This document shows positions 1 through 64,000 of a stretch of 64,000 nucleotides of DNA, in pieces. The notes beneath the pieces are model-generated. The model saw only the letters and a list, made by a program, of their open reading frames with translations, made no database searches and was not told where the DNA came from. This DNA is from Prochlorococcus sp. MIT 1300 (GTDB lineage: Bacteria > Cyanobacteriota > Cyanobacteriia > PCC-6307 > Cyanobiaceae). The translations under genes and the position numbers were made by a program. The number at the start of each line of letters is the position of its first letter. The first letter of the stretch is position 1. The stretch is taken from NCBI RefSeq assembly GCF_034092375.1, contig NZ_CP139302.1, positions 1,178,001-1,242,000 of the forward strand, read 5' to 3'.

Positions 1-1
1 G

Positions 2-235
2 ACTATCAGGGTATTACAACGCCGAGACGAAGAATCTATTAGCGAAAAGCTAAGAATTTTAGTTGAAGAGGGTTCTGATGTTGTTGCTAAATCAGCGTTA
101 ATTGCTTTAGGTTCAATAGGGACCCATAAAAGTTATGAAATTCTTACTTGCCTATTTAAAACACTACCTCCAGGGATTAAAAGGGATCTAACCAACAAAC
201 AACTCAAGAGCCAATATAGATTTGCAAATACTTAG
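2..235 (+). CDS. HEAT-repeat protein, C-terminal fragment
   Basis: The window opens inside a reading frame that runs to a TAG at 233-235; about 77 residues are visible. A helix pair reading VVAKSALIALGSIGT then KSYEILTCLF has the alternating hydrophobic pattern of HEAT/PBS-lyase repeats, as in bilin-lyase-like proteins of cyanobacteria. The N-terminus lies outside the window, so the repeat number and the substrate cannot be judged. It could be a phycobilin lyase relative or a general scaffold protein. The HEAT-type fold is likely; the function is unknown. Confidence 0.6.
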   Translation, partial: TIRVLQRRDEESISEKLRILVEEGSDVVAKSALIALGSIGTHKSYEILTCLFKTLPPGIKRDLTNKQLKSQYRFANT

Positions 236-316
236 GTTATCAAGATAAAACCATGATCTAAGCAACACATCTTAGATATAATACAAACAATTATTTAAAT
301 AGCAGGGCAATTACCA

Positions 317-1390
317 GTGACTTTCGATATCCATATGGAAGAAGCTATCGAAAAGCGCTTCAAAAATTATCTCCGCAAAATAGCAAGTGGTGAAAAAACA
401 AGTCGAGGACTGAGTAGAGAAGAGTCTGCAGATGCTTTAAAAGCAATTCTTACTGGCAAAGCAAGTCCAGCTCAAATAGGAGCATTCTTCATTGCTCATC
501 GTATTCGCCGACCGGAACCACAAGAACTTGCTGGAATGCTTGATACTTACCTATCACTTGGCCCAAAGCTTAAATCAGTGAATAATCAAAGAGCTCCCAT
601 TTGTTTTGGGATGCCTTTCGATGGACGTAAAAGAACCACACCAATCTATCCATTGACAACCCTTGTATTACTAAGCGCAAATCAGCCAATTGTGTTACAA
701 GGTGGAGGAAAAATGCCAATTAAATATGGAATAACTACATCTGAGCTTTTCAAGAGTCTTAGTCTAAATGTCACAGGATCAACAATCCATCAAGTTCAAA
801 CTGGGTTCGATAAGAATGGGTTGGCAATTATTCACCAACCAGACCATTTCAAATTAGCCGAAGGAATAATCAATTATCGAGATGAAATAGGCAAACGTCC
901 ACCTATAGCAAGTATGGAACTAATCTGGACAGCTCACCAAGGAAAGCATATTTTGATTAGTGGCTATGTACATCCACCTACTGAAGCAAGAGCCTGGAAA
1001 GCGCTTGATATTATTGGAGAAAACAATATTATAACTATAAAAGGTTTAGAAGGAAGTATAGATTTACCCACAAGTCGTGCATGTATTACAGCTCGCGTTC
1101 AGAACAAAAATATTGAAAGATTGATCTTGCACCCTCGAGATTACAATTGCCACTCAAGTGACATTGAATGGAAAAGTGTACCAGAATGGAGTGCACACGC
1201 ATTGCAAGCACTTGAGAATAAAGGCCCTTTAAAAACAGCTCTTTATTGGAATGCAGGCGTATACCTATGGTTTTCTGGGTTAACAAAGACTTTAAAAGAA
1301 GGCATCGAACTTACAGAGTCTCTTCTCTCTTCTGGAGAAACATTGAAGAAGCTCAGTGAACTAATTAAATGGGAAAACTTGAGACAGTAA
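317..1390 (+). CDS. Anthranilate phosphoribosyltransferase-like (TrpD2-type) protein
   Basis: This 357-residue protein has the TrpD fold: a helical N-domain (residues about 10-80, with the SRGLSREESADAL stretch) followed by the glycosyltransferase family 3 core. The phosphate-binding GTGGD motif of true anthranilate phosphoribosyltransferases is absent; the corresponding place reads FGMPFDGRKRTT (about 95-106). It therefore probably does not make phosphoribosyl-anthranilate and belongs to the divergent TrpD2/YbiB-like group, some members of which bind nucleic acid. The GTG at 317 is used here; an ATG at 335 is the alternative. It stands alone between the HEAT protein and an MFS gene. Confidence 0.75.
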   Translation: MTFDIHMEEAIEKRFKNYLRKIASGEKTSRGLSREESADALKAILTGKASPAQIGAFFIAHRIRRPEPQELAGMLDTYLSLGPKLKSVNNQRAPICFGMPFDGRKRTTPIYPLTTLVLLSANQPIVLQGGGKMPIKYGITTSELFKSLSLNVTGSTIHQVQTGFDKNGLAIIHQPDHFKLAEGIINYRDEIGKRPPIASMELIWTAHQGKHILISGYVHPPTEARAWKALDIIGENNIITIKGLEGSIDLPTSRACITARVQNKNIERLILHPRDYNCHSSDIEWKSVPEWSAHALQALENKGPLKTALYWNAGVYLWFSGLTKTLKEGIELTESLLSSGETLKKLSELIKWENLRQ

Positions 1391-1583
1391 TCTATAGCAT
1401 AAAATTTGATTGGTTTTGTCACACCTAAGGCCAAAGAACAAGTGTCCAACTCAATCCGTTTCTAAAAGGTTCCTGAAACATTCAAAAAAATTGATATTAA
1501 AACACTAGAAGCTATATGGATAGTGATTTGACTGAGCCTACGTAAAGTATTTGAATGAAGTATTTGAGATGGTGAGATCGAAC

Positions 1584-2867
1584 ATGACTCAATTGAAAAT
1601 GCGTAGATTTAAAGCTCCAGTACTTCTGTGTGCATTCATAACATTGTTGAACGACAGGTTAAGTGAAACAATCCTCCTTCCGCTTTTACCCAAACTCAAA
1701 CAACTTTTTGACTTCAGCGCAACAAATCTAGGACTGCTTGCAGGCACTTATGCGTTAGCCCAATTTGCAGTAGCACCACTTATAGGTGCATTAAGCGACC
1801 GGTATGGTCGCAAACCCATAATGACAATCTGCGTTGGCGGATCAGTCATAGGGCTAGGGCTTTTTAGTTTGACAGTCGGATTGAATTGGAACTCTCTACT
1901 CCCAGATTGGAAAAATCTCACATCATTACTACTCGGTTTATTGTTTCTATCAAGAATTATTGATGGTGCAAGCGGAGGAACCGTAGCTAGTGCAACTGCT
2001 GTTCTTGCTGATATTTCTACTCCTGAGAAAAGAGCAAAAGCATTTGGCCTCATAGGCGTTGCATTTGGCCTTGGTTTTGTAATTGGACCTTTCCTTGGCG
2101 GGCTGCTAACAGAAGTGAACTTCACATTGCCCGCTTTGACTGCGACAGCATTTGCACTAGTCAATCTTTTTTTAGTCATATTTCTACTGCCTGAAACACA
2201 TTTACCCTCTAAGCGAATTTCTATTCCAAGCAAGGCCGCACTAAATCCAATCACTCAATTGATTCGAGTATTCACAAACCCTATAGTTCGTCGTCTTTGC
2301 ACAGCATTCTTTCTCTTCTTTATGGCCTTCAATGGTCTAACTTCAATGCTCCTCCTATATCTTGAAGAGGTTTTTTCATGGCAAGGTTTCCTTCCTGGCC
2401 TGAGCTTGGCTGTGGTAGGTCTTGTCGCAATGATTATTCAAGGTTTACTTATAGGTCCCTTGGTCAAAAACTATGGTGAATATCGACTCACTCTTGCAGG
2501 TATAGGATTCGTAATTATTGGCTGCATCTTACTAATCCTGGCCAACTCGGAAAACTCAATACCAATGGTATTTACTGCATTACCTTTACTTGCTGTCGGA
2601 ACAGGCCTTGTAGTTCCTTCTCTAAGGTCATTAGTCTCTAGAAGACTTGACGATTCTGGTCAAGGAGCAGTTTTAGGTAGCCTTCAAGGTCTTCAGAGTC
2701 TAGGCACATTTTTAGGAGCTGCTGCAGCTGGCTTCTCATATGAGCAAATAGGGCCTCGCAGCCCCTTCATTATTGGTATTGTGGTGATCATTACTGTTGG
2801 CCTCTTAGTCGCAGGGGGCTATCCAGGTTCTAAGAAAAAATCCATAGTCAACCTACCTAATTGCTAG
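1584..2867 (+). CDS. Major facilitator superfamily transporter
   Basis: A 12-helix inner-membrane transporter of about 427 residues. The signature loop between helices 2 and 3 is seen as GALSDRYGRKP, and the repeat GLIGVAFGLGFVIGPFLGG fits the helix 5 antiporter motif typical of drug:H+ exporters. Substrate cannot be inferred. The open frame begins at a TTG at 1551; ATG at 1569 and 1584 are alternatives, and I favour 1584 because the hydrophilic leader before it has no family counterpart. The 3' end overlaps or touches the ppk leader, so the two may be co-transcribed. Confidence 0.85.
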   Translation: MTQLKMRRFKAPVLLCAFITLLNDRLSETILLPLLPKLKQLFDFSATNLGLLAGTYALAQFAVAPLIGALSDRYGRKPIMTICVGGSVIGLGLFSLTVGLNWNSLLPDWKNLTSLLLGLLFLSRIIDGASGGTVASATAVLADISTPEKRAKAFGLIGVAFGLGFVIGPFLGGLLTEVNFTLPALTATAFALVNLFLVIFLLPETHLPSKRISIPSKAALNPITQLIRVFTNPIVRRLCTAFFLFFMAFNGLTSMLLLYLEEVFSWQGFLPGLSLAVVGLVAMIIQGLLIGPLVKNYGEYRLTLAGIGFVIIGCILLILANSENSIPMVFTALPLLAVGTGLVVPSLRSLVSRRLDDSGQGAVLGSLQGLQSLGTFLGAAAAGFSYEQIGPRSPFIIGIVVIITVGLLVAGGYPGSKKKSIVNLPNC

Positions 2868-2899
2868 ATTGCGATATAGAGTCGCCAAGTTGGTATTCA

Positions 2900-5038
2900 A
2901 TGACTCAGGGACAAAACAAACGCCATCTCTATATCAACCGGGAATTGAGTTGGATATCTTTTAACGAAAGAGTACTGGCCAAAGCGCTAGATCCATCAAC
3001 TCCTCTTCTAGAGCAAGCAAAATTCAGCGCAATATTTAGCAATAACTTAGACGAATTTTTTATGGTTCGCGTTGCCTCTCTTAAATCACAGGTGGAAGCG
3101 GGTATCACGAAAAAAAGTGAAGACGGACAAACACCACAAGAACAACTAACAAAGATTCGAACACATATCGAACCTCTACTAGCAAAGCAACAAGCTCACT
3201 ACAAAAAGTCTCTACGAAAAAAACTTAGCGAACAAGAGATTCATCTGCTCAACTATGAAGATCTAAACAAAAGACAAAAAACTTGGGTAGATAACTACTT
3301 TCAAACAGCAATTTTCCCCGTACTGACTCCTCTAGCAGTAGACCATGCTCATCCATTCCCATTTATTAGCAACCTGAGCTTAAACGTGGCAGCTTTAATA
3401 AGTGACCCATCAACCAATCAAAAGCAATTTGCCCGAGTCAAGGTCCCTAAAAAGACCATATCGAGATTAATCACTATTCCAACTGAGCTCAGCGAGCAAA
3501 ATCCTTATCCAAGGCATACATCAATTCCCTTAGAGCAATTGGTGGCTTTTAACTTAAAGCATTTATTCCCAGGGATGAAGATCGAAGAGCATTATTTTTT
3601 TCGTGTGACTAGAGACGCCGACCTCGAGCTTAGAGATCTTGAAGCAGATGATTTAATGAGTGCACTTGAAGAGGGACTACGTAAACGTCGAATAGGTGGA
3701 GAGATAGTTCGCCTTGAAGTCTCCCAAGAAATGCCTGCAACCGTCATAGAGATGCTACTAAACGGCATGGGAGTCGAGAAAGAAGATTTATATCGTATTG
3801 AAGGTCTCCTCGGTTTAGATGAATTATTTGAACTCATGAAAATTGAAAATGCCGAACTAAAAGATCAACCTCACAATGGCCTCACCCCTAAATCTTTGCG
3901 ACATAGCCAACAGGGTTGTCTAGAAGACGGTTCCTTAAAACAAGAAAAATTCAAAGACATTTTTACCGTGATTCGCAGTAAAGACCTACTGCTTCATCAT
4001 CCCTATGACTTATTCGCAACTTCAGTAGAAGAGTTCATTAATCAATCCGCGGAAGACCCACTAGTAATGGGTATCAAGATGACTCTCTACCGCATCTCAA
4101 AAGATTCTCCAATAATCTCAGCACTAATACGTGCCGCCGAAAATGGAAAACAAGTTATGGCTTTAGTAGAGCTGAAAGCTCGTTTTGATGAAGACAATAA
4201 TATTCAATGGGCCAAGCATCTTGAGCAATCCGGTGTCCACGTTGTCTATGGTGTTTTAGGGCTCAAGACACACACCAAAATCGCTTTAGTAGTACGCAAA
4301 GAAAAATCTAGACTACGCAGTTACGTACATATTGGAACAGGAAACTACAACTCAAAAACGTCAAAGTTATACACAGACCTAGGCCTCTTGTCTGCCAACC
4401 CTGAAATTGGTCAAGATTTAGTCGAGTTATTTAATTACCTCACTGGTTTTTCAAAACAGCAAACATTTCGAAAATTACTAGTGGCACCCGTAACTTTAAG
4501 GACAGGCATGGAAGATCTGATCCGTCGAGAGATTCATCATGCACAGATAGGCCGAGTTGCACAAATTCGCGCCAAAATGAACTCACTAGTAGACCCTGCA
4601 ATTGTCCAACTTCTCTATGAAGCATCACAAGCTGGAGTCAAAATTGAATTAATCGTACGAGGAATGTGCTGCCTAATGCCAGGCAAACCAGGTCTCAGTG
4701 AAAATATAACTGTTATCAGTATTATTGGCCGATTTCTTGAACACTCACGTATTTTCTGGTTTGCGAATGATGGTAAGCCTGAAGCCTACATAGGTAGTGC
4801 TGATTGGATGCGACGCAATTTGGATAGACGTGTAGAAGCAATTACACCAATAGAAAGCCCAGCATTAAGAAAACAACTCGAGGTACTGCTTGAAATATAT
4901 CTTCAAGACAACATAGAAGCATGGGAAATGCAAAGCGATGGTGGCTTTATAAAACGACAACCTAAAGGCCACCAAAATTGTGCACAAAGTCGATTAATCG
5001 ATGAATGGCACAAAGCGCTGCAGATGGCAGAATCATAA
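2900..5038 (+). CDS. ppk: Polyphosphate kinase 1
   Basis: Ppk1 reversibly transfers the ATP gamma-phosphate onto polyphosphate chains, the main phosphorus store. The protein (about 712 residues, normal for the family) starts with the conserved INRELSWISFNERVL. It carries both active-site histidine regions: KTHTKIALVV (phosphorylated His) and EHSRIFWF. The HIGTGNYN motif and the final GSADWMRRNLDRRVE block of the phospholipase-D-like C-terminal domain are also seen. The frame is open from a TTG at 2861, inside the previous gene; ATG 2900 places the start just before the conserved N-terminus. The overlap or near overlap with the MFS gene suggests a shared transcript. Confidence 0.95.
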   Translation: MTQGQNKRHLYINRELSWISFNERVLAKALDPSTPLLEQAKFSAIFSNNLDEFFMVRVASLKSQVEAGITKKSEDGQTPQEQLTKIRTHIEPLLAKQQAHYKKSLRKKLSEQEIHLLNYEDLNKRQKTWVDNYFQTAIFPVLTPLAVDHAHPFPFISNLSLNVAALISDPSTNQKQFARVKVPKKTISRLITIPTELSEQNPYPRHTSIPLEQLVAFNLKHLFPGMKIEEHYFFRVTRDADLELRDLEADDLMSALEEGLRKRRIGGEIVRLEVSQEMPATVIEMLLNGMGVEKEDLYRIEGLLGLDELFELMKIENAELKDQPHNGLTPKSLRHSQQGCLEDGSLKQEKFKDIFTVIRSKDLLLHHPYDLFATSVEEFINQSAEDPLVMGIKMTLYRISKDSPIISALIRAAENGKQVMALVELKARFDEDNNIQWAKHLEQSGVHVVYGVLGLKTHTKIALVVRKEKSRLRSYVHIGTGNYNSKTSKLYTDLGLLSANPEIGQDLVELFNYLTGFSKQQTFRKLLVAPVTLRTGMEDLIRREIHHAQIGRVAQIRAKMNSLVDPAIVQLLYEASQAGVKIELIVRGMCCLMPGKPGLSENITVISIIGRFLEHSRIFWFANDGKPEAYIGSADWMRRNLDRRVEAITPIESPALRKQLEVLLEIYLQDNIEAWEMQSDGGFIKRQPKGHQNCAQSRLIDEWHKALQMAES

Positions 5039-5224
5039 GATGTTGAACCAATCAAGGCCTAAGTTCCCATAGAAAGTGCAAACAATACGTTTGCGTCAAA
5101 ACTGTATTTTTTACCTATGCGTTGAACTAATTATGTCTCAAAAGCCTAGGTTTACTGAAAGATTTCCAATTCCATAGGTCTAGAGAGCTATAAAACTGCT
5201 AAATTCCGGCCAAATCTAATAATA

Positions 5225-5229
5225 GGAGG
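5225..5229 (+). promoter_or_regulatory. Ribosome binding site of the sigma factor gene
   Basis: An AGGAGG stretch (5224-5229) is a full Shine-Dalgarno match, unusual in this window where most genes lack one. It lies 8 nt before ATG 5238 and 5 nt before GTG 5235, which favours the ATG. The preceding 190 nt (5039-5220) holds no gene; a TATAAA at 5189-5194 may be a -10 element, but no -35 is clear. Confidence 0.55.
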
Positions 5230-5237
5230 CCAGGGTG

Positions 5238-6272
5238 ATGGGGATCCCTCTGGAATCTACGCAGGACAATTGTTCTGTAAAAAAAGCGGAGGTGTCATTG
5301 CCATCTCCGCCTGCTACATCTAAAGGATGTAGTGACAAAACCACACGAAGTGGACAGCCGGCACGCAACAATCAACGACAAGGTGGCCGTCTAGGGACAG
5401 ACGCAATTGGTTTCTATCTCAGCAGCATTGGACGCATTCCACTCCTAACAGCTGCAGAAGAAATAGAACTAGCTCACCACGTCCAAGCAATGAAGGAATT
5501 GCTTGAAATACCTAAGGATGAACAAACGCCTCGTCAACGTCACAAAATCAAAATGGGCAAAAGAGCCCGAGACAGGATGATGGCCGCGAACCTACGGTTA
5601 GTAGTTAGTGTAGCCAAAAAATACCAAAACCAAGGCCTAGAACTACTTGATCTTGTACAAGAAGGAGCTATTGGGCTGGAGCGTGCTGTAGACAAATTCG
5701 ATCCCGCTATGGGCTACAAATTTTCTACATACGCCTACTGGTGGATTAGGCAAGGAATGACACGTGCTATCGACAACAGTGCACGGACAATTCGTCTCCC
5801 TATTCATATAAGCGAAAAACTCTCAAAAATGCGTCGTATTTCCAGAGAGCTTTCCCACAGATTTGGCCGTCAACCAAATCGTCTAGAATTAGCTCATGCT
5901 ATGGGCGTAGACCCAGAAGATATAGAAGATTTAGTAACCCAAAGTGCTCCATGTGCTTCTCTTGATGCACATGCTCGCGGCGAAGAAGATCGAAGCACAC
6001 TAGGTGAGCTAATACCAGATCCAAATGGTACAGAGCCAATGGAAGGGATGGATAGAAGCATCCAAAAAGAACACTTAGGAAGTTGGCTTTCTCAACTCAA
6101 TGAACGTGAACAAAAAATCTTAAGACTACGTTTTGGTCTCGACGGAGAAGAGCCATTGACACTTGCAGAAATTGGTAGACAAATTAATGTCTCCCGAGAG
6201 AGAGTACGCCAACTAGAAGCCAAGGCGATTCTCAAACTCCGTGTAATGACCAATCATCAACAGGCTGCCTAG
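5238..6272 (+). CDS. Group 2 sigma-70 family RNA polymerase sigma factor
   Basis: A primary-like, probably non-essential sigma factor directing RNA polymerase to a promoter subset. Visible in order: a short Ser/Lys-rich N-terminus, region 1.2 (DAIGFYLSSIGRIPLLTAAEE), region 2 with LRLVVSVAKKY, the core-binding DLVQEGAIGLERAVDKFD, and the -10-recognising YKFSTYAYWWIRQGMTRAI. Region 3 and region 4 follow, with the helix-turn-helix LTLAEIGRQINVSRERVRQLEAKA. Region 1.1 is missing, as in cyanobacterial group 2 sigmas. Length about 344 residues. Several paralogues exist in picocyanobacteria and I cannot say which one this is. Confidence 0.92.
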   Translation: MGIPLESTQDNCSVKKAEVSLPSPPATSKGCSDKTTRSGQPARNNQRQGGRLGTDAIGFYLSSIGRIPLLTAAEEIELAHHVQAMKELLEIPKDEQTPRQRHKIKMGKRARDRMMAANLRLVVSVAKKYQNQGLELLDLVQEGAIGLERAVDKFDPAMGYKFSTYAYWWIRQGMTRAIDNSARTIRLPIHISEKLSKMRRISRELSHRFGRQPNRLELAHAMGVDPEDIEDLVTQSAPCASLDAHARGEEDRSTLGELIPDPNGTEPMEGMDRSIQKEHLGSWLSQLNEREQKILRLRFGLDGEEPLTLAEIGRQINVSRERVRQLEAKAILKLRVMTNHQQAA

Positions 6273-6282
6273 AAGATTTAGA

Positions 6283-6936
6283 TTGCAGTACGTCTACCCA
6301 CTTTGTGTCATTGGAATATGGATAACCATTGTGGTATGCATTGCGCAAATATCTAAGATTTTTTGGCCCAATCAAAATGAACTAAGTCGAAAAATTGTTC
6401 ATATTGGCACTGGACCTGTCGTTCCTCTAGCCTGGTGGCTAGCAATACCTTATTTCATTGTAATACCAGCAGCAAGTTTGATTAGCTTGGCTCTATTAGC
6501 AAATTTTCGTTGGCGCTTTCTACCTGTTTTTGAAGCTGTTCACCGACAAAGCTTTGGAACCATTGCATATGGACTATCTATCACCTGCTTATGCATAATC
6601 TTTTGGGAAAACAGTCCTGAAGCAGTAACTGCAGGGGTTTTAACAATGTCATTAGGCGATGGATTGGCTGGTTTAATTGGTAAAAATATTCAATCCAATA
6701 GTTGGATGATCTGGGGTCAGAAAAAATCATTCGCTGGGACTCTGACAATGGGCATAGTTACATTAGGCTTGCTAACGATCCTTTCGATATTGATTAATGG
6801 CCATTTTCACCCAATAAAAATAATAATCACTACCTTGATTGTTGTTGCTTTAGAACAACTTAGCAAATGGGGTATAGACAACCTAACAGTACCAATAAGT
6901 GTTGCTTTGTTCTGGGGGTGGCTGGCGACAGCCTAA
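6283..6936 (+). CDS. Phytol/dolichol kinase-like membrane protein
   Basis: A polytopic protein of 217 residues with about six or seven hydrophobic helices. SRKIVHIGTGPVVP (about 36-49) and LSLGDGLAGLIGK-like TMSLGDGLAGLIGKNI (about 122-137), followed by KKSFAGTLTM, are the hallmarks of the CTP-dependent polyprenol/phytol kinase and CDP-diglyceride synthase-like family. In phototrophs such proteins (VTE5/VTE6-like) recycle phytol released from chlorophyll into tocopherol or chlorophyll. The role here is inferred by family. The start is a TTG 10 nt after the sigma gene stop, so co-transcription is likely. It ends 8 nt from the convergent DAHP synthase gene. Confidence 0.8.
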   Translation: MQYVYPLCVIGIWITIVVCIAQISKIFWPNQNELSRKIVHIGTGPVVPLAWWLAIPYFIVIPAASLISLALLANFRWRFLPVFEAVHRQSFGTIAYGLSITCLCIIFWENSPEAVTAGVLTMSLGDGLAGLIGKNIQSNSWMIWGQKKSFAGTLTMGIVTLGLLTILSILINGHFHPIKIIITTLIVVALEQLSKWGIDNLTVPISVALFWGWLATA

Positions 6937-6944
6937 AAGTTAAT

Positions 6945-8024
6945 TCACCTTTTCTTTGCCTTAAGCATTTTGACGGCGTCTGCTAAATTTTCAAGTAATT
7001 TAGCGGTAGTGCCAATATCAATACAAGCATCAGTAATACTTTGCCCATACACAAGAGAAGACAAATCACTAGATAATTTTTGGTTACCTTCAACTAAATG
7101 ACTTTCCAACATCACACCCATTACATGAGTAGAGTCTTGGCGAACCTGATTTGCTATTTCATTTAAAACATCAGACTGGCGTCTAAAATCTTTATCAGAA
7201 TTTCCATGACTACAATCAACCATCAAACGATCACAAAGATGGGCTTTTCGCAAATCCCTAACTACTCCCTGAATGGCTTCTAGATGATAATTACTGCCGG
7301 CTTTGCCGCCTCGTAACACAAGGTGTCCGTCAGGGTTACCAGTAGTACTAACAATCGAAGCATGGCCTTCTCGATTAATTCCCAAAAAGTGATGTGGCCT
7401 AGAAGCAGCCTCCATAGCATTAATAGCAATCGTTGCAGTTCCATCCGTTCCATTCTTATAACCAATAGGCATTGATAAGCCTGATGCCATTTCTCTATGG
7501 GTCTGACTTTCAGTGGTTCTTGCACCGATAGCAGTCCAAGCAATCAAATCAGCAATATATTGAGGAACTACTGGATCCAGCAATTCTGTAGCAGCTGGCA
7601 TACCACTACGTCCCAAATCCAACAACAAGGCTCGAGCGGAGCGCAAACCAGTATTTATGTCATATGAACCATCTAGATGCGGATCATTAATTAAGCCTTT
7701 CCAGCCAACAGTAGTTCGTGGTTTCTCAAAATAAACCCGCATCACAATCTCTAATTCAGCCGCAAAGCGCTCACGCAAAGGTGCTAGGTGACTCGCATAA
7801 TCTTTTGCTGCTTCCACATCATGAACAGAGCAAGGCCCTACGATTACTAACAAACGAGAGTCTTGACCCTGCAGTATTAATTGAATACGTTTACGACTCT
7901 CTGAAACAGTGTTAAGAGTCACTGGGTCTATAGGTAAATCCTTATGAAGCAATGCAGGTGGTACCAAAGGCCGGGTATCCACCACATGAAGATCAGCAGT
8001 GGTGGTCATTTCATGCAAATTCAT
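6945..8024 (-). CDS. aroG: 3-deoxy-7-phosphoheptulonate synthase (class I DAHP synthase)
   Basis: It condenses phosphoenolpyruvate with erythrose 4-phosphate, the first step of the shikimate pathway. At 359 residues it has the size of the AroF/G/H type. Motifs: VIVGPCSVHD-like LLVIVGPCSVHD (about 57-68), RVYFEKPRTTVGWKGLINDP, GARTTESQTHREMASGLSMPIGYKNGTDG, and the metal-binding MVDCSHGNSDKD. It is divergent from acnB across a 129-nt spacer that must carry both promoters. aroE, a later step of the same pathway, lies 11 kb away on the other strand. Confidence 0.93.
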   Translation of the reverse strand: MNLHEMTTTADLHVVDTRPLVPPALLHKDLPIDPVTLNTVSESRKRIQLILQGQDSRLLVIVGPCSVHDVEAAKDYASHLAPLRERFAAELEIVMRVYFEKPRTTVGWKGLINDPHLDGSYDINTGLRSARALLLDLGRSGMPAATELLDPVVPQYIADLIAWTAIGARTTESQTHREMASGLSMPIGYKNGTDGTATIAINAMEAASRPHHFLGINREGHASIVSTTGNPDGHLVLRGGKAGSNYHLEAIQGVVRDLRKAHLCDRLMVDCSHGNSDKDFRRQSDVLNEIANQVRQDSTHVMGVMLESHLVEGNQKLSSDLSSLVYGQSITDACIDIGTTAKLLENLADAVKMLKAKKR

Positions 8025-8153
8025 AACTTACCAAGCAAGGAGAGCTGCAAGCGGTAAGCACCCCTCACTATCATTTCAACATTGATTTCAACCAAATGGG
8101 ACCCACGATAAACAAGAATAGGAAATAAAGAAGAACTAAAAGGGTTCACCACA

Positions 8154-10760
8154 ATGCTGAGTGCCTATCGCGAACTGGCTGCCGAGCGTAATGCTCTAGG
8201 GATACCAGCCCTTCCTCTCTCTGCCGAGCAAACTCAGGAGCTTACGGAATTACTTGAAAATCCCCCAGCTGGTGAGGACAAAACTCTTTTACATTTGTTG
8301 CAAGAACGGATTCCACCAGGTGTAGACGAAGCTGCATACGTAAAAGCCACATGGCTCAGCTCAGTTGCACAGAGAAGCACTATTTCACCTTTGGTTTCAC
8401 CCTTAGACGCAACTCATTTATTAGGCACCATGGTAGGTGGTTATAACGTTTCGGCTTTACTTGAACTACTCTCCAACAAAGATGAAGCAATAGCAAATAA
8501 TGCCGCAAAAGAGTTAAGTCAAATCCTGCTGGTATATGACGCAGTTAATGATGTATTGGAGCTGGCAAAAACCAATCCTTTTGCAAAAAAAGTAATTACT
8601 AGCTGGGCTGATGGAGAATGGTTTACCTCAAAAGCATCGTTGCCACAAGAAATTACAGTAACTATTTTTAAAGTTACTGGAGAAACAAATACTGATGATT
8701 TATCTCCCGCAACTCATGCCACCACAAGACCAGACATCCCATTACATGCCTTAGCAATGCTCGAAACTAGAGACCCTAGTGCTCTTGCAACTATATACGA
8801 AAACAAGAAGAAAGGTCATCCAATTGCATATGTTGGTGATGTAGTGGGTACAGGAAGTTCGCGGAAATCAGCTATAAATTCTGTCCTATGGCATATAGGA
8901 AATGACATCCCGTATGTGCCAAATAAACGTGCAGGTGGAATAATTTTAGGAGGAAAAATTGCACCGATATTTTTTAATACTGCAGAGGACTCTGGCACCC
9001 TTCCAATCGAATGTGATGTCAGCCAACTTGAAACTGGAGATGTAATTAAGATCTACCCATATGAAGGAGTTATTAAAAAGGCAGAAATTGAGACGTCTAA
9101 TTACTCCGATCAACCATTAACAAAGTTTGAGCTCAAACCAGCCACAATTCACGACGAAGTACAGGCAGGAGGCCGCATTCCATTAATGATTGGAAGAGCA
9201 TTAACCGACAAAGTCAGGAAAAAGCTGGGGCTAGAGCCATCCAATCTCTTCATACGGCCAAGTGAGAAATTAGAAACCCACCATGGTTTTACCCAAGCCC
9301 AAAAAATGGTCGGTAGAGCTTGTGGCCTTATTGGAGTAACTCCAGGAACAAGCTGTGAACCTGTCATGACAACTGTTGGGAGCCAAGACACAACAGGTCC
9401 GATGACTAGAGATGAAATGAAGGAGCTGGCTTGCCTTGGCTTCTCAGCAGACCTAGTAATGCAAAGCTTTTGCCATACAGCCGCTTATCCAAAGCCAATA
9501 GATCTAAAAACTCAAAAAGAATTACCTGATTTTTTCTCAGAACGCGGAGGAGTAGCTCTTCGTCCAGGAGACGGAATTATTCATAGCTGGTTAAATCGAA
9601 TGCTTCTCCCAGATACTGTAGGAACAGGTGGCGATAGTCACACTCGGTTCCCACTCGGCATCTCATTCCCAGGTGGCTCAGGAATAGTAGCCTTTGCAGC
9701 AGCTATTGGCTCAATGCCTTTAGACATGCCTGAGTCGGTATTAGTGAGATTCAAAGGCTCACTGCAATCAGGAATAACCCTAAGAGACATAGTCAATGCA
9801 ATCCCTTGGGTCGCAATTCAACAAGGACTCTTAACCATAGAAAAATCAAACAAAATCAATGTATTTAATGGAAAAATTATGGAAATAGAAGGATTGCCAG
9901 ATTTAAAGCTAGAACAAGCTTTTGAACTAACAGATGCTAGTGCAGAAAGATCATGTGCTGGTTGTTCTATCAAGCTCTCTGAAGAAACGGTCGCAGAATA
10001 TTTGAAAAGCAATGTGGCTTTAATGCAAAATATGATTTTCCGTGGCTACCAGGATGCTCGTACCCTGCGACGACGAATTGAAGAAATGCAAAACTGGCTA
10101 AAAGAGCCAAAGCTTTTGAGTGCAGACCCAGACGCAACATATGCGGAAATCTTAAACATCGACCTAAGTGAAATTAAAGAGCCTGTTTTGGCATGTCCCA
10201 ATGATCCTGACAATGTAAAGCTACTCAGCGAAGTAGCTAATGAATCTATTCAAGAAGTTTTTATAGGGTCTTGCATGACGAACATTGGGCACTACAGGGC
10301 TGCTGCAAAAATCCTTGAAGGAGAAGGCAGAATTAAAACTAGATTATGGGTTTGCCCACCTACTCGTATGGACGAAGAAATACTCAAAAAAGAAGGATTT
10401 TACGAGATTTTTGAAGCTGCTGGTAGTCGCATGGAAATGCCTGGATGTTCACTTTGCATGGGAAACCAGGCACGAGTAGAAGACAACACTACTGTCTTCT
10501 CTACGAGTACACGCAACTTCAATAATCGACTAGGTAAAGGCGCTCAAGTCTATTTAGGGAGTGCAGAATTAGCTGCCGTCTGTGCACTACTAGGCAAAAT
10601 CCCGACCACTGCAGAATACCTTGCAATTGCAGGGGAAAAAATTACTCCTTATGCAAAAGATTTATACCGATATCTCAACTTTGATCAAATTTCAGGGTTT
10701 GAAGAAGAAAGTCGAGCAACTAACAAAGCAAATGAACAAGCTCTTTCCTCAAGCAAATAA
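8154..10760 (+). CDS. acnB: Aconitate hydratase B
   Basis: AcnB isomerises citrate to isocitrate through a [4Fe-4S] cluster and feeds 2-oxoglutarate production for nitrogen assimilation in an incomplete TCA cycle. The 868-residue length and the HEAT-like N-domain (residues 1-160) preceding the swivel domain identify the B type. Cluster ligands lie in ERSCAGCSIKLSE and in EMPGCSLCMGNQ near the C-terminus; the active-site GTGGDSHTRFPLG is intact. The ATG start follows a 129-nt divergent promoter region shared with aroG. The ClC gene begins 3 nt after the stop. Confidence 0.95.
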   Translation: MLSAYRELAAERNALGIPALPLSAEQTQELTELLENPPAGEDKTLLHLLQERIPPGVDEAAYVKATWLSSVAQRSTISPLVSPLDATHLLGTMVGGYNVSALLELLSNKDEAIANNAAKELSQILLVYDAVNDVLELAKTNPFAKKVITSWADGEWFTSKASLPQEITVTIFKVTGETNTDDLSPATHATTRPDIPLHALAMLETRDPSALATIYENKKKGHPIAYVGDVVGTGSSRKSAINSVLWHIGNDIPYVPNKRAGGIILGGKIAPIFFNTAEDSGTLPIECDVSQLETGDVIKIYPYEGVIKKAEIETSNYSDQPLTKFELKPATIHDEVQAGGRIPLMIGRALTDKVRKKLGLEPSNLFIRPSEKLETHHGFTQAQKMVGRACGLIGVTPGTSCEPVMTTVGSQDTTGPMTRDEMKELACLGFSADLVMQSFCHTAAYPKPIDLKTQKELPDFFSERGGVALRPGDGIIHSWLNRMLLPDTVGTGGDSHTRFPLGISFPGGSGIVAFAAAIGSMPLDMPESVLVRFKGSLQSGITLRDIVNAIPWVAIQQGLLTIEKSNKINVFNGKIMEIEGLPDLKLEQAFELTDASAERSCAGCSIKLSEETVAEYLKSNVALMQNMIFRGYQDARTLRRRIEEMQNWLKEPKLLSADPDATYAEILNIDLSEIKEPVLACPNDPDNVKLLSEVANESIQEVFIGSCMTNIGHYRAAAKILEGEGRIKTRLWVCPPTRMDEEILKKEGFYEIFEAAGSRMEMPGCSLCMGNQARVEDNTTVFSTSTRNFNNRLGKGAQVYLGSAELAAVCALLGKIPTTAEYLAIAGEKITPYAKDLYRYLNFDQISGFEEESRATNKANEQALSSSK

Positions 10761-10763
10761 CAA

Positions 10764-12116
10764 GTGACCTTTACTAAAGCCATCAATTCAGAAGAACAAA
10801 TCAACTCCAGTCGAAGTATTCGTCGACTTTTAAAACAAAGATGGTTTGTAGTTGTTTTAACTTTAATACTCACCGGTCTTGGAGCAGCCTTAACAGGGGT
10901 GCTATTCAAAGCAGGGATACATTTTTTAGAAGACTGGAGACTGAAACTTCGAGAGGATCTGCCAACTTGGTTTTTGTTGCCATCCTTAGGAGCGTTAGGG
11001 GGACTTGTTTCAGCGTTACTCATTTCACGACTAGCTCCAGCAGCAGGAGGCTCAGGAGTTACTCACATCATGGGTTATCTCAGACACAAAGCAGTGCCAA
11101 TGGGACTACGAGTTGGGGTTATTAAATTAATTGCAGGAATCATTGCAATAGGTAGTGGATTCCCCTTGGGACCAGAAGGTCCTGCCGTGCAAATGGGGGG
11201 ATCAGTTGCATGGAAAATGGCACAGATTCTGAAAGCACCTAGACCCTTTCGCAGGGTAATTGTTGCAGCAGGAGGGGGCGCAGGTATTGCGGCAGTTTTC
11301 AGTGCACCTATAGGTGGATTTATTTACGCAATCGAAGAACTACTTAACTCAGCCAGACCAGTGATTCTGCTACTGGTTGTAGTTACCACTTTCTGGGCAG
11401 ATACCTGGGCTGATATTTTACAAAGTTTCGGGTTGGATCCAACAGCAGGTGGCTTCAATAGCAGTGTTGGATTTCAACTAGTACGAAAATACAACACAGA
11501 TATTGCTTTTTTTCCTATCGATCTTGCTTACTTAATTGCCCTGGGTGTAATTATTGGCATCCTGGCAGAATTGTACAGCCGTTATGTTCTGACAATGCAG
11601 CGTAAAGGGAATCAATTATTCCAAAACCGGCTTGTCCTTCGCATGGTTCTTAGTGGTTTTTTGCTAGGTATTATTTATGCATCTTTAAGTGACTCATTTC
11701 ATGACATCAGTTCTCTACAATATGAAATAGCCACTGGAAATCTAGGCATACGTAAAGCATTAGAAATATTCACGGTACTTTTTATAACTACTGGCTTGGC
11801 CGCAGCCTCAGGCGCTCCTGGTGGATTGTTCTACCCAATGCTTACCTTAGGAGGAGCAATAGGCCTGGCTTGTGGAGATTGGCTACAAGGGATAACAAAC
11901 TATGTTCCGAGCACCTATGTTTTTGCGGGTATGGGAGCTTTTGTTGCTGGGTGCTCTAGGACACCTATCACAGCTATGTTCCTAGCATTTGCATTAACAA
12001 AAGATCTTCTGATTCTTAAGCCTATTTTAGTAGCATGTATCACCAGTTTTTTAATTGCTCGTATATTTAATGAACACTCTATTTATGAACGTCAACTAAA
12101 CATGGAAATCACATGA
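10764..12116 (+). CDS. ClC-family chloride channel or H+/Cl- antiporter
   Basis: A 450-residue membrane protein with the ClC signature segments: GGSGVTH (about 95-101), GSGFPLGPEGP (130-140) containing the gating glutamate at about 138, and the late GAPGGLFYPMLTLGG that lines the ion path. The acidic pair in YAIEELL (about 190) is where antiporters place the internal proton glutamate. No cytoplasmic CBS domains follow. The GTG start is 3 nt after acnB, so they probably form one transcript. Chloride transport is inferred from the family; anion selectivity and exchange mode are not decided by the sequence. Confidence 0.9.
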   Translation: MTFTKAINSEEQINSSRSIRRLLKQRWFVVVLTLILTGLGAALTGVLFKAGIHFLEDWRLKLREDLPTWFLLPSLGALGGLVSALLISRLAPAAGGSGVTHIMGYLRHKAVPMGLRVGVIKLIAGIIAIGSGFPLGPEGPAVQMGGSVAWKMAQILKAPRPFRRVIVAAGGGAGIAAVFSAPIGGFIYAIEELLNSARPVILLLVVVTTFWADTWADILQSFGLDPTAGGFNSSVGFQLVRKYNTDIAFFPIDLAYLIALGVIIGILAELYSRYVLTMQRKGNQLFQNRLVLRMVLSGFLLGIIYASLSDSFHDISSLQYEIATGNLGIRKALEIFTVLFITTGLAAASGAPGGLFYPMLTLGGAIGLACGDWLQGITNYVPSTYVFAGMGAFVAGCSRTPITAMFLAFALTKDLLILKPILVACITSFLIARIFNEHSIYERQLNMEIT

Positions 12117-12187
12117 AAATTTCAGCAGGCCATTTATTTTCCTCTCTGCATATTTCCCTTAACTTACAACCACTTGCATAATTAACT

Positions 12188-13831
12188 CTGAATAACGAAA
12201 TACTACTCTTTAACCCAGCTTTACCAAGGGGTGATGCGCTTAAAGCAGTGCTGGCCTTCCCTAGTACATATGAAGTTGGAATAACTAGCTTGGGTTACCA
12301 AATCATCTGGTCTACCCTTGCTCAACGTGAAGATATTCATATAAAGCGTTTGTTTACTGATCAAGGAGATCAGCCGCATCAAAAATGCGATTTATTTGGA
12401 CTCTCACTGAGCTGGGAATTAGACGGACCAGTGCTTCTGGATCTATTGGAAAAAAGTCGAATACCTCTATGGAGCTTTCAGCGAAAAGAAAATGACCCAA
12501 TAGTTTTTGGCGGCGGGCCAGTTCTTACTGCAAACCCAGAGCCATTGGCTCCTTTTTTCGATGTAATTCTCCTAGGAGATGGTGAAGAGCTCCTCCCTAA
12601 TTTCATCGAAACTTGTAAAAAGATACGGGGAGAAAAGCGGTTCAAGCAACTTCAAGCTTTAGCAACTATTCCAGGCATTTACGTTCCAAGCCTCTATGAA
12701 CCTCAATTTTCGTCGGACGGCAACTTTCTAGGAGTTATTCCTATTGATCCAACAATCCCTTCATCAATCTCAAAGCAAACATGGAAAAGCAACACGCTCA
12801 GTCATTCAACAGTCATTACTCCTGATTCAGCCTGGCCAAATATTCACATGATTGAAGTGGTAAGAAGTTGTCCGGAATTATGTCGTTTTTGCCTGGCCAG
12901 CTACTTAACCCTACCTTTTCGCACTTCATCTCTAAACAATGGGCTATTACCCGCTCTCGAAAAAGGGCTCAAAGTGACTAAACGCATAGGGCTGCTAGGT
13001 GCATCTGTGACACAGCATCCAGAGTTTCCAGAGTTAATGCAATGGCTGAATAAAGAAAAATTTAATGATATTCACTTAAGTGTTAGCTCTGTTCGAGCTT
13101 CAACAGTAAACACTCAACTAACGAATATTTTGGCCAAGAGAGGAAGCAAATCAATAACCATTGCGATAGAAAGTGGCAGTGAACGTATTCGCAAGGTGAT
13201 TAATAAAAAACTATTGGAAGAAGAAATATATAGTGCTGCCCGATATACACTTGAAGGAGGTCTTAAAGCACTCAAACTATATGGAATGGTTGGACTGCCT
13301 AGCGAAGAAGAAGAAGACGTAGATAAAACAGCCGAATTATTAATAAACTTAAAGAAAGCTGTTCCTCAACTTCGTCTAAAACTAGGTGTAAGCACTTTCG
13401 TACCTAAAGCTCATACTCCATTTCAATGGGACGGAATAAACAAAGATGCGGCAAAAAGACTGAAATATCTCAACAAAAAACTCAAGCCAAAAGGAATTGA
13501 TATAAGACCAGAAAGTTATAGGCTAAGCGTTATCCAAACTTTATTATCTCGTAGTGATAGACGATTGGCTCCTGTAATAGCAAGAATGAGATGCGGTGAA
13601 AATAGTTTGAGTGCCTGGAAAAAAACTTATAATGAAGTCAGAAATCAAGATTTATATTCAGCCTCACAACCGACCCTCAGGCCTCTCCCTCCACCACCTC
13701 CTTGGGAAGAAGTAGTACATAAAAGGTGGGATGAATGCAACGTATTGCCTTGGAATCATATTAAGGGTCCTTTGGGGATAGACCGCTTACTAGAACATCG
13801 CCATTTGGCTTTAGAGAACAATGGTGATTAG
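12188..13831 (+). CDS. B12-binding-type radical SAM protein
   Basis: The N-terminal half (FGLSLSWELDGP, IVFGGGPVLTANPEPLAPFFDVILLGDGEE) resembles the cobalamin-binding Rossmann domain of B12-radical SAM proteins. The cluster motif CPELCRFC provides the three Cys of CxxxCxxC, followed by GLLGASVTQHPEF and the barrel. The substrate is unknown. The first ATG/GTG/TTG is GTG 12248, but the frame stays open upstream with plausible sequence (LLFNPALPRGDALKAVLAFP) to a CTG at 12188, three codons after a TAA; I take that as the probable start. It converges on and overlaps the ictB-like gene by 71 nt. Confidence 0.8.
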   Translation: MNNEILLFNPALPRGDALKAVLAFPSTYEVGITSLGYQIIWSTLAQREDIHIKRLFTDQGDQPHQKCDLFGLSLSWELDGPVLLDLLEKSRIPLWSFQRKENDPIVFGGGPVLTANPEPLAPFFDVILLGDGEELLPNFIETCKKIRGEKRFKQLQALATIPGIYVPSLYEPQFSSDGNFLGVIPIDPTIPSSISKQTWKSNTLSHSTVITPDSAWPNIHMIEVVRSCPELCRFCLASYLTLPFRTSSLNNGLLPALEKGLKVTKRIGLLGASVTQHPEFPELMQWLNKEKFNDIHLSVSSVRASTVNTQLTNILAKRGSKSITIAIESGSERIRKVINKKLLEEEIYSAARYTLEGGLKALKLYGMVGLPSEEEEDVDKTAELLINLKKAVPQLRLKLGVSTFVPKAHTPFQWDGINKDAAKRLKYLNKKLKPKGIDIRPESYRLSVIQTLLSRSDRRLAPVIARMRCGENSLSAWKKTYNEVRNQDLYSASQPTLRPLPPPPPWEEVVHKRWDECNVLPWNHIKGPLGIDRLLEHRHLALENNGD

Positions 13832-15116
13832 CTTGCTCTTGACGGATTGAACAACGCAATCCTGCTAACAAAATCCAACCAGCCAGATTTAACCTGCTAT
13901 CAAAAAAAGGCATATCTGTCGCATGCATAACGACAACAATAAAACTCGCAGCCCACCAAGCTCTATCAAAAAGAAGAATGTTGGTTGCATAATTTCTACT
14001 CATCCCACCTTTCAACATGCCTCGATATAAAGCTGTAATAAGTAAAGACAAAACACAACAAACAACTAATAAAGAAACAAGTAGACCATAACTAACAGCT
14101 AATTCCAAAGGAAGATTATGAGCATGACCATGCCATTGGCCTGTACGAATAGGATATAAAACAGAAAAAGCCGCTGCTCCCCAGCCAAGCCAAGGACGCT
14201 CTAAACAAAGTTGAATCGCAATGCCCCATTGACTTAAACGCGTAGAAGCCAAAGCTCTCTGGGTGTATCTCATATCGTTTAATCGAGACCAAATAGACTC
14301 AGGAACGAATTCGCGCGCCCATTGCTGTAAAAGAAAAGGTACTCCAGGTAAAGCTGCTAAAACGACTGGAAGCAAGAAAAAGCCCAAACAAGGCAACAAC
14401 CAAGGCCATGAGATTGGGCCAACTACAAAAGGAATTGCAAGCATTAGACCTCCCCAAGCATTTCGTGAATCGGTCAAAGTAATCGCCGCAACAATCGAAA
14501 TAGCCAAGAAAAATACCACAAATCGCTGATACCTAGACAAGCCAAATTGCATTAGAGCAGCTAAAGAAAAAGGCCACACCAAGGCCAACCAAGCGCCAGC
14601 AATATTTGCATAATCAAAGAGACCTGAAAGACGGCCTAATGGCTCCCCTCCAGGTGCAATAAACCAAATGACTAGCCCACCAAATAATTCCCAAGGGCCT
14701 TCCCAACCCCACCAAAGTTGCCCAAACCCTGTCAACACAACTGGAACAGTGCCTGCTAAAAACAACAACGCGCTACGCATTCGTGAGTTGCCATCCAATA
14801 GATAGGGCTGAAAAGCCCAAAAAGCCCAAAAGAATGGCAGCCAGTTCCACAAACCTATCCATGCCAACCATCCTGAATAAGCCCCAATACAACTCAAAAT
14901 CATCAAAATCGCTGCGATCAAAAATGGCCAATTCCAAGGATCTTTGATAAAAGATTCAGTTCTTTTAAAGCTCCCAAATCCCAAGGCAAAAACTAAAAAT
15001 AAGCCAGATAAAGCAGCACTAGAAGGTAGAAAGAATAAACCCAATTGAAAAGCCACCCATCCCCTTTGATTTGCCAAAACAGGTCGTGAATTCAATACCC
15101 AAGAAAAGCAACTCAT
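13761..15116 (-). CDS. IctB/O-antigen ligase-like membrane protein
   Basis: A 451-residue protein with about ten hydrophobic helices, rich in Trp. The central loop with DSRNAWGGL (about 215-223) and the periplasmic stretch with GHAHNLPLELAVSYG are characteristic of the Wzy_C (O-antigen ligase) family. The cyanobacterial branch is annotated as IctB, once proposed to take part in bicarbonate accumulation; that role is disputed. Its start codon overlaps the purU stop by 4 nt, so both are translated from one mRNA. The C-terminal 23 codons lie antisense to the end of the radical SAM gene. Confidence 0.8.
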   Translation of the reverse strand: MSCFSWVLNSRPVLANQRGWVAFQLGLFFLPSSAALSGLFLVFALGFGSFKRTESFIKDPWNWPFLIAAILMILSCIGAYSGWLAWIGLWNWLPFFWAFWAFQPYLLDGNSRMRSALLFLAGTVPVVLTGFGQLWWGWEGPWELFGGLVIWFIAPGGEPLGRLSGLFDYANIAGAWLALVWPFSLAALMQFGLSRYQRFVVFFLAISIVAAITLTDSRNAWGGLMLAIPFVVGPISWPWLLPCLGFFLLPVVLAALPGVPFLLQQWAREFVPESIWSRLNDMRYTQRALASTRLSQWGIAIQLCLERPWLGWGAAAFSVLYPIRTGQWHGHAHNLPLELAVSYGLLVSLLVVCCVLSLLITALYRGMLKGGMSRNYATNILLFDRAWWAASFIVVVMHATDMPFFDSRLNLAGWILLAGLRCSIRQEQANHHCSLKPNGDVLVSGLSPKDP

Positions 15117-15970
15117 GCGAAAACAGCAGTGCGTCCTCGATAAACCATTACCTGACGCCGCAAATGCAACCTCAAAGCTCTCGCCAAGGCAAGGCGCTCA
15201 AGATCCCTTCCCTTGCGGATTAGATCATCTACTTCATCGCGATGACTCACATTTGCAACTGTCTGTTCAATAATCGGTCCCGCATCAAGATCTTCAGTTA
15301 CATAATGCGCAGTAGCACCAATCAACTTCACGCCCCGTTGCCAAGCTTGATGATAAGGCTTAGAACCTATAAAGGCCGGCAAAAAAGAATGATGAATGTT
15401 GATAACTGTTGAAAATCTTTCCAAGAAGTTACTACTAAGAATTTGCATGTATTTAGCTAATACAACGACTTCAATCTGATGATTATCTAATAATTCAAGC
15501 ATATGTTCTTCTGCATCCTTTTTACTGGAAGGCGATGAGGGAACAAACTCAAAATCAACACCAAAATCTTGACATAATGACCTTAATTTATTGTGATTTG
15601 AAATAACTAAAGGAACGATCATAGGCAGTTCCCCACTACGAAACCGCCAAAGCAAGTCCAAGAGACAATGATCCTGTTTACTAGCAAAAATCGCCACTTT
15701 CGTAAGTTCATCAGAAAAATGCAATATTGCTTTACCTCCCAATTTTTTAGCAAGAGCTTCAATGGAAGCGGCCATGCAGTCTCTTTTCAATGAAAAGCCA
15801 TCTAAATCCCATTCAATCCGACTTAAAAAAAGTCCTGCACCAAAATCGGTGTGATGATCAGCATGACGTATATTTCCACCCTTCTCCGCAACCCAACCAG
15901 ATAAATCACGAACCAATCCTGGTCGATCGGGACAAATTAGCTGCAAAATGACACTTACGTTAGAAGTCAC
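15113..15970 (-). CDS. purU: Formyltetrahydrofolate deformylase
   Basis: PurU hydrolyses 10-formyl-tetrahydrofolate to formate and THF, balancing one-carbon pools and supplying formate to PurT. An N-terminal ACT domain (ILQLICPDRPGLVRDLSGWV, residues about 8-27) is followed by the formyltransferase domain. That domain has NIHHSFLPAF and GATAHYVTEDLDAGPIIEQ, which hold the catalytic His and Asp. Length 285, as usual. The start is GTG. purT lies in this same window (25.8 kb), so the producer and consumer of formate are both present. Confidence 0.93.
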   Translation of the reverse strand: MTSNVSVILQLICPDRPGLVRDLSGWVAEKGGNIRHADHHTDFGAGLFLSRIEWDLDGFSLKRDCMAASIEALAKKLGGKAILHFSDELTKVAIFASKQDHCLLDLLWRFRSGELPMIVPLVISNHNKLRSLCQDFGVDFEFVPSSPSSKKDAEEHMLELLDNHQIEVVVLAKYMQILSSNFLERFSTVINIHHSFLPAFIGSKPYHQAWQRGVKLIGATAHYVTEDLDAGPIIEQTVANVSHRDEVDDLIRKGRDLERLALARALRLHLRRQVMVYRGRTAVFA

Positions 15971-16068
15971 GACCTAGAAATTGAGAGGTTAGAGATTGAC
16001 TTGGATATGGATTGAAAAATAGCCATACTTAGCAGGTGCTTCCAATACATCCTTAATTAAATCCTCCC

Positions 16069-17151
16069 CTGACTAAAAACATTGCAATAATCGGCGGCGG
16101 CGCTGTGGGCTCAGGAACGGCTTGGCACCTTGCATCCTATGGGCATCAGGTCTACTTAATTGATCCACACCTAAATCATCCGTTATCCCGAGATGGTCCC
16201 TTAAATGGCTCCAAAGCCTCTCTAGGAATTCTTATGGGATATATGTTCCGCCGCTCTAGTGGCAGAGCATGGCACTTAAGAAACGAAAGTATGAGGCTCT
16301 GGCCGGATTGGATCAAAAGGCTAAAAACTCAACAATACGCATTAAAACTTAATCACCCAATTATACAACTTGCGGCCACTGAGCAAGAAGCCATCGCAAT
16401 GAAAGAGCTGAGTGAAAAAAAATCAAATTATGGAATAAAGTTTCTACAACCAAATGAAATAATTAGTTGTCCTATACCCTGGCCTAAAAATAATCTAGGA
16501 GCAATGATTTCTAAAAAGGATGGCCAGTTAGACCCTCTCCTTTTACAAAAATGTCTGCGATTGGCTATCAAGACAAAAAACGTCATTCAAGAGAGTTCAT
16601 ATGTTATATCGCTCGAAAGAAAGCCCAAAAAATTTTGCTCATGTTGGCAATTGAATCTTACAAATGGCAAGAAAATCATCGCTGATATAGTAGTTATATG
16701 TAGTGCCATGGGAACTTCGAAGCTCATCGAGCCACTTGGCTATAAACGCAACCTTGAACCAGCCTTAGGGCAAGCTATCCTAGTTGAAATAAATGCTAAA
16801 GAGAAAGATTGGTCTGGTTGGCCTGCTGTTTTAATGAGCAAGGGTGTAAATCTCATTCCTCAAAATCATCAGCAAATCTTATTAGGTGCAACTTTAGAGT
16901 TTGCAGAACACCCAAGCGTAAACGACCTTAGGAAGATGGTAGCCCTAGGAGGTGATGCACCATTTTGGTTGCGAGAGGGGAGAATTAAAGAAAATTGGTA
17001 TGGAATACGTAGTCGCCCAACCCAAGAACCAGCACCAATTTTAGAAACTTTAGAACCAGGGCTAATTCTTGCAAGCGCACACTATAGAAATGGGATTTTA
17101 CTAACCCCAGCAACTGCAGAATGGGTAAAAAGAACAATTGATGGCTATTAA
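16069..17151 (+). CDS. FAD-dependent amino-acid oxidase-like oxidoreductase
   Basis: A DAO-family flavoprotein related to glycine/D-amino-acid oxidases (ThiO-like). The dinucleotide-binding motif IAIIGGGAVGSGTAWHLA lies at the N-terminus, and the C-terminal YGIRSRPTQEPAPI and SAHYRNGILLTPATAEWV form the substrate/FAD cap typical of ThiO-like enzymes. The first ATG/GTG/TTG (GTG 16105) would delete the GGG of the FAD motif. The frame remains open to CTG 16069 (giving LTKNIAIIGGG), only four codons after a TAA at 16054-16056, so initiation at CTG, or at ATT 16081, is likely. The substrate is unproven. It converges with dnaK. Confidence 0.8.
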   Translation: MTKNIAIIGGGAVGSGTAWHLASYGHQVYLIDPHLNHPLSRDGPLNGSKASLGILMGYMFRRSSGRAWHLRNESMRLWPDWIKRLKTQQYALKLNHPIIQLAATEQEAIAMKELSEKKSNYGIKFLQPNEIISCPIPWPKNNLGAMISKKDGQLDPLLLQKCLRLAIKTKNVIQESSYVISLERKPKKFCSCWQLNLTNGKKIIADIVVICSAMGTSKLIEPLGYKRNLEPALGQAILVEINAKEKDWSGWPAVLMSKGVNLIPQNHQQILLGATLEFAEHPSVNDLRKMVALGGDAPFWLREGRIKENWYGIRSRPTQEPAPILETLEPGLILASAHYRNGILLTPATAEWVKRTIDGY

Positions 17152-17179
17152 ACCAATCAAAAGATTAATCTATTAAAAG

Positions 17180-19096
<1,917 letters not shown>

Positions 19097-19183
19097 CTAC
19101 CTCAACAAATTTCTAACTTGAACATGTGCATCCTCCTCAGTGAAAGCACTTTGAGGCGAGGTGTGGTTCCCGAACAGCTGGCT

Positions 19184-19196
19184 GATCAGACTGATC
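19184..19196. repeat. Perfect inverted repeat between dnaK and aroE
   Basis: GATCAG-a-CTGATC forms a 13-nt perfect inverted repeat in the 123-nt divergent spacer between dnaK and aroE, 18 nt before the aroE ATG. It could be a protein operator or chance. It does not match CIRCE. Confidence 0.3.
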
Positions 19197-19213
19197 TCTG
19201 AAAAGATAAGAAC

Positions 19214-20122
19214 ATGAGTCATATCAACAGCAAAACCCAGCTATTAGGCCTTCTTGGCAAGCCAGTGCAACATTCACTCTCTCCGGTGATGCACAACGCG
19301 GCTATCAAAACAATGGGCCTGAACTTTTGCTATTTGGCATTTCCCTGCGACTCAGAAGGATTAAGTGATGTTCTAACTGGACTCAGTGCGATTAACTGTC
19401 GAGGTCTAAATGTCACTATCCCTTACAAAAAAGATATAGCGAAGCAATGCAGAGAACTTTCACCTCTTGCACAACATCTTGGCGCAGTCAACACCCTGAT
19501 TCCAATGGAGAACGATGGCTGGTTTGGAACAAATACTGATGTAGAGGGATTTTTGGCACCTTTGATCAACAGCTCAACCAATTGGACCGACCAACAAGCT
19601 TTCGTAATCGGCTGTGGGGGGAGCGCTAGAGCAGCTGTTGCAGGGCTCCAAACATTAAAATTAAAACAAATAACTATTTTAGGTAGGAATCAAAAACGAC
19701 TAGACCTTTTTCTCAAAGATCTAAAAACATTGGATGGGTATTCATCGCAGCAAAAGACAATCCTGCAAGGTTGTCTTGAAAAAGATAATTACATTCCAGA
19801 GATTATAAGTGCTGATCTAATAATCAATACCACCCCTATAGGGATGGCTTCTGAAAGCAAACCATTAGACCCTTCACAAGATTTACCTTTAGGATCTGAA
19901 ATCTGGAAAAATCTAAGCCCCCAAACAACACTGTATGACTTGATATACAACCCTAGACCAACCCCTTGGTTATCTCTAGGGAAATCTCAAGGCTGTCGAT
20001 GTATTGATGGTTTGGAGATGCTTATTCAACAAGGGGCAGCATCAATGCGATTGTGGACACAACAAAAAAATATCCCTATCAAAGTTATGAGAGAAGCCGC
20101 AGAAAAAGCATTAAAGCCCTAA
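19214..20122 (+). CDS. aroE: Shikimate dehydrogenase
   Basis: NADPH-dependent reduction of 3-dehydroshikimate in the shikimate pathway. Substrate-site motifs KPVQHSLSPVMHNAA (about 15-29), GLNVTIPYK (with the catalytic Lys) and NTDVEGF (with the catalytic Asp) are intact, followed by the nucleotide fold VIGCGGSARAAVAGL. Near the end, DLIYNPRPTPWL and DGLEMLIQQGA complete the family pattern. 302 residues. tic20 follows after 24 nt on the same strand, so co-transcription is possible. Confidence 0.94.
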   Translation: MSHINSKTQLLGLLGKPVQHSLSPVMHNAAIKTMGLNFCYLAFPCDSEGLSDVLTGLSAINCRGLNVTIPYKKDIAKQCRELSPLAQHLGAVNTLIPMENDGWFGTNTDVEGFLAPLINSSTNWTDQQAFVIGCGGSARAAVAGLQTLKLKQITILGRNQKRLDLFLKDLKTLDGYSSQQKTILQGCLEKDNYIPEIISADLIINTTPIGMASESKPLDPSQDLPLGSEIWKNLSPQTTLYDLIYNPRPTPWLSLGKSQGCRCIDGLEMLIQQGAASMRLWTQQKNIPIKVMREAAEKALKP

Positions 20123-20146
20123 CTTTGATTTAGTTTTCGAGCAACG

Positions 20147-20611
20147 ATGCTTATCCCGGCCTGGCAACGACTCCTAGGTCTTCTCATATATATGTTGCCC
20201 TGGAGTGATGGAATCCCTTTTGGAAGGCATCTTTTTGTGGAGTTTCCATTTCTGCAAATATTTGCTCTACCTGCTCTCCCACTACTGATTTTTGAGCAAA
20301 CAATACCTTTTGGAGGATTCCTTATCTTCCTAATTCTTTTTCTCGCAGTCATTCGAAATCAAAGTGTCCCTTATTTCCTTCGATTCAATGCCTTACAAGC
20401 CCTACTGATTGATATTGTGATAATCGTGCTTAGCTACGCCTTTCAAATTATTCTTCAACCCTTCAATACAAGCCTGTTGGTTAGAAGCCTTTCAAGCACC
20501 GTTTGGGTTTCAACACTCGCCATAGTGATCTTCGCATTTATCGAGTGCATCCGAGGGAAAGAACCTGATCTACCTGGGATCAGCCAAGCTGTAAAAATGC
20601 AGCTTTTCTAA
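20147..20611 (+). CDS. Tic20 family membrane protein
   Basis: A 154-residue protein with four predicted membrane helices. The sequence LLGLLIYMLPWSDGIPFG near the N-terminus and NQSVPYFLRFNALQALLIDI in the middle match the Tic20/Ycf60 family, the cyanobacterial ancestor of the chloroplast inner-envelope translocon subunit. The role in cyanobacteria is uncertain. It sits between aroE and rpsF on the + strand. Confidence 0.85.
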   Translation: MLIPAWQRLLGLLIYMLPWSDGIPFGRHLFVEFPFLQIFALPALPLLIFEQTIPFGGFLIFLILFLAVIRNQSVPYFLRFNALQALLIDIVIIVLSYAFQIILQPFNTSLLVRSLSSTVWVSTLAIVIFAFIECIRGKEPDLPGISQAVKMQLF

Positions 20612-20647
20612 AACCGACCCATCAAAGGATAAGGTGGTATCTCCGTC

Positions 20648-20663
20648 GCTCATTTTAATGAGC
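20648..20663 (+). promoter_or_regulatory. Hairpin in the rpsF leader
   Basis: GCTCATT-TT-AATGAGC is a perfect 7-bp inverted repeat 26 nt before the rpsF start. Ribosomal protein S6, with S18, is known to bind a leader RNA element of its own mRNA in many bacteria. The hairpin and the nearby CCG/GTCGG segments could belong to such an autoregulatory leader, but I could not test the motif. Confidence 0.3.
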
Positions 20664-20689
20664 CTTAAAGTCCCTGTCGGAATTAACTG

Positions 20690-21103
20690 ATGACTGACAA
20701 GCCCTACTACGAAACGATGTACATCCTTCGACCGGACATCCCGGAAGAAGAGGTTGAATCGCACCTAACCAAGTACAGCGACATGCTTGTACAAGCAGGC
20801 GCAGAGATTTTAGATAACCAAATGCGAGGCAAACGACGTTTAGCCTATCCAATTTCCAAACACAAAGAAGGAATCTATGTGCAACTAAGTCATCAAGGTG
20901 ATGGCCAGCATGTAGAAGTACTCGAAAAGGCAATGAGACTCAGCGAAGACGTAATTCGCTATTTAACTGTTAAACAAAACGGACCCTTGCCAACTCCCAG
21001 AGTGACAACTCCTAGTGAAAGTAAAGATGAATCAGAAGATCAAACAGACACTCAAAAAGAAAAAGATTCAGAAAAGGAACAAAAACAAGAAACAGAAAAT
21101 TAA
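20690..21103 (+). CDS. rpsF: 30S ribosomal protein S6
   Basis: S6 binds 16S rRNA together with S18 in the 30S platform. The core domain (residues 1-98) has the typical [16 protein letters not shown] start and the [18 protein letters not shown] block. The last 35 residues are a low-complexity tail rich in Glu, Lys, Asp and Gln, a common but variable S6 extension. 137 residues, ATG start. It is convergent with argG; 32 nt separate the stops and no clear terminator is seen. Confidence 0.95.
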
Positions 21104-21135
21104 TGGTTAGTTGCAGGAATCAATTTCAATGGCAA

Positions 21136-22359
21136 TTATCCGTGCTTGCTAGATTCCGCCCAAACTCGACTTGACAGACCCCATATGTATATAAATCCTT
21201 CCGCAGCTTTATGGTCAAAGATGTCATCATCGCCATAAGTAGCCATCTCAGGTTTATAAAGACTATTCTCACTAGAGGCCCTGCCAATAACAATTGAATT
21301 CCCCTTGTACAAACGTAGCCTAACGAGGCCATTTACGTACTCCTGGGTATTTTTAATAAAACCATCCAAAGCCTCTTTTAAGGGTCCAAACCAAAGTCCT
21401 TGATACACCAAATCAGCCCATTGGGCCTCAAGATTAGCTTTAGTACGTAAAACGTCTGCGGCTAATGTCAAGGTTTCTAATTCTTTATGTGCTTGAATTA
21501 AAAGTAATAATCCAGGCGTCTCATAAATCTCTCTACTTTTAATCCCTACAACTCTATTTTCAATCAGATCTATACGACCAATACCATGTTTACCTGCTAA
21601 AGAATTTGCACGATGAACTAACTCTACAGGATCTAAACACTCACCATCTATTGCTACAGGTCTGCCGCCTTCAAAAGCAATCTCTATTTCCAGTGGTTCA
21701 TTGGGTGCCTCTTCAATAGAAGAAGTCATTGCAAAGATTTCTTCGGGAGGAGGAGCCATTGGGTCTTCCAATATTCCTGCTTCAATACTTCTACCTAAAA
21801 GATTTAAATCAATTGAATAAGGAGACTTTTTACTAACAGGCGCAGGTATCCCAAAGCGTTCCCCATATGCAATTGTCTCTTCTCGGCTCATTCCCCATTC
21901 TCTTGCAGGAGCTAAAACTTTTAATTCGGGAGCAAGACCAGCAATCGCTACGTCAAAGCGAACCTGATCATTGCCTTTTCCAGTACAACCATGAGCCACT
22001 GCATCAGCTCCCAATTCCCGAGCCACCTGGACTAACTTTTGAGCAATCAAAGGTCGAGCAAGGGCTGTAGAGAGCGGGTAACGCCCTTCATAAAGGGCAT
22101 TTGCTTGAATTGCTGGAAAAGCAAACTCTTCCACAAAGGGTTTGATCAAATCCCCTACCAAAGATTGACTTGCCCCTGCTTCAAGAGCCTTTAAACGAAT
22201 AGGCTCAAGCTCATCCCCCTGACCCAAATCAGCCGCAAAGGTAATAACCTCTTCCACTCCCCATTCCTCAAGCAAATAAGGTATGCAAACACTTGTGTCC
22301 ACTCCCCCTGAATAAGCAAGAACAACTCTCTTTGCTCGTCCCATCATCCGAAATCCCAA
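21136..22359 (-). CDS. argG: Argininosuccinate synthase
   Basis: Ligates citrulline and aspartate with ATP, the penultimate step of arginine synthesis. The PP-loop [15 protein letters not shown] (about 14-28) sits at the N-terminus, then [29 protein letters not shown] and [15 protein letters not shown]. Length 407 is normal. ATG at 22359; an internal ATG five codons later is an alternative. argH, the next enzyme, is at 53.6 kb, unlinked. Confidence 0.96.
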
Positions 22360-22661
22360 TCAAATTATTTTAAAGTCTCAGAACTAGTTCATTTGAAAAA
22401 TCAAGCGTAAATCTCACGATAAATTGCTAAATAGAAATATCAATTGAATGCATCGAGGCATTTGAAACAAGAAGCAGAGCTGCCTAATATATTTGTACCA
22501 AACCCAAAAAGTCCTATAACTAGCAAAAGAAGGGAAAGTATTCCTTAAAGAAATAGAGTACTTAGAAAGGCAATCAAGAAAACATCATCCATATCACCAA
22601 TGCCAAGACAACGTAAAATAAAATAGGGGAAGTCTACGGGCACCTTACTGTTATAAGGCTA

Positions 22662-23066
22662 TTGGACAAAAGAACCAAAGCTGGCAACGCTTACTGGTGG
22701 TGTCAATGCATTTGCGGCAATACACGTGAAGTGCCTAGCGATTCATTATCAACGAAAGCCAGAAAAAAGAAAAATATAACTGAATGCATCCAATGGGCGC
22801 ACAATAGCGCAACAACAGCTTTGATCAATAAAGGCAAACAAGAAGAACTTATACGCAGAAAAGAAGCAAAAGAAAAAAGACGAAAGCTACTAAAGGAAGT
22901 TCCGCCTGCATGGTTAAAACTACCCTTAACAGATGCTCACGCTAGAGAGCTAGGACAAAAACACTTCTTTCGTGGAAACACATGCAAGAAAGGTCACCTG
23001 TCTCCATATCGCATCAATGGTGGTTGCTTGAAATGCCAAAAGAAGAAGAAATCTACTGCTAATTAA
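22662..23066 (+). CDS. Phage-like double zinc-ribbon protein, N-terminus out of frame
   Basis: The 134 residues from TTG 22662 contain two cysteine clusters. The first, WWCQCICGNTREVPSDSL, resembles the zinc ribbon common in phage and HNH-associated proteins. The second, FFRGNTCKKGH followed by GGCLKCQ, is a CxxGH...CxxC module of the same kind. A Lys/Arg-rich helix links them. The family-typical N-terminus (IGEVYGHLTVIRLL) lies upstream in the same frame (22623-22664) without ATG/GTG/TTG, and a plausible ATG at 22600 (MPRQRKIK) is in another frame that stops at TAG 22624. It therefore appears frameshifted or unusually initiated. Nucleic-acid binding is an inference. Confidence 0.55.
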   Translation: MDKRTKAGNAYWWCQCICGNTREVPSDSLSTKARKKKNITECIQWAHNSATTALINKGKQEELIRRKEAKEKRRKLLKEVPPAWLKLPLTDAHARELGQKHFFRGNTCKKGHLSPYRINGGCLKCQKKKKSTAN

Positions 23067-23158
23067 TTCTCAAAGGAGCAAATTAGAATGGCTTAGGTCA
23101 AATAAGCACGCCACTCCAAATATCGGCGAAATCAGCATTTAAGGCAATGGGTGTAAAG

Positions 23159-23184
23159 GCTGATTGCATTCAAGCTGAATCAGC
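23159..23184 (+). other. Stem-loop upstream of the interrupted small ORF
   Basis: GCTG...CAGC flanks ATTCA-agc-TGAAT, and alternatively GCTGATT pairs with AATCAGC. The mutually exclusive pairings lie 34 nt before the ATG at 23218. The stretch 23067-23217 has no other recognisable content. Confidence 0.3.
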
Positions 23185-23207
23185 AGGATGCTTACAACAT
23201 CGAATAC

Positions 23208-23212
23208 GGAGG
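23208..23212 (+). promoter_or_regulatory. Shine-Dalgarno site of the interrupted small ORF
   Basis: GGAGG five nt before ATG 23218, one of few strong ribosome sites in the window. It supports translation starting at that ATG. Confidence 0.5.
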
Positions 23213-23217
23213 CGTCC

Positions 23218-23370
23218 ATGGACGACACGCCACCTGAGGATTTTTAGAAGCAGCTGATTCAGGTCCCTGCTCCAACAGTCTTCACCCATATGTGGGCTTT
23301 CGTCTGGCGAGACATTCAGCAGGTTCGTCAAGCCAGTCGACCTCCTCAGCATCGTTTAGGTGCCCTTTAA
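23218..23370 (+). pseudogene. GC-rich 50-codon reading frame interrupted by TAG
   Basis: From ATG 23218 nine codons (MDDTPPEDF) lead to a TAG at 23245-23247. The same frame then continues for 40 codons (KQLIQVPAPTVFTHMWAFVW, then RDIQQVRQASRPPQHRLGAL) to TAA 23368. The composition after the TAG is protein-like: Pro-rich start, Trp-containing amphipathic middle, basic end. About half of third positions are G or C, clearly above neighbouring genes. TTG to TAG would be a single change. A strong ribosome site precedes it and a terminator hairpin follows. I do not recognise the family. Alternatives: a structured RNA, or a nonsense-inactivated gene. TAG is a normal stop elsewhere here. Confidence 0.4.
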
Positions 23371-23393
23371 GGAGAGTTGCCTAACACCTGAAC
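23354..23393 (+). other. Stem-loop spanning the end of the small ORF
   Basis: GTTTAGGTG (23354-23362) pairs with CACCTGAAC (23385-23393) over 9 bp with one G-T wobble, enclosing the TAA. It adds to the evidence that this GC-rich stretch is transcribed and structured. Confidence 0.35.
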
Positions 23394-23445
23394 ACTTGGC
23401 CCCAGGTTCCAACTCAGAAGCTTCCTAACCTTCTAATTTCTTTGT

Positions 23446-23474
23446 AACCGACTCCTATAAGGGGTCGGTTCTTT
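23446..23474 (+). terminator. Rho-independent terminator-like hairpin
   Basis: AACCGACTCC and GGGGTCGGTT form a 10-bp stem with one G-T pair around a TATAA loop, followed by CTTTT. It is the clearest terminator in the window. It ends whatever is transcribed through 23.1-23.4 kb and separates it from the opposite-strand genes starting at 23.5 kb. Confidence 0.65.
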
Positions 23475-23515
23475 TATGAGTAAAAACTAAATCTCTCAAG
23501 ACAAAGCCATCATCC

Positions 23516-23722
23516 TCAATCCCAAGGTTTTTCCAAAGGTTTTCCTTCTTTCCTGTCACGAAAAAAATCGATAGCCCAAACCCAAATAAAAGCTAAAGAA
23601 GAAAAGCCAAAAAATATCAACGCATAAATAAGCCATGTGCCGATATCCCTTCCAAATATGGTCCCGTCTACAACATCACCTGTTGTCCGATAAGCAAAAA
23701 ATTCAATGAATGTCTTTAGCAA
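23516..23722 (-). CDS. Small membrane protein, unknown function
   Basis: 68 residues starting at a TTG. One long hydrophobic helix (WLIYALIFFGFSSLAFIWVWAI) is followed by a basic, Lys-rich tail ending PLEKPWD. A short polar N-terminus precedes it. I do not recognise a family. It lies 9 nt downstream of another small membrane protein gene in the same direction, so the two probably form an operon. Confidence 0.55.
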   Translation of the reverse strand: MLKTFIEFFAYRTTGDVVDGTIFGRDIGTWLIYALIFFGFSSLAFIWVWAIDFFRDRKEGKPLEKPWD

Positions 23723-23731
23723 AAAAAATCC

Positions 23732-23977
23732 TTATTTATTTTTGACTTTAAGTTGGTTATTGGCCTCAAGGGCATTGTCAGCATGAAAAATGTCTCGAAA
23801 ACCAACAAAAGCTATCCACAAACCCAAAACAACTGATGGACCAACCAGCAACAAAAAAATCAAGGGCAATCTGATTTGAAAAGGATCGGGATGCTGTACA
23901 CCCCAAAGCCTAAAAAACCAACTCAACACAAGGGCTAAACCCCATGTCAGTAATACCAAAGCAATTTTTAAGGTCAA
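23732..23977 (-). CDS. Small two-helix membrane protein, unknown function
   Basis: 81 residues from a TTG start. Two hydrophobic helices (IALVLLTWGLALVLSWFF and LPLIFLLLVGPSVVLGLWIAF) are separated by a short loop with GVQHPDPFQIR; the tail is polar and Lys-rich. No family is recognised. It is divergent from the DUF3134 gene with a very short spacer and is likely the first gene of a two-gene unit. Confidence 0.55.
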   Translation of the reverse strand: MTLKIALVLLTWGLALVLSWFFRLWGVQHPDPFQIRLPLIFLLLVGPSVVLGLWIAFVGFRDIFHADNALEANNQLKVKNK

Positions 23978-24036
23978 AACAAACTCATTGAGGGCTCCTA
24001 TGCTCTATGTTGACCTATCGGTTGTACTTTTCATCA

Positions 24037-24315
24037 ATGAGCGCTGTCGGAAACGTAAATCTCAGTGCACTTGACGGCATCAACCCAGCCCTAACTCGAT
24101 ATGGGAGGGATGAACCTGCTCCTGTGTTACCCCTCCGAGAAGAGCCAGATTTGTTGTCATGGCTAGAAACCAGTGGCAGGCTAGTAGCTGATGAAGATTC
24201 CGCCACTGAAGAAATAAGTACTGTTGAAGAAGAGGAGCTTTCAGCCTTGATGGGAGAAAAAGAGGATTACAAATCGGACGAGGATGAACAAGAAGAAGAA
24301 AATTGGGAAGACTGA
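24037..24315 (+). CDS. DUF3134-type cyanobacterial protein
   Basis: About 92 residues. The core NPALTRYGRDEPAPVLPLRE then DLLSWLETSGRLVADED matches what I recall of DUF3134, a small cyanobacterial family without assigned function. The C-terminal third is almost entirely acidic (EEE, DEDEQEEE). The frame is open from ATG 24007; ATG 24037 (MSAVGN) fits the family start better. The next gene, mraY, begins 60 nt downstream. Confidence 0.65.
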   Translation: MSAVGNVNLSALDGINPALTRYGRDEPAPVLPLREEPDLLSWLETSGRLVADEDSATEEISTVEEEELSALMGEKEDYKSDEDEQEEENWED

Positions 24316-24375
24316 GGTCAATTGACAATCAACACTTCTGTAGATAAAAAATAATTACTAATAAATTTATCGGTA

Positions 24376-25500
24376 GTGGATTCTCTGAAAGCACCTGCTG
24401 CAGAGGAAAAGGGAAATAAGCCAAAACAGACAAAAACTGATAGAAGTTACATGTGTCTAGTGATAGTGATTTTTGGGGCTACTTTTCTGGCTGATACTTA
24501 TGCAACAAACAGTAATCTCAAAATACTTTTACTTGTCTCATCTGCAATCTCTGTATTACTAACCTGGTGGACTATCCCAATGCTTAAGGCCTTAAAAGTA
24601 GGTCAGGTAGTTAGAGAAGACGGCCCGCAAAGTCACCTTGAGAAATCAGGCACACCAACTATGGGTGGTTTGATAGTAGTCCCTGCAGGAATAATTATTG
24701 CAAATCTCATTCATTTAGATGTTGAAAGAAGTGAAAAAATACTCGCAATCTCATTTATCACACTGGGATATATGATCATTGGAGTAGTAGATGATTGGAC
24801 AAGTATGACTAAACAAAAAAGCACAGGCCTTACGGCTAATAAAAAGATCATTCTGCAAACAATTCTTGGGATTATTTTTCTAATACTAGTAGCCTCTAAA
24901 GGTTTAATTAATGAATCAATTGCGTTTCCCTTCGGCTTAAGCTGGAACGCTGGTATTTTGATTTGGCCACTCGCATTATTTGTGTTGATCGCTGAAAGTA
25001 ATGCTACTAATTTAACAGATGGACTTGACGGATTAGCTAGCGGCTGTGGATCTCTTGTATTCGCAGGAATAGCTTTACAACTAACGCTGAGAGAAGACAC
25101 TGGAGACCATCATGTCGCTGCCTTTTGTATTGTTATGTCAGGGATATGGCTAGGGTTTCTTGTTCAGAACAAAAAGCCCGCAAAATTATTTATGGGAGAT
25201 GCAGGTTCATTAGCAATGGGAGCAAGCCTAGCCAGTACAGCATTACTAACTAATAGCTTATGGGCACTATTTATTATGGGAGGAGTATTTTTAGTGGAAT
25301 CCTTATCTGTAATCACACAAGTTTTATTCTTTAAGCTAACAAAAAGAAAGTACGGTATTGGGAGGCGACTATTTAAAATGGCTCCACTTCACCATCACTT
25401 TGAACTAATTGGAATACGAGAAAACAAGATCGTGCATCACTTTTGGCTAGCGACTTTCTTACTATTCTCAATTGCTCTAGCCACCCGACCAACCCTTTAA
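24376..25500 (+). CDS. mraY: Phospho-N-acetylmuramoyl-pentapeptide transferase
   Basis: MraY transfers phospho-MurNAc-pentapeptide onto undecaprenyl phosphate to make lipid I at the inner membrane. Ten hydrophobic helices over 374 residues. Motifs: REDGPQSHLEKSGTPTMGG, the Asp pair in GVVDDWTSM, NATNLTDGLDGLASG, LFMGDAGSLAMG and the histidine cluster MAPLHHHFEL. The start is GTG 24376. The N-terminal 25 residues are a charged, Lys-rich extension. The downstream small gene begins 4 nt after the stop. Confidence 0.95.
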   Translation: MDSLKAPAAEEKGNKPKQTKTDRSYMCLVIVIFGATFLADTYATNSNLKILLLVSSAISVLLTWWTIPMLKALKVGQVVREDGPQSHLEKSGTPTMGGLIVVPAGIIIANLIHLDVERSEKILAISFITLGYMIIGVVDDWTSMTKQKSTGLTANKKIILQTILGIIFLILVASKGLINESIAFPFGLSWNAGILIWPLALFVLIAESNATNLTDGLDGLASGCGSLVFAGIALQLTLREDTGDHHVAAFCIVMSGIWLGFLVQNKKPAKLFMGDAGSLAMGASLASTALLTNSLWALFIMGGVFLVESLSVITQVLFFKLTKRKYGIGRRLFKMAPLHHHFELIGIRENKIVHHFWLATFLLFSIALATRPTL

Positions 25501-25504
25501 AGAT

Positions 25505-25750
25505 ATGAGCTACTTCACGTGGAAAGAATCAGGCTTATCTTCGGATTGCGCCAGCTTAGAAGCTATGGCTTCTCGATTTGAAGAAGCCGCAAGCTTAATG
25601 AGAAGGATGGCAAAAGAAGGGTTCAAGGTTAAAAAAACCGCGAAAGGACAACTAATAACTCATTCTGACCCAACCATATTTGCTTCCTGGGGCTTTATAA
25701 ATGAAGAGCCAATTCACAAACAACTAACCCTTATACCAGGGCAACCCTAA
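25505..25750 (+). CDS. Conserved-looking small protein, unknown function
   Basis: 81 residues, soluble. A predicted helix (SLEAMASRFEEAASLMRRMAKEG) is followed by a beta-rich part (FKVKKTAKGQLITHSD, PTIFASWGF). It starts 4 nt after the mraY stop, so it is very probably co-transcribed with it. No family recognised. The 96 nt to purT contain no gene. Confidence 0.6.
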   Translation: MSYFTWKESGLSSDCASLEAMASRFEEAASLMRRMAKEGFKVKKTAKGQLITHSDPTIFASWGFINEEPIHKQLTLIPGQP

Positions 25751-25846
25751 TTGAGGGATTAGTTAATCGATTTTGCTCAATTTTCCACTGACCCCTGATA
25801 GACAAACCAGACAAATAGAAAGATAGCTATTATAATAAAATAAAAA

Positions 25847-27025
25847 ATGAATCGCCTTCCACAAGTATTAATGTTACTTGGCAGCGGTGAACTAGGAAAA
25901 GAAGTTGCTATAGAAGCAAAAAGATTAGGTTGTTGCGTAATCGCATGTGACCGATATGCAAATGCACCTGCAATGCAAATTGCTGACAAGTATGAAATAT
26001 TTGACATGAATGACAAAACGACGTTGAAAAAGATTATTCAAAAACATAGCCCCGATCTAGTAATACCAGAAATCGAAGCTCTGGCAGTCTCAGCCTTAAT
26101 AGAACTGGAAAATGAAGGCATTAAAGTAATTCCAAACGCAAAAGCGACTGAAATAACTATGAATAGAGACAAAATAAGAGATCTTGCAGCCAAAAAACTA
26201 AAATTAAAAACAGCAAAATATGAATATGCCTCTAGCAAAGAAGAGTTAGTAAAGAAAGTCAAGCAATTCAAATGGCCAGTTCTAATCAAACCAGTAATGA
26301 GCTCTTCTGGAAAAGGGCAAAGTTTAGCGAAAGATATTAAAAGCCTAAATGAAGCATGGGATATAGCGATGGAAGGAGCAAGAGGTAATTCCCCTAGAGT
26401 AATAATTGAAGAATTTCTAAGCTTTGATCTTGAAATCACATTACTTACAATCAGGCAACAAGATGGAACAACATTATTTTGTGATCCAATTGGACATGAG
26501 CAAATAAACGGTGACTATCAATGCAGTTGGCAACCTGCACAACTAAATCACAAGGCACATATACAAGCACAAGAAATCGCCAAGAAAGTTACTGAGTCTC
26601 TAGGGGGAACAGGAATATTTGGCGTAGAATTTTTTATATGTGGTGATGAAGTTATTTTTTCTGAGCTATCCCCTCGACCACACGATACAGGTTTAGTAAC
26701 AATAATTAGCCAAAATTATAGTGAATTTGAATTACATGTACGTGCAATACTAGGGTTACCAATACCAAAAATAAAAAGATTAAGTTGCGGAGCCAGCCAA
26801 GTGATTTTATCATCAGATACATACTCATCAATAGCCTACACAGGAGTCAGCGAAGCATTAGAAATAGAAAATACAAAGTTACTCTTTTTTGGGAAACCAA
26901 ACGCTAAAAAAGGTCGTCGAATGGGCGTAGCATTAGCAGAAGATAATGAAATAGATATCGCTCTTAAGAAAGCCAAGCAAGCTGCTCATCTAGTAAAAGT
27001 AATTAAAAATCCAACGCCAGATTAA
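25847..27025 (+). CDS. purT: Formate-dependent GAR transformylase (PurT)
   Basis: Makes formyl-glycinamide ribonucleotide from GAR, formate and ATP, an alternative to folate-dependent PurN. The pre-ATP-grasp domain starts with VLMLLGSGELGKEVAIEAKRLG and IPEIEALA. The ATP-grasp fold shows VLIKPVMSSSGKGQS, IIEEFLSFDLEITLLT and EFFICGDEVIFSELSPRPHDTGLVT. 392 residues, ATG start. The neighbour sps converges with a 4-nt overlap of stops. PurU at 15.1 kb is the likely internal formate source. Confidence 0.95.
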   Translation: MNRLPQVLMLLGSGELGKEVAIEAKRLGCCVIACDRYANAPAMQIADKYEIFDMNDKTTLKKIIQKHSPDLVIPEIEALAVSALIELENEGIKVIPNAKATEITMNRDKIRDLAAKKLKLKTAKYEYASSKEELVKKVKQFKWPVLIKPVMSSSGKGQSLAKDIKSLNEAWDIAMEGARGNSPRVIIEEFLSFDLEITLLTIRQQDGTTLFCDPIGHEQINGDYQCSWQPAQLNHKAHIQAQEIAKKVTESLGGTGIFGVEFFICGDEVIFSELSPRPHDTGLVTIISQNYSEFELHVRAILGLPIPKIKRLSCGASQVILSSDTYSSIAYTGVSEALEIENTKLLFFGKPNAKKGRRMGVALAEDNEIDIALKKAKQAAHLVKVIKNPTPD

Positions 27026-29154
27026 CGACTAGAGAATAAACGATAATGATTTAATCCATCTATCAAGCCTGAAGAGCGGGTATTTGAAGCAAAAAAGACT
27101 CTTTGCTGAGATTTCAAGCTTTCCAACGAGGGATCGTGAATTGGTGGTACCAATGTATTCGTCAAACCCCGTAGCAATTCTGCATCCCCTTGTTGACTCG
27201 CAACTACAAAAACTTGCTCCAAGGGAACACCCCATCGCAAAACCAAATGGCGAATAGCCTCGGTACGAGAAGCTCGCAATGGAATTACATCCAGGTACCA
27301 ATGGCAACGCAAATAAGGTCTCGCTACCTGATGATTAACTCTTAATCGCTTTCTAACCAAAGGTAATATGGAATCGCCAGGTTCTTTTAAAAGATAACTC
27401 ACCTTATATGGAGTTTGATGTTCTTGATTTTGAAGAACTAAATGATCTTTCAAATCAAGTAAAGCATTTTCTACTCCATTACGGTCCCAATCCGTTGCTA
27501 TTGAATCCTTCCATAGATTGTCAAAAGACTCCTCTTGGCCATAATATATCTCTGTACCTGCAGAGGTGATCCAGACTGAAGGTTCTGGTAAATGCAAATC
27601 TGAATAACGACTTCTAGCTAATTTTATAGAGCGACCAGTTAGAACACCTAGCTTATTAGATTGATGCGAATTTAAGGCTTCTAAGTTATTTCTAAGCGCG
27701 ATTAATTCTTCACCTTCAGGGAGCTCCATATTGCTATCTAAATCAAGTAATAACAAATGGTCACCCAAAGGATTAGTGACTGTTTGCTCAAGAACAACAG
27801 GGGAAGGACGGTGCTCAGCCTCCAAATTCTTTTGCATTAAAGCTAAGTAATTACAAACATGAGCATCCCAACTGAAATGTCGACTTATAGCCTCTATACC
27901 ATTATCACTCCATTTTCTCCACTGATCGCGATCACTGCCTGCCTGTTCAAGAGCATCTTGAAGGGATTCCAAATCAGTGACGTCCACCAAAAGCCCGTTT
28001 TGGCAACGAGCAAGAATGTCACGAGGCCCACCATCATCAGTTGCAACCGTTGGCAAACCACAGGCAGCAGCTTCAAGCAAAGTCAAGCCGAATGGCTCCG
28101 TCAAAGCAGGGTTCACAAATAAACCCTTTCTATTTCTTGCCCAACTATAAAAATAAGGAATCTGATCTCGTCGATGTTGTTTAGGGTAAGCAACTTGCCC
28201 ATATAAATCATATCGATCAACTAAATCAAAAATCTGTTGAAAAACCTCTCGTTGTTGCTTTTCCAACTGTCGGGGATCTTCCCGACAACCAAGAATCAAA
28301 ACAAGATTATGACGTTGCCTAAGTACTGAAGAACGACCATAAGCCTCTACTAAAGCTGGTATATTTTTTCTACGTACTGCTCGAGATATTGCTAACAAAG
28401 GGGGTAATTCTGGCTTACGTAAAAAGGGGCTCAGAATTTCATTTACCTCATCAGTATCAACTGTCTTCTGGGAAGGATAAAAGCGTCTGGAGTCAACTCC
28501 TGGAGGAACAACCACGGTTCGTTCAGGTTGAAAGCGTCCATACCGCGAATATTGATAATCAGCTTCATGTTGTGTACTAGTAATAACCAAATCGCTATGA
28601 GCTAAAGCAACTTCTTCAGCATCAATTCTACGACTAATTGAATAAGTTTGTTCAATCTGTTCATGATCAACTCCTGCTTCTAATAATCTACGTTGTTTCT
28701 CCCGGCCTAAAGAGTGTCCAGTAAAAGCCATTGGAATTCCTAAACGACGACTGACTAAAGCAGCTACATATCCAGCATCTGCATAATGGGCATGGATCCA
28801 ATCCGGACGTTTTTCTTCTTGCTTGTACAGATCAAATAATTGATCTGCCAAATCATCTAAATAAGGCCACAACAATTCTTTCCTAAGATATCTCTTAGGT
28901 CCAAAAGGTAATCTAATAATCGAGGCACCAGGTGCCACGACTTCTTTAGGATTTGAATATTCAGCAGAAACCTTTCTATCCTGAATTAAACGAGTAACTA
29001 AATCAACCTGTTCTACTTCAGGCCTACTTGCTAATCCCTTCAAGAGTTCTAAAACATATAAAGTCTGCCCACCAGTATCTGCATCTCTCCCTAATTCAAG
29101 ATCATGAGACCTGAACAAACCATGGAGATTCAAGTGAAGGAGCTTTAAACCCAC
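27022..29154 (-). CDS. sps: Sucrose-phosphate synthase with C-terminal phosphatase-like domain
   Basis: Makes sucrose 6-phosphate from UDP-glucose and fructose 6-phosphate; sucrose serves as compatible solute and carbon store in picocyanobacteria. Residues 1-450 form a GT4 glycosyltransferase: GRDADTGGQTLYVLELLKGL near the start and the acceptor/nucleotide motif ALTEPFGLTLLEAAACGLP. The rest is an HAD sucrose-phosphatase-like domain (LLLLDLDSNMEL at about 470). The last HAD motif reads SQQGDAELL instead of GDSGND, so phosphatase activity is doubtful. The start is GTG with CCTCC on the + strand (29161-29165), i.e. a GGAGG site 6 nt before it. Length 710. Confidence 0.92.
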   Translation of the reverse strand: MGLKLLHLNLHGLFRSHDLELGRDADTGGQTLYVLELLKGLASRPEVEQVDLVTRLIQDRKVSAEYSNPKEVVAPGASIIRLPFGPKRYLRKELLWPYLDDLADQLFDLYKQEEKRPDWIHAHYADAGYVAALVSRRLGIPMAFTGHSLGREKQRRLLEAGVDHEQIEQTYSISRRIDAEEVALAHSDLVITSTQHEADYQYSRYGRFQPERTVVVPPGVDSRRFYPSQKTVDTDEVNEILSPFLRKPELPPLLAISRAVRRKNIPALVEAYGRSSVLRQRHNLVLILGCREDPRQLEKQQREVFQQIFDLVDRYDLYGQVAYPKQHRRDQIPYFYSWARNRKGLFVNPALTEPFGLTLLEAAACGLPTVATDDGGPRDILARCQNGLLVDVTDLESLQDALEQAGSDRDQWRKWSDNGIEAISRHFSWDAHVCNYLALMQKNLEAEHRPSPVVLEQTVTNPLGDHLLLLDLDSNMELPEGEELIALRNNLEALNSHQSNKLGVLTGRSIKLARSRYSDLHLPEPSVWITSAGTEIYYGQEESFDNLWKDSIATDWDRNGVENALLDLKDHLVLQNQEHQTPYKVSYLLKEPGDSILPLVRKRLRVNHQVARPYLRCHWYLDVIPLRASRTEAIRHLVLRWGVPLEQVFVVASQQGDAELLRGLTNTLVPPIHDPSLESLKSQQRVFFASNTRSSGLIDGLNHYRLFSSR

Positions 29155-29415
29155 CCAGTACCTCCGTCAACTGACAAACAAATAAGAGATTTTTTGTAAT
29201 CAAAACCTAAAGAAAGAATGAGAAATTAAATAAGAGCTAAGAATTTTTCACTGAAATCAATTGGCATCAAAGGGATTACAGCAAATACGAAGAAAAGTTT
29301 TGCTGTAGAAACATAGCGAATTGCGAACGAATTTAAACAACCCAAAGGACTTGCAGAAGGTCAATCAGCTATCTAGATCCTTGATTAATAATGAGTAAAG
29401 CCACTAAGCCTGTAA
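29155..29415. other. 261-nt spacer between uvrA and sps with a hairpin
   Basis: No gene is visible. TACAGCAAA (29277-29285) and TTTGCTGTA (29299-29307) form a 9-bp perfect stem with a 13-nt loop, about 110 nt after the uvrA stop. There is no T-run on the uvrA sense strand, so termination is uncertain. The rest is AT-rich and should hold the sps promoter. Confidence 0.35.
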
Positions 29416-32388
29416 TCACTCCTTAAGAGAAGCCTGAGGAGGGTGACTTTCAAGAACCTTTTTAAGATAATGGGCTGTATGACTCCTTGGATGGTTAGCA
29501 ACTACCTCCGGAGTACCTGTAACCAATACCTCACCACCTCTATCTCCTCCTTCAGGTCCTAGGTCAATAATCCAATCAGAACAACGAATTACATCTAAAT
29601 TGTGCTCAATAACAATAACTGAATTGCCTTTATCAACAAGACGCTGTAAAACATCCATCAATTTGTGTACATCATAAAAACTTAAACCAGTAGTTGGCTC
29701 ATCAATCAAATACAGAGTCTTACCAGTTGCTCTTCGTGAAAGCTCCGTTGCAAGCTTCACTCGCTGAGCTTCTCCTCCTGACAACGTAGGAGCTGGTTGC
29801 CCCAATTTTACATATCCCAATCCTACATCTACCAAAGTTCTCAATCGATCTGACGCCTGAGGAATTGCCGAGAAGACATCTGCTGCTTGCTCTACTGTCA
29901 TCTCTAATACGTCAGCAATTGTAAAACCTTTATATTTAACTTGAAGTGTCTCTCTATTAAAACGTGCACCCTTACATACTTCACATTGTACAAACACATC
30001 AGGCAAAAAATTCATTTCAATAACATTTACTCCTTGTCCTTTACAGGCCTCACACCTTCCTCCTTTAACATTAAAACTAAATTGTCCAACCTGATAACCC
30101 CTAGCTTTAGCTTCAATTGTGGCTGCAAAAATTTGCCTGATTGGATCAAAAGCTCCAGTATAAGTAGCAGGATTGGAACGAGGAGTGCGTCCTATAGGTG
30201 ATTGATCAATAACAATTACTTTATCGACAGATTGAATACCCCTTAATTCTCCTAAACCTTTAGGAAAAGGAACTTTTAGGCCTAAAGAATGATTCAGGGC
30301 AGGGTGCAAAAGTTCGTTGATTAGCGTGCTCTTACCACTACCACTAACACCGGTAACAGCTACTAACTTACCGAGTGGAAAATCAACTGTAATGTTTTTC
30401 AAATTATTTTTATCGCAATCAACTAACCTCAACCGTCTATTAGTTGAAGATCGCCTTTCACTAGGTGTTGGAATAGAAAGTTTTCTACTCAAATAAGCTC
30501 CAGTGAGCGAATTCTTTGATCTCAGCAATTCACTAACATCACCTTCTGCAACAATTTCGCCTCCATGAATACCTGCTCCGGGACCAATATCTACGACATA
30601 ATCTGCAGCTCTAATAGTTTCCTCATCATGCTCAACAACAACAAGTGTATTTCCTAAATCTCTTAAGCGCTTGAGGGTCGCTAATAGGCGATCATTATCT
30701 CTTTGATGTAGACCAATACTAGGTTCATCTAATACATAAAGCACTCCTGTTAAACCTGCACCTATTTGAGTGGCCAACCGTATTCTTTGGGCCTCTCCAC
30801 CAGAAAGCGTCATAGCAGGTCTATCTAAAGTTAAATAATCAAGCCCTACATCAAGAAGAAAAAGCAAACGCATTCTTATTTCTTTTAAGACTAAATCAGC
30901 AATTTGTATTTGACGTGACGTCAGAAGTGGTGCAATCCCTTCTGAGGCCCCAAGCCCCATAAGTTTCTCAATTCTCTCTAAAGTTTCTCCTACACTGATA
31001 GACGTTAGTTCATTAATAGAAAATGGACCAACTTTTACTGCCAAAGCCTCTGGGCGAAGTCTAAGACCTTTACAAGTTTCACATGGAACCAGTTCAAGAA
31101 ATTTTTCTAATTTTTGCCTTGCTGACTCTCCACTTGCATCTCTTAACTGCCTTTCAAGTATAGGAAGTATCCCTTCAAAAGGACGCATATAACCAGAACT
31201 TTTTTTATATCTACTATCAGCTTGTATTAAAATAGGCTCTTTACTCCCATGCAACAAAATATGTTGCTGTTCATTTGTTAGGTCCTTCCAAGGGGTTTTA
31301 ATTTCAAAGCCAAATGCTTCACCAACAGAATAAAGTAAAGAAAAATAATAAGAATTATCTTTTTCACTCCAAGGCGCTACTGCTGCATAAACAGGGAGTG
31401 TTGGATCAGGAATAACCCTATCTAAAGTAAATCTACGAAGATGACCAATACCATGACATGTAGGGCAAGCACCATAGGGACTATTGAAAGAAAATAGTCT
31501 TGGAGACAGTTCCTCCATTACAGCGCCGTGTATAGGACATGCAAAATTTTCAGAATAAAGCCTTTCTCTTTCCACCCCTTCAGGCAGCTCTTCATTCGCT
31601 TTAGGAACAATTTCTAATAAAGCCAGTCCTTCACCGCGTTTCAGCGTTGTCTTTAATGAGTCTGTCAAACGTTCTTGTATTCCATCTCTAGCTATTAATC
31701 GATCAACAACAACCTCGATAGTATGCACATGGTTTTTATCTAATTCAATATTATCGGCTAGCTCTCGTACCTCATTATTAATACGGACTCTAGCGAATCC
31801 TTCTGAAGCAAGTCCACTAAGCAACCTAGAATGAGTGCCTTTCTTTCCTCGAATAACAGGGGCTAATAATTGATATCTAGTACCTTCTGAAAGTGTAAGA
31901 ATTTGATCGACCATTTCGTCAATAGTCTGTGGACGAATTGGTCGACCACACTTAGGACAATGAGGATCACCCGCTCGACCATATAACAATCTCAAATAAT
32001 CTTGTATTTCAGTAACAGTACCAACCGTTGAGCGTGGATTATGGCTCGTTGATTTTTGATCTATTGATATTGCTGGTGACAAACCTTCTATTGCATCAAC
32101 GTCAGGCTTATCAACTTGTCCTAAAAATTGTCGCGCATATGCAGATAGACTTTCTACATAACGACGCTGACCTTCAGCAAAAATCGTATCAAAAGCTAAA
32201 GAGCTTTTACCACTTCCACTAACACCAGTAAAAACTATCAACTTATTCCGAGGAAAAGCGATATTAATGTTCTTCAGATTGTGCTGGCGAGCACCTCGAA
32301 CAGTGATCAGGTCCTCAACTGACTGAACACTGTTCTTAGCTGACTTGCCCGATCTAGAACCAATTTGCCCTGACGCGTCCAGACCCAT
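29416..32388 (-). CDS. uvrA: Excinuclease ABC subunit A
   Basis: DNA-damage sensor of nucleotide excision repair; dimeric ABC ATPase. Two nucleotide-binding cassettes: Walker A FTGVSGSGKSSL and VTGVSGSGKSTL, signatures TLSGGEAQRIRLATQIG and TLSGGEAQRVKLATELS. Zinc modules CPKCGRPI, CPIHG with CPTCHG, and CEACKGQG with CEVCKGARF are present. Length about 990, slightly longer than E. coli UvrA. The frame opens at GTG 32394; ATG 32388 (MGLDASG) is used here. recN follows upstream on the same strand, 47 nt away, possibly as one repair operon. Confidence 0.97.
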   Translation of the reverse strand: MGLDASGQIGSRSGKSAKNSVQSVEDLITVRGARQHNLKNINIAFPRNKLIVFTGVSGSGKSSLAFDTIFAEGQRRYVESLSAYARQFLGQVDKPDVDAIEGLSPAISIDQKSTSHNPRSTVGTVTEIQDYLRLLYGRAGDPHCPKCGRPIRPQTIDEMVDQILTLSEGTRYQLLAPVIRGKKGTHSRLLSGLASEGFARVRINNEVRELADNIELDKNHVHTIEVVVDRLIARDGIQERLTDSLKTTLKRGEGLALLEIVPKANEELPEGVERERLYSENFACPIHGAVMEELSPRLFSFNSPYGACPTCHGIGHLRRFTLDRVIPDPTLPVYAAVAPWSEKDNSYYFSLLYSVGEAFGFEIKTPWKDLTNEQQHILLHGSKEPILIQADSRYKKSSGYMRPFEGILPILERQLRDASGESARQKLEKFLELVPCETCKGLRLRPEALAVKVGPFSINELTSISVGETLERIEKLMGLGASEGIAPLLTSRQIQIADLVLKEIRMRLLFLLDVGLDYLTLDRPAMTLSGGEAQRIRLATQIGAGLTGVLYVLDEPSIGLHQRDNDRLLATLKRLRDLGNTLVVVEHDEETIRAADYVVDIGPGAGIHGGEIVAEGDVSELLRSKNSLTGAYLSRKLSIPTPSERRSSTNRRLRLVDCDKNNLKNITVDFPLGKLVAVTGVSGSGKSTLINELLHPALNHSLGLKVPFPKGLGELRGIQSVDKVIVIDQSPIGRTPRSNPATYTGAFDPIRQIFAATIEAKARGYQVGQFSFNVKGGRCEACKGQGVNVIEMNFLPDVFVQCEVCKGARFNRETLQVKYKGFTIADVLEMTVEQAADVFSAIPQASDRLRTLVDVGLGYVKLGQPAPTLSGGEAQRVKLATELSRRATGKTLYLIDEPTTGLSFYDVHKLMDVLQRLVDKGNSVIVIEHNLDVIRCSDWIIDLGPEGGDRGGEVLVTGTPEVVANHPRSHTAHYLKKVLESHPPQASLKE

Positions 32389-32434
32389 AACCACTAGTTA
32401 GTTAGCCTATGATTCTACGAAGAGAGGCCCTTTT

Positions 32435-34123
32435 TTAGGCAGCTTGCTGGTCCAGCAAGCTGGCCGCATAGTTTCTAGCTTGAGCAATATCACCCCCTGC
32501 CAACTCTGCAAGTTCATTTTTACGGTCCTGAAAATCAATCAATTCAACAACAGATGAATAGGTAATCCCTTTATGAACGGTCTTATTCACAGAAAAATGA
32601 TGATCGGCCGCTGCAGCAATTAAAGGCTGGTGAGTCACACAAAAAACTTGTTGACTTCTGGCTAATTGCTTCAACAGATTTGCTATAGAAGAGCTGACAC
32701 GACCACTAACACCAGCATCTATCTCATCAAAAAGGAAAGTGCCAGGCATATCAATAGATGAAAGGGTCGTTTTCAGGGCCAAGAGGAATCTAGACATTTC
32801 TCCTCCTGAAGCAACTTCTGTAAGGGGAGCTAGAGGCTGTCCTGGATTAGCGGAAAATAAAAATTGAATCTCATCAGCCCCTTTCTCACAAGGTGAAATA
32901 GAAGTCAATTTGATCTGAAAACGTAAATTCGACAATCCCATAGGTTTCAAATAATTCAATAATTGCATCTCAAATTCTCTGGCAGCTTGCTCCCTAAGAA
33001 CAGACAAATTGTTGTTGCATTTATTTCTTAAGTTTTTATATTCAGCCTCTTCCTCCTCCAACTTAAAGACTAACTTGTTTATATTCTCATCGTATAATTG
33101 CGTTCTTAGGCAATCTCTTAATTCTAAAATACCTTTAAGATCCATTGAATGTCTTCTTTTAAGGCGATTAAGAAAATCTATTCTTGCTTGAATTTGATCC
33201 AATCTTCCAGGTTCACTCTCTAAACTCTGGATATAATTCTGAAGGTTAGCAATCAAGTCATACAAATCATTACTTAAATCCATAGATTGACTATAGACAA
33301 CAGACAAAGTAGAGTCTAATTTACTTAATGCTTTCAATTCATGGGATGCCATTGATAAATGATCCATAGCAGAGGGAATTCTATCTTCAGAGTCGTTTAA
33401 CCGTTGAATTAAATAATTTATTCCTTCGCCTAATCGAACTCCATGAGCGAGTTTATCTTGTTCTTTTGCTAAGTTTTGATCTTCAGAAGGATCTTCTAAT
33501 TCAGCAGCTTCTAATTCATCTAAAAGTATTAAATTCTCTTCCCTTTTTACCTGAGTCTCGTCAAGCTTAACTTGAGCATTTAAAAGTTTTTGGTTTGCAG
33601 ACTTCCAAATATTCCAGGCTTTCTTAGTATCATCTAGAGCTAAAAGCAAAGGTTGTCCGCCAAATAAATCTAGCCAATCACGTTGTCGCGTTGGACTATC
33701 CAATTTCTGAGATTGACCTTGAATTGTTAAATCAATTAAGAACGGTCTAATAGATAAAATTTGATTTCTATTAATTAAAATTCCATTTAATCGAAAGCGA
33801 GTTGTTAACTTTGAATCCTTATATCTAAATTCACGACTTATGGTAATTTCTTTATTTTCGACTTCAAAACCTTTCTGAATCAAAAAGTTTTCCACATGTG
33901 AAGTAAGCGAAAATGATCCTTCAATGAGACCCTTCTGAGCACCAGAACGAAGTAACCTACTTCCTAAAGGTCCATATGCCCCACCTAACAAGGCATCCAA
34001 AGCATCAAGCAAAATGGATTTTCCTGCTCCGGTCTCACCAGTAAGAACAGAAAAACCCTTTTCAAAGCTAAGCTCAAGACTCTCTATAAGAGCAATATTT
34101 TGAAGTCGCAAAACTGTGAGCAA
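32435..34123 (-). CDS. recN: DNA repair protein RecN
   Basis: SMC-like ATPase of double-strand break repair. The N-terminal head has GETGAGKSILLDALDALLGG (Walker A). A long coiled-coil region (about 150-380) follows, and the C-terminal head has VASGGEMSRFLLALK and TFLFDEIDAGVSG (Walker B), then FCVTHQP. 562 residues, ATG start. It precedes uvrA in the direction of transcription and is divergent from the ABC1 kinase gene. Confidence 0.95.
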   Translation of the reverse strand: MLTVLRLQNIALIESLELSFEKGFSVLTGETGAGKSILLDALDALLGGAYGPLGSRLLRSGAQKGLIEGSFSLTSHVENFLIQKGFEVENKEITISREFRYKDSKLTTRFRLNGILINRNQILSIRPFLIDLTIQGQSQKLDSPTRQRDWLDLFGGQPLLLALDDTKKAWNIWKSANQKLLNAQVKLDETQVKREENLILLDELEAAELEDPSEDQNLAKEQDKLAHGVRLGEGINYLIQRLNDSEDRIPSAMDHLSMASHELKALSKLDSTLSVVYSQSMDLSNDLYDLIANLQNYIQSLESEPGRLDQIQARIDFLNRLKRRHSMDLKGILELRDCLRTQLYDENINKLVFKLEEEEAEYKNLRNKCNNNLSVLREQAAREFEMQLLNYLKPMGLSNLRFQIKLTSISPCEKGADEIQFLFSANPGQPLAPLTEVASGGEMSRFLLALKTTLSSIDMPGTFLFDEIDAGVSGRVSSSIANLLKQLARSQQVFCVTHQPLIAAAADHHFSVNKTVHKGITYSSVVELIDFQDRKNELAELAGGDIAQARNYAASLLDQQAA

Positions 34124-34201
34124 GACAACCTCTTAATGCAGATAAACGCTAGCGAGAGTCTTACTAGATTAGAAGGGGGTTCCCCCATCGAGCTGCTCTA
34201 A

Positions 34202-36061
34202 ATGAAACAAGAACTTGGGGATTTCATCGAAGCATCGGGATTGCTCGAGTACGACCCCACGGCAATTACCAAAATCTATAAGGGACATCCCAAAAGACTC
34301 TTTAAAAGACTTTGGCAAACCCTGATTCCGATAGGACTGTACTTATTGGGCATAGCTGCCGACAAAATTGTTGGGTTGCTTGAAAACACAACCAGGGCCA
34401 AAGCAAGAGCTAAAGAATTTGCAGAGCTTTTAGTAAGCCTAGGTCCAGCATTTATCAAGGCTGGACAAGCCTTGTCATCCAGACCAGACATCATTCCTGG
34501 AATCTTGCTAGAGGAGTTAGCACAATTACAAGACCAACTCCCAGGCTTCGATAGCGAACTGGCAATGGCTTGCATTGAAGAAGATCTAGAAAAACCAGTT
34601 GAAGAAATCTTTGAACATTTAGATAAAGAACCCATATCTGCAGCTTCTTTAGGCCAAGTTCATAAAGGTAAATTAAAAACTGGTGAAAAAATTGCGGTAA
34701 AAATACAAAGGCCAGGGCTCAGAGAGCAGATAACTCTAGATTTATACATTGTAAGGAATATTGCAAAATGGCTAAATAAATATGTTGGTTTAATTCGGAG
34801 CGATTTAGTCGCTTTGATAGATGAGTTAGGAAGAAGAGTCTTTGAAGAAATGGATTATCTTAACGAGGCAAATAATGCAGAAAAATTTAAACATTTACAT
34901 GCTCACAACAAAATGATATGTGTTCCAAAGATATTTCCAAAAGCAACTAGCAGAAGGGTTCTAACGATGGAATGGGTAGATGGCGTAAAACTGACAAATT
35001 TAAAGGCTGTCAAACGTTTAGGTATTGATCCGAATAAAATGGTTGATATAGGAGTAAATTGCAGTCTTCAACAATTACTAGAGCACGGCTTTTTTCACGC
35101 TGATCCCCATCCTGGAAATTTATTAGCTTTAAAAGACGGACGGTTGTGTTATCTTGATTTTGGCATGATGAGTGAAGTAACAAGAGAATCAAGAACAGGG
35201 CTTATCAAAGCAGTTGTTCACCTAGTAAATAAACGATTTGGAAAGCTATCCAAAGACTTTGTGCAGCTAGGTTTTTTGTCAGAGGATGTTAATCTTGAGC
35301 CAATAGTACCTGAATTTGAAAAGGTTTTTACACAGGCAATAGAAATGGGTGTAAGTACTATGGATTTCAAAAGTGTCACAGATGATCTATCTGGTGTTAT
35401 GTATAAATTTCCCTTTAAGGTTCCTCCTTATTATGCATTAATAATTAGATCTTTAATAACCTTAGAAGGCATAGCTTTAAGCGTTGATCCAAATTTTAAA
35501 ATCCTTGGGGCCGCATACCCTTATTTTGCAAGAAGATTAATGGAGGATCCTGACCCTCAACTGAGATCTAGCCTCAAAGAAATGTTGTTTGACGGTGATA
35601 CATTTAGATGGCAAAGACTACAAAATCTTATAGCCAGTGCCGCCAGCCAAGCCGAATTAGATCTAGAAACTCTGTTAGATCAGGTTTTAGATTTGTTATT
35701 CTCTAAAAAAGGTGGTTTTCTCAGAGATGAACTTGTAGAGAGCCTAATTAAACAAATAGATATTCTAGGATGGCAAGCATTCCTAAAAGCAAAGAAAAAA
35801 TTGAAAGAACCATTTAAAAAAAATCAAGTTTTTCAAGAAGATAATATTAATAGCATCGACCTGAGAAGCCTTGTACCTCTTCGAGATTTATACAACGTAC
35901 TTCAAAAGACTCCCGGTTATAGTCCAGAATTAATTTTTAAAAAAATACCTAGATTAATCAACGAAAAAGATACAAGAAAAATGAGCTTAAAAGTTGCGAA
36001 AGGCGTAGCAGAAAAAGGAATAGTTAGATTGATAAAAGTAGCAGCTAAAGTTCAAAACTAA
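34202..36061 (+). CDS. ABC1/UbiB family atypical kinase
   Basis: 619 residues. Diagnostic UbiB motifs: KAGQALSSRPD (the KxGQ motif), AAASLGQVHKG-like SAASLGQVHKG in place of the glycine loop, the catalytic EEMDYLNEANNA region, HGFFHADPHPGN and YLDFGMMSE. Members of the family (ABC1K) support isoprenoid-quinone or lipid metabolism in cyanobacteria and plastids, probably as ATPases rather than protein kinases; the target here is not known. The start is ATG with little leader. The DUF1400 gene follows after 22 nt. Confidence 0.9.
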   Translation: MKQELGDFIEASGLLEYDPTAITKIYKGHPKRLFKRLWQTLIPIGLYLLGIAADKIVGLLENTTRAKARAKEFAELLVSLGPAFIKAGQALSSRPDIIPGILLEELAQLQDQLPGFDSELAMACIEEDLEKPVEEIFEHLDKEPISAASLGQVHKGKLKTGEKIAVKIQRPGLREQITLDLYIVRNIAKWLNKYVGLIRSDLVALIDELGRRVFEEMDYLNEANNAEKFKHLHAHNKMICVPKIFPKATSRRVLTMEWVDGVKLTNLKAVKRLGIDPNKMVDIGVNCSLQQLLEHGFFHADPHPGNLLALKDGRLCYLDFGMMSEVTRESRTGLIKAVVHLVNKRFGKLSKDFVQLGFLSEDVNLEPIVPEFEKVFTQAIEMGVSTMDFKSVTDDLSGVMYKFPFKVPPYYALIIRSLITLEGIALSVDPNFKILGAAYPYFARRLMEDPDPQLRSSLKEMLFDGDTFRWQRLQNLIASAASQAELDLETLLDQVLDLLFSKKGGFLRDELVESLIKQIDILGWQAFLKAKKKLKEPFKKNQVFQEDNINSIDLRSLVPLRDLYNVLQKTPGYSPELIFKKIPRLINEKDTRKMSLKVAKGVAEKGIVRLIKVAAKVQN

Positions 36062-36083
36062 ATCTATGTGCTATAAATAAATT

Positions 36084-36665
36084 ATGAAGATCAAACCCAG
36101 TAACCTAATAAAAGCAATCTTCGGGGCTGGAATAAGTTTGCTAATTAATTGTCCAAGAGGACAAAGTGCAGAACATATAGCATTTATGAGCGGAGCCTTT
36201 AAACGAACTATACCTGTTTCAGACTTGGAATATCTAGCAAACACAGGCAAGACAAGAGGTCTTCTATCGGATATAATTAGACTAAGCAATCAAGATCCTA
36301 AAAAAATTGCTAATCTTTTAAGTGAAAAGGTTGAACTAAAGCTTTTAGTAACCAGCAGATTAATGCATAGCAAAATTGGAAATGTTATTATAGGAAGAAC
36401 TACAAAAGTTATTTATCCAAGTAAAGTAAGCAAACAATCTGTAAGTATACCTGCGATTAGATCAGCCGCCATCAAAGCGATTTATCAAGAACAAGGAAAA
36501 ATAAATCTGATAGATTTTATAAAAGCTTATCCAAATAGAGTTATGACAGTCAATATTCCCGAACTCTCTAAAGTTTTAGGAAAAATAGAGTCTATATCTG
36601 ATTTAATCAGATTTTTCTCTAATTCTCCCCTAGAACGTCTTAAAGAGCCTAAGGCGAAGGCCTAA
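36084..36665 (+). CDS. DUF1400-type secreted protein
   Basis: 193 residues with an N-terminal hydrophobic segment (IKAIFGAGISLLINCPRGQSA) that looks like a signal peptide with cleavage near residue 30. The mature part (AFMSGAFKRTIPVSDLEYLANTG, then helical repeats and a VSIPAIRSAAIKAI block) resembles DUF1400, found in cyanobacteria alone or before an alpha/beta hydrolase domain. No hydrolase is present here. Spacing of 22 nt after the ABC1 gene suggests one operon. Function unknown. Confidence 0.7.
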   Translation: MKIKPSNLIKAIFGAGISLLINCPRGQSAEHIAFMSGAFKRTIPVSDLEYLANTGKTRGLLSDIIRLSNQDPKKIANLLSEKVELKLLVTSRLMHSKIGNVIIGRTTKVIYPSKVSKQSVSIPAIRSAAIKAIYQEQGKINLIDFIKAYPNRVMTVNIPELSKVLGKIESISDLIRFFSNSPLERLKEPKAKA

Positions 36666-36694
36666 ATTGGGTATAGGTAGCTCTGTGTTTACTA

Positions 36695-37801
36695 GTGTCT
36701 CTAATTAACAAGCTTATACGACCCTTTGCTGCTACTGGGTCACAGTGCATATGGCCAGGGCTGATAGAAGCCTATAGACCTTTTCTGCCGGTCTCTGAAA
36801 AAACCCCTGTTATCACTCTTCAAGAAGGGGCTACTCCATTGATTCCAGTTCAATCAATAGCCAATCGTATAGGTAGAGGCGTAAAAGTATTTGTGAAATA
36901 CGACGGATTGAATCCAACAGGATCTTTTAAAGATAGAGGAATGACAATGGCATTGAGCAAAGCTAAAGAAGAAAACTCTGAAGCAGTCATTTGTGCCAGC
37001 ACTGGAAACACCTCTGCATCAGCTGCTGCATATGCGAAAAGAGGTGGAATGAAAGCCTTTGTTTTAATACCTGATGGATACGTTGCTCAAGGGAAACTAG
37101 CTCAAGCACTTGTATATGGAGCAGAAGTTATCTCCATTAAAGGAAACTTTGACGCAGCATTAGAAATAGTGCAGAAAATGTCGGATCAATACCCAATTAC
37201 TCTAGTTAATTCTGTAAATCCATATCGGCTTCAAGGACAAAAAACTGCTGCTTTTGAAATTATTGATAGCCTTGGTGATGCACCTGATTGGCTATGTATT
37301 CCAATGGGGAATGCTGGCAATATAAGTGCTTACTGGATGGGTTTTAAAGAGTATTTTAAACATAAAAAAGCAAAAAAATTACCAAAAATGATGGGTTTTC
37401 AAGCAAGTGGTTCAGCACCTTTAGTCCAAAATAAAATAATAAAGGAGCCTGAAACGATTGCAACAGCAATAAGAATAGGCAATCCAGTTAATAGGGAGAA
37501 AGCTATTAACGCTAAAATTGAAAGCAAAGGTGAATTTCTTGCTGTTACTGATGAAGAAATCGTAGAAGCATACAAAATGCTAGCCTCTAAAGAAGGTATT
37601 TTTTGTGAGCCAGCAAGTGCTGCATCAGTCGCCGGATTGCTAAAAAGAAAAGACAATATTCCACTTAATTCTACTATTGTTTGTGTTTTGACGGGCAATG
37701 GATTAAAAGATCCAGATTGTGCTATTTCAAATAATGATGCTGTATTTCATATAAAAGTTGAAAATAATCTAGATGTTGTAGCTAAAACAATGGGATTTTA
37801 A
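36695..37801 (+). CDS. thrC: Threonine synthase
   Basis: PLP enzyme converting O-phosphohomoserine to threonine. 368 residues. The PLP lysine lies in [31 protein letters not shown] binds the phosphate and substrate, and [11 protein letters not shown] closes the family pattern. GTG start (36695). It is the last gene before the origin region, about 360 nt from the dnaN start codon. Confidence 0.95.
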
Positions 37802-38158
37802 GAAAAGACTAAAAAAATAAAGAATGTTAAGTTTCTCCTTGTAGAAAAACAATGTTTAAAGGTGTGGAAAATTAAGTACAAAGGAGTAAAAACTCAATAA
37901 ATTTTTTCCACAAATATTATTTTTTGTGGATAACAACTCTTAATCCACTTTCCTGAAAATATTTTCCACACCCAATAATTAACAAATGCCAGTGATTGAA
38001 AGGGATTAAGAGCTTTTCCACCGTTTCCACAAAACCTACTACTACTAAGGTTTTAATAGTTTTAAAATAAGAAAAGAATATAGAAGAAGAGAGACAGCTT
38101 GTTGATTCCATGGAAGAATGGGATTCCTTTCTCCTCGTTTAGTTGTTACCTTGACGAG
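37802..38158. other. Putative replication origin (oriC) upstream of dnaN
   Basis: A gene-free 357-nt stretch. DnaA-box matches: TTTTCCACA at 37904-37912 and 37962-37970 (+), its reverse complement at 37863-37871, TTATCCACA as reverse complement at 37925-37933 (an exact E. coli box), and one-mismatch boxes at 38014-38022 and 38023-38031. Four CTA triplets (38036-38047) follow the last two boxes, then a TTTTAATAGTTTTAAAAT segment. Strand composition changes here. dnaN-adjacent DnaA boxes mark origins in picocyanobacteria. It also must hold the dnaN promoter. Confidence 0.85.
38036..38047 (+). repeat. DnaA-trio-like element (CTA x4)
   Basis: Four tandem CTA triplets; the complementary strand reads 3'-GAT-5' four times. 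It lies 4 nt after two tandem DnaA boxes and just before an AT-rich run, the order known for DnaA-trio unwinding elements in Bacillus subtilis. Confidence 0.6.
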
Positions 38159-39310
38159 ATGAAACTAGTCTGCTCTCAGCTTGAACTGAATACAGCTCTT
38201 CAATTAGTCAATAGAGCTGTTGCAACTCGGCCAACGCATCCTGTACTGGCAAATGTACTTTTGACTGCGGATGCTGGTACTGGTCGTTTTAGCTTGACTG
38301 GATACGACTTGAATTTGGGCATTCAAACGTCTATCTCAGCTTCGGTAGAGGATAGTGGGGCTATAACTTTGCCTGCTCGTATTTTTGGAGAAATAGTGTC
38401 TAGGTTCCAATCTGATTCTCCTATAACCCTTTTGAGTGACTCTGATGGTGAGCAGGTTGAAATCACAAGTTTAAGTGGAAGTTATCAAATGCGTGGAATG
38501 AATGCTGATGATTTTCCTGATCTCCCTTTGGTGCAAAGCGGTACAACGTTTAAAGTTCATCCTAATTCCTTACTTAATTCTTTAAAAAGAACTCTTTTTG
38601 CAAGCAGTTCAGATGATGCTAAGCAACTTTTAACAGGTGTACACTTTACTTTTACTGATCATTCTATAGAAGCTGCTGCAACAGATGGCCATCGTTTAGC
38701 TGTATTAAGTTCCAGTGATGCTGTTTTGAATGAGACAGAACAAAATCAGTCGGATTCGTTTTCAGTTACTTTGCCCTCTAGGTCCCTTCGCGAAGTTGAA
38801 AGATTGATCTCCTCTTGGAAACCAAGTGAGCCAATTAGTTTATTTTGTGACAAAGGTCAGGTTGTTTTTCTCGTTGAAGATCAAGTAATTACTAGTCGAA
38901 CACTAGAAGGAAGCTATCCTAATTATTCACAGTTAATTCCAGATCAATTTAGTCGTAGTATTGAGATTGAGAGGTTAAACTTTATTTCTTCTTTAGAAAG
39001 AGTTGCTGTTTTGGCTGACCAACATAATAATGTTGTAAAACTTTCTACCGCTCCGGATCAAGGTCAGCTTCGTATTTCTGTCGATGCTCAGGATCTTGGT
39101 TCAGGATCTGAATCAATACCAGCTAATTTAAAAGGTGATTCTATTCAAATAGCTTTTAATGTTCGTTATGTTTTAGATGGTCTTAAATCTATGGATGATA
39201 AAATTGTTAAGCTAAATTTTAATGCTCCTACAACTCCAGCTGTCTTTAGCCCGGAATCTGATGAAGGTTCTTTCATGTACTTGGTTATGCCAGTTCAAGT
39301 AAGATCTTAA
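38159..39310 (+). CDS. dnaN: DNA polymerase III beta subunit (sliding clamp)
   Basis: Ring-shaped processivity clamp. The ATG at 38159 gives MKLVCSQLELNTALQLVNRAV, the standard start, and about 383 residues; the open frame begins at TTG 38099 but those 20 residues are leader. ATDGHRLAVL (domain II) and the C-terminal YLVMPVQVRS (clamp-loader and peptide groove region, MPVQ) are characteristic. It is the first gene right of the putative origin and starts a long + strand series. Confidence 0.97.
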   Translation: MKLVCSQLELNTALQLVNRAVATRPTHPVLANVLLTADAGTGRFSLTGYDLNLGIQTSISASVEDSGAITLPARIFGEIVSRFQSDSPITLLSDSDGEQVEITSLSGSYQMRGMNADDFPDLPLVQSGTTFKVHPNSLLNSLKRTLFASSSDDAKQLLTGVHFTFTDHSIEAAATDGHRLAVLSSSDAVLNETEQNQSDSFSVTLPSRSLREVERLISSWKPSEPISLFCDKGQVVFLVEDQVITSRTLEGSYPNYSQLIPDQFSRSIEIERLNFISSLERVAVLADQHNNVVKLSTAPDQGQLRISVDAQDLGSGSESIPANLKGDSIQIAFNVRYVLDGLKSMDDKIVKLNFNAPTTPAVFSPESDEGSFMYLVMPVQVRS

Positions 39311-39313
39311 GTT

Positions 39314-40123
39314 TTGTCTATACCAGAAAAGTTCCTTTTAAGTGATCTATTGCAATATAGAGTTCGTTGTAATGAAGGTATTGATCATGGACCAGGGTTA
39401 ACAATTTGGATGCATCCTCCTGTACACAGGGTTTTGGGTTGGGTTAGCAAACCTTCTGCTATTAAGCTTGAACGTGCAGTTTGGCGCTTAGATCAATTAA
39501 GAGGGTTTTCGGAAAAGGAGGTTTTTGTTAAAGGGAGACCTTCCTTGAGTGATCAAATAACTTTAGAAAGATTGCCTACACTTATTGATGCTGATTTGCT
39601 TGATATTGATGGCCAAAAATTAGGTCAAATTGCAGATGTCAATTTTGCAACTAAAACCGGTGAGATTTTACAGTATTTAATTTCTCGAACTGATCCTCGA
39701 TTACCAGGTACTAGTAGGTGGAGTTTGGCTTTGGATCGGATAGTCGACCAACAACCTGGATATGTAAAAACGTCCCTTTCAACAATTGATGAGCTCCCTT
39801 TGATTAGATCAAGTATTCGAGAAGATATATTAAGACGTTCTAAATTTTTTAGGGATCAATTTTCCCAACTAACAGATAAGGCCGGTGATCGTTTGGAGGG
39901 TTGGCTAGAAGAACCACCCTGGGATGATTTCATTAGTAGAACTTGGGAAACACGTGAGAAAATAACGAGAAAAGCTCCAAGCAGATATCAATCATCTGAA
40001 GATCATTGGCTACATGAAGATGAAGAAGAATATTTTTCAGAGTTTCCTGATCAAATTACGGAAAATCAAGAACACCAAAATCCTTCAGAGCTTATAGATA
40101 ATGAAGAAGATCCTTGGGTTTGA
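39314..40123 (+). CDS. PRC-barrel domain protein
   Basis: 269 residues. Two barrel-like segments: LLQYRVRCNEGIDHGPGLTIWM near the N-terminus and a clearer PRC barrel with LLDIDGQKLGQIADVNFATKTGEILQYLIS (about 96-125). The C-terminus is acidic and low complexity. PRC barrels occur in RimM and photosynthetic reaction-centre H subunits; this protein is the conserved unknown after dnaN in picocyanobacteria. It starts at TTG 39314, 3 nt after the dnaN stop. purL follows, so dnaN-PRC-purL may be one transcript. Confidence 0.75.
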   Translation: MSIPEKFLLSDLLQYRVRCNEGIDHGPGLTIWMHPPVHRVLGWVSKPSAIKLERAVWRLDQLRGFSEKEVFVKGRPSLSDQITLERLPTLIDADLLDIDGQKLGQIADVNFATKTGEILQYLISRTDPRLPGTSRWSLALDRIVDQQPGYVKTSLSTIDELPLIRSSIREDILRRSKFFRDQFSQLTDKAGDRLEGWLEEPPWDDFISRTWETREKITRKAPSRYQSSEDHWLHEDEEEYFSEFPDQITENQEHQNPSELIDNEEDPWV

Positions 40124-40164
40124 TGATTTCAGGTCAAACTCTTCATTAGCTTCCTTTTTTACTC

Positions 40165-42516
40165 GTGGCAGATTTTGAACATGCAGCTGTGGAATACAAC
40201 GTTGAGCAAGCTCTCCGCCAAGAAGGCTTGAAGCCTCAAGATTATGATGAAATTTGTCGTCGTCTAAATCGTCAGCCTAATAGAGTTGAGTTGGGTATGT
40301 TTGGTGTCATGTGGTCTGAGCATTGTTGTTATCGTAATTCAAAACCACTTTTAAGCTCTTTTCCAACAGATGGACCCCAGATTCTTGTTGGCCCTGGAGA
40401 GAATGCAGGAGTTGTTGATCTTGGAGAAGGCCAACATTTAGTATTTAAAATAGAAAGTCATAATCATCCATCCGCGGTAGAACCTTTTCAAGGAGCAGCA
40501 ACAGGAGTTGGGGGAATATTGCGTGATATTTTTACTATGGGAGCTAGGCCAATTGCTTTGTTAAATGCGTTACGTTTTGGTCCTTTAGATGATGATAACA
40601 ATATTTCTTTAATGGAAGGAGTTGTTTCTGGCATCGCTCATTATGGAAATTGTGTAGGTGTTCCGACAGTAGGAGGAGAAGTTGCTTTTGATAGTAGTTA
40701 TTCGGGTAATCCTTTAGTCAATGCAATGGCATTAGGATTAATGGAAACAGACGAAATAGTTTGTTCAGGTGCACAAGGGATTGATTACCCAGTTCTTTAT
40801 GTTGGAAGTACAACTGGGAGAGATGGCATGGGAGGAGCAAGTTTTGCTAGTGCAGAATTAACAGATACTTCTTTAGATGATCGTCCTGCTGTTCAGGTTG
40901 GTGATCCATTTTTAGAAAAAGGGTTAATAGAGGCTTGCTTAGAAGTTTTCAAAACAGGTGATGTTGTTGCAGCTCAAGATATGGGGGCAGCAGGTTTGAC
41001 CTGTAGCTGTTCAGAAATGGCTGCTAAAGGTGGTTTAGGTATAGAGCTGGATTTGGATCTCGTTCCTGCAAGAGAGTTAGGTATGTCGGCATATGAATTT
41101 TTGCTTTCGGAATCTCAAGAGCGAATGTTGTTTGTTGTTAAACCTGGAAAAGAAGAAATAGTTATGAGTAAATTTAAAAAATGGGATTTACATGCAGCTG
41201 TAGTTGGAAGAGTCTTAGAAGAAAATGTTGTAAGAGTTATTTATAAAGGAAAACTTGAAGCAGAAATCCCCGCTTCAGCATTAGCAGATGACACGCCAAT
41301 TGATCAACATGAATTAACTCAGAAGATTCCTTCTCAGGTAAGTAATCTTTGGAATTGGAATGAGTCTGAACTACCTTTAGCTAATATACATGGATTAGAA
41401 GTCAATAATAAAATTATAGATTGGAATACTTTAGTATTATCTCTTCTAGATTCCCCTACTATAGGTTCTAAAAGGTGGGTCTATGAACAATATGATTATC
41501 AAGTTCAAGCTAACACATTAATAAAGCCTGGTGATTCGGATGCCGCTATTGTTCGATTGAGATCTCAACTAGATAGCCATTCTAATGGTTCAAATCGAGC
41601 TATAGCTGCAGTAGTAGATTGTCCAAACAAATGGGTTTATTTGGATCCAGAGAGAGGGTCTGAAGCTGCTGTTGCTGAGGCCGCTAGGAACCTTTCCTGT
41701 GTTGGAGCAAAGCCTCTAGCAGTAACTGATAACCTTAATTTTTCTTCGCCACAAAGCTCACTGGGTTATTGGCAATTAGCAATGTCTTGTAAAGGAATAT
41801 CAAATGCTTGCAAATTATTTGAAACACCAGTAACTGGGGGGAATGTTTCACTTTATAATGAAACCAAAGGAGCTAATGGCAGTATTCAACCAATTCAACC
41901 TACACCTGTTATTGGGATGGTTGGGTTAGTTGATAATATTGAAAATATAAAAGGACAGGGTTGGCATTCTCCTGATGATAATATTTATCTTTTAGGAGTC
42001 CCTTTTGAAAATTCTTCTGCATTAGACTCACGCATAACACTTTCTGGTAGTAATTATTTGGAGGTAATTCACGGTAAGGTTCTAGGAAGACCTCCTACAA
42101 TTGATATTGATTATGAGTTATTAGTACAAAATATATTAAGAGATCTTATTTCCCAAGATCTAATACAATCAGCACATGATCTGAGTGATGGAGGCTTGGC
42201 TGTTGCATTATCAGAATCCTCGATTAGTTCTGGTTTAGGAGCAGACATAAACCTTCCAAAAACTACTGGAAGGATAGATAGGCTTTTATTTGCTGAAGGA
42301 GGACCTCGTATTCTTTTAAGTGTCTCAGCTAATCAGTTAGATTCCTTTAAATCCTATATAGAGAATGATACATGTTCTGGAGATTTTCATCATTTAGGGA
42401 TTGTTAGCGATGATAAGAAATTGCTTATTAGATATGATTCGCAACCTTTAGTTTATTTATCAGTTGAAACTCTTACAAATTCCTTTGAGGGTGCAATTCC
42501 AAGTAGGATTTGCTAA
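40165..42516 (+). CDS. purL: Phosphoribosylformylglycinamidine synthase subunit PurL
   Basis: ATP-dependent amidation of FGAR in purine synthesis; the small-type PurL needing separate PurQ and PurS. 783 residues. Motifs: [61 protein letters not shown] and the second half [12 protein letters not shown] and [19 protein letters not shown] start. purF, the first enzyme of the pathway, follows 72 nt downstream. Confidence 0.96.
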
Positions 42517-42588
42517 CCCCTCTTTATTTCTACCTATCATTTTATGTTCTTCTTTTTTCACTTTTATATAGTCAGAGGAATTATTTGA

Positions 42589-44052
42589 ATGTGCGGAATT
42601 GTCGGTATTGTTTCTTCAGAGCTTGTTAATCAGCAGATTTACGACAGTCTCTTACTCCTCCAGCATCGTGGTCAAGATTCCACAGGCATTGCAACTATGG
42701 ATGGGAGTGTTTTTCATATGCATAAAAATAAGGGTCATGTACGTGAGGCTTACAGAACTAGAGACATGAGATCGTTATTGGGTAATCTAGGTTTAGGTCA
42801 TGTTCGTTATGCGACTAAAGGAGCAGCTGATAGAGAAGAGGAGGCTCAGCCTTTTTATGTAAATGCTCCATATGGCATTATTTTGGTACATAATGGAAAC
42901 TTAACTAACACTAGAGAAATAGAAAAAGAGCTTTTTAATGTTGATTGTCGTCATACAAATACTACTAGCGATACAGAAATGTTGCTGAATGTGCTTGCAA
43001 CAGAATTGCAGGGACAAGCGTCAGGACAGAAAAGAGAATTATCACCAGACAATGTTTTTTCTGCTATATCCTCTGTCCATAAAAGAGTAGAAGGGTCTTA
43101 TGCGGCAATAGCACTAATTGCAGGTCAAGGATTAATTGCTTTTAGAGATCCCTTTGGAATACGTCCGTTAGTAATTGGTAGACGAGAATCTAATTCAGGA
43201 GAAATCGAGTGGATTGTAGCAAGTGAGTCTTTGGTTTTAGAGAATGGGGATTATTCGATTGTGCGTGATGTACAGCCCGGCGAAGCTATTTATATAAGTT
43301 CAAACGGAGAATTTTTCTCTCAGCAATGTGCAGAAGAGTCCTATTTGGTGCCCTGTTCTTTTGAATATGTCTATTTAGCACGTCCCGATTCAATCATGAA
43401 TGGAATTTCTGTTTATGAGGCACGTTTAAAAATGGGAGATTTATTAGCAGATACTATTAGAAAAGAAATTTCTTCTGGAGATATAGATGTTGTTATGCCT
43501 ATACCGGACTCATCCCGTCCTGCAGCTATGCAGGTCGCAAGGGGTCTAGGTATTGAGTACAGAGAGGGGTTTTTTAAAAATAGATATGTAGGTAGAACAT
43601 TTATCATGCCAGGTCAATCTAAAAGAAAAAAATCTGTTCGCCAGAAATTAAATGCTATGGGATCAGAGTTTAGAGGTAAAAATGTTCTTATAGTCGATGA
43701 TTCTGTTGTAAGAGGCACTACCTCCAAAGAAATTGTTCAAATGGCTAAACTGGCAGGAGCAAATAATGTTACCTTTACTTCAGCCGCACCCCCAGTCAGG
43801 TTTCCCCATGTTTATGGTATTAATATGCCATCAAGGAAGGAATTAATTGCTTATAATAGAAGTGTTAGTGAAATAGCGCAGGAATTATGTATAGATAGTA
43901 TGGTATATCAGAAGGTAGAAGATTTAAAAGAAGCTATTACTATTGGTTCAAATATAGATAGACTAGATATGTCCTGTTTTACAGGAGAGTATATAACTGG
44001 CAAAATATCAAAAGAGTATTTAAACTGGGTAGAGTTAACCCATCTTTCATAA
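42589..44052 (+). CDS. purF: Amidophosphoribosyltransferase
   Basis: First committed step of purine synthesis (PRPP + glutamine). N-terminal glutaminase: nucleophile Cys2 in MCGIVGIV, then LQHRGQDSTGIAT and LGHVRYATKG. The phosphoribosyltransferase domain carries the PRPP loop VLIVDDSVVRGTT, with GFFKNRYVGRTFI before it. 487 residues, ATG start. It converges with the gyrA-like gene with only 2 nt between the stops and no terminator. Confidence 0.96.
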   Translation: MCGIVGIVSSELVNQQIYDSLLLLQHRGQDSTGIATMDGSVFHMHKNKGHVREAYRTRDMRSLLGNLGLGHVRYATKGAADREEEAQPFYVNAPYGIILVHNGNLTNTREIEKELFNVDCRHTNTTSDTEMLLNVLATELQGQASGQKRELSPDNVFSAISSVHKRVEGSYAAIALIAGQGLIAFRDPFGIRPLVIGRRESNSGEIEWIVASESLVLENGDYSIVRDVQPGEAIYISSNGEFFSQQCAEESYLVPCSFEYVYLARPDSIMNGISVYEARLKMGDLLADTIRKEISSGDIDVVMPIPDSSRPAAMQVARGLGIEYREGFFKNRYVGRTFIMPGQSKRKKSVRQKLNAMGSEFRGKNVLIVDDSVVRGTTSKEIVQMAKLAGANNVTFTSAAPPVRFPHVYGINMPSRKELIAYNRSVSEIAQELCIDSMVYQKVEDLKEAITIGSNIDRLDMSCFTGEYITGKISKEYLNWVELTHLS

Positions 44053-44054
44053 AA

Positions 44055-46526
44055 TTAGTTTATTAAAGTATATATTTTTTCAATTACTTCTTGATCTCTT
44101 AGCTCTAAGTTAGATATGTTTAATTTTTGACTTGTATCTAATATAATATTCTTTGCATTTACCCGCGTATTTCTGCCAGCACTAGTAGTTAATGAAATTA
44201 AAGTTTCTCCATCAGCGACATCTATTATTTTGTCAAATTGGGATGTTTTTTCTTTGATTTCTATTCCAATATCACCTAAGGAACCTCTTGTAGTAGATCT
44301 AATATGGGATATATCTAGTTTGGCTAAAAGGCCGTTTTCAGAAGCGATGAATAGTGTCTTATGTTCTTGATTTTGATATGCTACGGCCCCCGCAATATTT
44401 TCGTTAGGCAGTAATCTCATTGTAGTTGGACCCTGGGCGAGTTTTCCCATTATTGGTAAGTTTTTATCATTGACAGAAAGTTTTAGCATTCTCCCAATAT
44501 CACTTACTATAATTATTTCAGATTTTGGGTAGCAAATAATAGCTGATTTTAATAATATGCCTTTTTTTAATTTTAAAACTGTTGAAGCTCTGCCTGACAT
44601 TTCTAGTATTTCATCTAAGGGAAGCCGTTTAAATCTCCCGTCACTACTTAGTAAGCCAAGAGTTAGTTTTTGATCTAAAGGTAGTGAAAGTATCTTGACT
44701 ATCTTTTCTCCTTCTAGTCCACCTGGTAAAAATTTATCTATTGTTCCAGGTTGTTGTCCAGCAAATTCCCATCTAATTAGAGCAACTCTTCCATTTTCTG
44801 TTACGGCTAGTAATCGTGGTTTTGATTCTATTGATAAAATTATTTCAGCAGGAGAGATTTCATTGTTCAAACTAGACTCTTGATCTAAATGAAGTCGGCC
44901 AAGCGTTTGCGGGCTTACGATTTTGACCTGTCTATCTGCTTGTATAATTATTTTTCCATCTTTATTTAGAGCTTCGAAGGCTTGTTGACGTTGTAATTCT
45001 GTATTTGGTCTTTGACTGGCTGTTTTCTCAGCCAAAAGCTCATCACCACCTTCTATTAATCTAGTTTTTCTAGGATTCCCAAATTTCTTTTTTAGGGCTT
45101 TTAATTCTTCAATTATTTTCTTTAGTAATTGATCTCTATTATCTAAAAGACTTTTTAGCTCCTTTCTCTTTAAATCTAAATTTTTCGATTCCTCTCTTAA
45201 TGTTTTCTGTTCTAAACCAGTTAAACGTCTTAGTGGCATAGCTAAGATCGCATCTGCTTGTTTTTCCGTGATTTCTAAATGAACGATTAGCTTGGCTCTT
45301 GCCGCTCCAACCTCAGGCGCATCTTGAATCAAATTTATTACTTCCTTTAAATTATTTAAAGCTTTAATTAATCCATTAACGACTTTTAATCGCTCTTCTG
45401 TTTTTGTTAAGGAAAATTGTATTCTCCTAACAACAGTCAACTCTCTGTATTCAACAAAGGTTTGCAATAAAAGCTTTAATGATAATTGTTTTGGTTGTCC
45501 ATTCACAAGGGCAAGCATTATTGCCCCAAAATTGCTTTGAAGTGATGTTTTTCTATGTAGGTCCTTAAGAACTTTGTCGGCGTCTACATCTCTTCTAAGT
45601 TCTACAAGTATTCGCATACCATCTCTATCACTTTCATCACGAATATCGGCAATTCCTCCTATTTTGCCTTCATTAACTTGATCAGCTAATTTTTCAATCC
45701 ACCCTGCTTTGCTTAGCTGATAAGGAAGTTCTGTGACAACTACAGCTCTTCGTTTGTGACGGCCTTTACCCGGTTGAACTTCTTCTATATGAGCTAAACC
45801 TCTCATAGGAATACTTCCTTTTCCTCTTAAATAAGTTTCTCTAAGCCCACTTCCTTTCAGAACTTCTCCGCCAGTAGGAAAGTCTGGCCCCGGTATGATT
45901 TCAGCTAATTTTTCATCACTTAACTCAGGTTTTTGAATCAGTGCAATAAGCCCATTTACAAGTTCGTTTAAATTATGTGGTGGAATTGAAGTAGCCATTC
46001 CTACAGCAATTCCTGAGCATCCGTTTAACAGCAGAAAAGGAAGTTGCGCGGGAAGCACACTCGGTTCTTGCTGTGACCCATCAAAATTTGGGTTGAAATC
46101 AACTGTGTTTTCCCCTATTTCATCTAGAAGGGCTTCGTGAGCTATCGGAGCCAATCGTGTTTCTGTATAACGCATCGCTGCTGGTGGATCGTCATCAACA
46201 GAACCGAAGTTCCCATGACCATCTAAAACTGGATATCTACTAGCGAAGTCCTGTACTAAACGGACTAGTGCGTCATATACAGCTTGGTCTCCATGTGGAT
46301 GGTATTTACCTAAAACATCACCAACTACACGCGCACACTTTCTATATGGCCGATCAGGAGTTAATCCAAGTTCGTGCATAGCGAAGAGTATTCGCCTTTG
46401 AACAGGTTTTAAGCCATCGCGAGCATCTGGTAATGCTCTTCCTACGATTACGCTCATTGCGTATTCGAGATAGGAGCGCTGCATCTCTTGATGCAGGGAA
46501 ATTGGTTTCAGGCGCTCCTTGGCCAT
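44055..46526 (-). CDS. DNA gyrase/topoisomerase IV subunit A
   Basis: Breakage-reunion subunit of a type IIA topoisomerase. The N-terminus [21 protein letters not shown], the catalytic tyrosine in AMRYTETRL (about 120) and the tower/coiled-coil region are intact. The C-terminal beta-pinwheel follows (about 530-800). The canonical GyrA box (QRRGGKG) is not seen; the comparable segment is [13 protein letters not shown]. That favours a ParC-like or divergent GyrA role, so I give no symbol. 823 residues, ATG start, no gyrB or parE in the window. Confidence 0.9.
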
Positions 46527-46614
46527 TCAATGCACCAAATAGTTAGCGGAAAACGGGCTAAGCCTACAGATCTATTCAATAACAAACAGTATTTGTATAT
46601 CATTGGTCAGAATT

Positions 46615-47496
46615 TCAATCAGCGTTTGCTTCTGCAAGGTCTACAGCCGAGAACAGCTCTGGCTTTTGTAAGAGTTCCCTAGCTGCTTTCCGTAATTTGA
46701 ATCCCCAAAGCTGTTCTTCTTGATATTTGGCTAAAACATAATTAGGATTTTGACTCAAAGCTTTATTGGCCAGATTTATAGCTTCTGAAGCTTGAGGCTG
46801 GATTTGATTTAACGCAGCGGCAAGAGCGAGCATTGGCTCGGCATTTTTTTCTATAATTAGCACTTCTCGCCAGGTTTGAATAGCTTTTTGCATTTTCCCC
46901 ATTTCAAACAGTACGATAGCTTGGTTGTTGAGTGCTTCCCAGAAGGAGGGTTTTAAACTGCAGGCTTGTTTGAATGCTTTGAGAGCAGATTCAAAATTGG
47001 CTTGCATTATCCTTGCATTCCCTAGTTGGAAATAACCGTTTGAGTTTTTTGGATCCAGTTTTAGACCATGATTAAGAAGTTTAATAGCTTGATTTGGTTG
47101 ATTTTGCTCTAATATTAAAGCTGCTTCCGCAAACCAAACCTCTGGGTTTTGAGGGTTGATTGTTTTTGCTTTAATTAAGGATCTGAGCGCTGCTTCGAGC
47201 TGGCCATTTCTATGTTGTGCTGCTGCAAGCACAGACCAAAGTCGCTCATCATGTGGTTGAAGCCTTACCGCAAGAGCCGCAAGATTGGCGGCTTGTTCGT
47301 TTTGACCAATTTGAAGTAATTGAGTAGCAGTGCGTCCAATATTTAGACTTGTTTGATAAAGAACTTGGGGATTTGGTTCGTATACATAAGGGATTAGTGC
47401 AGAAACAGGTCTTGCTGATAGGCACCCTGTCAAGCTAATAATTAATATTGCCAGGCGGTTAAAAATAGCCTTTAACGTTAAACTGTTTTGCATCAT
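46615..47496 (-). CDS. TPR-repeat lipoprotein
   Basis: About 293 residues from ATG 47496. The N-terminus (FNRLAILIISLTGCLSA) is a hydrophobic signal ending in a lipobox-like LTGC, so it may be a lipoprotein. Five or so tetratricopeptide repeats follow (for example NPEVWFAEAALILEQNQPNQ and NSNGYFQLGNARIMQANFES), an interaction scaffold. The frame extends upstream to 47637 inside queG, but that part is basic and has no signal, so it is left out. It starts 29 nt after the queG stop, probably same operon. Confidence 0.8.
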   Translation of the reverse strand: MMQNSLTLKAIFNRLAILIISLTGCLSARPVSALIPYVYEPNPQVLYQTSLNIGRTATQLLQIGQNEQAANLAALAVRLQPHDERLWSVLAAAQHRNGQLEAALRSLIKAKTINPQNPEVWFAEAALILEQNQPNQAIKLLNHGLKLDPKNSNGYFQLGNARIMQANFESALKAFKQACSLKPSFWEALNNQAIVLFEMGKMQKAIQTWREVLIIEKNAEPMLALAAALNQIQPQASEAINLANKALSQNPNYVLAKYQEEQLWGFKLRKAARELLQKPELFSAVDLAEANAD

Positions 47497-47524
47497 AATT
47501 AAAGGTTCACTCCTTTTAAGCTTA

Positions 47525-48484
47525 TTAAAAGCTTTTCTTTTTCTTTTTCTGTACTGCATATGCATTTCTTCTCCACATCCATGGTTTGATTCTTTTAAGA
47601 GCGGAATTCCGCAAGTTGGTCTTCCATGTTTCATCATCCCATTGCAGAGCTTGTTTTGTTGTTAGGCCCAGGACCCATGGTTTTGGTTGGACATCAGGGT
47701 CTTTGCTGCTTGGAAGTGGTTTTTGATTCCAAGGACATATTTCTTGGCAGATGTCACACCCAGCAACCCAGTTACCAATTGATTCGGTTATTTCTGATGG
47801 TAGAGAGCTGTTGCGGTTTTCAATATTGTGATAAGCAATACAAAGTCTTGCATCTACTACAAAAGGCTCTGTGATTGCGTTTGTTGGACAGTGCTCCAAA
47901 CACAGTTGACATTGACCACATGATGGTGTTGCTGGTTTGTCTGGGATTAGGGGTTCTGTGCATAAAAGGTGCCCAATCACCATCCAGGAACCATTTTGAG
48001 CATTGATTAGGTTGCTATTTTTTCCAATCCAGCCAATACCCGCTTCTTCTGCCCAAGCTTTATCTAGTAAAGGTGCTGTGTCGACGCAAACTTTCCAACG
48101 GCAACCAGGCCTTTCTTTTTCTAGCCAGCGTCCAATTTTTCTAAGCCTTTGATTGACGACCTTGTGATAATCCTTACCCCAGCCATAACGCGCGATTGAT
48201 AAGGTTCCTGGGATGGGATTTTTATCTACGTAATAGTTAAGTCCTACAGCCAATACGCTGCAAACACCTTCAAGAAGGGTTTCTATTTTTTTGCGGCGTT
48301 CAGCAGCCATCCAGTTCATGTCTGCTTGATAATTGGCGTTTAGCCATCGCTCCAACGCTGCTGTCCTAAGCGAAAGTCTTTTGCTGCCTGGAATTCTTGC
48401 AATACCCACAGGGGTAAAACCTTCAATTTTGGCCTGGTTTTTGAGTTCTTGAGTGAGTTCTGACTGGGTCCAAATGGCTTTCAC
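47525..48484 (-). CDS. queG: Epoxyqueuosine reductase
   Basis: Last step of queuosine synthesis in tRNA, a cobalamin-dependent iron-sulfur protein. 319 residues. Catalytic and B12 region ARYGWGKDYHKVV and CVDTAPLLDKAWAEEAGIGWIGKNSNLI. Two [4Fe-4S] sites: CGQCQLCLEHCPTNAI and CDICQEICPWN. The C-terminal HEAT-like extension of longer homologues is absent, leaving a short basic tail rich in Lys. ATG start at 48484; it diverges from the HpsJ-like gene. Confidence 0.94.
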   Translation of the reverse strand: MKAIWTQSELTQELKNQAKIEGFTPVGIARIPGSKRLSLRTAALERWLNANYQADMNWMAAERRKKIETLLEGVCSVLAVGLNYYVDKNPIPGTLSIARYGWGKDYHKVVNQRLRKIGRWLEKERPGCRWKVCVDTAPLLDKAWAEEAGIGWIGKNSNLINAQNGSWMVIGHLLCTEPLIPDKPATPSCGQCQLCLEHCPTNAITEPFVVDARLCIAYHNIENRNSSLPSEITESIGNWVAGCDICQEICPWNQKPLPSSKDPDVQPKPWVLGLTTKQALQWDDETWKTNLRNSALKRIKPWMWRRNAYAVQKKKKKSF

Positions 48485-48527
48485 AAAAAAACGACCGTAA
48501 AGTTGGGACTCCTATGGCATCTTTGCC

Positions 48528-49193
48528 TTGTCTGATACTGATATTAGTCCTAGTTCTGCTAGGCACTTCGCATCTCTAATGAGTTGGGTTGGCTTCACCT
48601 TGGTTTTATTGTTTTTTTTGCAGGTTTTTGTTGTCCTTAGTAGTGGAAATTGGGGAAATCGTATTTATGAGCAATTAGTTATAGAGCGTTTGGTTCATCA
48701 GGCTCCTATGGCCTTCCTTGGGTTAGTTGTAATGGCGATGAGCTTTAGATTGAATCGTACTGAAAACAGGTCATTTTCTTTTAAATGGTTTGTTTGTGGA
48801 CTGTCCTTAATCATTGCTCTGGCAATGTTTTCTTTGGTTCCAATTGGGCTTTCTGGGAATCGAATTCTTTCAGAGGAAGCGGATCAGCTTTTGACTCAAA
48901 AGCGTGACCAACTCGCGATAGCACGCAAACAATCTCAAAACGATATCGTTTTGCTGAGTCTTGGAGAAGATTTGGCTCAAGCAGGTCGCTTGAAATTAGA
49001 TGCTAGTGATTTAGAAAAGAGGAGAGCAGCAAAGGATTTTATTGATCAACAACTTGGTCAAATGGTTGATCAGATCCAACAAGCAGAACTTCAAAGTGCT
49101 TTGGCTACAAAGCAAAGGACCATTGGAGGCACCTATAGCGTAGTTGTCCTTTGCGTTGGTTTTATGTTGCTTGCTCTGACAGCTGTTCTATAA
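48528..49193 (+). CDS. HpsJ-like cyanobacterial membrane protein
   Basis: 221 residues: two or three N-terminal hydrophobic helices (LMSWVGFTLVLLFFLQVFVVL, APMAFLGLVVMAMSF, WFVCGLSLIIALAMFSLVPIG). A long charged, coiled-coil-prone stretch (about 115-190) and one C-terminal helix follow. The arrangement resembles HpsJ-like proteins linked to hormogonium polysaccharide in filamentous cyanobacteria, but the function here is unknown. TTG start. The next gene begins 70 nt later on the same strand. Confidence 0.55.
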   Translation: MSDTDISPSSARHFASLMSWVGFTLVLLFFLQVFVVLSSGNWGNRIYEQLVIERLVHQAPMAFLGLVVMAMSFRLNRTENRSFSFKWFVCGLSLIIALAMFSLVPIGLSGNRILSEEADQLLTQKRDQLAIARKQSQNDIVLLSLGEDLAQAGRLKLDASDLEKRRAAKDFIDQQLGQMVDQIQQAELQSALATKQRTIGGTYSVVVLCVGFMLLALTAVL

Positions 49194-49263
49194 AAAGACA
49201 GAAATAACCTTTAATATGGCTAACTTGGTTAAATACTTCTTATCTAAGGCATAAGACGGACCT

Positions 49264-50013
49264 TTGGTGCAGTCGAATCCCAGACCAGATCTTCCGTTGG
49301 GCTCCAGGCTTCAGCAAGATCTTAAGAATGACCTGATCGCCGGGTTGTTGGTGGTAATTCCACTTGCTACAACCATTTGGCTTTCGACAATTGTCAGTCG
49401 TTTTGTTCTGGCATTTTTGACTTCGATACCTAAACAGTTAAATCCTTTTATCACTCTCAATCCACTTCTTCAGGATTTGATCAATTTGGCTTTGGGGTTA
49501 ACTGTTCCGTTATTGGGGATACTCTTAATTGGACTGATGGCTAGAAATATTGTTGGCAGATGGTTGCTTGAATTTGGCGAAGGAACCCTTTCTAGGATCC
49601 CTTTGGCAGGGTCTGTTTATAAAACATTGAAGCAATTGCTGGAAACCTTTTTAAGAGATAATTCTTCTCGTTTTCGTAGAGTTGTTTTGGTGGAATATCC
49701 CAGGGAGGGATTGTTTAGTGTTGGCTTTGTTACTGGCTCTGTAGGCCCTTCTTTGCAGCCAGATTTAGAGAAGCCTTTGCTTAGTGTCTTTATTCCAACA
49801 GCTCCAAACCCTACAACTGGGTGGTATACCCTTGTTCCTGAGTCCTCTGTAAAGGATTTGAATATTTCTGTAGAAGATGCTTTTAGGACGATTATTTCTG
49901 CAGGAATTGTCAATCCTGATGAACGAGAAGCCCCAGTGAATAGAAGTTTTTCAAGTCTTTTTGCTCAACTCAGAGCAACTACAGCTTCCTCTTCCCCTTC
50001 TGCCCAGGGTTGA
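49264..50013 (+). CDS. DUF502 family membrane protein
   Basis: 249 residues. An N-terminal pair of hydrophobic helices (LIAGLLVVIPLATTIWLSTIV and LINLALGLTVPLLGILLIGL) is followed by a soluble domain. The GSVYKTLKQLLETF, FRRVVLVEYPREGLFSVGFVTG and VFIPTAPNPTTGWYTLVPE segments are the conserved core of DUF502. Function unknown. TTG (or GTG one codon later) start. Likely co-transcribed with nusB, 26 nt on. Confidence 0.85.
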   Translation: MVQSNPRPDLPLGSRLQQDLKNDLIAGLLVVIPLATTIWLSTIVSRFVLAFLTSIPKQLNPFITLNPLLQDLINLALGLTVPLLGILLIGLMARNIVGRWLLEFGEGTLSRIPLAGSVYKTLKQLLETFLRDNSSRFRRVVLVEYPREGLFSVGFVTGSVGPSLQPDLEKPLLSVFIPTAPNPTTGWYTLVPESSVKDLNISVEDAFRTIISAGIVNPDEREAPVNRSFSSLFAQLRATTASSSPSAQG

Positions 50014-50039
50014 TAGGAGGGCTTTTTTGTCTTTAGAAG

Positions 50040-50675
50040 ATGCCAATTAGGTCTGTTACTAGAGAATTAGCACTTTTGGTGTTGAGTCAAATTCCTGAGA
50101 GTCAACTACACACGTTGACGAGCAGTTCCCTTTCGAGTTTGTTGAATAAGGCTTTAGAGAGTTTGATGCAGCATTGGAGAGAACAGCTTGACGCCACTGC
50201 GATTGGTCTGGAGAGTGCTCAACAAGATTTATTGGACAGTGAACTTCAAGATTCCGACAGTAGTTCATTGAGTCGGGTGCGTGATCATTTAACTGCTTCT
50301 TTGAATTCCTCAGAAAAGGTTTTAAATAGCCTTTCAGCTTGCTTAGAGCTGCCAAGATTAATTGTTTTGGGAGATCAGGAGGAAATTAGACTTGCTTCTA
50401 TTAAACGAGTGGATTTGGTTTTACAAGAAAGTCAAAAGATTGACTCTCGATTGGATGCCGTAATGGAAGGCTGGCGATTGAAGCGTTTGCCAAGAATAGA
50501 TCGAGATATTTTGAGACTATCAGTAGTTGATTTGATGTTTTTGCAAACACCAGTAGCTGTAGCTTGTAATGAAGCTGTTGAATTGGCGAATCGTTATAGC
50601 GATGAGCAGGGTAGACGCATGATCAATGGTGTTTTGCGAAGATTGCAAGATGCTTCTTTTGCTGAGATTTCCTGA
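50040..50675 (+). CDS. nusB: Transcription antitermination factor NusB
   Basis: Binds boxA of rRNA leader transcripts with NusE (S10) in antitermination. All-helical; the N-terminus SVTRELALLVLSQIPES and the C-terminal LPRIDRDILRLSVVDLMFL, with NEAVELANRYSDEQGRRMINGVLRRL, are the family core. 211 residues, longer than E. coli NusB because of a middle insert typical of cyanobacteria. Its stop overlaps the ftsY start (TGATG), so the two are translationally coupled. Confidence 0.94.
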   Translation: MPIRSVTRELALLVLSQIPESQLHTLTSSSLSSLLNKALESLMQHWREQLDATAIGLESAQQDLLDSELQDSDSSSLSRVRDHLTASLNSSEKVLNSLSACLELPRLIVLGDQEEIRLASIKRVDLVLQESQKIDSRLDAVMEGWRLKRLPRIDRDILRLSVVDLMFLQTPVAVACNEAVELANRYSDEQGRRMINGVLRRLQDASFAEIS

Positions 50676-52093
50676 TGGGTTACGACGGGTTTAAACGCCA
50701 AGAAACAAATTCTTCTTTTCCTGAGGAATTAGAAGATGGAATTTCTGATTTAAGTGAACAAGAAAAATTGTCTGCTCAGGCTGATGAAACAGAGGAGGCC
50801 TCCCAAGAAGAAGATCCTTTGCTGTGGGCCAAGCAAGCTTATGAAAGGCTCAAAAAACAACAGGAGGAGGAGCGTAAAAAAATTGAAGTTGTAGAGCAGG
50901 AAAATGAAGATAATGCTTCCAATCAACAACAATTAGCTAATTTAGATTTAAAAGAAGATAAAAGTGAGACATCCAGAGAAGATAATTTTTTAGAATTAGC
51001 TGGTGAAAATAAAGCAGCTCGCCATGCAAAGAGTGAATTAGAAGTTTCTGAAGCGAAGGTTGACGTGACTCCAGTACTTGGAGAATTTGATGATACTTTT
51101 ACTTGGTCAGCGGAGATTTTGGCTGCCCAAGGTAAAAGAAAAGATCAGATTTCGGTTGAAGATATTGATTGGCTTGGAAGATTAAGGAGGGGTTTAGAAA
51201 AGACACGCCAAGGTTTTGTTACTGAACTTTTGGAAAGATTGGGAGATGATCCACTTACCCCAGCGACTTTAGATGAATTAGAAACATTGTTGTTAAGAGC
51301 TGATGCTGGGGTAGATGCCACTGATCAGGTTTTAGAAGCCCTTAGACGCCGTTTAAATGAAGAAGTTCTTGACTCTCGTGAAGGCTTGCGCTTTCTCAAA
51401 GAACAATTATGTTCATTGATTGACAAACCTATTAATGACAGCGGAACAGAGCTTCTTGCCCCTCAGCGAGGGTGCTTGAACATATGGCTTTTAGTTGGTG
51501 TTAATGGTGTAGGAAAGACAACGACTTTAGGTAAGTTGGCTAATCTTTCTGTTAGAAGTGGATATACTACTTTGATCGCAGCAGCTGATACTTTTCGTGC
51601 TGCCGCAGTTGAACAGGTTCAAGTATGGGGAGATCGTAGTGGAGTACAAGTTATTGCTAATAACACAACTAATGCTGATCCAGCTGCAGTAGTTTTTGAT
51701 GCTATTGGGGCGGCCAAATCTAAGTCTACAGATTTATTGTTAGTAGACACTGCCGGTCGCTTGCAAACTAAGCATAATCTTATGGAGGAATTAAATAAAG
51801 TTAGGAGAATAATTGATCGCTTAGCTCCTGAAGCTAAAGTTGAATCATTATTGGTTTTAGATGCTAGTCAAGGGCAAAATGGGCTTCGTCAAGCAATGGC
51901 TTTTGGTAAGAAAGCTGGCTTGACTGGTGTGATAATTACTAAATTAGATGGATCTTCCAGGGGTGGTGTCGCTTTAGCAGTCTCTTCTGAGGCTGGTCTA
52001 CCTATTAGATTTGTGGGAGCTGGAGAAGGCATAAGAGATCTTCGACCCTTCAAAAGTTTTGAATTTGTTGAAGCACTACTAGCTTTTAAATAA
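50675..52093 (+). CDS. ftsY: Signal recognition particle receptor FtsY
   Basis: GTPase that docks SRP-bound ribosomes at the membrane. 472 residues: an acidic, low-complexity A-domain (about 1-150), then the N domain and the G domain with GVNGVGKTTTLGKLA, the DTAGRLQ motif, and ITKLDGSSRGGVALAVS. The NG core is highly conserved. ATG overlaps the nusB stop by one base. The last residues (FEFVEALLAFK) complete the family end. Confidence 0.96.
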   Translation: MGYDGFKRQETNSSFPEELEDGISDLSEQEKLSAQADETEEASQEEDPLLWAKQAYERLKKQQEEERKKIEVVEQENEDNASNQQQLANLDLKEDKSETSREDNFLELAGENKAARHAKSELEVSEAKVDVTPVLGEFDDTFTWSAEILAAQGKRKDQISVEDIDWLGRLRRGLEKTRQGFVTELLERLGDDPLTPATLDELETLLLRADAGVDATDQVLEALRRRLNEEVLDSREGLRFLKEQLCSLIDKPINDSGTELLAPQRGCLNIWLLVGVNGVGKTTTLGKLANLSVRSGYTTLIAAADTFRAAAVEQVQVWGDRSGVQVIANNTTNADPAAVVFDAIGAAKSKSTDLLLVDTAGRLQTKHNLMEELNKVRRIIDRLAPEAKVESLLVLDASQGQNGLRQAMAFGKKAGLTGVIITKLDGSSRGGVALAVSSEAGLPIRFVGAGEGIRDLRPFKSFEFVEALLAFK

Positions 52094-52147
52094 TTTCAAG
52101 GTTTTTCTTTAAATGTCTTGCTAGCTTTTTAGACCTGTAGTGGTTAT

Positions 52148-53560
52148 GTGGTGAGCAATAAACCACCAAGGCCCCATCAAGCTCAGGACTCTCGTACTTT
52201 TCCGCAGTCCCCTACTGCTTTTGTCTCCTTGCGTCAATTACTAGATAGTTTGACCAAGGAGCAATTGCGCAACCAAGAATTGTTGGTTTCTTTGGGATTT
52301 GCCTTACGCAGTTTTACTAATTTACATAGATTTTTGGAATTAGTTCCAGTGCTTGCGTCTCGATTAGCAGGTGTAGAAGGTGCCTTGGTTGTTCCTTTTC
52401 TTGCTGATGGTCGCATTTGGCGGGATCAGTTGCAAGCAGATCCTTCTGAGTTAAATCAAGACTTATTAAGTAAGTTGTTGATGTTTAAGCAAGGAATGGC
52501 TAAAGGTTTTGCATCAGATGAAAGTCAATTAATCGCATTAGACCGTGTTGTTCAGCGTCATATGCCTAAGGCAGGTATTTTTGCGACCTCTTTAGTTGCA
52601 AGAGGCCGCCAGAGAGGACGTTTATATGTATTTAATAGAAATAAGCCACTTGTATGGAGTGATATTCATCGTCGTCATGTGCAATTGGTTGCTGATTTGA
52701 CAGGTGTTGCTGTTGAAAATGATCAGATCGTTCAAGAGGTCAGAAGACATGAGCGGGTGGATCGTCAATTAAGTATTGGTGCAGAGATTCAGTCTCAACT
52801 TCTCCCAGATCATTGTCCCATTATTGAAGGGGTTGAATTGGCAGCTTGTTGTAGGCCAGCTTTTGAAGTTGGAGGTGATTATTATGATTTTATTCCTACC
52901 CGTCCTGAGTTTGTTGGCCCTAAAAGAGAAAAGGGTCGTTGGGCGCTTGTGATTGGCGATGTCATGGGTAAAGGAGTGCCGGCTGGTTTATTAATGACTA
53001 TGTTAAGAGGAATGCTGAGAGCAGAGGTATTAACTGGGTTATCGCCTGATCGAATTCTTCATGACCTTAATCAATTGGCTCAAGAAGACTTAGCGCAATC
53101 CCATCGATTTGTTACTCTCTTTTATTCTGATTATGATCCATATTCACGTTCCTTACGTTATGCAAATGCTGCGCATAATCCTCCCTTATTATGGAAGGCC
53201 GATCAAAAATCTGTAAGTCGATTAGATGCTCCAGGATTTTTAATTGGGCTTCAATCAGAAGCTGACTATGGCTTGGGAGAAATAGTTTTGAGCCCTGGTG
53301 ATGTTCTTCTTTATTACACCGATGGTGTAACCGAGGCGGCTGGGCTGTCGGGTGATCGGTTTGATGAAGAGCGACTGATTAAGGCTTTGGAGATTTGTTG
53401 TAGAGCTGGTTTAAGCGCTCAAGGCATATTAGATAAGTTGTTTTTGCGCCTAGATCGGTTTGTGGGTGGAGACCATCAGCTTGAAGATGATGCCTCTATG
53501 GTTGTTTTGAAGGTTCGAGAAGAATTAACCCTTCCTTCTTTGCATGTGTCTCTACCCTGA
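52148..53560 (+). CDS. RsbU-type PP2C phosphatase with GAF-like sensor domain
   Basis: 470 residues. The N-terminal part (about 30-195) has a GAF-like fold with [17 protein letters not shown] and [17 protein letters not shown]. The C-terminal part is a SpoIIE/RsbU Ser phosphatase: [10 protein letters not shown]-like [38 protein letters not shown] and [11 protein letters not shown], which carry the metal-binding Asp residues. Such proteins dephosphorylate anti-sigma-factor antagonists; no partner is encoded nearby. GTG start. Confidence 0.88.
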
Positions 53561-53586
53561 AGATCAGTTTTAATCAGAGTGGAAGA

Positions 53587-54999
53587 ATGACAGGAGGGGT
53601 AACTGGAGGATCAAAGACAGGTTGGAGTGACAGGTTTGAGGAGGGGCTTCATCCGGCAATAGAAGTTTTTAATGCTTCTATTGCATTTGATATCACAATT
53701 CTTCAGGAGGATTTAGATGGATCAATTGCTCATAGTCGAATGTTGGCTGATTGTGGGGTAATTACTAAGGAAGAATTTGCAGAGATTTCAAGAGGCCTTG
53801 AACAGATTCGTCTTGAGGCCAAGGAGGGAACTTTTCAGCCAGACCTAACCGATGAGGATGTTCATTTTGCGGTAGAGCGACGATTGATTGCTTTGTTGGG
53901 TCCAGTGGGTAAGAAATTACATGCTGGGCGCAGTCGTAATGATCAGGTAGGAACTGATCTTCGCCTTTGGTTAAGACGTCGCATCGATGAAATTGAGCAG
54001 CATCTTGTTCGCTTGCAAATTGCCTTGTTGGGTCAAGCAGAGTCTCATGCGGATTGGTTAATTCCTGGTTATACACACCTTCAACGAGCTCAACCGGTTT
54101 GTTTAGCGCATCATCTTTTGGCTTATGTAGAGATGCTTCAACGTGATCGTGATCGTCTTTTGGAGGTTCGTAGACGCGTAAACATTTCACCACTTGGTGC
54201 GGCAGCTTTGGCAGGAACTTCCTTGCCGATTGATCGTCGTCAAACTGCACTAGAGCTAGGGTTTGACGACATTTATAGAAATAGTTTAGATGCTGTTAGT
54301 GATAGGGATTTTGCAGTTGAATTTGCGGGTTTTTCAGCATTAGTTATGGCTCATATGAGTCGTTTGGCTGATGAAGTTATTTTGTGGGCTTCAGAAGAAT
54401 TTGGGTTTGTTCAGCTTACGGATCGATGTTCGACTGGAAGTAGCTTAATGCCACAGAAAAAAAACCCTGATGTACCTGAATTAATTCGAGGAAAGACCGG
54501 ACGTATTTATGGTCATCTTCAAGGTCTTTTGACAATGATAAAAGGACTTCCCCTCGCTTATAACAAGGATTTTCAGGAAGACAAAGAAGCATTATTTGAC
54601 ACTGTTGCGACTACTAAAAATTGTCTTCAGGCGATGTATATTTTATTCGAAGAAGGATTAGTTTTTTCTCAGGAAAGGTTAAGCGTTGCAGTGCAAAGTG
54701 ATTTCTCTAATGCAACAGATGTGGCAGATTATTTGGTGAAAAAGGGAGTTCCTTTTCGTGAGGCTTATCAGATCGTTGGAGGATTGGTAAAAACTTGTTT
54801 GGATCAGAAAGTTTTGCTTCGAGATTTAACCCTTGCTCAATGGAAGGCCTGTCACCCTTCCATCGGTGAAGATTTGCTGGATAAACTTCCCCCGCAGAGT
54901 GTTGTCTGTTCTAGAAAAAGTGAAGGGGGGACTGCGTTTGTTCGTGTTCAGGAGCAGTTGGAATATTGGCGAAGTCGCCTTGGTTCCATGAAAGAGTGA
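53587..54999 (+). CDS. argH: Argininosuccinate lyase
   Basis: Cleaves argininosuccinate to arginine and fumarate. 470 residues. Motifs: [27 protein letters not shown] (catalytic His region) and the signature [23 protein letters not shown] start, 26 nt after the RsbU-like gene. It completes the arginine pathway step begun by ArgG (21.1 kb) but the two are far apart and on opposite strands. Confidence 0.96.
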
Positions 55000-55120
55000 T
55001 TTAAGTTTTTCCTCTGCGGTTTAATCTATAGGTGTTATTGGTTATTTGATTCCTTAAGAATCATTAGCCAATTAGGATCCCTTTGATCCAATCGGTCCAT
55101 TTTCTGTCCAATTTAGACAA

Positions 55121-55867
55121 GTGAGTATTTTCGTTGGCAATCTGCCCTTCCGCGCTGAGCAGGAAGACATCATTGAATTGTTTGCGCCCTTTGGTGAGGT
55201 CGCTAATTGTTCCCTCCCTCTTGAAAGAGACACTGGACGAAAGCGAGGTTTTGCTTTCATTGAGATGTCTGATGAGGCTGCTGAAGCCGCCGCTATAGAA
55301 GGCTTGCAAGGAGCGGAGATGATGGGCCGTCCATTGCGCATTAACAAGGCTGAGCCCCGAGGCAGTGCTCCAAGAAGAGGCGGCGGCGGCTATGGCGGCG
55401 GCGGCTATGGCGGCGGCGGATATGGCGGTGGCGGCGGCTATGGCGGCGGTGGTGGCTATGGCGGCGGCGGCTATGGCGGCGGCGGCCAAGGTGGCTATGG
55501 CGGCGGTGGTCAAGGCGGCTATGGCGGTGGCGGCCAAGGCGGCTATGGCGGCGGCGGCGGCCAAGGTGGCTATGGCGGCGGTGGTCAAGGCGGCTATGGC
55601 GGTGGCGGCCAAGGCGGCTATGGCGGTGGTGGCCAAGGCGGCTATGGCAGTGGTGGCCAAGGTGGATATGGCGGTGGCGGCCAAGGTGGCGGTAACGCTT
55701 CTAGTGGTGCCAAAGGTTGGGAAGATCGTAGTTATGGTGGAGGATCTTCTTCCGATTCTTCTGGACATGATGAAGGGCGTAGCCGTAGAAGAAGAGGTAC
55801 AGCACCTGAAAAAGATGGTGGATTTTCTGGCGACGAAAATTCAGATTACGGTGGTGCCGAAGGTTAA
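55121..55867 (+). CDS. RRM-type RNA-binding protein with glycine-rich tail
   Basis: 248 residues. One RNA-recognition motif (about 1-82) with RNP2 IFVGNL and RNP1 KRGFAFIEM; this is the cyanobacterial Rbp class linked to cold response and mRNA localisation. The rest is a glycine-rich low-complexity region of YGGGG/QGGYGGGG units (about 87-195), then a polar tail. Start GTG 55121. The Gly part is built from GGC/GGT codons and makes this the most GC-rich coding stretch in the window. 121-nt AT-rich leader precedes it. Confidence 0.9.
   Translation: MSIFVGNLPFRAEQEDIIELFAPFGEVANCSLPLERDTGRKRGFAFIEMSDEAAEAAAIEGLQGAEMMGRPLRINKAEPRGSAPRRGGGGYGGGGYGGGGYGGGGGYGGGGGYGGGGYGGGGQGGYGGGGQGGYGGGGQGGYGGGGGQGGYGGGGQGGYGGGGQGGYGGGGQGGYGSGGQGGYGGGGQGGGNASSGAKGWEDRSYGGGSSSDSSGHDEGRSRRRRGTAPEKDGGFSGDENSDYGGAEG
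55376..55695 (+). repeat. GGN-codon tandem repeat in the RRM gene
   Basis: About 320 nt of imperfect tandem units. First a TATGGCGGCGGCGGC-like unit, then several 27-30-nt units encoding QGGYGGGGQGG-type sequence with nearly identical bases. Such runs expand or contract by slippage and recombination. Opposite and shifted frames over it are open only because of the repeat. Confidence 0.85.
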
Positions 55868-55882
55868 TTAGAAGTTGAACTG

Positions 55883-56914
55883 TTAAAGGCCTAAATTTTC
55901 CAATTCCTTTATAGCTTCTTCTAGTACAGTTAAATTTGCACTTCTATTTTGAGCCTTAAGTGTAAGATTTTTTCTCCATAATCTTGCACCAGGCACTCCT
56001 TCTACGATTTGCAATAGGTGTCGAGATATGTCCCATAGTTTTCCATCTCTGGCTAGATGTTTTTCAGCATAAGGTAATAGGTTTTTTATTATCTCTGAAG
56101 GATTGATTTCTTTAGCTGAGTCTCCATAAATGATTTCATCAATATTTTTCCATCTAAGTGGATGTTCGTATGCGGCTCTTCCAACCATTGCTCCATCGCA
56201 AAATGCCAATGCATTTATGCAATCGATTGGTGTTTGCAGGCCGCCATTAAGTTCAATGATGACATGAGGCAGTTGTTTTTTCAGTGCAGCTACTCTTTCA
56301 TATTGAAGAGGGGGTATTGTTCTATTCTCTTTTGGATTTAGTCCTTCAAGCCATGCTTTTCTTGCATGAATTGCAAATCGTTTAGCTCCTCCATTTGCAA
56401 CTTCCACTACGAAATTCTTTAATAGATAGTCATTATCTAAATCATCTATGCCAAGTCGATGTTTTACGGTTACTGGTATAGAACTTGCATTAGTCATTGC
56501 TTCTACGCATTGTGCTACATGACTAGGTTTAGCCATAAGACAAGCTCCAAAATTGCCTGATCTGACCTTTTTGCTAGGACACCCCACATTTAAATTAATT
56601 TCGTCGTAACCCCATTCTTCTGCCAGTTTTGCTGCTTCTGCTAAAAGCTTTGGTTCATCTCCACCAATTTGAAGTGCGATTGGGTGTTCAATATTATCGA
56701 AATTAAGTAATTTGCAGGGATTTTTTTGGTGGTGTAGTGCTTTCGCCACGACCATTTCGGTATACAGTAAGCTGCGTTTTGTAATTTGACGCATCAACAC
56801 TCTGAAGTGAGAGTCAGTCCAATCAAGCATTGGTGCGACACTAAATCGATATGCTTCCTCAATGCTTGAGGAAGATTTGTTTACTATTGCTTGGTTTGGA
56901 ACGCACTTTTCCAT
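55883..56914 (-). CDS. dusA: tRNA-dihydrouridine synthase A
   Basis: Flavoenzyme reducing uridine in the tRNA D-loop. 343 residues. TIM barrel begins with FSVAPMLDWTDSHFR. NLNVGCPSKKVRSGNFGACLM contains the catalytic Cys, HARKAWLEGLNPKENR and the FMN site ELNGG and GAMVGRAAYEHP follow. The DusA subtype fits the length and the GLNPKENRTIPPL segment. ATG start. It is divergent from msrB by 40 nt. Confidence 0.93.
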   Translation of the reverse strand: MEKCVPNQAIVNKSSSSIEEAYRFSVAPMLDWTDSHFRVLMRQITKRSLLYTEMVVAKALHHQKNPCKLLNFDNIEHPIALQIGGDEPKLLAEAAKLAEEWGYDEINLNVGCPSKKVRSGNFGACLMAKPSHVAQCVEAMTNASSIPVTVKHRLGIDDLDNDYLLKNFVVEVANGGAKRFAIHARKAWLEGLNPKENRTIPPLQYERVAALKKQLPHVIIELNGGLQTPIDCINALAFCDGAMVGRAAYEHPLRWKNIDEIIYGDSAKEINPSEIIKNLLPYAEKHLARDGKLWDISRHLLQIVEGVPGARLWRKNLTLKAQNRSANLTVLEEAIKELENLGL

Positions 56915-56954
56915 AGGTCTTGTCTAGAACAGTCTTGTTGGTTTTGATTGGTTT

Positions 56955-57461
56955 ATGCACACTATCTCTTCTCTTTTTAGTCGTCGTTCACTTCTTATGT
57001 CAGTAATTGCAGGTTTATTAGCATTCTTTCGAAGTCCTTCCTTGCTATTGGCTGCCTCAAAGGCAGATGATAGTTCATGGGACTTAACAGATTCGGATTG
57101 GAGGGGAAGGCTATCAAAAGAGGCTTACAATGTTTTACGTGATGAAGGTACTGAAAGACCTTTTACTAGTCCGTTGAATGATGAGAAAAGAAGTGGAACT
57201 TTTCATTGCGCGGGTTGTGATTTGCCTTTATTTTCTTCCCAGGCAAAATTTGATAGTGGTACAGGATGGCCTAGTTTTTGGGCTCCATTAGATAATTCGA
57301 TTGATACTAAAGTCGATTTTAAGTTGATTGTGCCCAGAACTGAATATCATTGCCGCCGATGTGGTGGCCATCAAGGACATGTTTTTAACGATGGTCCAAG
57401 ACCAACAGGAAAACGTTATTGCAACAATGGAGTTGCTCTCACTTTCAAGCCAACAATTTGA
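56955..57461 (+). CDS. msrB: Peptide methionine sulfoxide reductase B, probably Tat-exported
   Basis: 168 residues. The N-terminus FSRRSLLMSVIAGLLAFF is a twin-arginine-type signal followed by a hydrophobic helix and a likely cleavage near AAS. Catalytic domain: zinc pairs CAGC and CRRC, FDSGTGWPSFW, and RYCNNGVALTF holding the nucleophilic Cys. The Tat motif suggests repair of oxidised protein in the periplasm or thylakoid lumen, by inference. Ends 35 nt inside the following flavoprotein gene, which suggests translational coupling. Confidence 0.9.
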   Translation: MHTISSLFSRRSLLMSVIAGLLAFFRSPSLLLAASKADDSSWDLTDSDWRGRLSKEAYNVLRDEGTERPFTSPLNDEKRSGTFHCAGCDLPLFSSQAKFDSGTGWPSFWAPLDNSIDTKVDFKLIVPRTEYHCRRCGGHQGHVFNDGPRPTGKRYCNNGVALTFKPTI

Positions 57462-58692
57462 TCTAATTGTTGTAGGCGGTGGTGCCGCAGGTTTCATGGC
57501 TGCTATCACAGCAGCTGAACAAAGTAATGCTTCTGTGCTTTTATTAGAGGCCACACGTAAGCCATTAGATAAAGTACGAATTAGTGGAGGTGGTCGATGC
57601 AATGTAACTCATGCCTGTTGGGATCCAAGTGAACTCATAACCAAATATCCCCGAGGAGGTATTGCTTTATATAGTCCTTTCACTCGTTTTGCTTGTGGTG
57701 ATTCAATTAGTTGGTTTGCTGAGCATGGAGTTGAATTGGTTGTAGAGGAGGATGGCAGGATGTTTCCTAAAGCCAATACTTCCTTGGCAATAGTTAATTG
57801 CCTAAAAAAAGCAGCTAAAAAAGTTGGCGTGAAGTTACTTCAAGAAGCTTTGGTAAGTACTATAAGAACTGATTTAAATGATCTCTTTATTGTTACACTC
57901 CAAGATAAATCCTTTGCTTTTGCCAAAAAAGCATTACTTGCCACAGGAGGGCATCCTTCTGGGCGGAAGATGGCAAAGGCTTTAGGTCATAATATTATTA
58001 AACCTATTCCTTCATTGTTTACTTTTAAATTAGCTGAGCCCCGTTTGAATAAGTGCAGCGGCATATCTCTTGATTCGGTTAAATTAAATATCAGGGTGGG
58101 CGGAGAGTGTTTTGAGCAACTTGGTAGAGTGCTCATAACTCATTGGGGCATCAGTGGTCCTGCAGTTTTACGTTTAACAGCTTATGCAGCTAGGGCTCTA
58201 CATAAAGATAAATATAAGGCTAAAATTACTATTAATTGGCTGGGTAATTTAGATAGAACTTACATCCAAGAATTTATTCGTAAATTTCGTCATGAAAATG
58301 CATCCAAAAGGATCAAAACAGTTAAACCCTTTTCGACTATACCTAAACGATTTTGGTTATTACTCTTATCGCTTGCCTCGATAGATCCCGATTTGCGTTG
58401 GGCTGACTTTTCTTATAAATTTGAGCAGTCATTAATTGATTGTTTGATTAATAGTCAATTTCGTGTTGAAGGTAGAGGCCCTTTTGGGGAAGAATTTGTG
58501 ACAGCTGGTGGTGTTGAATTGGATGAAATAGATCTTTCTACAATGGAAAGTCGTATATGTTCAGGTTTATATATTGCCGGAGAATTATTGGATGTAGATG
58601 GAATTACAGGTGGTTTTAATTTCCAACATTGTTGGAGTAGTGGCTGGTTAGCAGGCAAGTCAATTGCCAATGCAATTAATAAAGCCTATTAA
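57427..58692 (+). CDS. HI0933/BaiN-type NAD(P)/FAD-dependent oxidoreductase
   Basis: About 421 residues from ATG 57427 (MELLSLSSQQFDLIVVGGGAAG). The dinucleotide motif VVGGGAAGFMAAI, the KVRISGGGRCNVTHA signature and the C-terminal ITGGFNFQHCWSSGWLAGK are diagnostic. Reaction unknown for most members. The open frame extends to 57328 inside msrB, but that region matches nothing, so ATG 57427 with a 35-nt overlap is chosen. No gene follows before grpE; 171 nt. Confidence 0.85.
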   Translation: MELLSLSSQQFDLIVVGGGAAGFMAAITAAEQSNASVLLLEATRKPLDKVRISGGGRCNVTHACWDPSELITKYPRGGIALYSPFTRFACGDSISWFAEHGVELVVEEDGRMFPKANTSLAIVNCLKKAAKKVGVKLLQEALVSTIRTDLNDLFIVTLQDKSFAFAKKALLATGGHPSGRKMAKALGHNIIKPIPSLFTFKLAEPRLNKCSGISLDSVKLNIRVGGECFEQLGRVLITHWGISGPAVLRLTAYAARALHKDKYKAKITINWLGNLDRTYIQEFIRKFRHENASKRIKTVKPFSTIPKRFWLLLLSLASIDPDLRWADFSYKFEQSLIDCLINSQFRVEGRGPFGEEFVTAGGVELDEIDLSTMESRICSGLYIAGELLDVDGITGGFNFQHCWSSGWLAGKSIANAINKAY

Positions 58693-58821
58693 ATCCATAA
58701 AAACTAGATTAAAGTATTGATTTGTATTCTTGTAATTGGTTGCTAATACACATAGGTCATTTTGTTGGTAATTATTACGTCAGATAGGTGCGGGCTTCCG
58801 CAGCTTGTCTGAGGACCACTT

Positions 58822-58839
58822 CACCCATCAACATGGGTG
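58822..58839 (+). promoter_or_regulatory. Hairpin in the grpE leader
   Basis: CACCCAT-CAAC-ATGGGTG is a perfect 7-bp stem with a 4-nt loop ending 24 nt before the grpE ATG at 58864. Flanking CTTCA and TGAAG, and CACTT and AAGTG, could extend it. A structured leader on a heat-shock gene might tune translation with temperature, but there is no direct evidence. Confidence 0.3.
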
Positions 58840-58863
58840 CATGTGAAGCTAGAAGTGCACAGT

Positions 58864-59616
58864 ATGAGTGAAGACGTGACCTCACAAGCTCAGGATCCAA
58901 AGGGATCAGGTTCTGAGGAAAATTCATCAGAATCTGGGAATACTCAATCTGTTGAGCCGATGGCTGACAAGGATTCCAGTAGTGCTCAATTGCCTATTGA
59001 ACAGGCTCAAGCTGAGAATTCAGCCGATGACGGATCTCTGGGAGATAAGCCATTAACCCCTGATAGCGAAGCTCGACTTCAGCAACTGGAAGAGGAGCAT
59101 GAGACTCTTCGAAGTCAATACATGAGAATTGCAGCAGATTTTGACAATTTCAGAAAGCGGCAATCACGTGATCAGGATGATCTCCGAGTACAGCTCACTT
59201 GTACGACTCTTAGTGAGATTCTTCCAGTAGTTGATAACTTTGAGCGTGCGCGACAACAGTTAGATCCTCAGGGCGAAGAGGCACAAGCCCTGCACCGTAG
59301 TTATCAAGGCTTGTATAAACAGCTGGTTGATGTTTTGAAGCAGTTAGGGGTTGCACCAATGCGTGTAGTTGGTCAGTCCTTTGATCCAAACCTGCATGAA
59401 GCGGTTTTACGTGAGCCTAGTGATGAGCACCCAGAAGATGTTGTGATTGAAGAACTACAACGTGGTTATCACCTCAATGGACGTGTTTTGCGTCATGCTC
59501 TTGTGAAGGTCTCTATGGGATCACAAAAAAGTTCAACTAATGATTCTGCTTCTGATCAAGAAACCTCTGAGCAGATCCCTGATGAGCTCTTATCGCCGGA
59601 TAAAGAAAACCAATGA
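58864..59616 (+). CDS. grpE: Nucleotide exchange factor GrpE
   Basis: Exchange factor for DnaK. About 250 residues: a long acidic, Ser/Glu/Gln-rich disordered N-terminus (1-75) and the GrpE core with [23 protein letters not shown] (coiled coil), [12 protein letters not shown] and the beta-wing [19 protein letters not shown]. The frame extends to 58837, but ATG 58864 (MSEDV) is the natural start. dnaJ follows 42 nt downstream, forming the cochaperone operon. Confidence 0.95.
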
Positions 59617-59658
59617 TCTTTCTTTTGGTCTTTACTCTGATGCAATGTTGATGGTCTG

Positions 59659-60789
59659 ATGGCAGATTTTTACGATCTTCTCGGTGTTAGCAGGGATGCT
59701 GACGGAGATACCTTGAAACGGGCTTATCGCCGTTTAGCACGTCAGTACCACCCTGATGTTAATAAGGATCCTGGTGCTGAGGATCGCTTTAAGGAAATTG
59801 GGCGAGCTTATGAAGTGCTTGGTGATCCCCAGTCACGAGCACGTTATGACCAATTTGGTGAGGCTGGGCTTGGTGGGGCAGCTGGGATGCCAGACATGGG
59901 AGATATGGGAGGCTTTGCAGATTTATTTGAGACATTTTTTAGTGGGTTTGGTGGAGGCGCTTCTGCTGGGCCTCGCACGCAACGTAGAGGACCGCAACAG
60001 GGTGAAGATCTTCGATATGACTTAACGATCGATTTTTTGCAAGCGGTTTTTGGAGAAGAAAAAGAAATAAAAGTGCCGCATTTGGAAACTTGTGATGTTT
60101 GCCAAGGAAGTGGGGCGAAAAAAGGAACTCGACCTGTTACTTGCAGTACTTGTGGAGGGGTAGGACAGGTTCGTCGCGCTACTAGAACTCCTTTTGGCAG
60201 CTTTACCCAAGTAGCTGAATGCCCGGCTTGTGGTGGAACGGGCCAGGTAATTGCAGATCCGTGCCCTGCATGTTCGGGACAAGGAGTACGTCAAGTTAGA
60301 AAAAAATTGCGTATCAACATTCCTGCTGGAGTTGATAGTGGAACGCGCTTAAGAGTTACTGGTGAGGGCAATGCCGGTTTACGGGGAGGTCCTTCAGGGG
60401 ATCTATATGTGTTTTTGAAGGTAAAAAGTCATCCAAAGTTGAAACGTGATGGCTTAACTGTTCTTTCAGATGTAAATGTTAGTTATCTTCAGGCGATTTT
60501 GGGGGACACCATCCAAGTTGATACTGTTGATGGTTTATCCGACCTTGATATACCTGCAGGGACTCAACCGAATGCGGTTTTAACTTTGGAAAATAAAGGT
60601 ATTCCTAAGCTAGGGAATCCTGTTGCTAGGGGTAATCAGCGTATCTCAGTAAAGGTACAATTGCCCACAAGATTGTCTGATGAAGAACGTGGTTTGCTAG
60701 AGAATTTAGCTAGTCATCATTCTGCTAAAGGACCACAACATCATCATCACAATAGTGGTTTGTTTGCACGTTTGTTTGGTCAAACTTGA
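59659..60789 (+). CDS. dnaJ: Chaperone DnaJ
   Basis: Hsp40 co-chaperone of DnaK. J domain with YHPDVNKD (HPD motif), a Gly/Met-rich linker (about 75-110), four zinc-binding repeats ([32 protein letters not shown]) and the C-terminal substrate domain. 376 residues. The C-terminus ends with a His run (HHHH) and RLFGQT. The stop overlaps the tusA ATG (TGATG), so the two are coupled. Confidence 0.96.
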
Positions 60790-61034
60790 TGAGATCTACA
60801 CTCTCATCAAATAAGATGGACCTGCGAGGTACGCCCTGTCCATTAAATTTTATTCGCTGTAAATTAGCTCTTGAAAGGTTAGAAAATAATGAGTTGCTTC
60901 AGGTTGATTTGGATGTGGGAGAGCCAGAATCTATGGTTATCTTCGGTCTTCGAGATGCAGGGCATAAGGTTGAAATTGTGGGTTACGAAGATGATTGGAT
61001 GAGGGTTTTGGTTGTCAACAACTGTGGAGAGTGA
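60789..61034 (+). CDS. TusA/SirA-like sulfur carrier family protein
   Basis: About 81 residues from ATG 60789. The motif DLRGTPCPLNFIRCKLALERL contains the CPxx Cys of TusA-type sulfur carriers but with Asn instead of the usual second Pro (CPLN instead of CPxP). The rest is the two-layer alpha/beta fold. It may deliver sulfur for tRNA or cofactor thiolation; the partner is unknown. It overlaps dnaJ and rsgA, so it is in the same transcript. ATG 60816 is an alternative start. Confidence 0.8.
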   Translation: MRSTLSSNKMDLRGTPCPLNFIRCKLALERLENNELLQVDLDVGEPESMVIFGLRDAGHKVEIVGYEDDWMRVLVVNNCGE

Positions 61035-61953
61035 ATTCAATTCTTTAATAGGTACTGTTGTGGCTTCACAAGCCAATTATTTTGAGGTTGAGTTAGACGA
61101 TCTAAATAAGAATATTTTGATGGATTTGAATGGTTTTGATCATCAAAAATCTCTTCGAATACTGTGTACCCGAAGGAGTCGTTTGGATCATATAGGTACC
61201 CTCGTGTCGACAGGTGATCGTGTTTGGATCGAAGCTATTGACTGGAAAGCTTGTACGGGAGTAATTGTTAAAGTAGAACCGCGAATAAGCTGGATTGATA
61301 GGCCTCCAGTTGCCAATATTACTTCCTTATTTGTTGTCTTATCATTGAAAAATCCCGCTTTTGATTTAGATCAGGCCAGCCGTTTTTTGCTCACAGCAGA
61401 AAAAACAGGATTAGATTTGCACTTATTGCTTACAAAGACAGACTTGATGGCAAAGAATAACGTGGAGCAAATGTTAAAACGAATAGAAGATTGGGGTTAC
61501 GAACCTATTCCTATTTCAATTAAAAGTGCAGAAGGTTTGGATCATTTGAAATCCCTATTTCTCAAGAAAGGCTTAGCAGTCCTTTGTGGGCCTTCAGGAG
61601 TAGGTAAAAGTAGTTTGCTTAGCTATTTTCTGAAAAAAAAATCAATTAGAGTCGGCAAGTTATCTGGCAGATTACAACGTGGTCGCCATACAACTAGACA
61701 TGTGGAACTTTATTCCTTTGCGACAGGTTGTTATGTTGCAGATACACCAGGTTTTAATAGACCTTCTCTTGAATGTGACCCCTCTGATTTACCTTATCTT
61801 TTTCCAGAAATTAGGAGTAAGCTCAATGAGAATAGATGTAAGTTTAGAAATTGCTTGCATTTAGACGAACCTGGCTGCTCAATTCCAAAAACCTGGGAGA
61901 GATACTCTTTCTATAGAAATTCTATTTTAGAAATACTTAATTCTCGGCGTTAA
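61012..61953 (+). CDS. rsgA: Ribosome small-subunit GTPase RsgA
   Basis: Circularly permuted GTPase that helps 30S maturation. 313 residues: an OB domain (about 1-75), then G4 (LTKTDLM), G1 ([14 protein letters not shown]), G3 (DTPGF) in the permuted order, and a C-terminal zinc site with Cys/His residues in [16 protein letters not shown]. The TTG start at 61012 overlaps tusA by 23 nt; GTG 61024 is an alternative. The 3' end overlaps the ebfC stop on the other strand by 17 nt. Confidence 0.93.
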
Positions 61954-62284
61954 AATCAGGCAGATTTAATTTTAAGCCTCCGGTCAACTCTTCCATGCGC
62001 TCTTTCATTGTTGTTGTTGAGAGTTTGTATGCTGCCTGTAAAGCTTCTAAGGTAGCTTCTTCAATAGTTTCTTTAGACTCATTCAGAATAGTGTTGTTGA
62101 ACTCAATTCGAAGGGGCTTTTGATTGCCCGAAATCCATACACTTACTCTCTTACTTTCATCTGTTGCTTGAAGCTCCATTTCATCCAATTCAACTTGAAG
62201 GCTTTGTGCTTCTTGTTGGATTTGTTGTGCTTTTCGAAAAGCTTCAGTTAATTGACCGAAATTGGGTAGTCCGAACGCTGCCAT
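61937..62284 (-). CDS. YbaB/EbfC nucleoid-associated protein
   Basis: About 115 residues from ATG 62284 ([20 protein letters not shown]). A long helical N-terminus with [20 protein letters not shown] is followed by the small beta-sheet ([18 protein letters not shown]) and a C-terminal helix with [23 protein letters not shown]. This dimeric family binds DNA and is often near recR; recR is not seen here. The frame extends to 62338, inside murB. It follows murB in the same direction with a small gap. Confidence 0.9.
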
Positions 62285-62309
62285 GGTTTTTAGAGGCGAT
62301 AGTTGAATG

Positions 62310-63242
62310 CTAATGGTTTGAGTTAGATCCGAAGCCAAGAAATTTAACTTCAGTATGTAGTTTTAATCCATAGGCTTTTTCGACTTCGCATTGTATAAAG
62401 CTAATCAAATCATTTATGTCTTTTGCAGAAGCTGCTGCTTGGTTGACAATAAAATTGGCATGAATATTGGAAATTTCTGCCCCACCTATTCTGTAACCTT
62501 TTAAGCCTAGCCCATCAATAAGTTGTGCGGCTTTTAATGGTTCTGGATTGCGAAATACGCTGCCGCAATTAGGAAGGCTGTATGGTTGTGTGCTTGTCCT
62601 ATGTATCAGGTTTTCGTTTGTTTTTCGGCAGACTTCGTCGCTGTTATGTCCAGCCTCTAATTGTAAAGTGGCTGAGATAACAATCAAATCATCTTCTTGC
62701 AAGCGACTATGGCGATAACCATAGAGAAGATCTTCTTTTTTAAGTTCAAATTGCTTGCCTTCACTTAGGGACATTACGGTTAAGGTTTTCAGCAGGTCTG
62801 AGATGCAACCCCCTTGTGCACCAGCATTCATGACCACAGCTCCTCCTAGTGTTCCTGGTATACCTATTGCCCATTCCAGGCCATGGAGACCTTCCTTGGC
62901 AGCACGTCGAGACAAGCTAGGCAGTGGTTCGCCAGCGAAGGCTTTCACTAATCCGGTATCTCCATTCACTTTTGCTCCGTTTAACTTGCGAGTGCATACA
63001 CTTAATCCTTGCAAAGTTTTATCGTTAACCAATAGATTTGACCCTGCTCCTAAAACTTGGCAGGGAATGTTTTGGGTGTGTGCCCAATTGATAAGTAATT
63101 GCAGTTCATTGGGATCATTTGGCTCTGCAAAAAACTCTGCTTTTCCTCCAACACGCAAAGTAGTGAAATTTGCTAATGAGACAAGGCTTTGCAGATTCAG
63201 TTCTTTAATCAAGGGCGTTATGCTGCCATAGTGGAGCACCAT
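62310..63242 (-). CDS. murB: UDP-N-acetylenolpyruvoylglucosamine reductase
   Basis: FAD enzyme reducing UDP-GlcNAc-enolpyruvate to UDP-MurNAc. 310 residues. FAD domain: [44 protein letters not shown]. The catalytic Ser lies in [10 protein letters not shown] and YGYRHSRL belongs to the active-site loop; [19 protein letters not shown] near the end is conserved. Starts at ATG 63242, overlapping the end of murC by 25 nt. Confidence 0.95.
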
Positions 63243-64000
63243 TCTTCTAAATCATTCTTCTCATTTAAATGATTCCAAATATTGTTTATATCGCCAGCAC
63301 CGATAACAAGAATAAGATCATTATTGCGACTATACTTTTTGATTGATGTTGTTAAAGTCTCGAGATTTTTACCTAAGAATATGGGTACATTTGGGTTTAG
63401 CTTATTAATAGCTTGTTTTAATGCCTGACTGTTTGCATTGTTTATAGGCTTTTCTCCTGCAGAATAGACTGGTGCCAAGAATAAACAATCAACTTTGCTA
63501 AGAACTGAGGCAAACTCTTGTATAAATTCTTTCATTCTGCTGTAGCGATGTGGCTGGAAGACCACAACCAGTCTTTCAGGGGGATTATCAAAGATAGTTT
63601 TTTTACTTTTTATCATTATTTTAGCCATCGAGATTGTTGCAAGGACCTCACTAGGGTGATGTGCATAGTCATCAACAATTTGTCTACCATTCCAATTACC
63701 TCGAAACTCAAACCGGCGTCCAGGTGTTTGTAGTTCTCCCAAATGTTTTTTGATTTCTTTAAATGGTATGTTTTGTAGTCGACATGCACTAATTGCTCCT
63801 AAAGCATTGCTGAGATTATGTAATCCAGGTACTGGTATTTGAATACGAGAAATAAGTTTTCCTTTTTCATAAAAGTCTGCAATGGTTTGGTCTCCATATA
63901 ATGCAATAGGTATTGCGGCAAAGTCGACGTCTTCGATGTTATTGATAGACCACCAGGCGGAAGCTTTGAAGTTATCCCTCAAGATGCGGCAGTCATAGTT
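63218..64000 (-). CDS. murC: UDP-N-acetylmuramate-L-alanine ligase, 3' part
   Basis: The gene enters from the right edge of the window; about 260 C-terminal residues are seen, reading in from [17 protein letters not shown]. The middle/C-terminal domain is recognised by [48 protein letters not shown] and [14 protein letters not shown]. The ATP-binding P-loop half is outside the window. It overlaps murB by 25 nt, so murC and murB form one transcript. Confidence 0.93.

Follow-up and report, generated by a model that had tools for sequence, protein, structure and literature searches.

Putative DnaA-Trio Unwinding Element at the thrC–dnaN Candidate Origin of Prochlorococcus sp. MIT 1300 and Its Base Pattern in Cyanobiaceae

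Organization of the thrC–dnaN Intergenic Region

The analyzed DNA is a stretch of 64,000 nucleotides from the genome of Prochlorococcus sp. MIT 1300 (hereafter, the window). It contains a candidate chromosomal origin, namely the intergenic stretch between thrC and dnaN, with the element of interest at 1.216 Mb of the genome. The left border is the threonine synthase gene thrC (36695–37801, + strand), recognized by its ORF and translation. The right border is dnaN, encoding the DNA polymerase III beta clamp (38159–39310, + strand), with an ATG at 38159 and the protein start MKLVCSQ that is common to relatives. Prochlorococcus origins with DnaA boxes were inferred earlier between threonine synthase and dnaN (PMC2836286), and the same left neighbour was noted there.

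Four strict DnaA boxes were found in this region. The first, TTTTCCACA at 37863–37871 (− strand), has an offset of −151 from the unwinding module described below, and relatives carry − strand boxes at −152 to −155. The others are TTTTCCACA at 37904–37912 (+ strand, offset −110), TTATCCACA at 37925–37933 (− strand, offset −89) and TTTTCCACA at 37962–37970 (+ strand, offset −52). In relatives, the commonest offsets are −112 to −110 on the + strand and −92 to −89 on the − strand, and boxes also occur at −54 to −52. The motif TTWTCCACA is present 31 times in the genome and four times within 108 bp here, where 0.0018 copies are expected per 108 bp (P(≥4) ~4e-13).

Closer to dnaN, two boxes with one mismatch each, box A (TTTTCCACC, 38014–38022) and box B (GTTTCCACA, 38023–38031), directly abut each other on the + strand. 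They are followed by the 4-bp spacer AAAC (38032–38035) and by four consecutive DnaA-trios (38036–38047, − strand), which read 3'-GAT-5' on the − strand and CTA on the + strand and are located 112–123 bp upstream of the dnaN start. The run contains more than the three consecutive trios with a middle A required by the published search rule, and a box, in the preferred tandem form, lies 4 bp from the trios, within the limit of 16 bp. The run is the sole copy in the genome; CTACTACTACTA was found once in the whole genome (1,855,146 bp), at this origin. The trios are directly followed by an AT-rich stretch (38048–38080), the presumed unwinding region, with 84% A+T over 32 bp in the window; in relatives, A+T is 77% over the matching 30 bp vs. 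52% and 44% in the flanks. A profile of the box-box-spacer-trio module, built without the MIT 1300 genome, scored 45.0 at 38014, not more than 5.0 elsewhere in the window and not more than 12.6 in a 760-kb sample of the remaining genome.

All coordinates given in the first-pass annotation for the exact boxes, the one-mismatch tandem boxes, AAAC, the four CTA triplets and the AT-rich run were confirmed. The Bacillus subtilis-like order proposed there was also found, with boxes, a short spacer, trios and AT-rich DNA on the dnaN side, except that the spacer AAAC is not GC-rich.

Position of the Chromosomal Origin

GC skew was evaluated in 38 samples of 20 kb across the 1,855,146-bp genome. Samples up to and including the one at 1.171 Mb had negative values, and those from 1.220 Mb onwards were mostly positive, so that the sign switch within 1.17–1.22 Mb brackets the element at 1.216 Mb. 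The opposite change was found near 0.25–0.5 Mb, roughly across the chromosome from the element. Within the window, the cumulative skew has its minimum at 34.3 kb.

Since dnaA is found 0.64 Mb away from the element, at the beginning of the record, it was considered that the true origin could lie elsewhere, for example at dnaA, and that the box cluster beside dnaN merely titrates DnaA. Box clusters may titrate DnaA, and some cyanobacteria replicate in a DnaA-independent manner. However, the skew switches at thrC–dnaN and not at dnaA, only one strict DnaA box was found within 3 kb of dnaA, and the module beside dnaN is kept across Cyanobiaceae. An origin elsewhere is therefore extremely unlikely. 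The probable oriC next to dnaN, as first annotated, is supported by the skew switch, the box cluster and the conserved module. These data allow us to conclude that the thrC–dnaN stretch is very probably oriC, with 38014–38080 as its basal unwinding module.

Conservation of the Module in Cyanobacteria

The regions upstream of dnaN were gathered via dnaN matches, which gave 185 Cyanobiaceae loci, 161 of them distinct. An alignment of such regions had been proposed in the first-pass annotation as a check on the box-box-trio order, and this order was kept in 159 of the 161 distinct origins. In these 159 origins the module is ungapped and box A keeps its position, followed by the abutting box B, a spacer of exactly 4 bp, four C-N-N triplets and AT-rich DNA. 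The spacer is GC-rich in most relatives (GCCC, GGCC), unlike AAAC in the window. In one of the two exceptions (L013), a contig start cuts the region and the module is partly visible. In the other (L185, genome G025), no recognizable box-trio module was found upstream of dnaN and the genome search gave no DnaA match; this could be a lineage that lost DnaA-dependent initiation, or an assembly gap.

The strict boxes upstream of the module have counterparts at nearly the same offsets in relatives, where they are usually degenerate. Conservation is higher in the trios than in the boxes. Loss of the triplets with retention of the boxes, which would have spoken against the initial reading, was not observed; on the contrary, trios persist as boxes decay.

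The tandem boxes of relatives show a separate feature: C often replaces A at position 7 of the two boxes (76 and 70 of the 159 origins), and the window has A. A C at this position is a mark of weak ATP-DnaA boxes in Escherichia coli, Caulobacter crescentus and Helicobacter pylori (PMC8235120). Initiation in those relatives may depend on ATP-DnaA.

Outside Cyanobiaceae, the same module, often with the spacer GCCC, was found in about 12 of the 46 cyanobacteria examined. In the ten best outgroups, 28–34 of the 34 module positions matched vs. 16–21 in shuffled sequences. Many of the other cyanobacteria in this set do not have the module beside dnaN. This is in line with the published loss of DnaA dependence, some cyanobacteria being able to replicate without DnaA (PMC7198777).

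Base Pattern of the Trios

The bases of 636 trios were counted on the trio strand. The first base was G in 629 of them (98.9%). The middle base was A in 429 (67%), C in 199 (31%), T in five and G in three trios, and 158 of the 159 first trios have A there. At the third position, T was counted 463 times, C 158 times, A 14 times and G once. The window's own trios are plain GAT, and the A/C pattern described here rests on relatives; for example, CTACGACGACGG is the natural trio scaffold of a GC-rich relative.

Since related origins are not independent, the changes were mapped by parsimony on a dnaN tree of 117 taxa. Four changes were found at the first base, and the first two bases of trio 1 did not change over the entire tree. 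The middle base changed 39 times, with 35.5 A<->C, one A<->T and no A<->G changes. At the third base there were 49 changes, 36 of them transitions; this base drifts by ordinary transitions and is free in each trio. At fourfold-degenerate dnaN sites on the same tree, A<->C accounted for 20% of the changes involving A. Compared with this value, about 35 of 36 such changes at the middle base correspond to P ~1e-23 if the changes are treated as independent. The number of middle C per origin rises with GC3 (Spearman 0.75). Apparently, GC pressure is accommodated by A to C changes and not by A to G, although the latter is usually easier. Taken together, the pattern suggests that every trio in Cyanobiaceae needs G in first place, followed by a base carrying an exocyclic amino group (A or C).

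Under the published middle-A rule, 61 of 159 relatives pass at trios 1–3, and 153 of 159 pass once C is allowed; at this register, the published rule would miss 98 of 159 origins. Origins of GC-rich bacteria would be predicted better with a search rule of the form G-(A/C)-N.

DnaA Base-Capture Residues and Proposed Mechanism

In the cryo-EM model of B. subtilis, capture involves the first two bases of a trio, G being held by Arg202 with Glu228 and A by Asn187 with Glu183; the third base points away (PMC10721633). Replacement of the middle A with C in B. subtilis left strand separation in vitro near the native rate, and in vivo, cells with a middle C grew faster and showed more initiation than those with G or T, the tolerance of C being credited by the authors to its amino group (PMC10721633). 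The residues E183, N187, I190, I193, R202, K222, E223 and E228 (B. subtilis numbering) are identical in the DnaA of the window genome and in 50 of 50 Cyanobiaceae DnaAs, 20 of which came from a set chosen as GC-rich. At position 196, where B. subtilis has an Asn that contacts the third base, Asp was found in 49 of the 50 proteins and in the DnaA of the window genome. Thus, an altered capture pocket does not account for the acceptance of a middle C. The base pattern of Cyanobiaceae fits the B. subtilis base-capture structure position by position.

In the course of the DnaA search, about a dozen weak extra DnaA-like matches over the same part of the query were noticed in one genome (G101), many of them in open frames of 305 aa. 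They resemble a multicopy ATPase that may belong to an insertion sequence.

The data support the assignment of the module as a DnaA-trio/BUS unwinding element, and a sequence of events can be proposed by analogy with B. subtilis and Synechococcus elongatus. The upstream strict boxes at fixed distances could serve as a loading platform for DnaA. DnaA would bind the two abutting boxes as duplex and nucleate a filament. Growing to the right on the − strand, this filament would capture G and A/C in every trio and melt the AT-rich DNA at 38048–38080 ahead of dnaN, and the helicase would then load.

It was also considered that the conserved CTA/CGA run could be a promoter or regulator site of dnaN instead of an unwinding element. 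The run lies 112–123 bp upstream of dnaN, and DnaA boxes are able to regulate genes. Nevertheless, relatives have a separate conserved promoter-like block (TTGCGC...TGTGAAAC, read by eye) in the DNA that separates the AT-rich stretch from dnaN, and the run itself is locked 4 bp from the tandem boxes, coincides with the skew switch and varies in the manner expected from base capture by DnaA. Such a regulatory role in place of unwinding is thus very unlikely.

Comparison with Known Unwinding Elements

The element resembles the B. subtilis BUS (DnaA-box 6/7, spacer, DnaA-trios, AT-rich DNA) in having two co-oriented boxes, a short spacer, the same trio strand and direction, G as the first base and AT-rich DNA beyond the trios; the DnaA contact residues are identical as well, except for Asp in place of Asn196. 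There are six trios in B. subtilis, whereas MIT 1300 has four, located beside dnaN at a large distance from dnaA. In addition, a middle C is frequent in relatives of MIT 1300, while in B. subtilis it was only made artificially (PMC10721633).

The oriC BUS of S. elongatus, a member of the same phylum, was described previously (PMC8287927). An S. elongatus-like genome analyzed here carries tandem TTTTCCACA boxes, the 4-bp spacer GCCC and CTATTACTACTG ahead of dnaN (TTTTCCACATTTTCCACA GCCC CTATTACTACTG). Its boxes are perfect and A occupies the middle of every trio, whereas picocyanobacteria have degenerate boxes and A/C middles. The trio element of H. pylori oriC2 also has a box plus trio order and a conserved middle base; the consensus drawn from B. 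subtilis and H. pylori is 5'-YTD-3', in which the middle T of the complementary strand is highly conserved (PMC8235120). Compared with this consensus, the Cyanobiaceae middle base on the complementary strand can also be G, and less variation is seen at the first base.

Of 2,070 origins, 85% were reported to contain BUS motifs, and strand separation by the DnaA of S. elongatus requires both boxes and trios in vitro (PMC8287927). The trio element is essential for initiation in vivo in B. subtilis and H. pylori (PMC10721633, PMC8287927). The DnaA-trio reading of the element is thus not new in kind. The first-pass annotation knew of no description for the genus, and likewise no description of trios in Prochlorococcus or Cyanobiaceae was found among the papers searched here; this novelty is nonetheless reduced by the published wide occurrence of BUS, the in vitro data on S. 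elongatus and the earlier inference of Prochlorococcus origins (PMC2836286). The variation pattern of the trios appears to be new: Pelliciari and colleagues suspected natural trios without a middle adenine (PMC8287927), and no report of natural middle-C trios was found in the main texts of the papers searched. The middle-C trios of Cyanobiaceae appear to be natural examples of this kind. The element would place the signal for the opening of replication in abundant marine picocyanobacteria, and the pattern offers an evolutionary test of the base-capture model, since selection over 117 taxa tolerates almost only A and C in the middle, the two bases that functioned with similar efficiency in vitro in the B. 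subtilis system.

Secondary Structure and Mirrored Elements of the AT-Rich Region

Long inverted repeats were observed 0–50 bp past the trios in some Synechococcus and related clades (L008, L186, L159, L157). On this basis, the AT-rich region could be assumed to work as an extruded hairpin (cruciform) with the trios in its stem, and the mean folding z-score is indeed −0.64 vs. −0.16 and −0.12 in neighbouring windows. However, the arms pair with their own partners no better than when GC-matched arms of other species are substituted (z −0.14 vs. −0.12 to +0.11 in controls), and the window's own sequence folds worse than its shuffles (z +0.7). With excess folding restricted to a few clades, arms without co-evolution and no hairpin in the window, this structure is not supported and has scarcely any probability.

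Trio-like runs that face the main module were also noticed on the far side of the AT-rich region; in some genomes they are followed, after 4 bp, by a box. Two facing modules could therefore flank this region, the one on the − strand and a weaker mirrored box-spacer-trio on the + strand; in such a case, two DnaA filaments on opposite strands would open one region and load two helicases symmetrically. This arrangement is rather unlikely. The mirrored box-spacer-trio beats shuffles at p ≤ 0.05 in 30% of Cyanobiaceae members, which are not independent species, and mirrored boxes alone reach p ≤ 0.05 in just 14%. Trio-like runs are enriched on the mirrored side, and downstream control windows are similarly enriched. 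Mirror-like elements were found, for example, in three loci (L079, L072, L153) and in outgroups (L205, L227), and the window keeps just the trio-like run TAGAAGAAG (38081–38089, + strand) in the mirror orientation, with weak significance.
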